Shown here piece by piece: positions 1-42,340 of a stretch of DNA of 42,340 bases. The translations under genes were made by a program, and so were the position numbers. Each line of letters opens with the position of its first letter. Within the stretch, counting starts at the first letter, position 1. Source of the stretch: a virus. The DNA lies in the IMG/VR virus record IMGVR_UViG_3300049020_000018, positions 1-42,340 of that record; one strand, written 5' to 3'. The notes beneath the pieces were generated by a model. That model was not told the origin of the DNA. It saw nothing but the letters and a program-made list of their open reading frames with translations, and did no database searches.

Positions 1-2
1 TT

Positions 3-221
3 CTAGAGGTCTTTGCTTACAATCCTTGCGTAGAATTTACCGCCTGGGACGTTTACTACACACTTGAAAAGAAAGGTTTGAATCCATGCATCACAACAGT
101 ACGGCGGGTAATCACGGATCTTGTTTCTGATTTTCATCTGGAATACACCGGCAGAACTGAAATAGCTGGGCCTTGGAATGTTGAAAGTAGGTTAATACGA
201 GTACCAAAAAATAGGTTATAG
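3..221 (+). CDS. Winged-helix DNA-binding protein, C-terminal part (cut by window start)
   Basis: The frame beginning at base 3 is open from the window edge to a TAG at 219-221 and has no start inside the window. The 72 residues read like the second half of a small phage winged-helix protein: a helix around NPCVEFTAWDVYYTLE, a recognition-helix-like TTVRRVITDL, and a short wing ending in RLIRVP. Small Bacteroidota-phage proteins of about 110-120 residues have this TSxRRAIxxL pattern, and they usually start with a TYYNT-like segment. The truncated gene at 42287-42340 starts just that way, so the two are probably one gene across a circular junction. Function is inferred as a small transcription or replication regulator. 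Confidence 0.7.
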   Translation, partial: LEVFAYNPCVEFTAWDVYYTLEKKGLNPCITTVRRVITDLVSDFHLEYTGRTEIAGPWNVESRLIRVPKNRL

Positions 222-234
222 GTGAAGGAGTCCA

Positions 235-264
235 GACCGGTTCAGATTGGGTTCTGTTCCGGTC
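235..264 (+). other. Two-step hairpin upstream of the tRNA-like element
   Basis: GACCGG (235-240) pairs with CCGGTC (259-264), and inside it CAGA (243-246) pairs with TCTG (253-256), separated by a symmetric TT/TT internal loop. No T-run follows, so it is not a standard terminator. It sits between the winged-helix gene and the tRNA-like element and could be an RNA processing signal or a protein-binding site. The role is unknown. Confidence 0.4.
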
Positions 265-271
265 ACAAAAT

Positions 272-484
272 ACGAGGGTGGCGGAACTGGTAGACGCTAA
301 GATACCGTAAGGAGGCCCGATTTAAGGATTAGAGAAAAGCAAAATTTCCAGACTGACTGAACGAAAGTTCTTTAAATGGAGCAATTAGGTAGGTAAGGTT
401 TTAAACGCACATTTGCACCATCCTACGCTTCGAGATCCGATCACGTGGGTGGTCTTCATACAGGTTCGAATCCTGTCCCTCGTA
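272..484 (+). tRNA. tRNA-like element with a long insert between D-arm and T-arm
   Basis: ACGAGGG (272-278) pairs perfectly with CCCTCGT (477-483) as a seven-pair acceptor stem followed by A484. TG (279-280), a GCG/CGC D-stem (281-283, 295-297) with a GGTAGA loop, and a perfect T-arm (stem 460-464/472-476, loop TTCGAAT) are all present, as in a leucine or serine class tRNA. Between them lie about 160 nt rather than the usual 30-45. AAGAT (299-303) could pair with GTCTT (452-456) as a split anticodon stem, and GATCAC/GTGGTC (439-454) forms a further hairpin. No convincing anticodon loop can be assigned. It may be an intron-bearing or decayed tRNA or a tRNA mimic. The 3' CCA is not encoded. Confidence 0.5.
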
Positions 485-511
485 CAGAAAAAGAAGTAAC
501 GGAGACGCCGT

Positions 512-625
512 ATGTTCCCTGGTGAGAAATTTAGCTTCGTAGGAAAACGATCTCGCCAGTATGTTATTGAAGATACACCAATAGGGTTTCATAAAACACG
601 AAGGCCAAACGGTGAGGACTGTTGA
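512..625 (+). CDS. Possible 37-residue protein
   Basis: An ATG at 512 with GGAG at 501-504 opens a 37-codon frame ending in TGA at 623. The product is basic and polar (MFPGEKFSFVG start, RRPNGEDC end) with no recognised domain. It lies directly after the tRNA-like element, in a stretch that also holds strong RNA hairpins, so it may be fortuitous. I list it because its codon pattern looks like protein and the next clear gene starts 170 bases later. Confidence 0.3.
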   Translation: MFPGEKFSFVGKRSRQYVIEDTPIGFHKTRRPNGEDC

Positions 626-795
626 GAGTTCCACCGGCACCCGATGAAGCTAGTTGCGGAGGGGATTGCATAGAGGGACGCCTCTTGACTCAACCGTGGA
701 AACCCGCCTACATAGAAAAGGCCCGGCGATTACATCAATGGGCCAAATGTAGAAACGTCAACTTTTTTCTAACTAATTAAAACCACTTACGAGTA
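626..795 (+). other. Non-coding stretch with strong RNA hairpins before the helicase gene
   Basis: No convincing gene is seen here. AGAGG (672-676) pairs with CCTCT (681-685) over a GACG loop. A longer two-part hairpin follows: CTACAT (708-713) with ATGTAG (747-752), enclosing GGCCC (720-724) with GGGCC (740-744). A run of six T lies at 762-767, ten bases beyond, too far for a classic terminator. The stretch may be the 3' part of a structured RNA or the leader of the helicase mRNA. Confidence 0.4.
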
Positions 796-2091
796 ATGGA
801 CTATCACGAATTTTTAAAGGGTAAATTAAAGATCAACTACCCATCAGGAATAGACGTTGCCGAACATTTCCTTAATCCAATATTGTTCGACTTTCAGAAA
901 TACTGCGTTCGTAAAGCGTTACAGTATGGTAAGTATTCTTTATTCGAAGAATGCGGCCTAGGTAAAACACTTCAACAAGTAGAATGGGCTTACCAAATCG
1001 TCAAGCATACAAACGAACGCGTTTTAATTCTTTGCCCGTTGGCGGTTGAAGGTCAAACCATTCAGCAGGCTAAAGACTTACTTGGTTATGAGGTTAAAAG
1101 ATTGGCTGGCCTTACATACGATCAGATGCCACAAGGAATCTACATTATCAATTACGAACAAATTGATAACATTGAAGGATCTGATTTCGTGGGCGTAGTT
1201 CTCGATGAAAGTTCAATCCTTAAAAACTTCCAAGGTGCTACAAAAACAAAACTCATTCAAACATTCGCAAAGACACCTTATAAACTTTGCTGCACCGCAA
1301 CCCCTTCCCCGAATGATGATACGGAAATAACCAACCATGCAGAGTTTTTAAATCAAGGCAGAAGGGAAGAAATACTCGCAATGTATTTCACTCATGATGG
1401 GGGTAATACCGCTGACTGGGTTTTAAAGGGACACGCTAAAAAAAGATTCTGGAATTGGGTGAAGTCGTGGGCGATGTTTGTTTCCAATCCTTCCGATATT
1501 GGTTTCGATGGATCAGCCTTTTCTCTCCCTGAATTAGTCGTGGATGATATAGCGGTTAAAGTTCCAGTCAAACAAGGAATGCTATTCAATCACTTACCGA
1601 TCAGTGCCACAAATTACAATCAGGAGTTAAGAGAAACAAAGGAATTAAGATTACAGGAATGTATGCAGATCTTAAAAGATAAACCTGATGAGCAGTTTAT
1701 TGTATGGGTAAAACATAACGATGAGGCGGACTGGCTAACCCGTGAGCTAGATGGTGAATCAATGGTGGAGGTTCGTGGAAGTGATACCGTTGAGTTCAAA
1801 CGCACCGCCTTGCTTGACTTCGCCCAAGGTAAGTATAGAATCCTGGTTACCAAAACAAAAATCGCGGGTATTGGTATGAACTTCCAGAATTGCCACAATC
1901 AAATATTTGCTTCCCCTGATTTCTCCTTTGAACAATTATACCAGGCTATCCGCCGGTCCTATCGCTTCGGTCAGATCCACAAAGTTTTTATCTGGCTTAT
2001 CGTCGCTGACACAATGGGTAACGTCCGGGCTAGTCTCAAACAGAAAGAAGAACAATTTCAAAACCTAATTAATTTTTTAAAAGCCGCCTAA
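796..2091 (+). CDS. SNF2/DEAD-like helicase
   Basis: This 431-residue protein is a superfamily 2 helicase or translocase. Walker A is GLGKT (residues 54-58), motif II is the phage variant DESS (137-140), motif III is TATP (167-170), and motif VI is QAIRRSYRFGQ near residue 390, as in SNF2-type proteins that track on duplex DNA. The ATG at 796 lies after an A/T-rich leader. The stop TAA at 2089-2091 touches the ATG of the methyltransferase gene, so the two are almost certainly co-translated. Such helicases are common in phage early regions, with roles proposed in replication and recombination. The pairing with a methyltransferase could also mean coupled modification. Confidence 0.85.
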   Translation: MDYHEFLKGKLKINYPSGIDVAEHFLNPILFDFQKYCVRKALQYGKYSLFEECGLGKTLQQVEWAYQIVKHTNERVLILCPLAVEGQTIQQAKDLLGYEVKRLAGLTYDQMPQGIYIINYEQIDNIEGSDFVGVVLDESSILKNFQGATKTKLIQTFAKTPYKLCCTATPSPNDDTEITNHAEFLNQGRREEILAMYFTHDGGNTADWVLKGHAKKRFWNWVKSWAMFVSNPSDIGFDGSAFSLPELVVDDIAVKVPVKQGMLFNHLPISATNYNQELRETKELRLQECMQILKDKPDEQFIVWVKHNDEADWLTRELDGESMVEVRGSDTVEFKRTALLDFAQGKYRILVTKTKIAGIGMNFQNCHNQIFASPDFSFEQLYQAIRRSYRFGQIHKVFIWLIVADTMGNVRASLKQKEEQFQNLINFLKAA

Positions 2092-2979
2092 ATGGAAACT
2101 ATCAAAATTGAAGATCGCGCTACCTTAATGCATGGTGATTGCTGTGAGCGAATTGCCGAAGTAGAATCAGAAAGCGTTCATTTATCTTTTTTCTCCCCGC
2201 CGTTTGCGGAGTTGTATGTCTATTCTGATGACTACCGAGACATGGGAAACTGCAAAAACAACGATGAGTTTTATAAGCATTTCAATTACCTGACCCCTGA
2301 GCTTCACCGGGTAATGATGCCGGGTCGGTTAGTTGGAATACATTGTATGTTCCTGCCGATCATGAAAGGTAAGGAGGGCTTCTTAGGTTTCCGAAACTTC
2401 CCTTATGGTATTCAACAATGCATGGAGAATGCTGGTTTTGTCCTTCATGGTCCTCCAACAACAATATGGAAAGATCCAGTAATTGAGATGCAGCGCACAA
2501 AAGCGATAGGATTACTCAACAAGCAAAAAGACAAAGATGCCACATTGAGCCGGACTGGAAACCCTGACTTTATTTATTGGTTCAGAAAGCTAGGCGATAA
2601 CCCGGTCCCGGTTAAGCATTCTTCTGTGGATCCAAAGAATGAAAACTATCTACCTGTGGACTTGTGGCAGAAATACGCCTCCCCTGTTTGGTATGATATT
2701 AACTATTCCGAAACCCTAAACAAAGAAGGTAAGGAAGATGACGACGTAAAGCACATTGCGCCCCTTCAATTACAGACCATTGCTAGAGCGGTTCACTTAT
2801 ATACCAATCCAGGAGAGACGGTTTTTACGCCCTTTGGCGGCATCGGATCAGAGCCTTACCAATCACTTAAACTGAATCGAAACGCTATCGCTATTGAGCT
2901 AAAACAAAGCTATTTCGAGGTAATGGTAAAGAACTGCCGGAACGTACTACAGAAAAACTCACAACTCAGTTTAATATGA
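2092..2979 (+). CDS. DNA methyltransferase (N4-cytosine/N6-adenine type)
   Basis: The 295-residue protein has the catalytic motif IV SPPF at residues 35-38 and the AdoMet-binding motif I as FTPFGGIGS at about 245-253, near the C-terminus. This order is that of beta-class amino-methyltransferases. SPP(F/Y/W) is more typical of N4-cytosine enzymes, but the two chemistries cannot be told apart by eye. No restriction endonuclease is next to it, so it is best read as an orphan methylase that protects phage DNA or marks replication sites. It begins directly after the helicase stop and overlaps the next gene by four bases. Confidence 0.85.
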   Translation: METIKIEDRATLMHGDCCERIAEVESESVHLSFFSPPFAELYVYSDDYRDMGNCKNNDEFYKHFNYLTPELHRVMMPGRLVGIHCMFLPIMKGKEGFLGFRNFPYGIQQCMENAGFVLHGPPTTIWKDPVIEMQRTKAIGLLNKQKDKDATLSRTGNPDFIYWFRKLGDNPVPVKHSSVDPKNENYLPVDLWQKYASPVWYDINYSETLNKEGKEDDDVKHIAPLQLQTIARAVHLYTNPGETVFTPFGGIGSEPYQSLKLNRNAIAIELKQSYFEVMVKNCRNVLQKNSQLSLI

Positions 2980-3299
2980 AATGTAAGAATATGAGTCATA
3001 CCATTTTCGAGCGCAAGGTTCCTCGTAAATGGGTAAATAAAAAAACAGGCGAGACGAAGTTCCGTGTATACACAGAAAAAATATGTGTCGAATGTCGCCG
3101 GGAAAGGGAGCATAAAAACTCAAAGTATCGGCTGATGAAGAACATTCAAAAGCTATCAGTTTTAAATCCATTGGAAAAACAAATGTTAAAGGTCTTTCAT
3201 GAGGTTAACCCAGATTACATCCCAAGAGCTCAAATGAGGATCTTAAATAAGACCATTGAGAAGGTAGTGAGTGAACGTAAAAAGTATTACGCTATTTGA
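2976..3299 (+). CDS. Small basic protein with CxxC motif
   Basis: This 107-residue, lysine/arginine-rich protein starts in an ATGA overlap with the methyltransferase stop. A CVEC motif lies near residue 38, and the N-terminus has a further CK and a histidine, giving a possible incomplete zinc-binding site in the first 40 residues. The rest is predicted helical, with repeated basic patches. No family is recognised. Position between the methyltransferase and the replication protein suggests a nucleic-acid-binding accessory. Confidence 0.6.
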   Translation: MKCKNMSHTIFERKVPRKWVNKKTGETKFRVYTEKICVECRREREHKNSKYRLMKNIQKLSVLNPLEKQMLKVFHEVNPDYIPRAQMRILNKTIEKVVSERKKYYAI

Positions 3300-3304
3300 T
3301 CTAT

Positions 3305-4054
3305 ATGGCAAAGGAGCTTCCTTATTTCAAGTTTGATGCTGCAGAGTGGATCAGTGGTGAAATAACGCTGGAAGATCTCACAACCCAGGGAGTGTTTGTT
3401 AATATCTGCGCATACTATTGGTTCCGTTCGGGTAAGTTGACATTAACCGAAATCAAGCGAAGGGTTAAATGTAAACAAGCGGTTTTTGATCGGTTGGTCG
3501 AACAGAAATTAATAAAAGTTACTGATGATTGGATCGAAATTTCATTTCTGAAAGATCAATTTGATGAGCGCGGACACATTTCTGAGAAAAATTCTAAAAA
3601 CGGAAGTTTGGGAGGTGCCCCAAAAGGCAATAAAAACGCACAAAAAAACAACCCAAAACAACCCAAAACAACCAATATAGAAGAGAAGAGAAGAGAAGAG
3701 AAGAGAGAAGAACAGAATAGAAGAGAAGAGAAAAAAAAACAGCCGGTAACCGTCCCTTTTCAGGGACTCGTTTTGGAGGCTTGGAATGATTGGATGAAAT
3801 ACCGGACTGAGAAAAAAAAGACGTTAACGCCATCAACCATAAAAAGACAAATCCAATTCCTGGGGGGGCGCGGCGATCCTGAAATCATCGCTATTATAAA
3901 CAAATCAATTACGATGGGATGGGAAGGATTATTTGAACTTAAACCGCAAAACAATGGAACGAATGGAAATACGTACAACGGGCGACATACTACGGGAACG
4001 GTTCGACGAGCTGACGCCGTCATTGAAGAAGGAAAAGATTTTGGAAACTTTTAA
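3305..4054 (+). CDS. Replication initiation protein (Lin1244/Lin1753, DUF4373-like)
   Basis: The N-terminal 110 residues (PYFKFDAAEWISGEIT, then GVFVNICAYYW) match the winged-helix domain that opens many phage replisome-organiser proteins. A lysine/glutamate-rich linker follows, coded by an almost pure purine tract at 3676-3740 with repeated GAAGA units. The C-terminal part (EAWNDWMKYRTEK, then a run ending GWEGLFELK) matches the tail of such proteins, which recruits the helicase loader. The ATG at 3305 is preferred over a TTG at 3296. The next gene, a DnaC-like loader, overlaps its 3' end by about 100 bases, supporting a replisome-assembly job. Confidence 0.8.
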   Translation: MAKELPYFKFDAAEWISGEITLEDLTTQGVFVNICAYYWFRSGKLTLTEIKRRVKCKQAVFDRLVEQKLIKVTDDWIEISFLKDQFDERGHISEKNSKNGSLGGAPKGNKNAQKNNPKQPKTTNIEEKRREEKREEQNRREEKKKQPVTVPFQGLVLEAWNDWMKYRTEKKKTLTPSTIKRQIQFLGGRGDPEIIAIINKSITMGWEGLFELKPQNNGTNGNTYNGRHTTGTVRRADAVIEEGKDFGNF

Positions 4055-4757
4055 AGAGGTTGAACTGACTGCAGAAGAAACCGCCGAGGCACTTCGGAAG
4101 GGACGTGAGGAAAAATATTATGAACTGCAGCGCATAGCCTACAATGAAAAAATAAAAGCCCGTAAGCTATACCCGCAATTTTCCGCCGATCAACTGAGGT
4201 CGATTTATGAAACGTATTTTGAACTGGATGAAATCAATAGCCCTGTGGTAAATCAAATCTGCAGATACTTCGCTAATGATCCGGCTTTCGAAGGCGATCT
4301 GAATAAGGGGCTTTTCCTGATGGGCGGGGTTGGGGTTGGTAAAACAACGATTATGAAAATGTTCATCAAAAACCAGCGCTTTAGCTACCGCGTGGATTCA
4401 TGCAGGGATGTGGAGGCGAATTACTCAGCTTATGGTGATGATTACTTGCAGACAGTGTCCGTAAATCTACCTATTGCGGTGAACAGTGACCCATTCGGGC
4501 ATCAGGAAATAGGGTATTGCTTTGATGATCTAGGGACTGAAAGCGACGGTAAGCATTATGGAAAAGGGAAAAACGTGATGGCTGACGTTGTCCTGAATCG
4601 GTATGACAACAAACTGAATTACTGCAGCACTCACATTACTACCAACCTTTCCGCTGGTGAAATAAAGGCTCAGTACGGCAGCAGGGTAACGGATCGAATC
4701 CGGGAGATGTTTAACATTATCAAATTCCCTGGTGATGCTAAAAGCCGAAGGAAGTAA
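3954..4757 (+). CDS. DnaC-like helicase loader (AAA+ ATPase)
   Basis: The protein has a P-loop GGVGVGKTT and a Walker B-like stretch YCFDDLG, then ITTNLS and a conserved SRVTDRIREM, the typical order of DnaC/IstB-type helicase loaders. The N-terminal 90 residues are helical and charged and would contact the initiator or helicase. Starts are possible at TTG 3933, ATG 3954 or ATG 3963; I chose 3954 for its A-rich upstream context. It lies inside the end of the initiation-protein gene, so translation is probably coupled. No replicative helicase gene is seen, so it probably loads the host DnaB. Confidence 0.8.
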   Translation: MERMEIRTTGDILRERFDELTPSLKKEKILETFKEVELTAEETAEALRKGREEKYYELQRIAYNEKIKARKLYPQFSADQLRSIYETYFELDEINSPVVNQICRYFANDPAFEGDLNKGLFLMGGVGVGKTTIMKMFIKNQRFSYRVDSCRDVEANYSAYGDDYLQTVSVNLPIAVNSDPFGHQEIGYCFDDLGTESDGKHYGKGKNVMADVVLNRYDNKLNYCSTHITTNLSAGEIKAQYGSRVTDRIREMFNIIKFPGDAKSRRK

Positions 4758-4806
4758 CCTACCTGGCAATCTGAGAACGAATGGAGGACTAAACAGAAAT
4801 AATTTT

Positions 4807-5466
4807 ATGAAGCGATTTATTTTATCCTGGTTGTTGCATCACGCGAATAGATTCACAAAATCAGAATCTTTCTACGTCATCAAAGATCAAATACTTTCCA
4901 AATACGGCAAGCAGATCGGGTATGATATTCAGAAAATACCCGGCAAGATATGCAATTCATGTGGAGGTAAAGGACAGCACCCGAGGTATAGCAACACACC
5001 GCCGTATAAGATTTATGATTGGGCAGATTGTTATCATTGCTGGGGTGGATGGTATAAGTTTCCTAAATGGATATGCCTTGCACGAATTGAATTTGGTAAG
5101 TATACCTTTCATAAACCTTTGAAGCGAGAGGAGCGAATTAACAACCCATTTACAGCGGAGGAAATGGGATGGCAAGTATCTGAACGTCCAGTGATTCAAG
5201 GATACATTGAACACGAAAGAAGCCGATTCAGTCACTTTGCTTTTATGTTGATGTTCTTCATGTATAATCGCTCGATGTTTTGGGTTCTTTGGGATCAATA
5301 TAAGTGCGAACTACGGTGGAAATGGAACACACAAAAGCGCCGGTTAAAAGAACGGTTTACAACTTGGAATGGATTTGTACTTGAAAAGCCTCAACCTTTT
5401 ATTAATCACTGGTTTGACGCTAACGGTAACGCTATACCCCCACAGGATGACGATTTACCTTTTTGA
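4807..5466 (+). CDS. Zinc-ribbon protein, DnaJ-like CxxCxGxG motifs
   Basis: Two motifs, CNSCGGKG and CYHCWGGW, are about 27 residues apart and look like a DnaJ-type zinc-binding pair. A hydrophobic, aromatic-rich helix (FAFMLMFFMYN) occurs in the middle. The C-terminus is acidic (DDDLPF), like the tip by which single-strand-binding proteins contact partners, though it may be coincidence. The reading frame is open upstream to 4732, but the ATG at 4807 gives a protein starting MKRFILSWLL and avoids most overlap with the loader gene. Function unknown. Confidence 0.6.
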   Translation: MKRFILSWLLHHANRFTKSESFYVIKDQILSKYGKQIGYDIQKIPGKICNSCGGKGQHPRYSNTPPYKIYDWADCYHCWGGWYKFPKWICLARIEFGKYTFHKPLKREERINNPFTAEEMGWQVSERPVIQGYIEHERSRFSHFAFMLMFFMYNRSMFWVLWDQYKCELRWKWNTQKRRLKERFTTWNGFVLEKPQPFINHWFDANGNAIPPQDDDLPF

Positions 5467-5499
5467 ACGAAAGGAGGAAAACAACTAAAATGAAATGAT

Positions 5500-6060
5500 A
5501 TGAATAGAGAACTGACAGACAACGAATTAATTGCTAGGTTTATGCGAAATCACGCGATAAATTCCCCGCACCTAAAGACAGCCAAAGAATTGGAAGATAC
5601 TTATAACTGCTCTTGGGATTGGCTCATGCCTGTGGTGGAGAAGATTTCAAAAGATTATGATTTTAATATACATTTCTATTCTGGTGGATGCACCGCATAC
5701 GTTAATAAACAAAACTTAGAGGGCACTGAAATCGCCAGCTACGGAAATTTTGATCCTAATATTATAAATGTATACAATACTGTTGTCGCATTTATTCGAT
5801 GGCACAATCAGAATAAGTGGTCTATAACCATCCTACCAATCAACAGAACAAAAGATAAAAACAGTATGATAAAAGTAAATTTTACGGTTGAGAAAAAGAA
5901 TCCATTAACAAAAGAACAATTAGCACTACTTAATGATGTCTACGGCGCGTTATGGGTGGAGGCTTATTACGACCCCAGATCATCAGAAACACGTGAATTT
6001 GCGAGACCACTTGCTGAGAAAATGAGCAAACTGAATGAGGCTCTAAAGTTTAAAAAATGA
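5500..6060 (+). CDS. Hypothetical phage protein (186 aa)
   Basis: The product is a soluble alpha/beta protein starting MNRELTDNELIARFM, with no recognised domain. AAGGAGG at 5471-5477 is one of the few clear Shine-Dalgarno sequences here, but it lies 22 bases before this ATG. Two shorter ATGs at 5490 and 5495 lead to immediate stops, so a mini-ORF may tune translation. Its stop overlaps the next ATG (ATGA at 6057). It belongs to the early plus-strand operon. Confidence 0.6.
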   Translation: MNRELTDNELIARFMRNHAINSPHLKTAKELEDTYNCSWDWLMPVVEKISKDYDFNIHFYSGGCTAYVNKQNLEGTEIASYGNFDPNIINVYNTVVAFIRWHNQNKWSITILPINRTKDKNSMIKVNFTVEKKNPLTKEQLALLNDVYGALWVEAYYDPRSSETREFARPLAEKMSKLNEALKFKK

Positions 6061-6275
6061 CCAACATCGAACAAAAGATAGCCGAGGAGGGCAAGGTCTA
6101 CCCGGTTAAGAAAAAGACGGTGAGTAAAGCATTCTTAGAGATCGCGAAATACTACGGTTTAAAATATCGTGAGTTTTCCCCTCTCTTTTACGGTATGTTC
6201 AAAATGCCGCGTAGACTTGATGTTCAGTCGGCCATTGAACGCTATTTAAAACTGAAATCAGAAAACAAAGATTGA
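6057..6275 (+). CDS. Hypothetical small protein (72 aa)
   Basis: This short lysine-rich protein begins in an ATGA overlap with the previous gene. Residues about 20-60 (SKAFLEIAKYYG, then FSPLFYGMFKMP) suggest a small helical fold. No family is recognised. Tight coupling to both neighbours is the main support for expression. Confidence 0.6.
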   Translation: MTNIEQKIAEEGKVYPVKKKTVSKAFLEIAKYYGLKYREFSPLFYGMFKMPRRLDVQSAIERYLKLKSENKD

Positions 6276-6278
6276 AGA

Positions 6279-6923
6279 ATGAAAACACTACACACAGACA
6301 AAGACTCTCGACTATTTTACCGGGCTGATGGATGGCCGGAATTTCCTATGTGCGGACCGGAAGATGCCTGTTATTTTATTGATGTTTACAACGAAGCCCT
6401 ATCTAAAGCCTTTGAGAATGCCGTTCCGGTGAGTATCCCTGAAACAGTGTTTCGTTTAAAGAAACTGCCTGTACTAACACCCCTCACAGCCTATGATTTA
6501 CCGAAAGGCTATCAGGTGGAGGTTAAGCCAAATTATTCAAGTGATTCAAGAACAATGAAGTCACCTTTTGTCGCCTACCTTGTTCCTGCTGTTGAACCTG
6601 AGAAGAGAGTTGAAGAAGTAGAGGAAGAGACACAGGAAGAAGAAATTAAAACGGTGATTACGGATGAATTACCAGAACGTTTAAACCCGAAAGAAGCCAT
6701 GACACGACAAGAGTCCGCAAGGCATTATGCCAACAGTGAAGGCAATGAGTTGTACGGTGATAGCACTATTTACGACGCCCGAAGAGATGGATTTATTGCG
6801 GGATGTGAATACACTGATGAAGAACTCTCCCGAGTCAACGCAGCACACAACGAACTTCTAACAAAGTATTTGAACTTAGTAAAAGAAAATGATTTGTTAC
6901 ACCGTAAATTAATGGGAAAATGA
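6279..6923 (+). CDS. Hypothetical protein with acidic linker (214 aa)
   Basis: An N-terminal globular part (about 1-105, aromatic and proline rich, WPEFPMCGPEDACYF) is joined by a glutamate-rich linker (about 108-125) to a helical C-terminus (about 140-214) that ends in a short coiled coil. C-terminal regions such as YDARRDGFIAGCEY recur in Bacteroidota phage early genes of unknown role. The start is three bases after the previous stop, and the stop overlaps the next ATG. Confidence 0.6.
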   Translation: MKTLHTDKDSRLFYRADGWPEFPMCGPEDACYFIDVYNEALSKAFENAVPVSIPETVFRLKKLPVLTPLTAYDLPKGYQVEVKPNYSSDSRTMKSPFVAYLVPAVEPEKRVEEVEEETQEEEIKTVITDELPERLNPKEAMTRQESARHYANSEGNELYGDSTIYDARRDGFIAGCEYTDEELSRVNAAHNELLTKYLNLVKENDLLHRKLMGK

Positions 6924-7303
6924 AAATGGAAAAAGAACTTACAAAAGTCGCTGAACTTTGGGCCGATCAAATTATGAATGGTCGATGGGACAATGGGGAA
7001 CCCACGCATAACGTTTTAGGCTCACTATTGCGCGCATCCGCAGCCAAACCAACACAGGAACAAATTGATATATTTAAGCGGACGCTTATTGAAGAATGCG
7101 TTACCTCGTTTACATCGAAAGGACATGGAGTGAATTTAGGCGTTGACTACCAAGCCGACGCAGAGCTGATTAAATCCTGTGAGGCCGCCGGAATAAGCAC
7201 AGAATTACTTCCGGTAAAGTCATTTGTATTTGCCGGGCCCGGTAAGGTTAGCTACAAGTTTGGTTATGGTTCTCGCATCGTGGATATTAACGTCAAGGAA
7301 TAA
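6920..7303 (+). CDS. Hypothetical protein, last gene of the left plus-strand operon
   Basis: The 127-residue protein begins MKMEKELTKVAELWADQIM; starting at the second ATG (6926) is equally possible. The N-terminal half looks helical and the C-terminal half beta-rich (KSFVFAGPGKVSYKF). No domain is recognised. Its 3' end overlaps the convergent spanin-like gene by 11 bases, marking the border between early and late blocks. Confidence 0.6.
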   Translation: MKMEKELTKVAELWADQIMNGRWDNGEPTHNVLGSLLRASAAKPTQEQIDIFKRTLIEECVTSFTSKGHGVNLGVDYQADAELIKSCEAAGISTELLPVKSFVFAGPGKVSYKFGYGSRIVDINVKE

Positions 7304-7784
7304 CCCTGAACATCTTCAGCAGGTACACCGTTACCCCTCCTAATATGAAAAGTAAAAAGCACCAGCCTATTACCTCCATTGTCTTCCAGTTCTGACGGGC
7401 TTGTATTTGGGTTTCGACTCTTACTGGAACCTTAACCGTTTTGATGATTTCCGGGCATTTCGTTTCTACGTAAACCGTTTTTTCCTGAACGTCTACCTTT
7501 ACTTTGGTGATTACTTTATCCTTAGTGACTATGATCGTATCGGTAAAGGAAACGTTTTTTACTACCGTGTCAACCCTGACTTCTGGAACCTTGACTATAA
7601 TTTCCTTAAAGACGGTGTCAGATTTCACTTTAGCGCCCTTCTCGATAGCCTTTGCAAGCTGTTCCTGTTTTTTGCGTTCGAACTTTGCCGCCCTTTTGAG
7701 ATGATACCCACTTTTGCAGCTCATCATTGCAATAAGAAGCGTTAAAAAGATCAGGAAAGTGATTAATCTCTTGACTGTTTCCAT
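7293..7784 (-). CDS. Candidate unimolecular spanin (lipoprotein plus C-terminal membrane anchor)
   Basis: Residues 5-22 form a hydrophobic signal followed by Cys23 (IAMMSC, a loose lipobox). The middle, about residues 30-125, is polar, lysine/valine-rich with beta-like alternation (KVPEVRVDTVV), and residues about 141-160 form a strong membrane helix (CFLLFILGGVTVYLL). Outer-membrane lipid anchor plus inner-membrane C-terminal helix is the u-spanin arrangement, as in phage T1 gp11, which fuses the membranes in the last step of lysis of Gram-negative cells. It is next to the lysis cluster but beyond a terminator, so it may have its own promoter. A structural periplasm-spanning protein is the alternative. 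Confidence 0.6.
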   Translation of the reverse strand: METVKRLITFLIFLTLLIAMMSCKSGYHLKRAAKFERKKQEQLAKAIEKGAKVKSDTVFKEIIVKVPEVRVDTVVKNVSFTDTIIVTKDKVITKVKVDVQEKTVYVETKCPEIIKTVKVPVRVETQIQARQNWKTMEVIGWCFLLFILGGVTVYLLKMFRVIP

Positions 7785-7799
7785 TAGAAGTCGTTACTT

Positions 7800-7809
7800 A
7801 GTGTTCCTA
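7800..7809 (+). repeat. AGTGTTCCTA repeat, copy 1
   Basis: This ten-base word lies in the gap upstream of the spanin-like gene. The same word occurs at 38279 and 38528, both in the main control region. About 0.1 copies would be expected by chance in this window on both strands, so three intergenic copies suggest a regulator-binding or promoter element. Confidence 0.35.
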
Positions 7810-7860
7810 TTTGACGTGAACAAAGTTTCACTTTTCTAAAAAATTAGTCATGAACAAAAG

Positions 7861-7888
7861 AAAAAGCCCGGTTATCGCTGGGCTTTTT
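7861..7888 (-). terminator. Bidirectional rho-independent terminator
   Basis: AAAAAGCCC (7861-7869) pairs with GGGCTTTTT (7880-7888) over a ten-base loop, with T-runs on both strands. It directly follows the stop of the membrane-protein gene ending at 7889, so it ends that minus-strand transcript before the spanin-like gene. Confidence 0.8.
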
Positions 7889-8278
7889 TTATTCGTTTAC
7901 AAAATACATTGCCGCTAAAGTCATCGCCGCAAGTCCTAAACATACCCAGAAGTACGGCGCAAAGTCTTTCAAATGCCGATCTAATGGCCCGGAGTCGTTC
8001 AGATACCACGGCTTATGACCTAATCCCAGCCCTAAAATTGTATTGTGAATAAACCAGCCTGTAGTCAGGTAGGTAAGGAACATCTGCAGCCACCATTTAT
8101 CAAGGTCGATAACCTCCACGATTCCTAAGGCTGTAGCGATTAAGCAACGTGCCGCCAGGCTCTTGAATTTATCCGGGCTTACTCTTTTATGGGTGATAAT
8201 ATAAAGGTGTCTAAACGGCTCTAATGAGACGACGACAAGCCAGATTATTAGTGGGCTATAATAAGGCCAGTTTAACAT
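7889..8278 (-). CDS. Multi-pass membrane protein
   Basis: The 129-residue protein has four likely membrane helices: about 8-22 (LIIWLVVVSL), 45-60, 65-80 (LQMFLTYLTTGWF) and 108-125 (FWVCLGLAAMTLAAMYF). No family is recognised. As the last gene before the terminator in the lysis cluster, it may be a holin, an antiholin or a membrane factor that affects host physiology. Its ATG overlaps the stop of the small gene upstream. Confidence 0.6.
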   Translation of the reverse strand: MLNWPYYSPLIIWLVVVSLEPFRHLYIITHKRVSPDKFKSLAARCLIATALGIVEVIDLDKWWLQMFLTYLTTGWFIHNTILGLGLGHKPWYLNDSGPLDRHLKDFAPYFWVCLGLAAMTLAAMYFVNE

Positions 8279-8418
8279 ACAGCGCGAGGGTTAGAATGAA
8301 ATTCGCCACCTTCAACACCGCAATAAAAGTCAGTTTCAATATGACCCGAACGTAAAACATACCGTTTAAACGTACAATTTACTTCAAATGCTTGTGCGCT
8401 ATGAATGATTTTCATCAT
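8272..8418 (-). CDS. Hypothetical small protein (48 aa)
   Basis: This frame starts with two ATG codons (8418 and 8415) and ends with TAA at 8272-8274, overlapping the ATG of the next gene by seven bases, a sign of coupled translation. The product is soluble with three cysteines and a basic middle (FKRYVLRSGHIETDF). No family is recognised. It fills a gap of about 150 bases in the cluster that otherwise would be empty. Confidence 0.55.
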   Translation of the reverse strand: MMKIIHSAQAFEVNCTFKRYVLRSGHIETDFYCGVEGGEFHSNPRAVC

Positions 8419-8431
8419 GCAAGTAAGATTT

Positions 8432-8671
8432 TCATTTATTTGCAAGTTTTTCTAATAGCCTGTTCAGGGTGTTGATGTGTTGGTTCATCATTTTGTCAAT
8501 TTTATCCTCTATTTCGTCCTGCTTTTTTTCCATTTTCTCCTGCATTCTGGAAATGTGATCGAGGGTTGATGACATGGAGGAAATCATTTTACCTTGCTGC
8601 ACCTGAGACAAGGCTAGATAAGCTAAGATTCCACCGTATAAACTGATAAAGACTATTTGCCAGGGTTCCAT
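8432..8671 (-). CDS. Holin-like protein: one membrane helix plus coiled coil
   Basis: The 79-residue protein has one N-terminal membrane helix (IVFISLYGGILAYLAL) followed by a charged helix with heptad spacing (EKMEKKQDEIEDKIDK) to the end. This is the layout of BhlA/UviB-like holin candidates and of some antiholins. Its start overlaps the end of the membrane protein upstream by 19 bases. Holin function is inferred from topology and place only. Confidence 0.55.
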   Translation of the reverse strand: MEPWQIVFISLYGGILAYLALSQVQQGKMISSMSSTLDHISRMQEKMEKKQDEIEDKIDKMMNQHINTLNRLLEKLANK

Positions 8672-9069
8672 GTGAAGTATTTTTTAATGATGAGTACGAA
8701 CATTACTACTATTTTGATGTTTGTAATATTGATGCCTATGTCCTCACCCGGAACAGGGACGAAATAGAGCGGTTTGTTGTAGGTAAGGAAGTACTCAATC
8801 AGTTCAAACACCTGGAATATGAGGAACCATTTCATGACGTCTCGCGCTTCGGTGAATAGTACGAAAATGACGTACATCAGCACTACCCAAATCAGGTATT
8901 CACACGCGCCAAAGACATAGTACTGCTTACTTACCTGTTGATCGGAAAAGGGGAACGGCGAATACAGGCTATCACTAGCCGGTAACACCGTCCATAATTC
9001 GTGTATCAGGTACGTTGTCAGTATTAAAACTAACAGTAGCCAGCGCCGGAAACTAAGGTTTGTTACCAC
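8653..9069 (-). CDS. Four-helix membrane protein in the lysis cluster
   Basis: Likely membrane helices are at about residues 10-25 (WLLLVLILTTYLI), 52-72 (YLIWVVLMYVIFVLF), 80-95 and 115-130. No ATG fits before residue 65, so a GTG at 9069 is the probable start, overlapping the end of the small proline-rich gene upstream. Function is unknown; a second holin or a membrane regulator of lysis is possible. Confidence 0.55.
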   Translation of the reverse strand: MVTNLSFRRWLLLVLILTTYLIHELWTVLPASDSLYSPFPFSDQQVSKQYYVFGACEYLIWVVLMYVIFVLFTEARDVMKWFLIFQVFELIEYFLTYNKPLYFVPVPGEDIGINITNIKIVVMFVLIIKKYFTWNPGK

Positions 9070-9166
9070 CTGGAGGATTCACTGGAGGTGTTGGCGGCTG
9101 CGTTTCTTCAGTCGTGGTCTGAACCTTCTTTTTCTTCGGTTTGTCTTTTTTCGGATTCTTTGCCAT
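9053..9166 (-). CDS. Small lysine- and proline-rich protein (37 aa)
   Basis: The frame from ATG at 9166 to TAG at 9053 encodes a lysine-rich head (KKDKPKKKK) and a proline/glycine tail (PPTPPVNPPGG). It overlaps the 3' end of the gene upstream by 59 bases and the GTG start of the gene downstream. Short lysine/proline-rich products of this kind occur in Bacteroidota phage lysis and virion clusters. It has no fold that I can name and may be a disordered tail or a nucleic-acid or envelope-binding peptide. Confidence 0.5.
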   Translation of the reverse strand: MAKNPKKDKPKKKKVQTTTEETQPPTPPVNPPGGNKP

Positions 9167-9293
9167 TTTCAATTATTGTTTTAAAGTGTTTATAGATCCT
9201 TCGTAATTGCGCACGATGTCTTGCATCCTTAATTAAAAGTAACGTTGAAGTAATACCCATCATCACACAAAGTATTTTGAACAACATTTTCAA
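9108..9293 (-). CDS. Small membrane protein (61 aa)
   Basis: A single N-terminal membrane helix (FKILCVMMGITSTLLLI) is followed by a basic stretch and an acidic C-terminal tail. This resembles small inner-membrane subunits such as one-helix holins or the inner component of two-part spanins. No outer lipoprotein partner is nested in it, so an i-spanin role is not supported. Confidence 0.5.
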   Translation of the reverse strand: MKMLFKILCVMMGITSTLLLIKDARHRAQLRRIYKHFKTIIENGKESEKRQTEEKEGSDHD

Positions 9294-9347
9294 GGTTCAT
9301 AAAACGAATATAAGTTAGGATATTCGCACCTTCTTTTCGTACCGTAT

Positions 9348-9770
9348 TTATAAGGTTTCCCCGTTGGTAATCGTCAGTGTAAATTTATCCGGCATTAAGT
9401 CCACAATCTTTTTCAATGTCATGGTTGTGTTCACAATATCCAGTATTCCATCTTCGTTGATGTCCTTAATTCTCTCCCCCGGCAACAAACACCCGCGTAT
9501 CTGGCTGCTAAAATTGCCTGGGTGAAAAAGTATTCCAGATCTTCCCGGAACATTCGGAACCCGGAAGTAAATGTAAGGACGTTTCAGTGTTGGTCCTTCC
9601 TTCACGACATCATAAACTCCCTCAGGAATACAGCTTACAGAACGCCTATTATCCTTCCAGGGTAACTCCAAAGTTTTGAAGGTAAAGACGATCATGTCAA
9701 CGTCATTCACAACGTAGCCGTTCCCGTAAGTGGCTAATGGTCGATACCAGCGTTTAACCTCTAGTCTCAT
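9348..9770 (-). CDS. DUF5675-like protein, possible cell-wall enzyme
   Basis: The 140-residue protein fits the DUF5675 pattern: SCIPEGVYDV near residue 48 and a signature of a histidine and a cysteine in LFHPGNFSSQIRGCLLPG at about 80-97. The His-x-Gly-Asn ... Arg-Gly-Cys arrangement recalls the catalytic His/Cys of YkuD-type L,D-transpeptidases, so a peptidoglycan role is an inference. No standard endolysin is visible in the window and this is the only soluble candidate in the lysis cluster. Its ATG overlaps the stop of the holin-like gene upstream by four bases. Confidence 0.6.
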   Translation of the reverse strand: MRLEVKRWYRPLATYGNGYVVNDVDMIVFTFKTLELPWKDNRRSVSCIPEGVYDVVKEGPTLKRPYIYFRVPNVPGRSGILFHPGNFSSQIRGCLLPGERIKDINEDGILDIVNTTMTLKKIVDLMPDKFTLTITNGETL

Positions 9771-10012
9771 TCTATACGTTCATTTAAAACTTCCTTTGGT
9801 GGTTTGTTCGCTACTTTTCCAGGATCTTTTTGCAGGAAGATGGAGTTAAACGTCAGGATTCCACCGATGGCAGTTATCCATTCCTGCGTGTTGATCTTTC
9901 CCACGAAATACATATAGGTTATTACTCCGTAAACGACCCCTTTAAAGGTAGTCTGCCAGTGTTTAAATATCCTTTTTTGGAATGTGTCGAGTGATTTTTG
10001 TAATCTATTCAT
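9767..10012 (-). CDS. Holin-like small membrane protein (81 aa)
   Basis: The sequence HWQTTFKGVVYGVITYMYFVGKI and the following amphipathic second helix match the general form of small phage holins: a basic N-terminus, a WxTTxxGxxxG helix, a second hydrophobic stretch (AIGGILTFNSIFL), and a polar tail with KDPGK. It directly precedes the DUF5675 gene on the same transcript. Holin is the best guess; the evidence is family resemblance and context. Confidence 0.6.
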   Translation of the reverse strand: MNRLQKSLDTFQKRIFKHWQTTFKGVVYGVITYMYFVGKINTQEWITAIGGILTFNSIFLQKDPGKVANKPPKEVLNERIE

Positions 10013-10016
10013 ACGG

Positions 10017-10814
10017 TTACTTTTTTAGTGCGCTCAGTGAGGCGATCGCTTTATCAATTGTGAGATTATAGTTTGAATAATCGACTGCCTGCGTGGATTG
10101 AATTTCCTGTGCTGCGAAAATCCTGTTTACAAACGCGAGACTCTTATCATCAGGAGCTGTGGTAAATGCTTTATCCCATGCGTTATGTCCTACACCTTGC
10201 AGGGTGATAAACTCTACCGGCTTACCTAGTGCCTTTAAAGCGTTCGAGGCTTCCAGTGCCCCGCGTACCCCGTTAGGATTCGTCGGCGTGGCATCGGTGT
10301 ATTTTACTGTTGTGTCCTGATCGCCGTGCCACCAAAGGATTGGAATGTTTCTCATCCGGGAGGCTTTTGAGACTTCAAAACTTCCACAGCAATTAAGCAG
10401 CCCTTTAATGAATCCGCCTAAATCGTTGAAATCAAATCCAGATTCCATTGTGCAAATTCCTCCTAAACTGATCCCGCCGACTACAAGATTTTTAGCTTTC
10501 TTTTTCAAAGCGATGTAAGTTGCTAACACAACCTTTTCGAAGTTGTAATTTGCCTCTGTTTGAACGGCGTAAATGTTAAACGGGTATTCCATGAGTCCGC
10601 GTTCGGTTGACTCACCCGGGCGAATGCCTTTAGCGAACTTCGGGAAGCCGGGTAAAAATTCCACCTCATTAAGCTGTGACCCATCGTCTGGCCCGACTTG
10701 CCCCATGCCATGATACCAGATAACCCAATTACTGGAAGGGGTTATAGGTTGGTATAATCTCGCTGTGACAGTTCCACCGAAAACAGGTTCTTTGATGACG
10801 TTTGTAATTTTCAT
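10017..10814 (-). CDS. Alpha/beta hydrolase (esterase/deacetylase-like)
   Basis: The 265-residue protein has a full catalytic triad in order: nucleophile Ser116 in GISLG (114-118), acid Asp165 or Asp167 in WWHGDQDTTV, and His210 in GVGHNAW. The oxyanion-type WYHGMG lies at 33-38. This is the layout of dienelactone-hydrolase/carboxylesterase relatives. No signal peptide is seen. In the tail-fibre block, next to a polysaccharide-lyase-like and an SGNH protein, it probably removes acyl groups from host surface glycan, either as a virion part or after lysis. It starts just after the stop of the gene upstream. Confidence 0.75.
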   Translation of the reverse strand: MKITNVIKEPVFGGTVTARLYQPITPSSNWVIWYHGMGQVGPDDGSQLNEVEFLPGFPKFAKGIRPGESTERGLMEYPFNIYAVQTEANYNFEKVVLATYIALKKKAKNLVVGGISLGGICTMESGFDFNDLGGFIKGLLNCCGSFEVSKASRMRNIPILWWHGDQDTTVKYTDATPTNPNGVRGALEASNALKALGKPVEFITLQGVGHNAWDKAFTTAPDDKSLAFVNRIFAAQEIQSTQAVDYSNYNLTIDKAIASLSALKK

Positions 10815-10815
10815 A

Positions 10816-11772
10816 TTAGTAACTTGTGTCTACTGACTTTATAACCGTTGAAGAAGTGTAATAAGGATCAGCCGCGAGTAAATCTGCAGCTTTGATTTTA
10901 TCGAGTAGGTACATGGTGATGTTGTATACTCCACCGTTCAAGGCTTTCTCAGAAACAACTTCCGCGTCAGTGTTGATATTCTGTGCGTACATTCCGGTAG
11001 TCCAGTACGGGGTGACTTGCGAAACGCTTCCCCCATCATCGTCTTCATTCCAAATAGTGCTTTCTAATTCGTCGTAGATCGTTGACCAGGTTCCACCGCG
11101 CCCGACTTTTAATTGTAAAATGTATCTTCCAGCAACCCCCGTTCCTCCCTTGATGTATTGTCGCATGAAGTATTCCGTCCCTGCCGCGATGACTATTCCT
11201 GTATTGGTTCTTCCATTTCCAGCGCCTTCGAAATCGACGACTTTGTTAACGACTACTAACTCGTTGGAGACTGCTGCATCCGCGTACTGATCGGTTTGCC
11301 CACTGTAAGCAAGACCTAAATAGATAACAGGAGAGTTTAAAGGCCACGGACCACCGGGAGCGGTGCCGCTTTTCCATTGTCCGATGACTAATTCGCCGCC
11401 GTGATTTAGGATATACGGAAACATAAACCCGCTGCCTAACAATCTGATCGTACCAACAGGTTTATTCGTTACGTTTCTTTCGATTTCTGCGCGGTAGTTA
11501 TTTAGTCCTGCGCCAGCATCTGGAACGTCAGGATCGAGATATATTTTGTAGTAAGATCTTCCGGAAACTGTTTCGATGGAATACGCCCCTTCATCGTAAT
11601 GCAAAGAGGCCCTTATGCCAGTACCGCCGGGGTTGTGCCAAAAATAATCACCGTCACTTGTTGGGGTATCGTTTACAGAAGTGGCCGCCTCCCAGATAAC
11701 AAGATCCGAAGGGATCGGAAAGGCACTCCCTTTAATTCCGTTCGATGATCCTATGCGTTGTAGTACGTTCAT
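10816..11772 (-). CDS. Polysaccharide-lyase-like tail protein
   Basis: The 318-residue protein looks beta-rich, with the sequence style of jelly-roll polysaccharide lyases: YRAEIERN (about 94-101) followed by a GELVIGQWKSG strand and a YFMRQYIKGG strand. Such motifs line the substrate groove of heparin-lyase-I-like and related families. Glycine/threonine-rich turns and the lack of a signal peptide fit a virion depolymerase. The family call is from pattern only; a plain carbohydrate-binding tail protein is the alternative. It lies between the hydrolase gene and the plus-strand zinc-ribbon gene. Confidence 0.5.
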   Translation of the reverse strand: MNVLQRIGSSNGIKGSAFPIPSDLVIWEAATSVNDTPTSDGDYFWHNPGGTGIRASLHYDEGAYSIETVSGRSYYKIYLDPDVPDAGAGLNNYRAEIERNVTNKPVGTIRLLGSGFMFPYILNHGGELVIGQWKSGTAPGGPWPLNSPVIYLGLAYSGQTDQYADAAVSNELVVVNKVVDFEGAGNGRTNTGIVIAAGTEYFMRQYIKGGTGVAGRYILQLKVGRGGTWSTIYDELESTIWNEDDDGGSVSQVTPYWTTGMYAQNINTDAEVVSEKALNGGVYNITMYLLDKIKAADLLAADPYYTSSTVIKSVDTSY

Positions 11773-11790
11773 AATTTTTCCCTACTTTTA
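11758..11790 (+). promoter_or_regulatory. Possible Bacteroidota-type promoter for the zinc-ribbon gene
   Basis: TTG (11758-11760), 22 bases, then TACTTTTA (11783-11790), one mismatch from TAnnTTTG. The ATG follows after four bases, as with the perfect boxes at 38656 and 38183. This would allow the lone plus-strand gene to be expressed out of step with the surrounding late operon. Confidence 0.4.
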
Positions 11791-11794
11791 ATCC

Positions 11795-11998
11795 ATGAAA
11801 GTCTGTCTGAAACGAATTGCAGCATGGTTGAAATCAACCTCGTCAAACGATCTATCATTCGATGAAATAGAGGTTGATTGCCCTGTATGCGGATCGTTTC
11901 AAGTCCACAAAATGAAGTCAGGGTATTACCACTGCTTACGGTGTGGCAACTCTGTCTATCAGAGCGAAGCAATAACCAGGGAAGATTCAGTATGGTAA
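11795..11998 (+). CDS. Zinc-ribbon protein, lone plus-strand gene in the tail region
   Basis: This 67-residue protein has two zinc knuckles, CPVCG and CLRCG, 18 residues apart, with HKMKSGYYH between them, a typical zinc ribbon. It fills almost the whole 231-base gap between two minus-strand tail genes and has its own promoter-like sequence. It overlaps neither neighbour. Gene size, opposite strand and insertion between structural genes are typical of a moron, a gene added to a phage and expressed on its own. Its target is unknown; a minus-strand frame at 11769-12011 is judged a shadow. Confidence 0.65.
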   Translation: MKVCLKRIAAWLKSTSSNDLSFDEIEVDCPVCGSFQVHKMKSGYYHCLRCGNSVYQSEAITREDSVW

Positions 11999-12003
11999 CA
12001 TTC

Positions 12004-13491
12004 TCAATCATTCCAGTGCGCTATTAGATATTCTTGTTCAGTAAAAAAGCTGCTTACGTCGAATGTTGTATACTTTGCGGCAAAAACAGCTTTAAAATGT
12101 GCTTGAATAGGGAATTGTGCAGTAGTGTTGTTAAGAAACATCCCCCATCGCACTGCATTCAGAGGCTGTGTTGTCACCGCATCAGCAGAAGAATTAACCA
12201 CAGACCCATTTTTAAGTAGATACTGAGTTCCTCCATCCCTAGCAATAGCGTAGAGGTTGTTTGACTGGATATTTACATCTGTACCGTTTGGGATAGTTTC
12301 ACAGTTGACTGCATAATTTACGTTATTAATTCCTTGTGCGAATCTTAATTCTCCTGTGCCAGACCCACCACAACCGAAAAGAATGGCTGGTGTACCTGAA
12401 GCTGTTCCAATCGTTCCGACCCTAGCTCCAACAATAACATCTGTGTTTGATGACTTCGCGTTATTGTTAAGAGGTGTATACGATGTTATGAAATGAGATG
12501 CGGTTGATCCTGTTGTCTGAAGGCTGTTATTTGCGTTGAATGTTGCCCCGTTATTTAGATTGTAATTCAGGAATACCCAATCTATGGCTGCATTATTCGC
12601 GGTTGTTGTTTGTGATAATGTGTATTGCTCAAAGTCGAAATAATTACCGTTTGCAACCTGACTGTCAATGAAATTAGCAATCAGTGTTTTTCTATTGGTG
12701 CTTAATTCATCAAAGTGCGATGATATGACGGCCCGCGCCCATTTCGAATATGATGTATTAATCATCCACCTTGCGAACATCGCACCTGCTGCGTTATAAC
12801 CAGATTGAGTGAAGTGTAAATTATCAACCTGCATCATTCCCGTTCCAGTAAAGGCAAACAAATTGGCGCACATATAGGCGTCTGTGGTTGCCTGAACAGC
12901 GTCCTGCATAAGCACCCTAACATTGTATACCTTCGTTGTGTCTGCTGATGTAGTTCCCTCGCTTCTCCCTAACGCAGAAAATACCAACGGAACCCCTGGA
13001 TAGTCTGTGGTTAACCTTGAAATGAGGCTCGTAATACCTGTATTTATATTTGCTAGAGTGTTACTGCTTCTTGCATCATTTATTCCCAGAATTATAAAGA
13101 TTGCTTTCGGTAATGATTTACCTGTTAACGTCAACGTGTTATCCATTTTTGTTTTCCACGCTGCGTAGAGAGTGCCTGACGTATACCAGTTATTATTATC
13201 TCCATTAGGATAAAACTCAGCGCCTCCAGAAGCCCCCTGAACTAAAATGGTTTTTCTGCCAGTTGAGGTTTTATAATCAGTTGCAAACTGTTGCCACGCT
13301 GAACCTTTCGTGTTATCATCATTAGCCACAGATTGCGTTGTTATCTCCGTTAGGACTGATCCATTGCTTAGAAAAAGTGTATTCGTTGAGACTGTTGGAA
13401 TTGTTTCTCCTCTTCCGTCGGCATTTGAATCGCCTATGATGCCAAATACATCAGAACCAGTGCCGTCAAATAAATATGGGTTAATTAACAT
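12004..13491 (-). CDS. SGNH/GDSL esterase fused to a virion domain
   Basis: The N-terminal 240 residues have all the SGNH blocks: GDSN (20-23, catalytic Ser22), the glycine block near GASGG (87-90), GIND (136-139, Asn138), and DNLH (223-226, Asp223 and His226). Residues about 260-495 form a beta-rich part that resembles a LamG/concanavalin-like carbohydrate-binding domain. SGNH enzymes in tail proteins usually remove O-acetyl groups from capsule or O-antigen sugars. It follows the tail-fibre gene by eight bases, so it is probably a receptor-processing tail spike. Confidence 0.8.
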   Translation of the reverse strand: MLINPYLFDGTGSDVFGIIGDSNADGRGETIPTVSTNTLFLSNGSVLTEITTQSVANDDNTKGSAWQQFATDYKTSTGRKTILVQGASGGAEFYPNGDNNNWYTSGTLYAAWKTKMDNTLTLTGKSLPKAIFIILGINDARSSNTLANINTGITSLISRLTTDYPGVPLVFSALGRSEGTTSADTTKVYNVRVLMQDAVQATTDAYMCANLFAFTGTGMMQVDNLHFTQSGYNAAGAMFARWMINTSYSKWARAVISSHFDELSTNRKTLIANFIDSQVANGNYFDFEQYTLSQTTTANNAAIDWVFLNYNLNNGATFNANNSLQTTGSTASHFITSYTPLNNNAKSSNTDVIVGARVGTIGTASGTPAILFGCGGSGTGELRFAQGINNVNYAVNCETIPNGTDVNIQSNNLYAIARDGGTQYLLKNGSVVNSSADAVTTQPLNAVRWGMFLNNTTAQFPIQAHFKAVFAAKYTTFDVSSFFTEQEYLIAHWND

Positions 13492-13498
13492 GCCTTTT

Positions 13499-14560
13499 TT
13501 AATATCCTATTAAACCTATTTTCAATCCTGCCGGGGATAATCCCACCTGATCTACAATAATCGCTATCTCAGCGTCATCAGCTAGTGATGTATCAGATAA
13601 CACAGCAGCCGTTGCCGCTGTTGTGCTTGTCTTTTCTGAGTTATCTATTGTTAGTTTTGTCGAAAAAATTGTAGTCCCTGACTCCTTTATGTCTATGGTT
13701 AGAACGCTACCGGATGTTTGCGCGGTGGTTAACGAAGCTCTGACCGCTGTAACGGTCATTGCATACGGCATCCGAAAAGTTATCTTTGTTCCGGTTGTTA
13801 AAGCTGTCGTTTCGTCGGAGGCCGCGAGCTGAATTATTTTAGGGACTTGTAAATCAGTTCTAAGTTGACTCATTGACCTATTCGTCCACGCGCCAGCTTT
13901 TCTTTGAATTATATCATCGTTTGATGGAGAAAGAGCCGCTATAGCGGTTAAATCAGAGTCAATGGGCTGCTTCCCAGATAGTGCCGTACTTAGACTACTG
14001 TTATCTGTTGCGTTCCCCGTAATGTCTGCAAAGGCCACACTTTCCGCTGCTGTTCCGTTGTGTAACGTCCATGCATCTGTACCCGTCTTTTCAAGGGTTA
14101 CTGTGGTGCCTGCTGGAATATTCAAATCTCCTGCTGTTCCCGTAACCGTTACTCCTCCCGTTGCGACTACTGAAGTATAACCTGTTAAGCCAATAACAGA
14201 ACCTGCCGGAAAAGCTACTGTAGCATTTAAAGGAACCGTTAAAGCGCCGGAGTCATCGCCGACAATTTTAATAGATGCCCCCGCGTTTATAGAAGTTAAA
14301 TTGGCCGCGTCTAATGTGTGTGCACCGGGTTCGGGAACAAGGGTAATGAGGGCATCGGATTTTAAATTAAACTCAGCCTGTAAATCTGTCTGGGTAGATA
14401 GCGTGCCGGTGATTGATCCCCACGTACCGCCCCCTCCCCCGAGATCAGCAATATCTTGCGCTGTGGTTTTAACGTTTACTCCACCCTGAACAGCTTCAAT
14501 TAATTCTGCGCCCGTGAGGGCACCGGCTGCGGTTAGTTCGGAAATCTTTTTATTTGCCAT
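13499..14560 (-). CDS. Tail fibre / receptor-binding protein
   Basis: The start KKISELTAAGALTGAEL with LIEAVQGGVN is a common N-terminal anchor of Bacteroidota phage tail fibres. Glycine-, threonine- and valine-rich beta repeats follow (VTGTAGDLNIPAGTTV), then SDLTAIAALSPSNDDI and WTNRSMSQLRTDL, which occur in fibre shafts. The C-terminal 110 residues form a beta-sandwich-like head. It is the first long protein after the connector-like genes and precedes the SGNH esterase. Its stop overlaps the start context of nothing downstream, but its ATG abuts the stop of the RLLED-repeat gene. Confidence 0.75.
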   Translation of the reverse strand: MANKKISELTAAGALTGAELIEAVQGGVNVKTTAQDIADLGGGGGTWGSITGTLSTQTDLQAEFNLKSDALITLVPEPGAHTLDAANLTSINAGASIKIVGDDSGALTVPLNATVAFPAGSVIGLTGYTSVVATGGVTVTGTAGDLNIPAGTTVTLEKTGTDAWTLHNGTAAESVAFADITGNATDNSSLSTALSGKQPIDSDLTAIAALSPSNDDIIQRKAGAWTNRSMSQLRTDLQVPKIIQLAASDETTALTTGTKITFRMPYAMTVTAVRASLTTAQTSGSVLTIDIKESGTTIFSTKLTIDNSEKTSTTAATAAVLSDTSLADDAEIAIIVDQVGLSPAGLKIGLIGY

Positions 14561-14742
14561 TATTCTAAAAGTCTTATTGAGTCATCTTCCAAAAGTCTAT
14601 ACGAGCCGTCTTCCAGTAGTCGGATATTCCCCACTGTAGCAGTCACGGTTAATTGAAAATTTATCTCCTGATCGTTAAGTGTAAAGGATAAATTGTCCGT
14701 TAGCGTGAAACTGATTTCATTATCGTTTAATACAAAGTTCAT
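14560..14742 (-). CDS. Small virion protein with RLLED repeats
   Basis: The 60-residue protein has two imperfect beta repeats in the first half (NDNEISFTLTDN and NDQEINFQLT) and ends with a triple repeat RLLEDGSY / RLLEDDS / IRLLE. The same C-terminal tag, IRLLEDGSYRILE, closes the much larger tail protein at 32619-34382. The repeats may build a beta-helix or be a shared docking tail. It overlaps its neighbours by one and four bases, so it is part of the connector/fibre operon. Confidence 0.6.
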   Translation of the reverse strand: MNFVLNDNEISFTLTDNLSFTLNDQEINFQLTVTATVGNIRLLEDGSYRLLEDDSIRLLE

Positions 14743-15083
14743 ATAAACTTCGCCGTTCCATAAGCAATCAAAACAGAATATCCACCAGATACTAAGTATT
14801 CAATCTCGTAATAATACTTACCCCTTTCAATGTCCGTATCTGTTGCGGGTGCGTTCAAGGTTATTTCATTTCCTGAATTAGCTAAATTGGTATCATCCCA
14901 ATCGATCATTAACAATCCCCCTTCCCTTTCCTCCCAGATCCTGAAAGTGAATCCGGTAGCATCCTGGAAGTTCCAGTCATCCCCGTTCACATCATAGAAT
15001 GAATGCACCTTATTAAGGATGGCTTTCCCGGCATAGAATACCAGTTCTTTTTCTTGCGCTATAAACTCATTATGAATGTCCAT
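14739..15083 (-). CDS. Virion structural protein (114 aa)
   Basis: A beta-rich protein with FTFRIWEEREGG in the middle and YYYEIEYLVSGG near the end, a pattern seen in BppU-like baseplate proteins and in small Bacteroidota phage fibre-base proteins. Its ends overlap those of both neighbours (ATGA with the RLLED gene). It is probably a tail-fibre base or adaptor. Confidence 0.55.
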   Translation of the reverse strand: MDIHNEFIAQEKELVFYAGKAILNKVHSFYDVNGDDWNFQDATGFTFRIWEEREGGLLMIDWDDTNLANSGNEITLNAPATDTDIERGKYYYEIEYLVSGGYSVLIAYGTAKFI

Positions 15084-15600
15084 TGTAGCAATTATGACAA
15101 GTGCAATTCTTTCCGTGTTTCGTTCCTACTGCGGTAATATGAAAGCCCGTCCCGGTTCGTTTATTCGTGTTACAGTTATTATCGTATAAAGGGAAGCTTT
15201 CGTAATTATCTTCTAAGTACTGAACCATTTTTTCCTTCCATGTCTGGCACCACATCTTTGCGTCCTTGATTAACGTAGCCATTTCTGCATCACTGGCCGC
15301 CCGTGAGTTCTCCTCTTCATGAACCCGCAACCCTGAGGCATGGGTTTTAAAGTTTGCCTTTGGTAACCAGAACGCGTAAGCCTGCCACGCCAGAAACTTT
15401 TTCACATACGTCATTAGGGTAACATTCGACCCGGTGTAATTTGGGTGCTGGCTTTCCAGTTCGGCATAAAGATCCTCCCCTATAATCATGGATAACATTT
15501 CCTGTGATCGCTTTATAGGGTTGTCCAATTCAGCCTCGGGAACATTCTGCGAAATGTCCGTCTCTGTTTTTAAGTACTGGTAGTTAATCAGTTTCGCCAT
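15070..15600 (-). CDS. Head-tail connector-like protein (DUF6712-like)
   Basis: The first 120 residues (INYQYLKTETDISQNV, then LDNPIKRSQEML, then FLAWQAYAFWLPKANF) match a conserved helical family next to portal genes in Bacteroidota phages, similar in size to gp6/gp15-type adaptors. The C-terminus has a cluster of Cys and His (KNCTCHNC) that may bind zinc. It starts inside the end of the portal gene (17-base overlap). Connector role is inferred from family and place. Confidence 0.6.
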   Translation of the reverse strand: MAKLINYQYLKTETDISQNVPEAELDNPIKRSQEMLSMIIGEDLYAELESQHPNYTGSNVTLMTYVKKFLAWQAYAFWLPKANFKTHASGLRVHEEENSRAASDAEMATLIKDAKMWCQTWKEKMVQYLEDNYESFPLYDNNCNTNKRTGTGFHITAVGTKHGKNCTCHNCYNGHS

Positions 15601-17230
15601 TTAATTCTTTCATTTTTTCAAGTGACCACATCATCATCTCTGAACCTCCCCATGCATCGTAAAGAACCGAATCACACGTTTCCCCATCATAGGGTTTGTT
15701 CGCGTGGATGGTTTGTTTACTCAAATACCTGGAAAGTCTTTTAATATCCTTCGGCCCTAATGGGACGCCGTCTAAAATCTTCTGTGATAGCTCCCGCCCT
15801 TTGGGTTTAAGACACTTTGCGCCCATTTTATCCTGCCACTCGAGCGCTCTTTTAACATTTTCCTTTGCTTTTTTAGGATAAGAGTTGAAATGAAGGTTTG
15901 TAAATCGGTTCTGAGTCTCCGGGGCTGGCGTTGGTGTCACTGGTGCGGACTGTGCGTCGATTAATTCAATTTCCGTATGGTCTTCTATCCACTTTCTTTT
16001 TTCTTCAGGCGTTAATTCAGCCCAAATCAATGGATCAATGCTTTCTAATTCTGGGAATGGGTTATACGGGACGATTGAAATCGGAACGGTTACTGGGTTT
16101 ACAAGTTTTGAAAGGATTTCCGCGTAGTAATCAATCAAGACAGACTGCTGACGCTTCACCCGTTGCTGCATAAGCTTCACAGCTGCCCTGATGGTGTTCC
16201 CGTCTCCACCTAAGCTTACCCCTTCGGAGATATTCGCCAGTATTGCGGGCACTTTAGTTGCTACGGTGATCTTTTTTACCGTTAATTCATCGCCTGATTT
16301 GATGGCTTCCGCGTTCCCATTGGAGGGAAAGGCTTCGACTGTGGGAAATTCTTCTTTATTACTCGCCCAAAAAGCCATTAATTGGCCGACTCGCTTCGCG
16401 CCCTGGAATTTGGAAGACATTTCTTTATCAAACATCTCCCCTTTTGTGATCTCTTTATCGTTGGAGTCCTTTACTCCTGATCCTTCATTGGGATCGCCGT
16501 ATAATTTAAGTATTGCCGGGGTTAAAAACCCACTTTCCAGGTTCTCATCCACATAAACGCCCTCGTTTTTCTCTGCGTTCATCCATGTTTTCGCAGAATA
16601 ATAATCGGGGATTGTGTAAAATGGATCTTTTCGGGTGCGTCGGGCCATCCAAAATATCTGCCCTTTCCATTTTTTATCGGTGGCTTGAATCGTTGCGGCT
16701 GATGGATTGTAAACATCGTACTCTTCATTATCCTTAGATCGGTAATGAGCCGTCCCGAAGTACGGATTATACAGGATCTTTGAAATTACCCCTTTATCAT
16801 CTGGTTTGCCTAATCGGCAGTACCCAAAAGGAATATCGAAAAACTGCGTAATTTGTCCGGCTTGGTTGTATTTTATGAGAGTCGCAACCCCCCAATAGTG
16901 GGTAAATACGTCCGATTGAATGGTGTGAAATTGCAAAAACTTCTGCCCCTGCGCGTTGATGACCAAATTTTCCAGATCTGGCCCTAAATTAAACCCTTCT
17001 CCCGTGATGAAATCCGCCACAGTCGAAAGACATGATGTAGCTGTGGGGCTTCCTTCAACTAACGAGGCTAGTTCATTTGGGAAATTATCGTTTACTCCGA
17101 AGGGAAGGTATTTGCTTTGGGTATCGTATTGTCCAGGATAGACAAACTCCCGCTGAATGAAATTGTAAAACTTGACAAACGGCTGGCTAAGTGTCTTTGT
17201 TATGCTCATATTTTCCCGGATCAATTGCAT
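15584..17230 (-). CDS. Portal protein
   Basis: At 548 residues this has the length and layout of a siphovirus portal: an N-terminal clip/wing region (FVKFYNFIQREFVYPGQ), a helical stem part near residue 340-380 (IRAAVKLMQQRVKRQQ), and a loop with prolines at about 400. The dodecameric portal lets DNA in and out of the head. Residues past 450 (KENVKRALEWQDKMGAKCL, then GWEGG-like DAWGGSEMMMWS) look like an added helical tail domain. The ATG at 17230 or the one at 17209 may be used. A promoter-like sequence lies just upstream, and the gene is far from the terminase genes, which is unusual. Confidence 0.75.
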   Translation of the reverse strand: MQLIRENMSITKTLSQPFVKFYNFIQREFVYPGQYDTQSKYLPFGVNDNFPNELASLVEGSPTATSCLSTVADFITGEGFNLGPDLENLVINAQGQKFLQFHTIQSDVFTHYWGVATLIKYNQAGQITQFFDIPFGYCRLGKPDDKGVISKILYNPYFGTAHYRSKDNEEYDVYNPSAATIQATDKKWKGQIFWMARRTRKDPFYTIPDYYSAKTWMNAEKNEGVYVDENLESGFLTPAILKLYGDPNEGSGVKDSNDKEITKGEMFDKEMSSKFQGAKRVGQLMAFWASNKEEFPTVEAFPSNGNAEAIKSGDELTVKKITVATKVPAILANISEGVSLGGDGNTIRAAVKLMQQRVKRQQSVLIDYYAEILSKLVNPVTVPISIVPYNPFPELESIDPLIWAELTPEEKRKWIEDHTEIELIDAQSAPVTPTPAPETQNRFTNLHFNSYPKKAKENVKRALEWQDKMGAKCLKPKGRELSQKILDGVPLGPKDIKRLSRYLSKQTIHANKPYDGETCDSVLYDAWGGSEMMMWSLEKMKELNGETD

Positions 17231-17251
17231 GAATCGATCATGCTGATAGGA

Positions 17252-17283
17252 CGAAAATAAGCAGGAATATTTAGGCTAACCAA
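17252..17283 (-). promoter_or_regulatory. Promoter-like sequence upstream of the portal gene
   Basis: Read on the minus strand, TTG (17281-17283) is followed after 21 bases by TATTTTCG (17252-17259), one mismatch from the Bacteroidota -7 box TAnnTTTG. It lies in the 90-base gap between the divergent portal and HNH genes and would give a leader of about 20-40 bases. Confidence 0.45.
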
Positions 17284-17319
17284 AAGTAATTACTTTAAGC
17301 CTTTTTGTATATTCACATA

Positions 17320-17799
17320 ATGAAAGATATACCAGGATATGAATCATTTTATGCGGCCACTGAGGACGGTCGAATCTATTCAAAGCGAAGGAATAGGTAT
17401 TTAAACCCAAAAACAAAATCATGGTATTCTAATGTCCGGCTGTGTGACGGGTCAACACAAAAACCATTTAAGGTTCATCAGTTAATTGCCTTGTGTTTTT
17501 TGCCAAACCCATTAAATAGGAATGAGGTAAACCATAAGAACGGTATAAAGGGGGATAACCGTGTTGATAATCTGGAATGGACAACCAGGAGAGAAAATAT
17601 TAAACACTCGTATTCAACGTTAAATCACAAAAGAACTTGCGGCGTTGATCATCCAAAATACCGCCCGTCCCTTGACGTATCAACGGGGATATTTTATGAC
17701 TCCATGGCAGAGGCAGCGAAAGCTAAGAACGTATCTAGGCATAATATCAAGAATGATGCTAGACGGAATGGATTAAGGTATAATATTATCTTCGTATAA
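17320..17799 (+). CDS. Free-standing HNH homing endonuclease (NUMOD4-type)
   Basis: The N-terminus IPGYESFYAATEDGRIYS is the NUMOD4 repeat, and the HNH core reads VHQLIALCFLPNP, then VNHKNGIKGDNRVDNLEW, with the metal-binding His and the asparagine-rich loop. A helix-turn-helix-like C-terminus (MAEAAKAKNVSRHNIK) gives DNA specificity. ATG at 17320 is chosen over TTG 17305. It is on the plus strand between two minus-strand genes and overlaps the end of the glycosyltransferase gene by 27 bases. It is a mobile gene that invades phage genomes by cutting uninvaded relatives. Confidence 0.85.
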   Translation: MKDIPGYESFYAATEDGRIYSKRRNRYLNPKTKSWYSNVRLCDGSTQKPFKVHQLIALCFLPNPLNRNEVNHKNGIKGDNRVDNLEWTTRRENIKHSYSTLNHKRTCGVDHPKYRPSLDVSTGIFYDSMAEAAKAKNVSRHNIKNDARRNGLRYNIIFV

Positions 17800-18546
17800 A
17801 GGTAGGTTGTATTTGTTATCACAAGCTATTAAGGTTTTTTGATAGAACTTGCAAAAATACCCTTCCTTAGCATTGCGTAAATCTTCAATGATAGTAGATG
17901 TTTCTATATTACGGCGGGCGGTTGAGTTCCTTATTTTTTTAGAATAATCCCTCCTATACCATGAAAAATGATCCATGATTAAATCAGTTCGCTCTACCCT
18001 GGAGTTGATATTTAAGCTTCTGGTGGGGTCGATTCTGATTTGTCCGTTTATCCAGGCGAAAGGATAGCTTTTATTAAACGCGTGGGCGATGGTGGGAGTG
18101 AGTTTATGAATGAATGGCACTAAGGTAGTGTCTAACCCAATCGTTAAACCTGGGCTTTTAAAATATGTCTGGCACTGGCAGACTAAACCCATAAGATCAG
18201 GGTTTTTAAACTTCTCTTTTTCTTTTAAAAACGGTTCTGGTTCGTAAAACTCATCGGCGTCCATCATTAGAAAGTGCGTGTACCCTAGTTCGCGAGCAAT
18301 CCCTAGTCCGTAATTTCTTTTATTTGTCTCATTCTCGCGTGGTGTTAGCTTTAAATTAGGTTCGTATTGATAAACGCCCTCCACTTTACAGGCTTTTAAA
18401 AGAAATGGAGGTTCTGAAATCTCCCCGAAGTTGGAAGTTTCAGAGTACACAACAATAACCCCATCCACCACTGGCTCAATGTTGTCGATTGATTTAAAAA
18501 GCAATTCCCAATCATCCCAAACCACGAATACTGCGGCTAGTTTCAT
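17773..18546 (-). CDS. Glycosyltransferase (GT-A fold, family 2-like)
   Basis: The 257-residue protein starts MKLAAVFVVWDDW, has a nucleotide-sugar pocket and MMDADEFY near residue 94-101, whose DxD-like motif binds the metal and UDP-sugar. HFSWYRR and SKKIRNST near residue 200 resemble the acceptor side of beta-1,4-glucosyltransferase-like enzymes. No signal peptide or membrane helix, so it is cytoplasmic. It is the last gene of the glycan island, and its 3' end runs into the HNH gene. Confidence 0.75.
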   Translation of the reverse strand: MKLAAVFVVWDDWELLFKSIDNIEPVVDGVIVVYSETSNFGEISEPPFLLKACKVEGVYQYEPNLKLTPRENETNKRNYGLGIARELGYTHFLMMDADEFYEPEPFLKEKEKFKNPDLMGLVCQCQTYFKSPGLTIGLDTTLVPFIHKLTPTIAHAFNKSYPFAWINGQIRIDPTRSLNINSRVERTDLIMDHFSWYRRDYSKKIRNSTARRNIETSTIIEDLRNAKEGYFCKFYQKTLIACDNKYNLPLYEDNIIP

Positions 18547-18589
18547 TTAAAAATGTAAGATTTGATTTAAATTTGGCATAAAAATTTAT

Positions 18590-18597
18590 TAAGTTTG
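18590..18597 (+). promoter_or_regulatory. Perfect TAnnTTTG box before the candidate small RNA
   Basis: TAAGTTTG at 18590-18597 fits the Bacteroidota -7 consensus. TTTG words lie 14 and 25 bases upstream (18572, 18561), both off the preferred spacing of about 19-22. Transcription would start near 18602, at the base of the first hairpin. Confidence 0.4.
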
Positions 18598-18601
18598 CAT
18601 T

Positions 18602-18675
18602 GCACAATCGTCTCCTTCTATGATTGTGGGTTAAAAAGCCATAGAGAGCCGGGCCGTGGAAAAGCCCGGTTTTTC
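18602..18675 (+). ncRNA. Candidate phage small RNA with two hairpins
   Basis: CACAATC (18603-18609) pairs with GATTGTG (18622-18628) over a 12-base loop. An unpaired purine/T-rich linker follows. CCGGGC (18649-18654) then pairs with GCCCGG (18664-18669) over a nine-base loop and runs into TTTTTC, a good rho-independent terminator on the plus strand. A -7 box sits just upstream. No coding frame uses this terminator, because both neighbours are on the minus strand. A 70-75-nt small RNA, antisense to nothing obvious, is the simplest reading. Confidence 0.5.
18648..18675 (+). terminator. Rho-independent terminator of the small RNA
   Basis: A six-pair GC stem, CCGGGC/GCCCGG, is followed by TTTTTC on the plus strand; no T-run follows on the minus strand. 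It therefore works for plus-strand transcripts. Confidence 0.7.
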
Positions 18676-18961
18676 ATTTATTATCAAAGATGGCCGTCAT
18701 CCCGCAACAGGAAAAACAAAAAACTATCCACATATACCACGGATAGCCGGAAAGTAAAATCAAGTACATGATAGTTCCGTGAGCGCTACTCATGCAGAAT
18801 TTACAATCGAATAGGGGCTTATTAACCCATTCTGGCAAGTGCGCCCTCATCCAGTTCCCCGGTCTTCCAAAGATCTCACCGTCTTTAAATGTGAACTCAA
18901 ATCCCCAAATCCAGCCTACCGCAATAAAAGCAGCGGTAATAAACCTGATGTAATATTCCAT
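18674..18961 (-). CDS. Membrane protein, DUF1360-like
   Basis: Two or three membrane helices are visible: FITAAFIAVGWIWGF, then GTIMYLILLSGYPWYMWIVFCF. Between them, KPLFDCKFCMSSAHG gives the CxxC-M-S motif of DUF1360-like proteins. The role of that family is unknown. The gene ends one base before the next start region of the small RNA terminator and its ATG abuts the stop of the glycosyltransferase-like gene upstream. Confidence 0.6.
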   Translation of the reverse strand: MEYYIRFITAAFIAVGWIWGFEFTFKDGEIFGRPGNWMRAHLPEWVNKPLFDCKFCMSSAHGTIMYLILLSGYPWYMWIVFCFSCCGMTAIFDNK

Positions 18962-19575
18962 TATACAATTCCTTTTAAATGAAAGACTGCGCCTGGCTCC
19001 GGTTCCCCAAACACTTCCCCAATGTAGGCCATGTGTGATCCTCCTCGCTGGTATTTTAAACCGATGCGTTGCGCTATAATCGATCCGCAGGTCATGTCGT
19101 GGCGATGATTCGACCAGTCACCTTTAAAGCATCCTGCCTTCGCTGAAGCTTTCCATTGACTGAAAAAGGACATGGCAATAGGCGAGGTTTTATCTAATCC
19201 CAAAAGCCCCGCGGAGAACATGGTATAATTTTCTTCCGGTTGAAGTTGGAAATATTGCCTGGTGTGTTGGTTGCACCAGTCGTTAACATAATGCCCAGCC
19301 TCCTCTATAAAATAACCGTCCTCCTGAATAATCTTTTCAATCCTTGATATGTCCCCCATAAGGTACATCGAAGCGTCGGCCCACAGAACAATGTTATCTT
19401 TTTCAAATCCCCTTTCTATCGCATGGATCTTAAATTCATACGGGCTATCCTGATGAGTAGGGCTTCCTATCTGGCTGTATTCGGTGAACATTAAATTAGG
19501 AACGTCACCTAAAGATTCTTGCAGTCTTTTTTGGCCTGCGCGGTATTGACGAGTTGCGAAGTTTACGACGATCAT
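18961..19575 (-). CDS. Glycosyltransferase-like protein
   Basis: ATG at 19575 gives a protein starting MIVVNFATRQYRAGQ and is fixed by an ATGA overlap with the small membrane gene upstream. VLWADASMYLMGD is the place of a DxD-like motif in GT-A enzymes (here D-A-S-M), and the following TMFSAGLLGLDK, then DWSNHRHDM, resemble GT8/capsule-locus transferases. The key metal site is not certain, so this is a probable rather than sure transferase. It belongs to the glycan island. Confidence 0.55.
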   Translation of the reverse strand: MIVVNFATRQYRAGQKRLQESLGDVPNLMFTEYSQIGSPTHQDSPYEFKIHAIERGFEKDNIVLWADASMYLMGDISRIEKIIQEDGYFIEEAGHYVNDWCNQHTRQYFQLQPEENYTMFSAGLLGLDKTSPIAMSFFSQWKASAKAGCFKGDWSNHRHDMTCGSIIAQRIGLKYQRGGSHMAYIGEVFGEPEPGAVFHLKGIV

Positions 19576-19742
19576 TTTAAAATATCGTCTACGTTTATTG
19601 AGATGATAAAAACAGCCACTTCGCTGAATATCCAAAACGAAGCCACAACTCCTCTGGTTGTTTCATTCCATTCAGCTACATTAAAGCTGGCCGAAGCAAC
19701 TGATCCGGCAATAAAAAAAATGGTAACTATATATTTATTCAC
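19572..19742 (-). pseudogene. 3' part of a small membrane-protein gene cut by the IS
   Basis: From a GTG inside the IS inverted repeat (19742), a 56-residue frame runs to a TGA at 19572 that overlaps the next ATG. Codons from 19721 down are the original gene: FFIAGSVASASFNVAEWN, then a second membrane helix VVASFWIFSEVAVFIIS. The first eight codons (MNKYIVTI) come from the IS end. The GTG may restore expression of a trimmed protein with an IS-encoded start. Confidence 0.75.
19714..19721. repeat. Target site duplication, left copy
   Basis: AAAAAAAT directly before the left inverted repeat; identical to 21547-21554 after the right one. Eight bases is the usual duplication length for IS1595-family elements. 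Confidence 0.9.
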
Positions 19743-19745
19743 CCT
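19722..19745 (+). repeat. IS left terminal inverted repeat
   Basis: Begins GGTAACTATATA and ends ACCCT. It differs from the right repeat only at positions 13 and 19. It also supplies the GTG start of the disrupted gene's 3' part. Confidence 0.9.
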
Positions 19746-19755
19746 AATCGGGTTT

Positions 19756-19777
19756 AAAGAAAGCCGGTCATTCCGGC
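19756..19777 (-). terminator. Terminator at the end of the IS gene set
   Basis: On the minus strand GCCGG-AATGA-CCGGC (19763-19777) is followed by TTTCTTT (19756-19762). It lies between the last IS gene (ending at 19790) and the left IS end, so it limits read-through into the phage operon. Confidence 0.7.
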
Positions 19778-19789
19778 AATCCTGTTTTG

Positions 19790-20026
19790 TTAAACTTCTT
19801 TCTGTGAGATCAGGCGCAACGCATCGTTAAACGCATCGGTTTCCCCGCTCTCCAGATCGTCACGTAATTCCAGGAGAATCTTTGAAAGCTTTTGCATTTC
19901 TTCATCGCTCAATGATCTCCCATCTGTACCGTTCAATTTCTTATTGAACGCATCCTTTGACATACCCATTTTGATCGCTAATAGGTTCCGGTTAAGCTTC
20001 CATTTGTCAATCACTTCTTTAAGCAT
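19790..20026 (-). CDS. IS passenger: helix-turn-helix-like protein (78 aa)
   Basis: Residues 8-32 (WKLNRNLLAIKMGMSKDAFNKKL, shown here in part) read as a Cro/C1-type helix-turn-helix: LLAIKMGMSKDAF is helix-turn-helix with the typical A-x-x-x-G pattern. The C-terminal half is helical and acidic. It overlaps the transposase stop by 16 bases, so it is co-translated and probably tunes transposase expression or target choice. Confidence 0.65.
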   Translation of the reverse strand: MLKEVIDKWKLNRNLLAIKMGMSKDAFNKKLNGTDGRSLSDEEMQKLSKILLELRDDLESGETDAFNDALRLISQKEV

Positions 20027-20943
20027 AATTGTTTGTAGGTTAAATGTGAATTGATGTTGTTCAGCATCCGATCAAACCGGAAATTTTCGGACATGCCGCG
20101 AGTGTTGTATCTGAATACAAATTCATCAATGTACTTCTGCAAATGCTTATCGGACATGGAGTGATAGATGCCGATAACACCACGCTTTAACAGGCTCCAA
20201 AAGCCCTCAATCGTGTTTGTGTGAACACCGTCTTTCGAGTATTCACCGTCACCGTGGTTAATGTATTGATGCTTGAAAATGCGAGATAAGCCACGATAAC
20301 CCCACCATTCGTCAGTGTGGATAGTTGACCCAAACTCAACGTTGTTAACGATGAACGGGCGAAGGCTGTAGCCTTGTGTGCTAATTACTTTAATAGCTCT
20401 TAATTCGCCACCGCGCTCGATAATGCCCAGCACTGGCGTTTTAGTCTTAGCTGATCGGCCTTGCGTTCCTTCGGTCTGCTTTGACTTGTGTTTGTTAGAT
20501 TCTTTGCCACCGATAAACGTTTCGTCTGCTTCAATGATGCCTGTAAGCTTTTCGGTCGGGCTTACCATTAACGTGTGGCGGACACGATGGAGCATAAACC
20601 AAGCGGTCTTTTGCGTAACTCCGAGGTCGCGGTGTAATTGAAGGCTGGATATACCTTTCTTATGCGAAGTAATTAGGTAGATGGCAGCAAACCACTTTTG
20701 CAGGCTGATTTTAGAATCTTCGAAGATAGTCCCAACCTTAACCGAGAATTGACGCTGGCATTTAGCGCACTTATAACGCTTGCCATCGGTGTACTTAAAC
20801 ACGTGATCGTGGCGGCATTCTTTATACGGGCAAACGATCTTACCATTCCAGCGGATCAGTTCAAGATAATCACGGCAAACCTGCTCATCCTTAAAGTAAG
20901 TGAGCAGGTCTACAAGGGTTTTGAATTTGCGTAATGCTACCAT
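20011..20943 (-). CDS. IS1595-family transposase
   Basis: An N-terminal zinc ribbon (CPYKEC at 38-43, CAKC at 59-62) and helix-turn-helix (LHRDLGVTQKTAWFMLHR) precede an ISXO2-type DDE domain: Asp140 in IEADETFIGG, Asp211 in HTDEWWGY, and Asn243/Glu246 in HTNTIEGFWSLLK. The DDN/E set is complete and the 310-residue length is normal, so the enzyme is probably active. It overlaps both neighbouring passenger genes by a few bases. Confidence 0.92.
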   Translation of the reverse strand: MVALRKFKTLVDLLTYFKDEQVCRDYLELIRWNGKIVCPYKECRHDHVFKYTDGKRYKCAKCQRQFSVKVGTIFEDSKISLQKWFAAIYLITSHKKGISSLQLHRDLGVTQKTAWFMLHRVRHTLMVSPTEKLTGIIEADETFIGGKESNKHKSKQTEGTQGRSAKTKTPVLGIIERGGELRAIKVISTQGYSLRPFIVNNVEFGSTIHTDEWWGYRGLSRIFKHQYINHGDGEYSKDGVHTNTIEGFWSLLKRGVIGIYHSMSDKHLQKYIDEFVFRYNTRGMSENFRFDRMLNNINSHLTYKQLCLKK

Positions 20944-21146
20944 GTTGAAGCGTATAAAAGCCTTGCCTGATCACTGTTCACCGCTTCAACGGTTTGAAGA
21001 TTATCCAGCCCCTTAATGGCGTGAATATCCAGCGTTACGACCATAATGCCGCACTCGTCAGTGCCAACCCAGTAGCATTTAGTAGCGGGTTTTTCAACGC
21101 GCTCAAATGATGCCTTGATGGCTTTCAATTCTTTGTAGGTGGTCAT
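20937..21146 (-). CDS. IS passenger: hypothetical protein (about 69 aa)
   Basis: The frame is open from 21161, but the ATG at 21146 is preceded by GAGAGAAG and gives MTTYKELKAIKASF. The rest is alpha/beta with two cysteines (KCYWVGTDECG). It overlaps the transposase start by seven bases. No family is recognised; the place inside the IS suggests a regulator, an antitoxin-like factor or a host-adaptation passenger. Confidence 0.6.
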   Translation of the reverse strand: MTTYKELKAIKASFERVEKPATKCYWVGTDECGIMVVTLDIHAIKGLDNLQTVEAVNSDQARLLYASTW

Positions 21147-21168
21147 AATATCTTCTCTCATGGCTGGA

Positions 21169-21408
21169 TTATTTAGCGTTCATTAAATAGTTAGCAATCA
21201 CATCGTAAGACTTATTGCTCATTACCACTTTGTGGTTTTGGCGTTCATTGAAAATCATTCCTTCTGCAAGGTGGTATTGACCTTCTGACAGATATACACT
21301 GAATTGACAAACCATCTTTTTACCATACTTCTCTACAAACATCAAAGCTTGGATATGGCTGATTTCGTTCTTTGCTGGTTTCAGGTCTTTTGCGTTCTGG
21401 ATTTTCAT
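21169..21408 (-). CDS. IS passenger: hypothetical protein (79 aa)
   Basis: First gene after the IS promoter, starting MKIQNAKDLKPAKNE. It is a small alpha/beta protein with a hydrophobic core (IQALMFVEKYG, MVCQFSVYLS) and no recognised motif. It ends about 20 bases before the next passenger gene. Nothing like it occurs elsewhere in the window. Confidence 0.6.
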   Translation of the reverse strand: MKIQNAKDLKPAKNEISHIQALMFVEKYGKKMVCQFSVYLSEGQYHLAEGMIFNERQNHKVVMSNKSYDVIANYLMNAK

Positions 21409-21431
21409 AACCGTATTGTTTAATTATGAAG

Positions 21432-21462
21432 TAAAGATAATCCATTTGGATTTCATACGCAA
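21432..21462 (-). promoter_or_regulatory. Promoter of the IS gene set
   Basis: On the minus strand TTG (21460-21462) is followed after 20 bases by TATCTTTA (21432-21439), one mismatch from TAnnTTTG. The first IS gene starts about 23 bases downstream. Spacing is that of a strong Bacteroidota promoter. Confidence 0.6.
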
Positions 21463-21522
21463 GCTTTTTAAGTAAAATATTTTCATAATTCTTTAAAAAC
21501 CCTGTTTTTAGCCTGATTTATA

Positions 21523-21546
21523 AGGGTAAATAAGTATATAGTTACC
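21523..21546 (-). repeat. IS right terminal inverted repeat
   Basis: Reverse complement begins GGTAACTATATA and ends ACCCT; 22 of 24 positions match the left repeat. Confidence 0.9.
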
Positions 21547-21554
21547 AAAAAAAT
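21547..21554. repeat. Target site duplication, right copy
   Basis: AAAAAAAT directly after the right inverted repeat, identical to the left copy at 19714-19721. Confidence 0.9.
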
Positions 21555-21601
21555 CATCCCAACGATAATAGTTAGGAAAAAGAATGCGATTATTTGTTTT
21601 A

Positions 21602-22204
21602 TCATCTTGCGTAGATTAAGTTTTCAGGAGACGTATAAATCAACTTGAACCCTTCAAGGTATTTTTCGTATTCTGTTTTAAGGTTCTCTTTCCCGTTCCA
21701 CTCGATCACGATTAAACTGGTTTTGCTTAGATCCATTTCGGGAAGGATGTCCAATTCCGACCCTTCAACATCTAAAGAAATCATATCAAATTCCTTTATC
21801 CTGAGTCGGTTTAAGAATGTCTTCCACCGGAAAGTCGTTACCTCTACCGGATCATATCTAACAGACTTTTCAAATCTCTGTTTCTCCTGAGAATGAAAAG
21901 TGCTAACCAGGCCAACATCGGAAGCAGAACATAACGGCCCGGATTCTTGAAGCATCGCCTTGCCGTTGTGGCTACTGATCGCGTAGGGGTAAATGTAGAA
22001 TCCTTTGTGACCATTATAAAGAGCTTTTAATTTTTCGTATGCCTTAGGGGACGGCTCCACCATCACGCCTTTCCAGTTACGCTCCGCGAGTGCGCGAACG
22101 TTAGAAAAGGTTACCCCGTCATTCTCTCCGATGGATAAGAATGTTCCGGTAAAGTCTTTGAAGTAATCCAGTATCACCGATTCTTCATTTGATTGACTAT
22201 ACAT
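21602..22204 (-). CDS. FkbM-family methyltransferase
   Basis: ATG at 22204 directly after the stop of the glycosyltransferase upstream gives about 200 residues. FLSIGENDGVTFSN is the AdoMet-binding loop, WKGVMVEPSPKAYE follows with the acidic end of strand 2, and FDMISLDVEGSELDIL is the FkbM hallmark. Such enzymes O-methylate sugars in glycan and lipid pathways. In this operon it probably caps or trims the glycan made by the neighbouring transferases. Its stop overlaps the start of the IS-disrupted membrane gene. Confidence 0.85.
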   Translation of the reverse strand: MYSQSNEESVILDYFKDFTGTFLSIGENDGVTFSNVRALAERNWKGVMVEPSPKAYEKLKALYNGHKGFYIYPYAISSHNGKAMLQESGPLCSASDVGLVSTFHSQEKQRFEKSVRYDPVEVTTFRWKTFLNRLRIKEFDMISLDVEGSELDILPEMDLSKTSLIVIEWNGKENLKTEYEKYLEGFKLIYTSPENLIYAR

Positions 22205-22205
22205 T

Positions 22206-22871
22206 TTATTTTGCTTTATTTTCGTTTGGATAAGTCCACTTGCCATTATTGAAAGTTGGTAAAAACGCACTTGTTATCTTATCGGCTTCACTTGTTTTTG
22301 AACTGTGGTTGTATTGGTGAATTATAGCTTCTGAATATTCCTCATCCGTACATTGATTTAACACCTTTTCAAACCACTCCCAATCCTCACCATAATTAGA
22401 ATCAGGAAACGGTACACTTTGAGCTATCACAGTTTTTACAGGGCAAATGTGCCACGGGGGTCTATCAATTGTTCCCGGCTTTGCCTGACTGTTAAACGTG
22501 TTATAGAATCGCATCCTAACCAAGGTCCAAAAATTATCCATCTTGGAAATGTTATTGAATGTTAAAACGTCGCAATCGCTTTGTGCTAGTCTTACCAAGA
22601 CCTCTACGTAATTCGGGGCAATCGTTTCGTCATCATCCAGGAAACACAAATACTTCCCTGTCGCTCTTTTAACGAGTGCTTCCCGTTTCTTACCAATGCT
22701 TAACCCCCCGTCCAGAAATCTTTTAGAGTCATCAACCAACACTTCTATTTCTCCAAGAGTTGGATGAACGGTATCCATATACGCAATCTGCCTGTGGACT
22801 TCATTGAAAAGCCGGGTGAACATTTCGCCCCGTTCTGGGATGGTTGGAATTAGTATCGAGAGTATAATCAT
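22206..22871 (-). CDS. Glycosyltransferase family 2
   Basis: Starts MIILSILIPTIPERG, the first strand of a GT-A fold, with EVLVDDS for the base-binding acid and KYLCFLDDDETIAP for the metal-binding DxD. GEDWEWFEKV near residue 160 is in the place of the catalytic ED motif. Four-base ATGA overlap with the gene upstream. Cytoplasmic, soluble. The acceptor is unknown. Confidence 0.85.
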   Translation of the reverse strand: MIILSILIPTIPERGEMFTRLFNEVHRQIAYMDTVHPTLGEIEVLVDDSKRFLDGGLSIGKKREALVKRATGKYLCFLDDDETIAPNYVEVLVRLAQSDCDVLTFNNISKMDNFWTLVRMRFYNTFNSQAKPGTIDRPPWHICPVKTVIAQSVPFPDSNYGEDWEWFEKVLNQCTDEEYSEAIIHQYNHSSKTSEADKITSAFLPTFNNGKWTYPNENKAK

Positions 22872-23452
22872 CTTCTTTGTTGTCTGCGTTCGTGGAATTG
22901 CGATCTTTTAGGGTTGCAGTCATACCAATACATATCGTCATTAATATGGACTTCCGTTTTCAATAATCCTAAGTCGTGAATCTTCTTAGACCATTGGTAA
23001 TCTTCCTGCTGCCAAATGTCCGGGAATTTAACATACCTTACTTTCTCCCTTTTCATCACGGTAATGTGATTGGGCCAGCGGTAATGATGCCCTTTGTCAG
23101 AGTAGTACTTAGAACCTAATCTGATCGTGAAGTTCTCTCTATTTGCCCCGTTAGTAGTCATGTATCCTTTAAATGTAATTACATCCGGTTCGGATTCCAT
23201 TGCCTTTAAAATGGATGCAACGTAGTGGCTAGGTATTACGTCATCATCATCTATGAAGACAAAGTAATCAGAGGATGATTGAGCAAGTAATAAGTTTCTT
23301 TTAGTCCCTGTGGGCATAGCTTTCCCTGCGTCGTTAAAGTGAACCGATACCTGGTCTTTGTGCTTGTTCACCTGAGGCATTAAGATATTATTCAGCCTTC
23401 TTAACTTGTCGGCCCGTTCAGGGAGTGTGCAAATGAGAATAGAAAGATTCAT
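22868..23452 (-). CDS. Glycosyltransferase family 2
   Basis: Starts MNLSILICTLPERADKL and has YFVFIDDDDVIP as the DxD region; QQEDYQWSKKIH is the likely catalytic ED segment. It is a clear paralogue of the enzyme encoded just downstream (shared LPERxD/IPERGE start). The basic C-terminal tail (ERRQQRR) may hold it near membrane or nucleic acid. Overlaps both neighbours by four bases. Confidence 0.85.
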   Translation of the reverse strand: MNLSILICTLPERADKLRRLNNILMPQVNKHKDQVSVHFNDAGKAMPTGTKRNLLLAQSSSDYFVFIDDDDVIPSHYVASILKAMESEPDVITFKGYMTTNGANRENFTIRLGSKYYSDKGHHYRWPNHITVMKREKVRYVKFPDIWQQEDYQWSKKIHDLGLLKTEVHINDDMYWYDCNPKRSQFHERRQQRR

Positions 23453-24081
23453 ATCGGAAACCCCTGACGGGATCGTTTCATAAATACTTTTTTACCTTGA
23501 TCCCAATTCGCTGCGCTTCTTGTGTACGTCTCATCGTTCTGCGCCTTGCCATTACTTGGATGTTCGTGAGGGAATTTTAAATGAGGTGCATACTTTATCG
23601 CGTTGATCCGTTTGCAAGTCTCGAATAAGTCGCAATCAACCCACATCGATTTATACTCCGGGTGCCACATATACCCTAACTTCTCGTATAGTGCCCGGTT
23701 CATTATTGGGATGGTCACTATCCCGACCTCGAATTTTTGCAACTCGTCATCCACCTTTAACAGCATTGGTTCTGTAACTCCCTCAAATTCCTTCTCGATT
23801 AATGACGCCCAATTATCAGGGCATTTGAAGTCGTCGGATAGGTAAAGTAAAATATCCCCGGCTGCATGTTTGGCTGCGTGGTTAGTGGCTTCGACGACAC
23901 TAGAATGATTGTCAATTATTACAACCTCAGCAAAGTGCATTTCGTATTTTCTAGCTTCTTTATCTGAGTTATCTAAACTCAGAATATGTTCAAACTCACC
24001 CGCTGCGCGTTCATGCCAATACCTTGCTGTCGCATACGCTTTCTGTGGGCGTCCCCGGCTTGGATGAATTAAACTAATCAT
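23449..24081 (-). CDS. Glycosyltransferase-like protein (GT-A)
   Basis: MISLIHPSRGRPQKA opens a GT-A fold; ILSLDNSD gives the nucleotide-binding acid and LLYLSDDFKCP the DxD-like site. The MWVDCDLFETCKRIN segment is in the place of the acceptor-side acid. It lies in an overlapping string of four glycan genes. A third paralogue of the same broad family. Confidence 0.75.
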   Translation of the reverse strand: MISLIHPSRGRPQKAYATARYWHERAAGEFEHILSLDNSDKEARKYEMHFAEVVIIDNHSSVVEATNHAAKHAAGDILLYLSDDFKCPDNWASLIEKEFEGVTEPMLLKVDDELQKFEVGIVTIPIMNRALYEKLGYMWHPEYKSMWVDCDLFETCKRINAIKYAPHLKFPHEHPSNGKAQNDETYTRSAANWDQGKKVFMKRSRQGFPI

Positions 24082-24731
24082 GGTATGTAAGAAATTTTAT
24101 AGCCTTTCATCTGGAAAAACAAAGACGGACAGCGTTCTAAAATGAATGGACAAAGTGGATAATCCTCAAGTCCTAACTTTGCCTTGACTGACTTTAAATC
24201 TGCCCCGCGTGCCATCTTCCCATAGCCCGAGGGTTGTAGCATTTTAGCGTTCAATTCTTCGTCTGTCATGATTAATTCCATTGCAGGAGTCAAAAAATTG
24301 GTAACGTAGTCCTTGTAAATCTCCGATTTCGCGGAAAAATGATTTTGATAAATTGGATTCTTCGCTTCAGGCGGTCTTTTTAGACCTAATTTCTGCCACA
24401 AAAGATCAATTGTTGGAATAAATTCCTTGTGCCATTGGTTCGCCATCGCCAGCATCTGGTGTCTGGAGCTATTTCGCGTTAAAGAAAGAACTTGATAGTC
24501 GGATTTTAATACTTCTTCCGTCACCGGGTGGACTCTCCGCACCTTTTGAGATAATTTCCAGGAGCAAACCGATAATTTTTCCCCCTCGTAAGCGTCAACA
24601 ATCCTCTTAATAGGATCATTTTCAAAGAATATGGTCAGATTTTCATTAAAGTAAGGGACGGCGAACGGGTAAAGGTGTGCGCGCTGATCTTCTTTGTAAA
24701 GAATCTGGAAAAGAGTCACGATCTCAGCCAT
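24078..24731 (-). CDS. Glycan-island conserved protein of unknown function
   Basis: The 217-residue protein has LYPFAVPYFNENLTIFFEN at the N-terminus, an SVCSWKL segment, and LCPFILERCPSLFF near the end. I recall similar proteins next to FkbM and GT2 genes in other Bacteroidota phages and in host glycan loci, but know no tested function. It overlaps its neighbours by four bases downstream and 16 upstream. Confidence 0.6.
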   Translation of the reverse strand: MAEIVTLFQILYKEDQRAHLYPFAVPYFNENLTIFFENDPIKRIVDAYEGEKLSVCSWKLSQKVRRVHPVTEEVLKSDYQVLSLTRNSSRHQMLAMANQWHKEFIPTIDLLWQKLGLKRPPEAKNPIYQNHFSAKSEIYKDYVTNFLTPAMELIMTDEELNAKMLQPSGYGKMARGADLKSVKAKLGLEDYPLCPFILERCPSLFFQMKGYKISYIP

Positions 24732-24892
24732 TCACGAACCCTATTAAAACAACTTCCGCAGCTTGGATTTTTCTTCCCCTGAGGGTGGGCTTCATTGTAA
24801 AGCTTGAACGCTTCCAGCCATAAAGGCGACTTCCGACTACTGTCGATTTGCCCGGCTTTTTTTAGTTCTTCAAGTACTTCTTGCTTAGTCAT
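24716..24892 (-). CDS. Small conserved protein, first gene of the glycan operon
   Basis: ATG at 24892 gives a 58-residue protein, MTKQEVLEELKKAGQ, with CGSCFNRVREWL at the end. The open frame extends to 24976 but that region is a terminator and promoter. The helical fold with a CxxC end resembles small DNA- or zinc-binding proteins. The start lies three bases after a perfect TATATTTG box. Confidence 0.6.
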   Translation of the reverse strand: MTKQEVLEELKKAGQIDSSRKSPLWLEAFKLYNEAHPQGKKNPSCGSCFNRVREWLRS

Positions 24893-24895
24893 ACA

Positions 24896-24903
24896 CAAAT
24901 ATA
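24896..24903 (-). promoter_or_regulatory. TATATTTG box three bases before a start codon
   Basis: On the minus strand TATATTTG (24903 to 24896), TGT, then ATG. It follows directly after a terminator, so it would start a new transcript for the glycan operon. No good TTG is seen at the ideal distance. The mRNA would have almost no leader. Confidence 0.45.
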
Positions 24904-24936
24904 AAAATTCATTTAAATTTCTGTATAAAAAAGGGC

Positions 24937-24966
24937 ATAAAAAAAGACCCTTATTTCTAAGAGTCT
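24937..24966 (-). terminator. Rho-independent terminator after the tail/capsid operon
   Basis: On the minus strand AGACTCTTA pairs with TAAGGGTCT over a GAAA loop (24945-24966) and runs into TTTTTTTAT. It closes the transcript ending with the gene at 24991. Confidence 0.85.
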
Positions 24967-24990
24967 CTTCAAACAAGTTATGGCTATTTA

Positions 24991-25542
24991 TTAAACTTCT
25001 AACGCTTGAACGTAACTTAACGTGGTAGCGTAATCCGTCTTCAGAAGGATTCTATACGGCAATGACTCCTCCCCGGTTAAGGTTACAGTCGTTGCAGTGT
25101 CTTCACCCTGCGCCCTACCTGTAGGACTTACAGCCCCTTCGGTCGCGCTCATTCCGTTCACCGCACCGTAGATTCTAAACTCCCCGTTATTGGTTAGAAC
25201 GATCGCTCCAACCGTGGCAACCAGGAGATCAGAAAGTACTTGTATCTCAGACGGAGTGTCCACAAACAGTCTCAAGATGACGTTTTGCAGGAAACTTACC
25301 GCGCCTGATTCAGCCTGAACGTTTATAGGAGAAGTCGCAGAATGGGAGAACTTACCGGCATCAAAAAGGTACAATCCCTCGTATCCGTCAAATTCCAATC
25401 CTGTTACATATCCTGTCCCGTTCGGGTCAATGGCTGAGTTAAGATCGTCAACATTGAAGAGCCAAACCTTTTTAACCCCTGAAATCCGTTTCTTTGATAA
25501 ACAGTCGTAATCAATCCCGGAGCTTATTCCGCATAATGGCAT
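24991..25542 (-). CDS. Virion protein, possible tail tube
   Basis: The 183-residue beta-rich protein starts MPLCGISSGIDYDC and has GVKKVWLFNVDDL, a pattern seen in a Bacteroidota phage structural protein encoded next to the major capsid protein. Length and fold fit a tail tube or major tail protein, but a capsid decoration protein cannot be excluded. It is the last gene before the terminator and follows the capsid gene by 17 bases. Confidence 0.5.
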   Translation of the reverse strand: MPLCGISSGIDYDCLSKKRISGVKKVWLFNVDDLNSAIDPNGTGYVTGLEFDGYEGLYLFDAGKFSHSATSPINVQAESGAVSFLQNVILRLFVDTPSEIQVLSDLLVATVGAIVLTNNGEFRIYGAVNGMSATEGAVSPTGRAQGEDTATTVTLTGEESLPYRILLKTDYATTLSYVQALEV

Positions 25543-25559
25543 ATCAGTAGGGGTTTAAA

Positions 25560-26621
25560 TTATTTAGCCCATGAAATCAAATCGCACTGCGCAAAGTTGT
25601 ATCCGAAACGCATTCTGCCCTTTATAAGGGTAGAGTTTGTCCGGCAATCGAAGCATGAAGTCAAGTTGTTAAGGTCACTGGAACGCTCTACGCCCATGTA
25701 GTGATTGCCTTTTGCGGTGTAAATCGCAAAGTGGCGGATCTCATCATAGAACGGGTTGGCACTTTCGTTTTCAAGTGACTCATCCGCAAACCACAGCGGA
25801 ATCAATTCAACGCCTCTGTAGTACAGTCTTGTGATACCATCTTGTCCAGCTCTCCATGAGCCTTCATTGCAACAATCTGCAATCAATGAGTCATAGTAGT
25901 TCTCCCATACAGAACCTGTTACCCAGATCGCCTTTGCGTTGGTTGGAAGTTGCTTCAGTCTGATGTCTGAGTTACCCCATAATTTTCTCAACACAGTCAC
26001 CGCGTTTCCACTGGCGAGAGTTGAATTATGTTGATTCGGGAAGGTTGAGTTATCCACCGGCTGCACACAATAAGAAGCTTCTGAATCGAAGAACTTCGTA
26101 AACACGCCGTCTATTGTAGAATAGATCGAAGTGTTGGCCGCGCCCAAGGAGTTGTCAGAGAAGAACATTGCCTTCAAAACATCAAGCTTTGCAGCTTCCA
26201 GTACTTCTTCAAAGATGATGCTTTGCAAATTACCTTGAAGTTCGTAACCATCCACACCCTGTCCGGCGTACTTCTCAACAAGAGCAGTACAGATGGCTGA
26301 AAATTCAGCTTCGCACCACTCAAGATTGATTTGAAACTCACCCGTTTCCAGTCTTCTGTCGGTGATAGATCCGGCCTGAGTATAAGTTGGTGAACAGTCC
26401 CCAGAGGGCTTGGAAAGCACGCTGGTTAATGGGTTGATATAGTGGAGGTATTCTCCACATCGAACGCCCTGGATGATTCTGAATAGATCAGAAAGTGCGG
26501 GAGTGTCGATCCTGATCGGCTTAATCAATTCAAGGTTAAGCTTACCAGGGTATGTATACGTAATATCCGGCGTATACATGGACGCGACAGGTTTAAGGAT
26601 TGGTTTGTTTTGGAGTGTCAT
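25560..26621 (-). CDS. Major capsid protein
   Basis: The 353-residue product follows the protease/scaffold gene by three bases, the standard position of the HK97-fold capsid protein. Features are a beta/alpha middle (LQSIIFEEVLEAAKLDVL, a spine-helix-like stretch) and a C-terminal A-domain with HFAIYTAKGNHYMGVER. Cysteines are unusually many for a capsid protein. Function is assigned mainly by context and size. Confidence 0.75.
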   Translation of the reverse strand: MTLQNKPILKPVASMYTPDITYTYPGKLNLELIKPIRIDTPALSDLFRIIQGVRCGEYLHYINPLTSVLSKPSGDCSPTYTQAGSITDRRLETGEFQINLEWCEAEFSAICTALVEKYAGQGVDGYELQGNLQSIIFEEVLEAAKLDVLKAMFFSDNSLGAANTSIYSTIDGVFTKFFDSEASYCVQPVDNSTFPNQHNSTLASGNAVTVLRKLWGNSDIRLKQLPTNAKAIWVTGSVWENYYDSLIADCCNEGSWRAGQDGITRLYYRGVELIPLWFADESLENESANPFYDEIRHFAIYTAKGNHYMGVERSSDLNNLTSCFDCRTNSTLIKGRMRFGYNFAQCDLISWAK

Positions 26622-26624
26622 ATA

Positions 26625-27941
26625 TTAGTCGGTGTTACGTGTGTCAAGTACTCTGGTCTTAAAGAACTGCTGCATAGGATCCAGCGTTACGGGCTGGCCA
26701 AAGTTTGGCATCTCTGCTTTCTTTGGTGGAGTCGGATCGCCTACCGTGGTGTTCTTAATTTTAAGAAGCTCTTCCTGAAGGGCCTTTACCTCTACAGTGG
26801 CTTTGTTTTCGAATTTCTTCGCCTTAGCTTCAGCCTGTGTTTTGGCCTCAGTCTGTGCCGTCAGTGCGCTTTCAAGTTCTTTGATCCGCGCCTCGGCGGC
26901 TTCAAGTTTTTTAACTGTTTCCATATCTTCAGGTTTTTCTTCCTCTTTAACTGCGGCCTCAGCCTCTTTTACTTCGGTGATATTTCCACCGGCTACCGTG
27001 ATTGATTTCCCCCCAGCAATGGTAAATGTTCCGTCTTCAAGTGGGCTTCCGTCTTCCAAGGTGACAGGTTTACCGGTCCAATCATCCTCATCCGGGACGT
27101 TGATAACCCGTCCATCAGACAGGGTTTCGGTCATGTTTTTTGGGGTGAAATAGTTCACTACTTTTTTAAGTAGGGATTCTATCGCAGACAGTTTTTCAGT
27201 ATTTTCCATTCTTGTATCGTTAATTGGTTCAAGCTCTTGATCGACATACCACTTGTGGATTGTGCCGTCCTCCATCTTTAAAGCGAGTGCCGGAGTAGAA
27301 ATTTCAGCTACCGTCATGACCATTCCTTTGTGACTTGGATCATGTAGGCTGTCTTCTTTTGCGGTGACCTTGTCCCCTACTTTAAAGGTGCTTTGGTTTA
27401 TAATAAAACTTCCATCTGCCCGTATTCTTTGAATATTGGCTGATGCTGCGGCTCTTAACACTTCCTGAACTTCATCAACAAACCCCATCTCTTTAGCTTG
27501 TTCAGGCGTGAGCCATGTTTCATGATCGTACATTTCAGATAATTGCGCTTCTGTAAGGGTTGTTCTACCTACCCATGAGCTGATTAACTGCGACTTGATT
27601 TTATCAAGCTGACCGGCTGCGTTGCGTAAATCTTTGGCTTCTCCCCCAATTTGTACTCGGGGGTTGTGAATCATAAACTGCGCTTTCGAGTTCATGATTA
27701 TTTTTGATCCTGCTGCGGCTATTAGGGTGGCTATCGATGCGCATACCCCTTCGATTTTAACCGTAATGTTTTTCCCGGTATTCTTGATCGCGTTATAGAT
27801 CGCATACCCTTCGAATACCTCACCTCCTGGGGAGTGGATGTGAACTTCATATTCGGTGGCCTTCGGGGTGATCTCCTTTAAGACCGTGTCTAAAGTGACC
27901 TGTTTCCCGACTTCCCCATAAATGTAAATATGTCCTATCAC
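26625..27941 (-). CDS. ClpP-like prohead protease fused to scaffold-like domain
   Basis: Residues 1-180 form a ClpP-type serine protease: HSPGGEVFEGYAIYN (oxyanion strand and helix), nucleophile Ser69 in GVCASIATL, and His92 in MIHNP. An internal ATG starts MENTEKLSAIESLLKK near residue 243; the last 190 residues include a long alanine/glutamate coiled coil, as in scaffolds. Protease and scaffold in one chain, just before the capsid gene, is a known head-morphogenesis arrangement. GTG at 27941 is the probable start. Confidence 0.85.
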   Translation of the reverse strand: MIGHIYIYGEVGKQVTLDTVLKEITPKATEYEVHIHSPGGEVFEGYAIYNAIKNTGKNITVKIEGVCASIATLIAAAGSKIIMNSKAQFMIHNPRVQIGGEAKDLRNAAGQLDKIKSQLISSWVGRTTLTEAQLSEMYDHETWLTPEQAKEMGFVDEVQEVLRAAASANIQRIRADGSFIINQSTFKVGDKVTAKEDSLHDPSHKGMVMTVAEISTPALALKMEDGTIHKWYVDQELEPINDTRMENTEKLSAIESLLKKVVNYFTPKNMTETLSDGRVINVPDEDDWTGKPVTLEDGSPLEDGTFTIAGGKSITVAGGNITEVKEAEAAVKEEEKPEDMETVKKLEAAEARIKELESALTAQTEAKTQAEAKAKKFENKATVEVKALQEELLKIKNTTVGDPTPPKKAEMPNFGQPVTLDPMQQFFKTRVLDTRNTD

Positions 27942-28002
27942 GGCATGAAGTACCGAAATAGGAATCAGTCTTGAAAAAAGTGAATTGTTAAGAAATTGGG
28001 AA

Positions 28003-28224
28003 TTAGTTGAATTTACGGACCAACACGTACACCCATGTTTGGCTGACTCTCATCTCTTCCGCGGTGGACTTGACCGCTTCTGTATGGTCTAATCCTGAGG
28101 CTTTCTTCTTACAGTAACAGGAAAGAATACATTCTGCCCGGTCAACTTTTGCGGTAATAATGCCATCCTTTGCTAGTGCTTGCCAGGTGGATTGAGAAAT
28201 ATTGTACTTCTCTTTTATACTCAT
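28003..28224 (-). CDS. Small helix-turn-helix-like protein
   Basis: The 73-residue protein has SIKEKYNISQSTWQALAKDG at the N-terminus and ends with RVSQTWVYVLVRKF, each like part of a helix-turn-helix. It overlaps the tape measure stop by four bases. Its place between tape measure and protease genes suggests a virion assembly factor or a late regulator; neither is shown. Confidence 0.55.
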   Translation of the reverse strand: MSIKEKYNISQSTWQALAKDGIITAKVDRAECILSCYCKKKASGLDHTEAVKSTAEEMRVSQTWVYVLVRKFN

Positions 28225-30080
28225 CGCTTGGATATTTTTTCTTTGACTTTTATCCTGTTTTGAACTTTGGTAATCTCCTTGGCTGAGACTTCAAATGGCC
28301 CTAAGTTCTTCAATAAGTTTCCGACCTCCATCGACTGATTGATCGGTTGGGAAACAGAACGCGCAGTGTACCCTCCATCGGCATAGCCTCGCATTCTCAT
28401 TTGCTCTAGTGCTCCGATGTGATGCTGCGCGGCAGGATGATTATTGATATGTTTTGGAACTACGTACTCATCGGCGTGAACAATTCCGACAGGTTGGTAT
28501 TTATGACCCGGGCCAGTCCATCCACCTTCGGCAAATTCTACTCCGTTGATCTTAGCTACGTTGGCGAGTCCTGTTGCAACTGCTGTCGCTGCGGCGATGA
28601 TACCAAATACAGGGTTTATTTCAGATCCAGAAGCTAAAGCAGCGGTAGCCGATAGATAGGTATTTACAAGGGCTTCCGCAGTAGCAAATCCTTTCCTTGC
28701 AATAGAGTCCTCTGCTGATAAGTCAGCCAGTGCGCCGAACGTATTCCCCGCTATTTGAAGCTCCTGTTGAGCTTTCATTTTTTCAATAGCTATACTCTTC
28801 TCGGCGTTGGCCTTATCTTCTTCGGCTTGCTTTTTATTAATCTTCGCAATGTCTTTCGCGAGCCGTTCATTAATATCAAGTTTAATTTCAGCTTTCTTAA
28901 ACTCAGCGTCTAGTTCAGGATCTTTAACTGTGGCATCTCCGCCTGACTGTGCCCTTCGTGTAGCGCGTTCCTGGGCCTCCTGTTCTCTTAAAGCCTCAGT
29001 TTGTTTCTTAATGGCTTCCGCTCTCTTCTCCTGGATGGTTGTGAGTTGGTTTTCAAGCTTCTCCTGAAAGGCCAAAGAAGACCCCCGCGCAGATTCTAAG
29101 GCTACTAACTTCTCTGTGATCTTATCGGCTTGGTCATCTGCAAGAACTCCGCCTTTTAAAAGTCTGCTGACAAACTGATCGAATGTCTCTTCTGAAGTTT
29201 GTTGAAGTCCTTTTTGAAGGGCTATCTGTTTTGTGGTGATGACTAGATCCTTAAAAGCATTTTCCTCCCGCTTCTTTACCAGCTCATCTTCTAATTTTAA
29301 AGCCTGTCTTAATAACCCTTCGGACTCATCCAGGGTTAGGTTCCGGTTTTTAGAGGCGACAACTAACCGCCTGATTTCGTTCTCCTGTTTGGCGGCTTGC
29401 ACCGCGAGAGCGCGTTGAGAATCTTCCAGCTCGCGAGACAGATCAAGATATAACTGTCCTTGTCTTAACGCTACAGCCATCGCATCACCCAATCCTGTGA
29501 AGGCTTCTTTTGCCAGATTTAACGCCCCTGTAAAATCCCCTGTGGCCAATGCAATTAGCGCCTCTCCTAACTTCCCAACCCGACTAATAATGACATCAAG
29601 AACGACACCTACCGCGTTCGTGACGTTCTCAAACTTATCCAGTACGTTGTTATTTGAACTTATGGCTGATTTCAGTAATGCAAACACTGCAACCAACGCC
29701 GCAAGTATCGCCCCGATAGGGGTAGCGATGAATCGAAGTGCTTGTAAGGTCATCGCTTTAAACCCTTGCACACCTTTATCCAGACCGTCCGCAACTTTCC
29801 CAAGCGCCGGATTAACCCCATCTAGGGCGCTTTTGTAATTACCGATGTTTATTTTTTGCTTCTCAAGGGCTGAAACATTGGCTTTTATTTTATCCGTGTT
29901 GGCGTCGATCTGCTTATTTAACTCAGCAGCACGTTTCTTACCCGCCTCAGTCGCAATATTTAATTCGTTCCTTTCGGCGCGTAATTTCTTATTAGCCTCG
30001 GTTAAGCTTTTGATAGATTCAATGGACTCTTTTTCATCCACCTCAAAATCTAAAACGACACTTTCAGTTCTATCTGCCAT
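28221..30080 (-). CDS. Tape measure protein
   Basis: The 619-residue chain starts with a long coiled coil (residues about 15-75), has a strongly hydrophobic helix pair at about 115-145 (FIATPIGAILAALVAVFALL), further long helices (about 230-440), and a second hydrophobic, glycine/alanine-rich region near 480-515. This is the pattern of tail tape measure proteins, which set tail length and pass DNA through the host membrane. At 619 residues, a tail of about 90 nm would be expected by the usual 1.5 A per residue rule. Confidence 0.85.
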   Translation of the reverse strand: MADRTESVVLDFEVDEKESIESIKSLTEANKKLRAERNELNIATEAGKKRAAELNKQIDANTDKIKANVSALEKQKINIGNYKSALDGVNPALGKVADGLDKGVQGFKAMTLQALRFIATPIGAILAALVAVFALLKSAISSNNNVLDKFENVTNAVGVVLDVIISRVGKLGEALIALATGDFTGALNLAKEAFTGLGDAMAVALRQGQLYLDLSRELEDSQRALAVQAAKQENEIRRLVVASKNRNLTLDESEGLLRQALKLEDELVKKREENAFKDLVITTKQIALQKGLQQTSEETFDQFVSRLLKGGVLADDQADKITEKLVALESARGSSLAFQEKLENQLTTIQEKRAEAIKKQTEALREQEAQERATRRAQSGGDATVKDPELDAEFKKAEIKLDINERLAKDIAKINKKQAEEDKANAEKSIAIEKMKAQQELQIAGNTFGALADLSAEDSIARKGFATAEALVNTYLSATAALASGSEINPVFGIIAAATAVATGLANVAKINGVEFAEGGWTGPGHKYQPVGIVHADEYVVPKHINNHPAAQHHIGALEQMRMRGYADGGYTARSVSQPINQSMEVGNLLKNLGPFEVSAKEITKVQNRIKVKEKISKR

Positions 30081-32206
30081 TAGGGTAATTTTATTAGCTC
30101 AATCGTACAGGGTATATAAGATCCTTTATAGCCGGTTTCTCTTTGAACATAGTAAGTATTCACTGACTCTAATGTTTTAATCGTCACCGGGGCGAGAGGG
30201 GTCAACCTCCTGTGAATGTGTTCCGGGAAGTACGCCCTGCTGGTTAGTTTAACCGGATCGTTTAAAACCCGCTTCACGGATGACCAATAGGTATCGATCA
30301 TAGTTCTTTGATAAAACAACGGATCAACGATTTCTCCAAAGCTTAAGGACTGTTTATAATCCTGATTGAATTGGGTTGCATTATTAATCAGATTGAAAAA
30401 GGCAAGGGAGGCTGAGGAATACGTTGTCCCTTCAATATAAATCTGATCATTCGTTTTGCTAAAATCTTCTACATTCCTTTCTCCAGAATTTATCATTAGG
30501 TACACGCTATCGTCAGTAGTCAGCCCGTGGATTAATTTTTTAACTTCTCCCGTTGCGTCAGAGTCAAAAACAAGCCCCCTTACCGTGATATATGTACTGG
30601 TAACAGCGTCAACAACATAGTCTCCGTTATAGGCGATGTTATTCATTTCCAATCTTACCAGGTCGTTTACTTCGTAAAAATCATCCGCATCTGTTATGTT
30701 GAATCGAGGTGTTCCGCTGGAGTCCGTTACGCTAGTTATATCCTGCTTATCTTCTTCGGTTAGTTCAATGAAATTGATCTTCTCTAAACTCGCATTGAAA
30801 GCCGGATGGATGTAACTAATCGGCGCGGAGAAGTCACTCTCCAATAAGGGCGCGCTTTCTTCTAAGAACTCATTATCCACCTCAATAACACCAACCCCAT
30901 ATTTGTAAAACGTCCCAATATTGTACTCTCTTAAATCTTCATCGTCGGATTCTTGGTAGGATAAGGTGCTGTTCTTACCGTAATTGGAAATGAAGTCGGT
31001 ATAATCTGTGTCCTCCACTTGGATGTAATCGGATATATCAATCGCTTCTTTCGTCTTGAGTTTGTTGAATAGATTGGCGGTTACTGTTTTCGTATAAGGA
31101 TCGTAATCCGTGATGACGTTAAACAGCGAGAAGATATTTGAAACGAAATCCTCTTTCGACCACAGGGGAACGGATGACCGGCCAAAGGCTTTATAAATGA
31201 ATCTTGGGGTGACTTTAAATATCCCTTTAATAACTGTCGTTGGTCCTCCTGAAAATAGGTCTGTCAGGTTTACAGATAGTGTCTGCCCTGCGGATAGCTT
31301 CACCCCTTTTGCGTTAATCGTTCCGCGTGTCCCCGAGGCAAATCCAAGCGATCCAGGGCTGCCGCTTCTATTTAAGGTAACGATTAGTCCAGAGTCAAAT
31401 TCAAAAGATGCGGAGACGTCCACGATCATATCAACGCCTGCCGAATAAATACTATCCGTTGCGAACGTCGCACTCTCCCCAACAAAGTAAGGATTAGTGG
31501 TTAAGGTAAAGTCCATCGAGGCACTTCCTCCTAACGGGATGACTTGCCCACTGTTTGCCCCTACCGATATGGAATGCCGGTCTACTTCTGTCTTACTGCG
31601 GGTGTTGGTCACCACAACCAATGAATTATAAAGTGGATCGGATAACAACTCCCCGTCCATCTTTAACCCGGACTGGCTGAACGTTTCCCGCATCAAATCC
31701 TTCAAATAAAAGCAACCCGCAAAGTCTTCCACTTTTAAATTGTGGTAACTTCTCGTTACCAGTGCTCCGGTGTCAATTAAAGGGAATACTATCCCTGAAG
31801 TGGCTGAAACCCTCGCAACTATATTTGCTTCACTTAATACCTGATCGTATGAATCGAGCCTTAACTCCGTCATGTTCCCCGTCAGGGATCCGAGCCAGTT
31901 ATTATTCCCTGAGAAAAATGAGGTTTCAATAACCGTGTTCACCCGTTCAATTCTTAAATAGCCTTTAAACAAGATCTCCCCGGAATCGCTTAATAGATCA
32001 GCCGTGACTTTATTGTAAACAATCTTCGACTTATTATCTGGAAGAGGTAGGCCTAATAAAGATAGGTTCTTATCTGTTAGGGCTAGTTCGAACGTGTATG
32101 AGAAGTCCCCCCAGGTTTCCTTAATGTCCTCAAATAGCTTCACCTGGCGCTCCATTTCTACCTCGCCGTCAAAATCCAAATAGCCATCGGAGACTTTTAT
32201 CATCAT
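30080..32206 (-). CDS. Tail-tip / baseplate hub protein
   Basis: The 708-residue protein starts MMIKVSDGYLDFDGEVEMERQ and has ETWGDFSYTFELALTDKN, a sequence type found in the protein encoded after the tape measure in other Bacteroidota phages, where it is a distal tail or hub protein. Beta-sandwich stretches dominate. The gene touches the tape measure ATG, and the order hub, tape measure is upstream-to-downstream, reversed from the lambda order. Confidence 0.65.
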   Translation of the reverse strand: MMIKVSDGYLDFDGEVEMERQVKLFEDIKETWGDFSYTFELALTDKNLSLLGLPLPDNKSKIVYNKVTADLLSDSGEILFKGYLRIERVNTVIETSFFSGNNNWLGSLTGNMTELRLDSYDQVLSEANIVARVSATSGIVFPLIDTGALVTRSYHNLKVEDFAGCFYLKDLMRETFSQSGLKMDGELLSDPLYNSLVVVTNTRSKTEVDRHSISVGANSGQVIPLGGSASMDFTLTTNPYFVGESATFATDSIYSAGVDMIVDVSASFEFDSGLIVTLNRSGSPGSLGFASGTRGTINAKGVKLSAGQTLSVNLTDLFSGGPTTVIKGIFKVTPRFIYKAFGRSSVPLWSKEDFVSNIFSLFNVITDYDPYTKTVTANLFNKLKTKEAIDISDYIQVEDTDYTDFISNYGKNSTLSYQESDDEDLREYNIGTFYKYGVGVIEVDNEFLEESAPLLESDFSAPISYIHPAFNASLEKINFIELTEEDKQDITSVTDSSGTPRFNITDADDFYEVNDLVRLEMNNIAYNGDYVVDAVTSTYITVRGLVFDSDATGEVKKLIHGLTTDDSVYLMINSGERNVEDFSKTNDQIYIEGTTYSSASLAFFNLINNATQFNQDYKQSLSFGEIVDPLFYQRTMIDTYWSSVKRVLNDPVKLTSRAYFPEHIHRRLTPLAPVTIKTLESVNTYYVQRETGYKGSYIPCTIELIKLP

Positions 32207-32622
32207 ACTTTCTGAGTGGGGTATTCGTCTGTATAGGTGATGTTAAAACTTAACGTGTGAACTTTGTTAGATTCCTTACGGACGGTCATGCTGCTGTCAT
32301 CAATGGTTACCGTTCTCCTGTCCCTTCTCGATGTAATAATTTGAACCAAAATGGAGCTTTTCAATTGTTCCCCTAATTGTTCCGCCTGAGTAGAAGTTAA
32401 CACCTGGGACCTCAAGGTCTTTTGCTTCACTGTTTTTCTAAACGTCTGTTTAGTGATGGTGTCCGCACCAGCCCCGTAGCTTTTCGGCCAATTAGGAAAG
32501 ATATTCTTTTTCGTCTCCCCCGTTTCATTAACGGTAATGTTGTGATCCTTATACCCGGTGAATAACCAGTATTCAAATCCCCCCAGCGGGTTGAGCCATG
32601 AAAGCCAAATGAAATCCCTCAT
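32203..32622 (-). CDS. Tail protein (139 aa)
   Basis: Starts MRDFIWLSWLNPLGGFEYW, a short beta protein with a basic patch (SRRDRRTVTID). Its position between two large tail proteins and four-base overlaps on both sides mark it as a baseplate or tail-tip part. No family is named with confidence. Confidence 0.55.
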   Translation of the reverse strand: MRDFIWLSWLNPLGGFEYWLFTGYKDHNITVNETGETKKNIFPNWPKSYGAGADTITKQTFRKTVKQKTLRSQVLTSTQAEQLGEQLKSSILVQIITSRRDRRTVTIDDSSMTVRKESNKVHTLSFNITYTDEYPTQKV

Positions 32623-34382
32623 TCTAATATCCGGTATGAACCGTCCTCCAATAGTCTAATGTCTGTAGGGGTGAATCCACTCACAGCCTCGCATGATTCG
32701 ATCATATCAATACAAATCTCTTCTGTTAAGGACACATCAGGAGCCAATACCGTCCCTGTCGCACTGGTGATTTCAATGTCCATTGCTAATTGCGCGGCTA
32801 CGCTTGCCCGTAATATAATCTTGGTGGTGTCATCTGTTGCGGTAAACGTCAGCACGATAGACTGCGCCCCGGCTGTTGTAGTTTCGACATTGGAGTCTAT
32901 TGTGGTGAATGAATCGTCTGTCACCGCCAATAGCATACTTCTTCCAAAACCCCCACTGGTGGAAGTGTAGGAAACGGTAATGGTGTATTGATAGTCTTTA
33001 ATGAAGCTGTAATTAAAATATAAATACTCCGATAGTTCTGACGTGGCAATGCCTCCTGATAAAGAAACGGATGGACTAGCCCCTGTGGTCCAGTCGATAA
33101 GATCAACGGTTGTAGATCGTGTCTGCCAGGTGGATAGTGCTGGTGGGGTGATGCTGCTTAAAGTAGGATTCGTTCTAATAGTCACACAAAAGCTATCATA
33201 ATCCGCGTTCGTAGTAATCGGTATTCGATAGACTCCTATCCCTTGATCTGTGTAGGCTATCGTTTCAGTAGTGGTCAAGTAGTCCGATACATACTTGTCA
33301 ATACTGACGATAAAGTCACCGGAGACATTTTTAATAAACGATATGTCGAAATACTTATCTTCTACCGCTATCAACCGATCCATTAACGTCAGCCAGCTCG
33401 CCGGCGCGCCTGAGACGTATACGTATTGTGCGTAATCCCCGGCGTAGGTGTTTTTAAACGGCAGCTTGCCAGTAATGGCATAGCCCTCAAAAGTGTCTTC
33501 TACAAAGGCGCTTTCCTCTGTGGTTACTGTATATCCGTCGGATCCGTCATACGACTCCGCAATGGAAATATAAAACCCGGTGAAGGCATCCAGGTTTAAA
33601 GGCATGGAATATAACGTAGGGTTGTTTTTAATCTCTACTTTACCCCGGATGTAGTCAGAGATCGAGAACATCACCAGGTTGTTTTCATCTGGGGTGAAAG
33701 ATAATTCAGCTAGTTCCTCCATTGGTTTCTTACTTTCCCAGGGATGACCCGCAGGAAGTCCGGCGTAAACCTTAACCTTTGCCTGATAGTTGTTATAATA
33801 ATACTGAATCGTAGCCCCTGAAATCGCAATCGATGAGTAAGCCAGATCCAAGACAAAATGCGTTGCGGAGATGACCTCAATAATTTGAAATACTCCGTTT
33901 AAATCCTCATCTGCATTCCCGGAGATTTTAACATAATCAAGTGCTTTAATTCCTGCCTTGACTGTCCCGGAGGCGGTAACCTCCATATATCCATTATCAT
34001 CCCCTAACGCCGTGACATTTCGAACAGTGTCTTCTGTGTTTACTGGCCATAAGGTATTGGCGAGTTTGTAAACAATGGGAAGATAAATAGCATTCCAGAC
34101 GTGCGGCTCAGTATGGTAATATTCAATATCCGCATCCTGGAAGTAGGCAACAAAATCCGCTGTGGGATATTCTGAAATCTTAAAGGTGTCCGTGTCGATA
34201 GCGGTGACGTGCCAAAAACCGTTGTATTCATCCAGATCCGAATCGATGTAAACGTAATCCCCGGTGCCTAGTCCGTGGTAAGGAAAGGTGATTAAAGCGT
34301 CACCTGATGCGTCTGTAATAGTCGCCTCAATAGATTGGTCGATGATCTTATGTCCTGTGGGGTCTTTAACGACGCTTACCAT
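32619..34382 (-). CDS. Large tail protein with C-terminal RLLED tag
   Basis: The 587-residue chain is made of repeated beta units, with two similar segments near residues 40-75 and 145-190 (DTDTFKISEY; ATHFVLDL), as in fibronectin-like or phage tail beta-sandwich proteins. The last residues, IRLLEDGSYRILE, match the C-terminal repeats of the small protein at 14560-14742. It is upstream of the tail-tip genes and is probably a tail-fibre base or tail shaft decoration. Confidence 0.6.
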   Translation of the reverse strand: MVSVVKDPTGHKIIDQSIEATITDASGDALITFPYHGLGTGDYVYIDSDLDEYNGFWHVTAIDTDTFKISEYPTADFVAYFQDADIEYYHTEPHVWNAIYLPIVYKLANTLWPVNTEDTVRNVTALGDDNGYMEVTASGTVKAGIKALDYVKISGNADEDLNGVFQIIEVISATHFVLDLAYSSIAISGATIQYYYNNYQAKVKVYAGLPAGHPWESKKPMEELAELSFTPDENNLVMFSISDYIRGKVEIKNNPTLYSMPLNLDAFTGFYISIAESYDGSDGYTVTTEESAFVEDTFEGYAITGKLPFKNTYAGDYAQYVYVSGAPASWLTLMDRLIAVEDKYFDISFIKNVSGDFIVSIDKYVSDYLTTTETIAYTDQGIGVYRIPITTNADYDSFCVTIRTNPTLSSITPPALSTWQTRSTTVDLIDWTTGASPSVSLSGGIATSELSEYLYFNYSFIKDYQYTITVSYTSTSGGFGRSMLLAVTDDSFTTIDSNVETTTAGAQSIVLTFTATDDTTKIILRASVAAQLAMDIEITSATGTVLAPDVSLTEEICIDMIESCEAVSGFTPTDIRLLEDGSYRILE

Positions 34383-34831
34383 TTCATCTGTTTAATTTTA
34401 AATACTAATTGGTCGGCCATCTCATCTGAAATATGGTGACCTACTTCATCTATAAAGTCTTCAACAGCAGGATCAACAATGTCTTGTCTTCCCCCTTCCT
34501 GCCAGAGCTTAGTTCCTTTTTGTTGTATTTTAGTAGCGATCGCCCACACTGCATCTAAGTCCATATCTCTCGCCTCCACCCATGCGGTGATTCGGTCGAT
34601 CATCTCCCGAGACGGCTTCTTATTTGGAGTAGGTTTCCTTCCGGTTTGAACCGTCATAAAGTACGGCCGGCCCAATAGGGTAAGTTTTGTCTTAGTCCCT
34701 TCCTGCTTGATTTCTATTCGTAAACTGTGGGATGTTTCATTGGTGGCGTTCATCCCTGCGGCCCCCATGTTCGCCCGTATGTCGTTTATTAATTGAATCC
34801 CGTCACTATTTAGGATGTCAACTATTTCCAT
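34376..34831 (-). CDS. Head-tail joining / tail completion protein
   Basis: The 151-residue protein has the segment LTLLGRPYFMTVQTGRKPTPNKKPSREMIDRI (quoted in part: QTGRKPTPNKKPS), then WAIATKIQQKGTKLW. This is a conserved signature in Bacteroidota siphoviruses, at the place of HK97 gp10-like neck proteins. Seven-base overlap with the tail protein downstream and 14-base overlap upstream. Confidence 0.65.
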   Translation of the reverse strand: MEIVDILNSDGIQLINDIRANMGAAGMNATNETSHSLRIEIKQEGTKTKLTLLGRPYFMTVQTGRKPTPNKKPSREMIDRITAWVEARDMDLDAVWAIATKIQQKGTKLWQEGGRQDIVDPAVEDFIDEVGHHISDEMADQLVFKIKQMKW

Positions 34832-35309
34832 ACAGTACTACGTTTTCTGGTGTGCAATATTGAAAGTCATCTGAAACGACCATTTGAAAGGAGAGAAACC
34901 AGCCGGTGAAAATATCGGCGTCGGTTTTAATTTGGTTGGTTTGCTGGAAGTTTCTAAGGGTGACGGCTCCCACCACGTCGGTACTATTCATTGACCAATC
35001 ATTCAGGCGATTGATAAACTTGTCTACCAGATCATCGGTACGGTTTAGAATCTCACTGTATTCGTTATGGTTTGAGTCCGTCTTATCAAGGGCTAAAAAG
35101 ACCATAATACAATTCCATGTCTTCTGATAGTTCTCGGTGTTATCGTTTACCGTGTACCCGGGGGAGGCTGTTAAAGGCAGTAGCCAGATGATTTCGTTTC
35201 GCTTATCTGTTTGATTGAAATCTGAACGCCTCCCGTAGCCGAATTGAACCGAATCCGAAAGGGATTTTGCAACTGCTTCAATAAGGGAAACCGTTGATCT
35301 GTGGGACAT
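34818..35309 (-). CDS. Tail terminator-like protein
   Basis: The 163-residue protein (VSLIEAVAKSLSDSVQFGYG; TASPGYTVND; DLVDKFINRLNDWS) has the size and alternation of tail terminator/completion proteins and is next to the neck protein gene. The call is from context and size. Confidence 0.5.
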   Translation of the reverse strand: MSHRSTVSLIEAVAKSLSDSVQFGYGRRSDFNQTDKRNEIIWLLPLTASPGYTVNDNTENYQKTWNCIMVFLALDKTDSNHNEYSEILNRTDDLVDKFINRLNDWSMNSTDVVGAVTLRNFQQTNQIKTDADIFTGWFLSFQMVVSDDFQYCTPENVVLYGNS

Positions 35310-35333
35310 GAATCCAAATTACGGAAATAAAAT

Positions 35334-35615
35334 TCATTTTGACTTATGTTTAGCGGCAATAATTTCCTGGTAATCGCTTTGGGCTTTAGATTCCCATATT
35401 AAGAACCGGCTTAAGTGGTAAAACTCCCTCGCGTTCCAGTCCGTACAAAACACCTCTGGGCTAATGCTCATCTCCCTACTGATCCGAAATAATAAAGCAC
35501 TGAACCCGAAGTCTCTTGATAGATCACTCAAGCCAGATTCTACTTCCTCAGGAGTCGGAGAAACCTCTGGAAGGGATTCATTGTAGTCGGTGATGTATTT
35601 AATGGCCTGAATAAA
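35334..35615 (-). CDS. Frameshift extension of the tail assembly chaperone
   Basis: In the -1 frame after the T9 run the coding continues for 93 residues (FIQAIKYITDYNESLPEV ... AAKHKSK) to a stop at 35334. The only start codon later in this frame is a TTG at 35531, within the chaperone's end, so the segment is most simply read as the GT-like extension of the upstream gene, giving a fused product of about 259 residues. FSALLFRISREM and FYHLSRFLIWES show good helical, protein-like sequence over the whole extension. A base lost in the homopolymer during sequencing would give the same picture. Confidence 0.65.
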   Translation of the reverse strand, partial: FIQAIKYITDYNESLPEVSPTPEEVESGLSDLSRDFGFSALLFRISREMSISPEVFCTDWNAREFYHLSRFLIWESKAQSDYQEIIAAKHKSK

Positions 35616-36112
35616 AAAAAAGCGCCTGTACCAATCACCTCCATCGCTGAGTAGTTTCGAAGCTCATCCCTCACAGTGTAGGTTTTATTCCAGTCGTACT
35701 TCCCGTCCTTTATTTTTTGAACGTAGACCGCACAGGCGTGAAGGTATAATTCGGATAGTTCTTCTGATGCCTCTAATGTTGAAAGATCCTTAGGTGTCTT
35801 TGCCATCAGTCCCCGGAGGTCTTCGAACTGCCCTAACGATTGAATGGTCACATCCTCCGGCATGACGTAAGGTCCGACCATTTTAGTCCTGTCCATCTTC
35901 GGGGTGAAGGAAAGAAACGAGAGTGCCAGGCTGATCTTTTCCAAGTTCTTTAGTTCTGCAGACTCTAAAGTTTCACGTGGAATCCCGGTGAATATGGAAA
36001 TATGATCCGTCAGGGTCTTGCTTCTGATTAGGTCGAAGTACTGCTGATAGGTCACATCATCCCACTGGGTAGGGATCTGATATGGCTTGCCGTTGATTTT
36101 AAAGGTTATCAT
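35540..36112 (-). CDS. Tail assembly chaperone, unshifted form
   Basis: The 190-residue product starts MITFKINGKPYQIPTQWDDV and has IFTGIPRETLESAEL and a helical C-terminal half, a pattern found in Bacteroidota phage tail assembly chaperones. In the zero frame it ends 24 residues past a run of nine T (35613-35621) with a basic, low-quality tail. It probably corresponds to lambda gpG, with the frameshifted form acting as gpGT. The tape measure gene is 5.5 kb downstream rather than adjacent. Confidence 0.6.
   Translation of the reverse strand: MITFKINGKPYQIPTQWDDVTYQQYFDLIRSKTLTDHISIFTGIPRETLESAELKNLEKISLALSFLSFTPKMDRTKMVGPYVMPEDVTIQSLGQFEDLRGLMAKTPKDLSTLEASEELSELYLHACAVYVQKIKDGKYDWNKTYTVRDELRNYSAMEVIGTGAFFLFRPLNTSPTTMNPFQRFLRLLRK
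35613..35621 (-). other. T9 slippery site for -1 frameshifting
   Basis: Read in frame as GCT TTT TTT TTA, this contains the X XXY YYZ heptamer T TTT TTT. A -1 slip moves the ribosome into the open frame that runs to 35334. The +1 frame ends after six codons, so only the -1 product makes sense. Confidence 0.65.
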
Positions 36113-36170
36113 TATGAAATTTGTAATTTCTTTCCGAACGCTACCGCATTTTATTTAAAGAACTGCCCCT

Positions 36171-37346
36171 TTATTTATGAAAACTCATGTTTAATCCTGT
36201 GGATTTAGGCTTTCGGAAACTTATTGAAGCGTACCGGGCCGCGTCCATCGCGTGATCATTCAACTTCAAAGGCTCTTCCGGCTCATTCTTATTCTGTCCC
36301 TTTGGTTTGAATTTATAGCTCTTGATTTCCTTTAACATATTCACCGATCCCTGTTCTATAAACAGTTTCCGGCTCTTAATGAAGTCTATTCCCCCTTTTA
36401 CGTCCTTATTTGCGGCTATTGCCTTAAATCCGGCCCGTCTAATCTCCTCAATACGGTCAGGTTCCGCAGCATCGCAGTAAATAGGATCCCCCGAGCGCAC
36501 GATTTGCCGCAGCATCCCTATTAAATCGGTGTTTGTGAGGTGGGATTGGTAGATTTCCTCTCGCCAGTAGAGTTTCTTATCTGATTCCGATACTCTAACC
36601 AGGCTTGTTGGGTTATTATAGCCGAAATCAAGTCCGAAGGTCGTAACCCCTTCCGGTTGTGTTGAATAAGTCTCCCAATGGGTGTAGATAACGCCTTCCG
36701 AATGTCCTCTCTCTCCTTCTCCGTAAATTCTCCAGAAGTTCGGGTCTGCTTCTCTGTAGCTTTCAATTTCATTTACTTGTTCTTTGGGTAAGAAGGGGTT
36801 GTCTTTATAGGTTGATTTAATAAAATAACAGTCCGGACGGGTTAAAACCTTGTCATAAATCCAATGAAACTCATCCGCTGGGTTGTAATCGATGAAAATG
36901 CACTTTTTAGTACGTAATAAGAGCTGCCGGAAGGTTTCATAATTGATAATATTGGCCTCATTAATGAAAAGAATGTCCCTTCCTGGGCCTCTGACTTTTA
37001 ACTGATTGTCCACTGAAAAGAACTCCACGTAAGATCCGGTTGGATACGTGTAAAGCTGTTCTGTCTTCATGTGGGCGTTAGGGTCGTATAACTTAAAATC
37101 TTCCATTATCTTCCGCCAATCCCGCATAGCTCCCTTTCTTAAGTGAGGAAAGGCCACTGAGCATGTTGAAATGGAGTATTTGCCAGTAAAAGCCAAATAA
37201 ATTAAGTATTGCGTCAGGCTAAAAGTCTTCCCTGATCTCGTCCCTCCTTGGTTGACTATAATTCGGTATCCGGAATCAAAGGCTTTCCGGGATTCCTGAA
37301 TCACCTTGATCTTGGGTAGGGTAAATGTACGATCCTGGGTCTTCAA
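36171..37346 (-). CDS. terL: Terminase large subunit (PBSX/Terminase_3-like)
   Basis: Walker A is GGTRSGKT (34-41), Walker B lies in DILFINEANI near residue 125, and the RNase H-like nuclease begins with FGLDFGYNNPTS, followed by YCDAAEPDRIEEI. These give the DNA-packaging motor and headful or site-specific nuclease. A TTG at 37346 best fits homologues' length and overlaps the small subunit gene by 71 bases. ATG starts inside would remove the adenine-binding region. Confidence 0.92.
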   Translation of the reverse strand: MKTQDRTFTLPKIKVIQESRKAFDSGYRIIVNQGGTRSGKTFSLTQYLIYLAFTGKYSISTCSVAFPHLRKGAMRDWRKIMEDFKLYDPNAHMKTEQLYTYPTGSYVEFFSVDNQLKVRGPGRDILFINEANIINYETFRQLLLRTKKCIFIDYNPADEFHWIYDKVLTRPDCYFIKSTYKDNPFLPKEQVNEIESYREADPNFWRIYGEGERGHSEGVIYTHWETYSTQPEGVTTFGLDFGYNNPTSLVRVSESDKKLYWREEIYQSHLTNTDLIGMLRQIVRSGDPIYCDAAEPDRIEEIRRAGFKAIAANKDVKGGIDFIKSRKLFIEQGSVNMLKEIKSYKFKPKGQNKNEPEEPLKLNDHAMDAARYASISFRKPKSTGLNMSFHK

Positions 37347-37749
37347 ATTTGATTGTTAAGCCTCCTGACTGTTCTACTTCTTGTTTATCCCTCCACTCTT
37401 TTGGTCTTCTGTTTTTAAGCCAGAATATGGCCGCTGTTGGATCAGGTGGATATATTTTACGAATAGGCACCCGAATGACCTCCCCGTCAGCCACCTTTAT
37501 TTCCTCGCTGTCGTGTTCAAATCCTAAAGCGCGTTGGTATAGTCTTTCTGCTACATTAGCGTCTGCAAGCGTTTTTCCGGCCTTTATGGACTCCAAAAAT
37601 TCAGGATGCTCCAATTTCCAATTGTTGATTGTTGCCTCAACTACTCCGAAGAAATCGGCCAATTCCTTATCGGTTGCTCCTAACTTACAAAGCTTAATTG
37701 TCTGCTCGTTATACTCTTCTTTGTAGTCTGTTGGTCTACCGGCTGGCAT
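37276..37749 (-). CDS. terS: Terminase small subunit
   Basis: The N-terminal helix-turn-helix (GATDKELADFFGVVEATINNW) binds packaging-site DNA, and TAAIFWLKNRRPKEWRDKQ is the conserved C-terminal block of these subunits. It is directly upstream of the large subunit on the same transcript. Its ATG shares one base with the stop of the secreted-protein gene. Confidence 0.88.
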   Translation of the reverse strand: MPAGRPTDYKEEYNEQTIKLCKLGATDKELADFFGVVEATINNWKLEHPEFLESIKAGKTLADANVAERLYQRALGFEHDSEEIKVADGEVIRVPIRKIYPPDPTAAIFWLKNRRPKEWRDKQEVEQSGGLTIKFEDPGSYIYPTQDQGDSGIPESL

Positions 37750-38024
37750 TATAGTTTCTTTGGTTGCTTTCTTGAAAGTCCCGCCCGGTAATACGTACCG
37801 GATGGAGTGATAAGGTAACGATCTTTTAAGTTACGACCTACGGCTTGATCCATGAATTTAAAAAAAGCTCCCACTTGGTCAGGTGATAGATTAGCCGTTG
37901 CGGTGATGTTCCACTTGTCTATGTCGAATTTTACCTTTTGTCCCTGGAAGGTCTGGGCGTTTGCCTGATACCATACCGTAATGGATAGGGCTATTGTTAA
38001 AAGTATTTTAAGAAAGGTTTTCAT
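37749..38024 (-). CDS. Small secreted protein with signal peptide
   Basis: ATG at 38024 gives MKTFLKILLTIALSI, a basic and then hydrophobic signal, and a likely signal peptidase I site after QANA. The mature part is about 70 residues: VKFDIDKWNITATANLS, then a basic end (SRKQPKKL). The frame is open to 38045, but the later start places the positive charge properly. An exported protein directly before the small terminase is odd; superinfection exclusion or envelope binding are possible. Confidence 0.6.
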   Translation of the reverse strand: MKTFLKILLTIALSITVWYQANAQTFQGQKVKFDIDKWNITATANLSPDQVGAFFKFMDQAVGRNLKDRYLITPSGTYYRAGLSRKQPKKL

Positions 38025-38178
38025 TGTTGGTTGGTTTGTCTTCATCCTTTATAAATAGAACGCCGTCGATCTTAACAGGAACAATCTCTTGCTTGTGGAT
38101 TAGCTGATAAATCCATCCACGCGTATAACCGCGCTTTTTTGCGTAGTTATTGACCGTTTTTAGTTTCTTCACATTCAT
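38008..38178 (-). CDS. Small helix-turn-helix protein, MerR/excisionase-like
   Basis: The 56-residue frame from ATG at 38178 contains TVNNYAKKRGYTRGWIYQLI followed by IVPVKIDGVLFI, the helix-turn-helix and wing of small MerR/Xis-like DNA-binding proteins. It is the first gene of the minus-strand late block and overlaps the secreted-protein gene by 17 bases. Its ATG lies four bases after a perfect TATATTTG box. A late-operon regulator is the natural guess. Confidence 0.7.
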   Translation of the reverse strand: MNVKKLKTVNNYAKKRGYTRGWIYQLIHKQEIVPVKIDGVLFIKDEDKPTNNENLS

Positions 38179-38182
38179 GATT

Positions 38183-38208
38183 CAAATATAATATACGAAT
38201 GTTTACAA
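38183..38208 (-). promoter_or_regulatory. Promoter-like box of the late minus-strand block
   Basis: On the minus strand a perfect TATATTTG (38190 to 38183) lies four bases before the ATG at 38178. TTG (38208 to 38206) is only 15 bases upstream, shorter than the ideal, so a regulator may be needed. Confidence 0.45.
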
Positions 38209-38278
38209 AACACTATCGTACAGTTAAAATATTTTACTACTTTAGCGAACGGTTCCTTTAATGTTTTTCTTACCAGCC

Positions 38279-38288
38279 AGTGTTCCTA
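38279..38288 (+). repeat. AGTGTTCCTA repeat, copy 2
   Basis: Second copy of the word found at 7800 and 38528, at the left edge of the inverted-repeat set. Confidence 0.35.
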
Positions 38289-38527
38289 CTAATTCCACCG
38301 GCGAAAAGGCAAAAGGTTTCAAAAGACTATAATAGAACGGCTATTCTATTTGATGGATGGCTAATACCGAAATCCGGGCAATATCGACAACTGATAACCC
38401 GGTCACGCGATAGCCGAAAGGCTTTAATATGGTATTGGTTACTTCCCCGCGCAGAACCGGGACGTCTTTTCAGAAGCTAGAGGGGGTACTAATTGGAATA
38501 ATACCCCCTAACTGCATTAGCTCTTAA

Positions 38528-38537
38528 AGTGTTCCTA
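38528..38537 (+). repeat. AGTGTTCCTA repeat, copy 3
   Basis: Third copy, just right of the AGGGGGTA/TACCCCCT hairpin and about 100 bases before the plus-strand promoter. Confidence 0.35.
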
Positions 38538-38631
38538 CACACAAGGGCTAATATCGCAGAATAAAGTTGTATTACAAAAGTATTATACATTATGTTAAAT
38601 AGAAATAATTTAAAAATATTTCATTAATTAC

Positions 38632-38663
38632 TTGACAGGTGTTTATATACGGTTGTATATTTG
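38632..38663 (+). promoter_or_regulatory. Strong Bacteroidota-type promoter with overlapping operator
   Basis: TTG (38632-38634), 21 bases, then a perfect TATATTTG (38656-38663), with the ATG four bases on. Within it lies the inverted repeat ATATAC-GGTT-GTATAT (38645-38660), well placed as an operator for a repressor. It drives the right plus-strand block. Confidence 0.7.
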
Positions 38664-38667
38664 AACC

Positions 38668-38841
38668 ATGCAAACAGACAAACACAATTTCAAAGTAGGC
38701 GATTCAGTATTCTATAATGAGGAGGTTTTCACGATCAGCCAGCTCACGAGAATCAACGGGTACGCTGCCTACTTCGTGAAGGAAGTCTCTTTTGTTATTT
38801 ATGATTATGGATGCTCAAATGTACCGGTATGGACCGCTTAA
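38668..38841 (+). CDS. Hypothetical protein, first gene of the right plus-strand block
   Basis: The 57-residue protein has FKVGDSVFYNEEVFTISQL, a small beta-barrel-like pattern (KxGDxVxY...) as in SH3-like or Tudor-like phage proteins. It follows the strongest promoter of the window by four bases, so it may be the first protein made. The next gene overlaps its end. No function is known. Confidence 0.65.
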   Translation: MQTDKHNFKVGDSVFYNEEVFTISQLTRINGYAAYFVKEVSFVIYDYGCSNVPVWTA

Positions 38842-39128
38842 CAAAACTTTTAAAAGCCTCAATCCTAAAAGAAACCAACACTATGATAAAGCTAAATGAA
38901 TTTCCCTCTTCTGTCTTACGTGCCATGATGAGCGCGGTAATTTTTAAAGCAGAGCAATTAAAAACCCATGTTAAAACTATCGAAGCATACGGACCTGATA
39001 TGCGCCGATTGATGGCGGGTGAGATCATTGAGTATAAGAAAGAAATTGAACTGCTTGACACGGCGGAAATACAGATAGCAACCGCTTTAGTAATGGTTGA
39101 ACAACAGGAGAAATCTTTACTGAATTGA
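38829..39128 (+). CDS. Hypothetical helical protein
   Basis: ATG at 38829 (MDRLTKLLKAS) overlaps the previous stop by 13 bases; ATG at 38883 (MIKLNEFPSS) is also possible. The chain is almost wholly helical with heptad-like spacing in residues 40-95 (MAGEIIEYKKEIELLDTAEI). No family is recognised. Confidence 0.55.
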   Translation: MDRLTKLLKASILKETNTMIKLNEFPSSVLRAMMSAVIFKAEQLKTHVKTIEAYGPDMRRLMAGEIIEYKKEIELLDTAEIQIATALVMVEQQEKSLLN

Positions 39129-39130
39129 TT

Positions 39131-39373
39131 ATGGATATACCAGCAAAAGAATGGAATGCTATGAAGGGTAAAATGGAAGACACCTCTCTACCTGAATGGC
39201 AAGCGTACTACGCCGATCTAAAACGTCATATTGAAAAGATGGAGTCACGAAAGCCAAAGCGTGAAGATTTTAAGAGCGACGATGAATTTTATTCTGCACA
39301 GTCTAAATGGGATATAGCATACTTCTGCGACGCGCCGAATAAACCTGGTTATATGTACGCAAATAATGACTGA
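39131..39373 (+). CDS. Hypothetical acidic/basic helical protein (80 aa)
   Basis: ATG at 39131, three bases after the previous stop, encodes MDIPAKEWNAMKGKM and a charged helical chain (KRHIEKMESRKPKRED). It probably belongs to the early block of small host-interaction or DNA-associated proteins. No domain is seen. Confidence 0.55.
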   Translation: MDIPAKEWNAMKGKMEDTSLPEWQAYYADLKRHIEKMESRKPKREDFKSDDEFYSAQSKWDIAYFCDAPNKPGYMYANND

Positions 39374-39375
39374 TT

Positions 39376-39501
39376 ATGGAAACCGAACTTGAAGAAACCC
39401 AGCAAACATGGATAGTGGTATTCCATCGGTTTAGACAATACCATTTTGATTGTATTGAAGAAGCTATAAGTTTCTCCCGCTACTGGAATGTGATCTTTTA
39501 A
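39376..39501 (+). CDS. Hypothetical small protein (41 aa)
   Basis: The frame from ATG at 39376 to TAA at 39499 encodes METELEETQQTWIVVF and a histidine/aromatic-rich second half. The start is two bases after the previous stop, fitting the close packing of this operon. Confidence 0.5.
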   Translation: METELEETQQTWIVVFHRFRQYHFDCIEEAISFSRYWNVIF

Positions 39502-39539
39502 ATCACGCTAACAAAAATCACCTATAAACTGATAAACAG

Positions 39540-39917
39540 ATGGAAAAAACCGCAAAGATCACCAAATCAACCTTCACAAAAGAATGGGGCGAAGGACAAA
39601 GTAAAACTTACTTCCATGACCTTGAGATGGACAACGGCGACAAAGGATCAATTGGAGCTAAGCAAAAGAACCCGGACAAACTGGCCCCTGGATCAGACCT
39701 GACCTATACCATTGAGTCAGGTCAGTACGGAAACAAAATTAAAGCTGTTACTCCTGCGGGTGGGTTCGCTGGTAAGAAAGGTCCAGACCCTAAAACGCAA
39801 ATCATAGGCTTCAGTATGTCATACGCTAAAGATCTCATTATAGCTGATAAGGTTAAAATTGATCAGCTCCCGCAATTGTTCGAAAAGATTTACAACCTAA
39901 TGGCCTCTAAGTTATGA
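39540..39917 (+). CDS. OB-fold-like, possible single-strand DNA-binding protein
   Basis: The 125-residue protein has a beta-barrel-like first half (KITKSTFTKEWGEGQ; YFHDLEMDNGDKGSIG; DLTYTIESGQYGNKI), the alternation seen in OB folds. It is encoded directly before a NinG-containing recombination set and an acidic hinge is lacking. A single-strand-binding or annealing-related role is an inference. Stop overlaps the next ATG by four bases. Confidence 0.5.
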   Translation: MEKTAKITKSTFTKEWGEGQSKTYFHDLEMDNGDKGSIGAKQKNPDKLAPGSDLTYTIESGQYGNKIKAVTPAGGFAGKKGPDPKTQIIGFSMSYAKDLIIADKVKIDQLPQLFEKIYNLMASKL

Positions 39918-40396
39918 ACCAGTTACCCGACAACCCATCAAGCCTGATGAATCTAATGCCATCTACAGGCGACCAGGTCAACTCTTTTGCGCAGGGTATA
40001 ATCAGAGCGGTGAAGGACGGTGAAGAGAACCCACTCAATGTAATGCTGCAAATACGGGCGATGTCTAAAGCCTTCGAAGTGATTAAGGAAAAGATCAACG
40101 AGAACGTGATAACAGAGGCTGACAAGTACCCAGGGACCACCTTCACGTATCGAGGGGTTGAATTAGCCAAAGGAGACGTTAAGACTGAATACGATTACGA
40201 GACATCAGGGGATACCATTTGGGAACAAAGGAAAGCAGACTTCGACGCGGCGAAAGCGCGCCTGAGTGAAAGGGAATCGTTTTTAAAGGGACTCAAAGAG
40301 CCAATGACTATCGTAGATGAGCTGACAGGGGAAATCGTTACTATTCGCCCTCCTGTGAAAAAGACTACACCAGGGGTTAAATTTTATATCAGATGA
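39914..40396 (+). CDS. Conserved phage protein (160 aa)
   Basis: A helical first half (DQVNSFAQGIIRAVKDG, MSKAFEVIKEKINE) and a beta part around FTYRGVELAKGDVKTEYDYE. Similar proteins follow OB-fold or recombinase genes in other Bacteroidota phages, but the role is unknown. Translation is coupled at both ends by ATGA overlaps. Confidence 0.6.
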   Translation: MNQLPDNPSSLMNLMPSTGDQVNSFAQGIIRAVKDGEENPLNVMLQIRAMSKAFEVIKEKINENVITEADKYPGTTFTYRGVELAKGDVKTEYDYETSGDTIWEQRKADFDAAKARLSERESFLKGLKEPMTIVDELTGEIVTIRPPVKKTTPGVKFYIR

Positions 40397-40749
40397 AGGG
40401 AATCTTATTGGCCTGCATTATTGATAAGATCACAACCCTTAAAGATAAGAGCGTAAAAATAACCATTGACACACAAGAACTTTCACCGCAGAACGCAGGG
40501 GAAATATTCACCTTAATGAATACCCTTGCTACGGTTTATATAAGCCCTTCAGAGGTCACAAGTCGAGAGATGGCACAAGTAGACGCGATTGAACCGGAAA
40601 TGCCAGGGAAGTCTCCAAGTCAACGCATGAGGAATGTAATGTTTATTCTTTGGAAGCAAGATAATGAAGGGTATCGCGAGTTTGATATGTACTATCTTAA
40701 AAAGATGGAGGATATAATTAACGAGCTTAAAAACAATATCCATGACTGA
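40393..40749 (+). CDS. Conserved phage protein (118 aa)
   Basis: TIDTQELSPQNAGEIFTL and GKSPSQRMRNVMFILWKQ are recurring signatures of a short family placed before NinG-like genes in Bacteroidota phages. It may help a recombinase or helicase, but no test is known to me. It overlaps both neighbours. Confidence 0.6.
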   Translation: MKGILLACIIDKITTLKDKSVKITIDTQELSPQNAGEIFTLMNTLATVYISPSEVTSREMAQVDAIEPEMPGKSPSQRMRNVMFILWKQDNEGYREFDMYYLKKMEDIINELKNNIHD

Positions 40750-41134
40750 CGCTAAGCTTTGGAAATGGTTCAGTATTTACATCCGGGTAAGGGACTCGGA
40801 TGATAACGGAAACGCTACCTGCTTCACCTGTGGAAGAGTGAAGAAATGGAAAGAAGGCGATTGCGGTCACGGGATTGGAAGACAACATAAATCAACGAAG
40901 TACAATGAAATGAATAATCATTTCCAGTGCAAAAAATGTAATGGATTCGAAGAGGGAAGGAAGGATGAGTACGCCCGGAAGGTCGATGAAATATACGGCC
41001 CAGGAACATGGGATAAATTACTTCTGGCCTCTAAGCAAGCTTGTAAACGCGGGAAGGTCGAAATAGAAACCATGACCGAGTATTATAAAAAGGAAGCTAT
41101 GAGGATTGCAAAACTTAAAAACATCACGCTATGA
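40742..41134 (+). CDS. NinG-like recombination protein
   Basis: The 130-residue protein has CFTCGRVKKWKEGDCGHGIG and then HFQCKKCNGFEEGRKDEY, the paired CxxC knuckles and the HNH-like GH of lambda NinG (Rap). NinG binds branched DNA and assists phage recombination. Length is shorter than lambda's because the N-terminal part is missing, as is usual in this group. It supports reading the right plus-strand block as a recombination module. Confidence 0.8.
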   Translation: MTDAKLWKWFSIYIRVRDSDDNGNATCFTCGRVKKWKEGDCGHGIGRQHKSTKYNEMNNHFQCKKCNGFEEGRKDEYARKVDEIYGPGTWDKLLLASKQACKRGKVEIETMTEYYKKEAMRIAKLKNITL

Positions 41135-41262
41135 AACAACTAAGCAAGCCCTCCACCGGGAATCATATTAAGGAACTGTTATTCTGCTTTGCATTCAGTT
41201 TAGCCTGTGCGGTTGGATTGGTGGTTACCGGGATAATGGTCGCAAGTAAATTAATTGATTGA
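41131..41262 (+). CDS. Small membrane protein (43 aa)
   Basis: The frame starts at an ATGA overlap with NinG and ends at TGA 41260. A single long membrane helix (LLFCFAFSLACAVGLVVTG) occupies the middle. It may affect host membranes or block superinfection; nothing more can be said. Confidence 0.55.
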   Translation: MKQLSKPSTGNHIKELLFCFAFSLACAVGLVVTGIMVASKLID

Positions 41263-41265
41263 GTT

Positions 41266-41457
41266 ATGAAATATAATATGGGATCATGCTTCAATTGCGG
41301 CGAGGACTGCGATGAAGAGGAAGAAATCGGTAACACTACTGTTTGTTGCTGCTCTAAAAGAGAATGTCAGCGGGAGTTGCGCGAAGAGCGCCTCTCATTC
41401 GAGGCTGAAAAAAGAGAACGCGCCAGAGAAGATGATTACTCACGTTACGATTATTAA
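41266..41457 (+). CDS. Cysteine-rich zinc-binding small protein
   Basis: MKYNMGSCFNCGEDC, an acidic stretch, then VCCCSKREC give six or more cysteines in two CxxC-like sets in 35 residues, followed by a charged helix (RELREERLSFEAEKRERA). It looks like a zinc-stabilised head on a helical tail, as in small phage regulators. Confidence 0.6.
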   Translation: MKYNMGSCFNCGEDCDEEEEIGNTTVCCCSKRECQRELREERLSFEAEKRERAREDDYSRYDY

Positions 41458-41466
41458 CAACGAGTT

Positions 41467-41682
41467 ATGAAAGATAAAGCACTTACGGAGAATGAACTGA
41501 AAGAACTTGACCGGCTACTTGTTGCCTTAGAATCACATATAGGTAACCCGTTTTGCATTGTTTATCCATTTGTCCATGATGGGTTTCAAATCGCCATATA
41601 TGACAGGAGTAGAGGCGATATTATTAAGAAAGTTGCCTCCTATGATCTTATCAGCACACTTTCAAAATTAGAACAGCCATGA
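41467..41682 (+). CDS. Hypothetical small protein (71 aa)
   Basis: A soluble alpha/beta protein starting MKDKALTENELKEL with a beta pair (FCIVYPFVHDGFQIAIYD). Four-base overlap with the next gene. No family recognised. Confidence 0.55.
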   Translation: MKDKALTENELKELDRLLVALESHIGNPFCIVYPFVHDGFQIAIYDRSRGDIIKKVASYDLISTLSKLEQP

Positions 41683-42290
41683 CAGATAACGGAAACAAAC
41701 CAGTACCACTAAGCGCAGAGGAGAACAAACGTGATACAATGGATCGCTTGATTGATGAGCATTTAATTCGGTTCACTGAAAATAATTCTTTTAAATCCAG
41801 TGCTGAACATTGGCTGCAATCTGGGAAAATGTCAGGTTCATTCCGGGCATCCCTTCATCTCTTAATGGAAGAATACACCTCTCTTAAAGAGAGTGGAGAG
41901 ATAGAACAGCTACGGAAGGAGCTAGATGAGAGGAACGGCTACTATGAAAGTAAGATTGAAAAGCTGCAAGCGATCATTAGCGCAAATCATACGCAGTGGG
42001 AACAAGATCAAACCACCATTAACCAGCAGAAAGAACAGATTGAGAGGTTGGAGAAGGAGAAGCAATCACTTCAGATAGATGCCAGCAATCACGCTTATAG
42101 TTGTGACCGCGCCAAGCAAGAAAGAGATGAAGCCGAACGAATTTCTTTAAGGTATAAAGAGCAGATCAATGGCCTGGTATCATTGATTAAGAAGATTGAG
42201 CAGAACGGAATACATCGTGGCCCTAACTGCTACAGTTTGCTAAACGAAATCGAACAAGCCCTTAACGAAGCAAAAAACCTAAAGCAATGA
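41679..42290 (+). CDS. Coiled-coil protein (203 aa)
   Basis: Residues 1-75 are mixed and the rest, about 75-165, is a continuous coiled coil (EKLQAIISANHTQWEQDQ; KEQIERLEKEKQSLQ). The end has SLIKKIEQNGIHRGPNC. Such chains occur in phage early regions and may act as scaffolds. Its stop overlaps the ATG of the last, cut gene. Confidence 0.55.
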   Translation: MTDNGNKPVPLSAEENKRDTMDRLIDEHLIRFTENNSFKSSAEHWLQSGKMSGSFRASLHLLMEEYTSLKESGEIEQLRKELDERNGYYESKIEKLQAIISANHTQWEQDQTTINQQKEQIERLEKEKQSLQIDASNHAYSCDRAKQERDEAERISLRYKEQINGLVSLIKKIEQNGIHRGPNCYSLLNEIEQALNEAKNLKQ

Positions 42291-42340
42291 GTATATCAAA
42301 ACCAACCTCCACTTATTACAACTCATTACCTCTTGTAGGA
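42287..42340 (+). CDS. Start of winged-helix gene cut by window end
   Basis: ATG at 42287 overlaps the previous TGA. The visible 18 residues, MSISKPTSTYYNSLPLVG, match the usual start of the winged-helix phage proteins whose C-terminal part opens the window. The direct join of the two ends gives a stop after one codon in this frame, so some bases, probably a few dozen, are missing between them. Confidence 0.55.
   Translation, partial: MSISKPTSTYYNSLPLVG

Follow-up and report, generated by a model that had tools for sequence, protein, structure and literature searches.

An IS1595 element of a phage-rich lineage with a clade-specific HTH gene, and transposase-less methyltransferase cassettes that share its ends

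Introduction

DDE insertion sequences are regarded as uncommon in phages, with temperate phages having acquired most of them from the chromosomes of their hosts; transposases are reported to be infrequent in virulent phages and more frequent in temperate phages (PMC8136500). An insertion sequence lying among the genes of a phage raises the question of whether it is a chance acquisition from the host or belongs to a lineage that resides in phages. The window analyzed here, that is, the whole stretch of DNA of 42,340 bp, is a virus record, and a preliminary description of it had presented one locus as a recent, complete IS1595 insertion in a phage genome, either a fresh event or a tolerated passenger. 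Considering all the evidence below, we find it likely that positions 19722-21546 represent an autonomous, cargo-carrying IS1595 transposon from a mainly tailed-phage lineage with Bacteroidota-like hosts, which would also move cassettes in trans.

Results

An IS1595 element with passenger genes splits a small phage gene

The element and the gene that it interrupts comprise the following features, given in window coordinates.

19722-21546, minus strand (as the phage operon): whole element, IS1595 family with passenger genes, 1825 bp; from terminal inverted repeats, target-site duplication and transposase
19714-19721, no strand: target-site duplication, left copy AAAAAAAT; exact 8/8 repeat
21547-21554, no strand: target-site duplication, right copy AAAAAAAT; exact 8/8 repeat
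19722-19745, plus strand: terminal inverted repeat, left, GGTAACTATATATTTATTCACCCT; 22/24 match to the right repeat
21523-21546, minus strand: terminal inverted repeat, right, GGTAACTATATACTTATTTACCCT as the minus-strand reading; 22/24 match to the left repeat
20011-20943, minus strand: transposase, 310 aa, zinc ribbon and DDE domain; from Pfam, NCBIfam and alignment
19790-20026, minus strand: HTH protein, 78 aa (tentative fold); from clade-wide presence, an AlphaFold2 model and PDB fold neighbors with weak E-values
20937-21161, minus strand: passenger ORF, 74 aa, without homologue; from the ORF, Pfam, PHROG, NCBIfam and the compared loci
21169-21408, minus strand: passenger ORF, 79 aa, without homologue; from the ORF, Pfam, PHROG, NCBIfam and the compared loci
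19763-19777, minus strand: terminator-like hairpin GCCGG-aatga-CCGGC followed by a T-rich tail, between the HTH gene and the left end; pattern match only
21555-21605, minus strand: interrupted 66-aa gene, 5' part, whose ATG overlaps the stop of the FkbM methyltransferase gene (ATGA); from flank joining
19572-19721, minus strand: interrupted 66-aa gene, 3' part, whose stop overlaps the ATG of the next gene at 19575 (ATGA); from flank joining

The 24-bp inverted repeats with 22 matches, the exact 8-bp duplication and the complete DDE transposase of the preliminary description were all recovered, and its attribution to a phage is borne out by terminase, portal, head protease and tape-measure genes in the window. 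The duplicated octamer occurs only twice on the plus strand of the whole window. The transposase matches DDE_Tnp_IS1595 (PF12762, 1.5e-46) and Zn_ribbon_IS1595 (PF12760, 1.7e-9) in Pfam and, above the cutoff, the IS1595 model NF033547 in NCBIfam (7.2e-67), with residues D140, D211 and E246 invariant in an alignment of 12 relatives. The ISXO2-like DDE domain with a zinc-ribbon N-terminus, the 8-bp target-site duplication and the imperfect inverted repeats starting with GG are all traits of the IS1595 family. By its ends and size only, the element is a putative member of the ISPna2 subgroup of this family.

The family, ends and duplication of the complete insertion therefore stand as described, while three further proteins of 78, 74 and 79 aa had been overlooked. 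Both passengers (74 and 79 aa) are placed upstream of the transposase gene, are not methyltransferases and gave no meaningful match in Pfam, PHROG or NCBIfam and no homologue among the compared loci. The terminator attributed to the element agrees with the hairpin found by pattern match, whereas the promoter attributed to it did not hold up, promoter-like sites showing no excess over shuffled sequences (6 versus 5.1 ± 2.2). As for the age of the insertion, the exact duplication and the intact ORFs make a recent event plausible, a reading that carries no date.

Rejoining the flanks restored an intact, membrane-protein-like ORF of 66 aa with ATGA overlaps with both neighbors, so the element splits an apparently real small gene in a tight operon. 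This gene is dispensable, as had been proposed, since it is missing along with the element from two syntenic relatives, one in which the two neighbor genes are directly adjacent (L325) and one in which 277 bp of other sequence lies between them (L324). In the surrounding region (17773-24731), the portal gene is separated from the head-protease gene by genes that include glycosyltransferase-like and FkbM methyltransferase ones, an unusual content for a late operon.

The same junctions bear on the possibility that reads of a host insertion sequence were collapsed into a phage contig during assembly. Such an artefact is most improbable, given that the exact duplication is made of target sequence, that joining the flanks restores the ORF and that the GC content of the element (0.419) is near that of the phage (0.427). 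Moreover, independent insertions with the same ends and exact 8-bp duplications recur at other sites in other phage contigs, which also makes an artefact unlikely.

The element belongs to a phage-rich clade

In a tree of 208 transposases, the viral clade members grouped at support 99; in a further, careful tree, all HTH-bearing transposases tested (n = 12) formed a single clade with support 99/98. Eleven of these came from diverse tailed-phage contigs and one from a Chitinophagales chromosome; hallmarks found on member contigs include TerL as well as portal, GroEL, DnaB, DNA transfer protein, phage polymerase and ligase. Relatives of the window transposase on viral contigs showed 93, 74, 70, 68, 65, 64, 62, 62, 61 and 60% identity. 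Among the matches listed in the first scans, which included 396 Bacteroidota genomes, the best genome matches reached 54-57%; the best plasmid matches reached 46-48% and the best isolated-phage match 41% (INPHARED). Neither a close relative of the element nor a match to the HTH protein was found among the isolated phages of INPHARED.

A profile search for the HTH protein in 797 Flavobacteriales and Chitinophagales genomes returned one true member, located in the core chromosome of a Chitinophagales genome (L418 35-1773, equivalent to G855 C24:179102-180840). This 62% relative carries the HTH gene, a 133-aa passenger and an exact 8-bp duplication (CTTACTTT), and its GC content is 0.395 versus 0.50 in the surroundings. 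A clade exclusive to phages is ruled out by this copy; the lineage is phage-rich rather than phage-exclusive, and Chitinophagales are plausible hosts. The end pattern was absent from the 396 Bacteroidota genomes, where the density in viral contigs would lead one to expect about one copy (a rough estimate), so this absence is too weak to serve as proof of phage restriction.

The chromosomal member also speaks for another account, in which an ordinary host insertion sequence jumped into the phage by chance, to be lost again, and the phage-rich pattern reflects a deeper search of IMG/VR than of environmental hosts. IS1595 elements are indeed common in Bacteroidota, being present in 79 of the 396 genomes. 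Set against this are the 11 HTH-clade members from diverse phages, the lack of any genome relative above 57% among the first-scan matches listed, a strong HTH match in just one of the 797 genomes searched from Flavobacteriales and Chitinophagales, and the strong purifying selection seen, as presented below, when copies from unrelated phages are compared. We therefore regard a chance host insertion as unlikely and favor residence in a mainly phage-borne lineage.

A small HTH gene accompanies the transposase throughout the clade

The first 16 bp of the 78-aa HTH gene are shared with the 3' end of the transposase gene. The gene directly follows the transposase gene in every member of the clade and is absent from the other IS1595 loci compared, and matches to its profile were confined to the clade among several hundred compared loci. 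AlphaFold2 modeled the protein with five helices (mean pLDDT 81), and the nearest PDB folds were mostly of the repressor-type HTH, including TP901-1 CI, a phage 186 regulator and the lambda repressor. Since all E-values exceeded 0.3, the modeled XRE/lambda-repressor-like HTH fold is a tentative assignment; the protein is likely a regulator.

Two further arrangements were observed. A relative of the HTH protein (51%) is encoded in phage contigs (L347-L349, around 7001-7213), with no transposase or ends found nearby. At another locus (L231 4611-6144), the transposase gene is deleted while the HTH gene is intact and the duplication exact, an intermediate between autonomous and non-autonomous forms.

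Cargo is exchanged between conserved transposase and HTH genes

The closest copy of the element (L164, contig G008), with a 93% identical transposase, lies in a tailed phage with portal, capsid and tape-measure genes, and no detectable common protein was found between this phage and the window phage among 28 tested. The cores of the two elements are 83% identical, and their transposase and HTH genes have dN/dS values of 0.043 and 0.033, respectively. A comparison of copies from unrelated phages thus shows both genes to be under strong purifying selection. In place of the passenger segment (~20944-21411), the closest copy carries two unrelated genes encoding 97 and 75 aa. IS1595-family elements with passenger genes are termed 'transporter IS' (tIS; Siguier et al. 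2009), as quoted in PMC11891212. The window element shows this trait, with passengers between its ends that would be dispensable for transposition, judging from their replacement in the 93% relative.

Other cargo includes N6/N4 methyltransferases (L165 and L168), a PAPS reductase-like gene (L167) and giant proteins (L172 10215-14546, L173 10190-13588 and L176 9517-13782). The three giants combine unrelated N-terminal repeat arrays with a related helicase and a related Methyltransf_8-type part. In L167, L170 and L176, the ends are paired and the duplication does not match. An IS1595 element outside the HTH clade was also seen in a viral contig (L174 8908-11339, duplication ATTGTTTA), with cargo that by eye consists of a Dam-type methyltransferase-like and a nuclease-like protein.

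Transposase-less cassettes carry mostly DNA methyltransferase genes

Scanning viral contigs for the element ends alone revealed units of 0.3-1.5 kb in other phages that have the same ends and no transposase. The window element is autonomous and not such a cassette. All 25 pairs of ends were at least 17/24 similar, so the duplications come close to an independent test of these pairs. An exact 8/8 duplication flanked 16 of the 25 paired elements and was missing in the other nine, versus 2 of 600 cross pairs, in which the left and right flanks were taken from different elements. Among the cassettes, exact 8-bp duplications that differ in sequence were present in 8 of 14, and the inverted ends match each other and those of transposase-bearing elements at up to 24/24. 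The clearest example (L405 3619-4151, contig G417) is a 533-bp cassette with 24/24 ends, the duplication CCATTTAA and a single Dam-like gene of 158 aa. Furthermore, one phage region (L372, contig G419) contains two separate cassettes, one at 2507-3063 with the duplication TAAAAACA and a 166-aa methyltransferase-like gene, and the other at 3965-4959 with ATACAAAA and a PAPS-reductase-like gene.

DNA methyltransferase Pfam matches were obtained for 9 of the 14 distinct cassettes and cover the C5, N6/N4, D12, Dam and N6_Mtase types, with weaker EcoRI-type and Cons_hypoth95 matches. The remaining cassettes encode PAPS-reductase-like proteins (two), a radical-SAM-like protein (one), a protein with a DPPY motif only (L377) or an unassigned product (one). 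N6_N4_Mtase matches were found in 2 of 124 flanking ORFs, a tally of the 25 commonest families in which the true methyltransferase background may exceed 2; the enrichment in cassettes gave p < 1e-6 even with a flank background of 8. All 10 cassettes with strand-concordant neighbors had the same orientation as these neighbors (two-sided p = 0.002), which selection for expression from the phage operon would predict. In two cassette searches, isolated phages gave partial methyltransferase-gene matches only and no whole cassette.

Phage mosaicism driven by recombination is well known (PMC8136500), and some pairs lacking a target duplication (L375, L385, L392, L399 and G423) would fit methyltransferase genes that phages exchange by homologous or illegitimate recombination, the shared ends being regulatory sequences. 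Such an origin would not lead one to expect inverted ends matching at up to 24/24 and shared with transposase-bearing elements, nor exact and differing duplications around 8 of 14 cassettes when cross pairs yield 2 of 600, and we hold it to be quite improbable. The shared ends and duplications instead suggest that the cassettes are non-autonomous and probably moved in trans.

Discussion

In the mechanism that we propose, the transposase would recognize the GGTAACTATATA (GGTAAC) ends and insert the element into A/T-rich gaps, either between small phage genes or within them, with a stagger of 8 bp, an insertion that may be tolerated where the element genes run in the direction of the phage operon. 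The HTH protein could regulate in the manner of a repressor, adjusting transposition or coordinating it with the phage cycle. To judge from the shared ends, the transposase would also work in trans on the short transposase-less cassettes, typically with one gene each and mostly DNA methyltransferases, in cells that contain two phages at once, or a phage together with a host copy. Cargo would be retained when useful to the phage, for example when it modifies DNA against restriction, and the family may serve as a vehicle carrying genes for DNA modification and other accessory functions from one phage to an unrelated one with the same host. The chances seem about even that these parts amount to a two-part phage system, in which the transposase comes from HTH-bearing IS1595 elements and each cassette brings one DNA-modification (anti-restriction) gene, allowing unrelated phages to swap methyltransferases.

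The initial view of a fresh event or tolerated passenger was right in that the insertion into the phage is real, and it missed a cargo-carrying clade that recurs in unrelated phages. A fresh accident is too narrow a reading because the clade recurs in phages, is under purifying selection and has relatives without a transposase whose cargo consists mostly of genes for DNA modification. A phage-recurrent lineage with these features and with exchangeable cargo changes the picture of DDE insertion sequences as rare pickups from the host.

The ISPna2-like members of IS1595 that carry passengers (the 'transporter IS' of Siguier et al. 2009, cited in PMC11891212) resemble the window element in their zinc ribbon and ISXO2-like DDE domain, GGNAACTATATA-type ends and 8-bp duplication, as well as in the passengers themselves, among which are regulators in some cases, e.g., ISNha5. 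The window clade differs from the ISPna2-like elements by its clade-specific HTH gene overlapping the transposase gene, its mainly phage residence, its exchangeable phage-type cargo and the transposase-less cassettes with the same ends. These cassettes are comparable to MITEs and other non-autonomous IS derivatives (PMC10969869), which are short, lack a transposase, have the ends of an autonomous partner as well as duplications and are presumed to be mobilized in trans. Unlike MITEs, however, each cassette holds a complete gene, mostly for a DNA methyltransferase, and is co-directional within a phage operon. As compact single-gene units in phage genomes, they also recall the integron gene cassettes of phages (PMC9892861), by analogy only, since they have DDE transposon ends and target duplications rather than attC sites and an integrase.

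In the Bacteroides fragilis group, disparate phages have been described as swapping methyltransferases of several classes in a modular fashion (PMC10333322); exchange was inferred there without a transposon mechanism being named, and the term 'insertion sequence' is not in the text. The cassettes seen here come from phages other than those Bacteroides phages and offer a concrete, testable candidate mechanism for methyltransferase swapping between unrelated phages. A literature search that covered few subscription papers yielded no description of phage cassettes of the IS1595 type with methyltransferase genes.

Two further observations concern the content and surroundings of the cassettes. Matches to DnaB-type helicase genes were obtained for 6 of the 124 ORFs flanking cassettes, and cassettes may favor replication modules. 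In one cassette (L397 3813-5221), a PD-(D/E)XK nuclease gene lies beside an N6/N4 methyltransferase gene, possibly forming a mobile restriction-modification pair.
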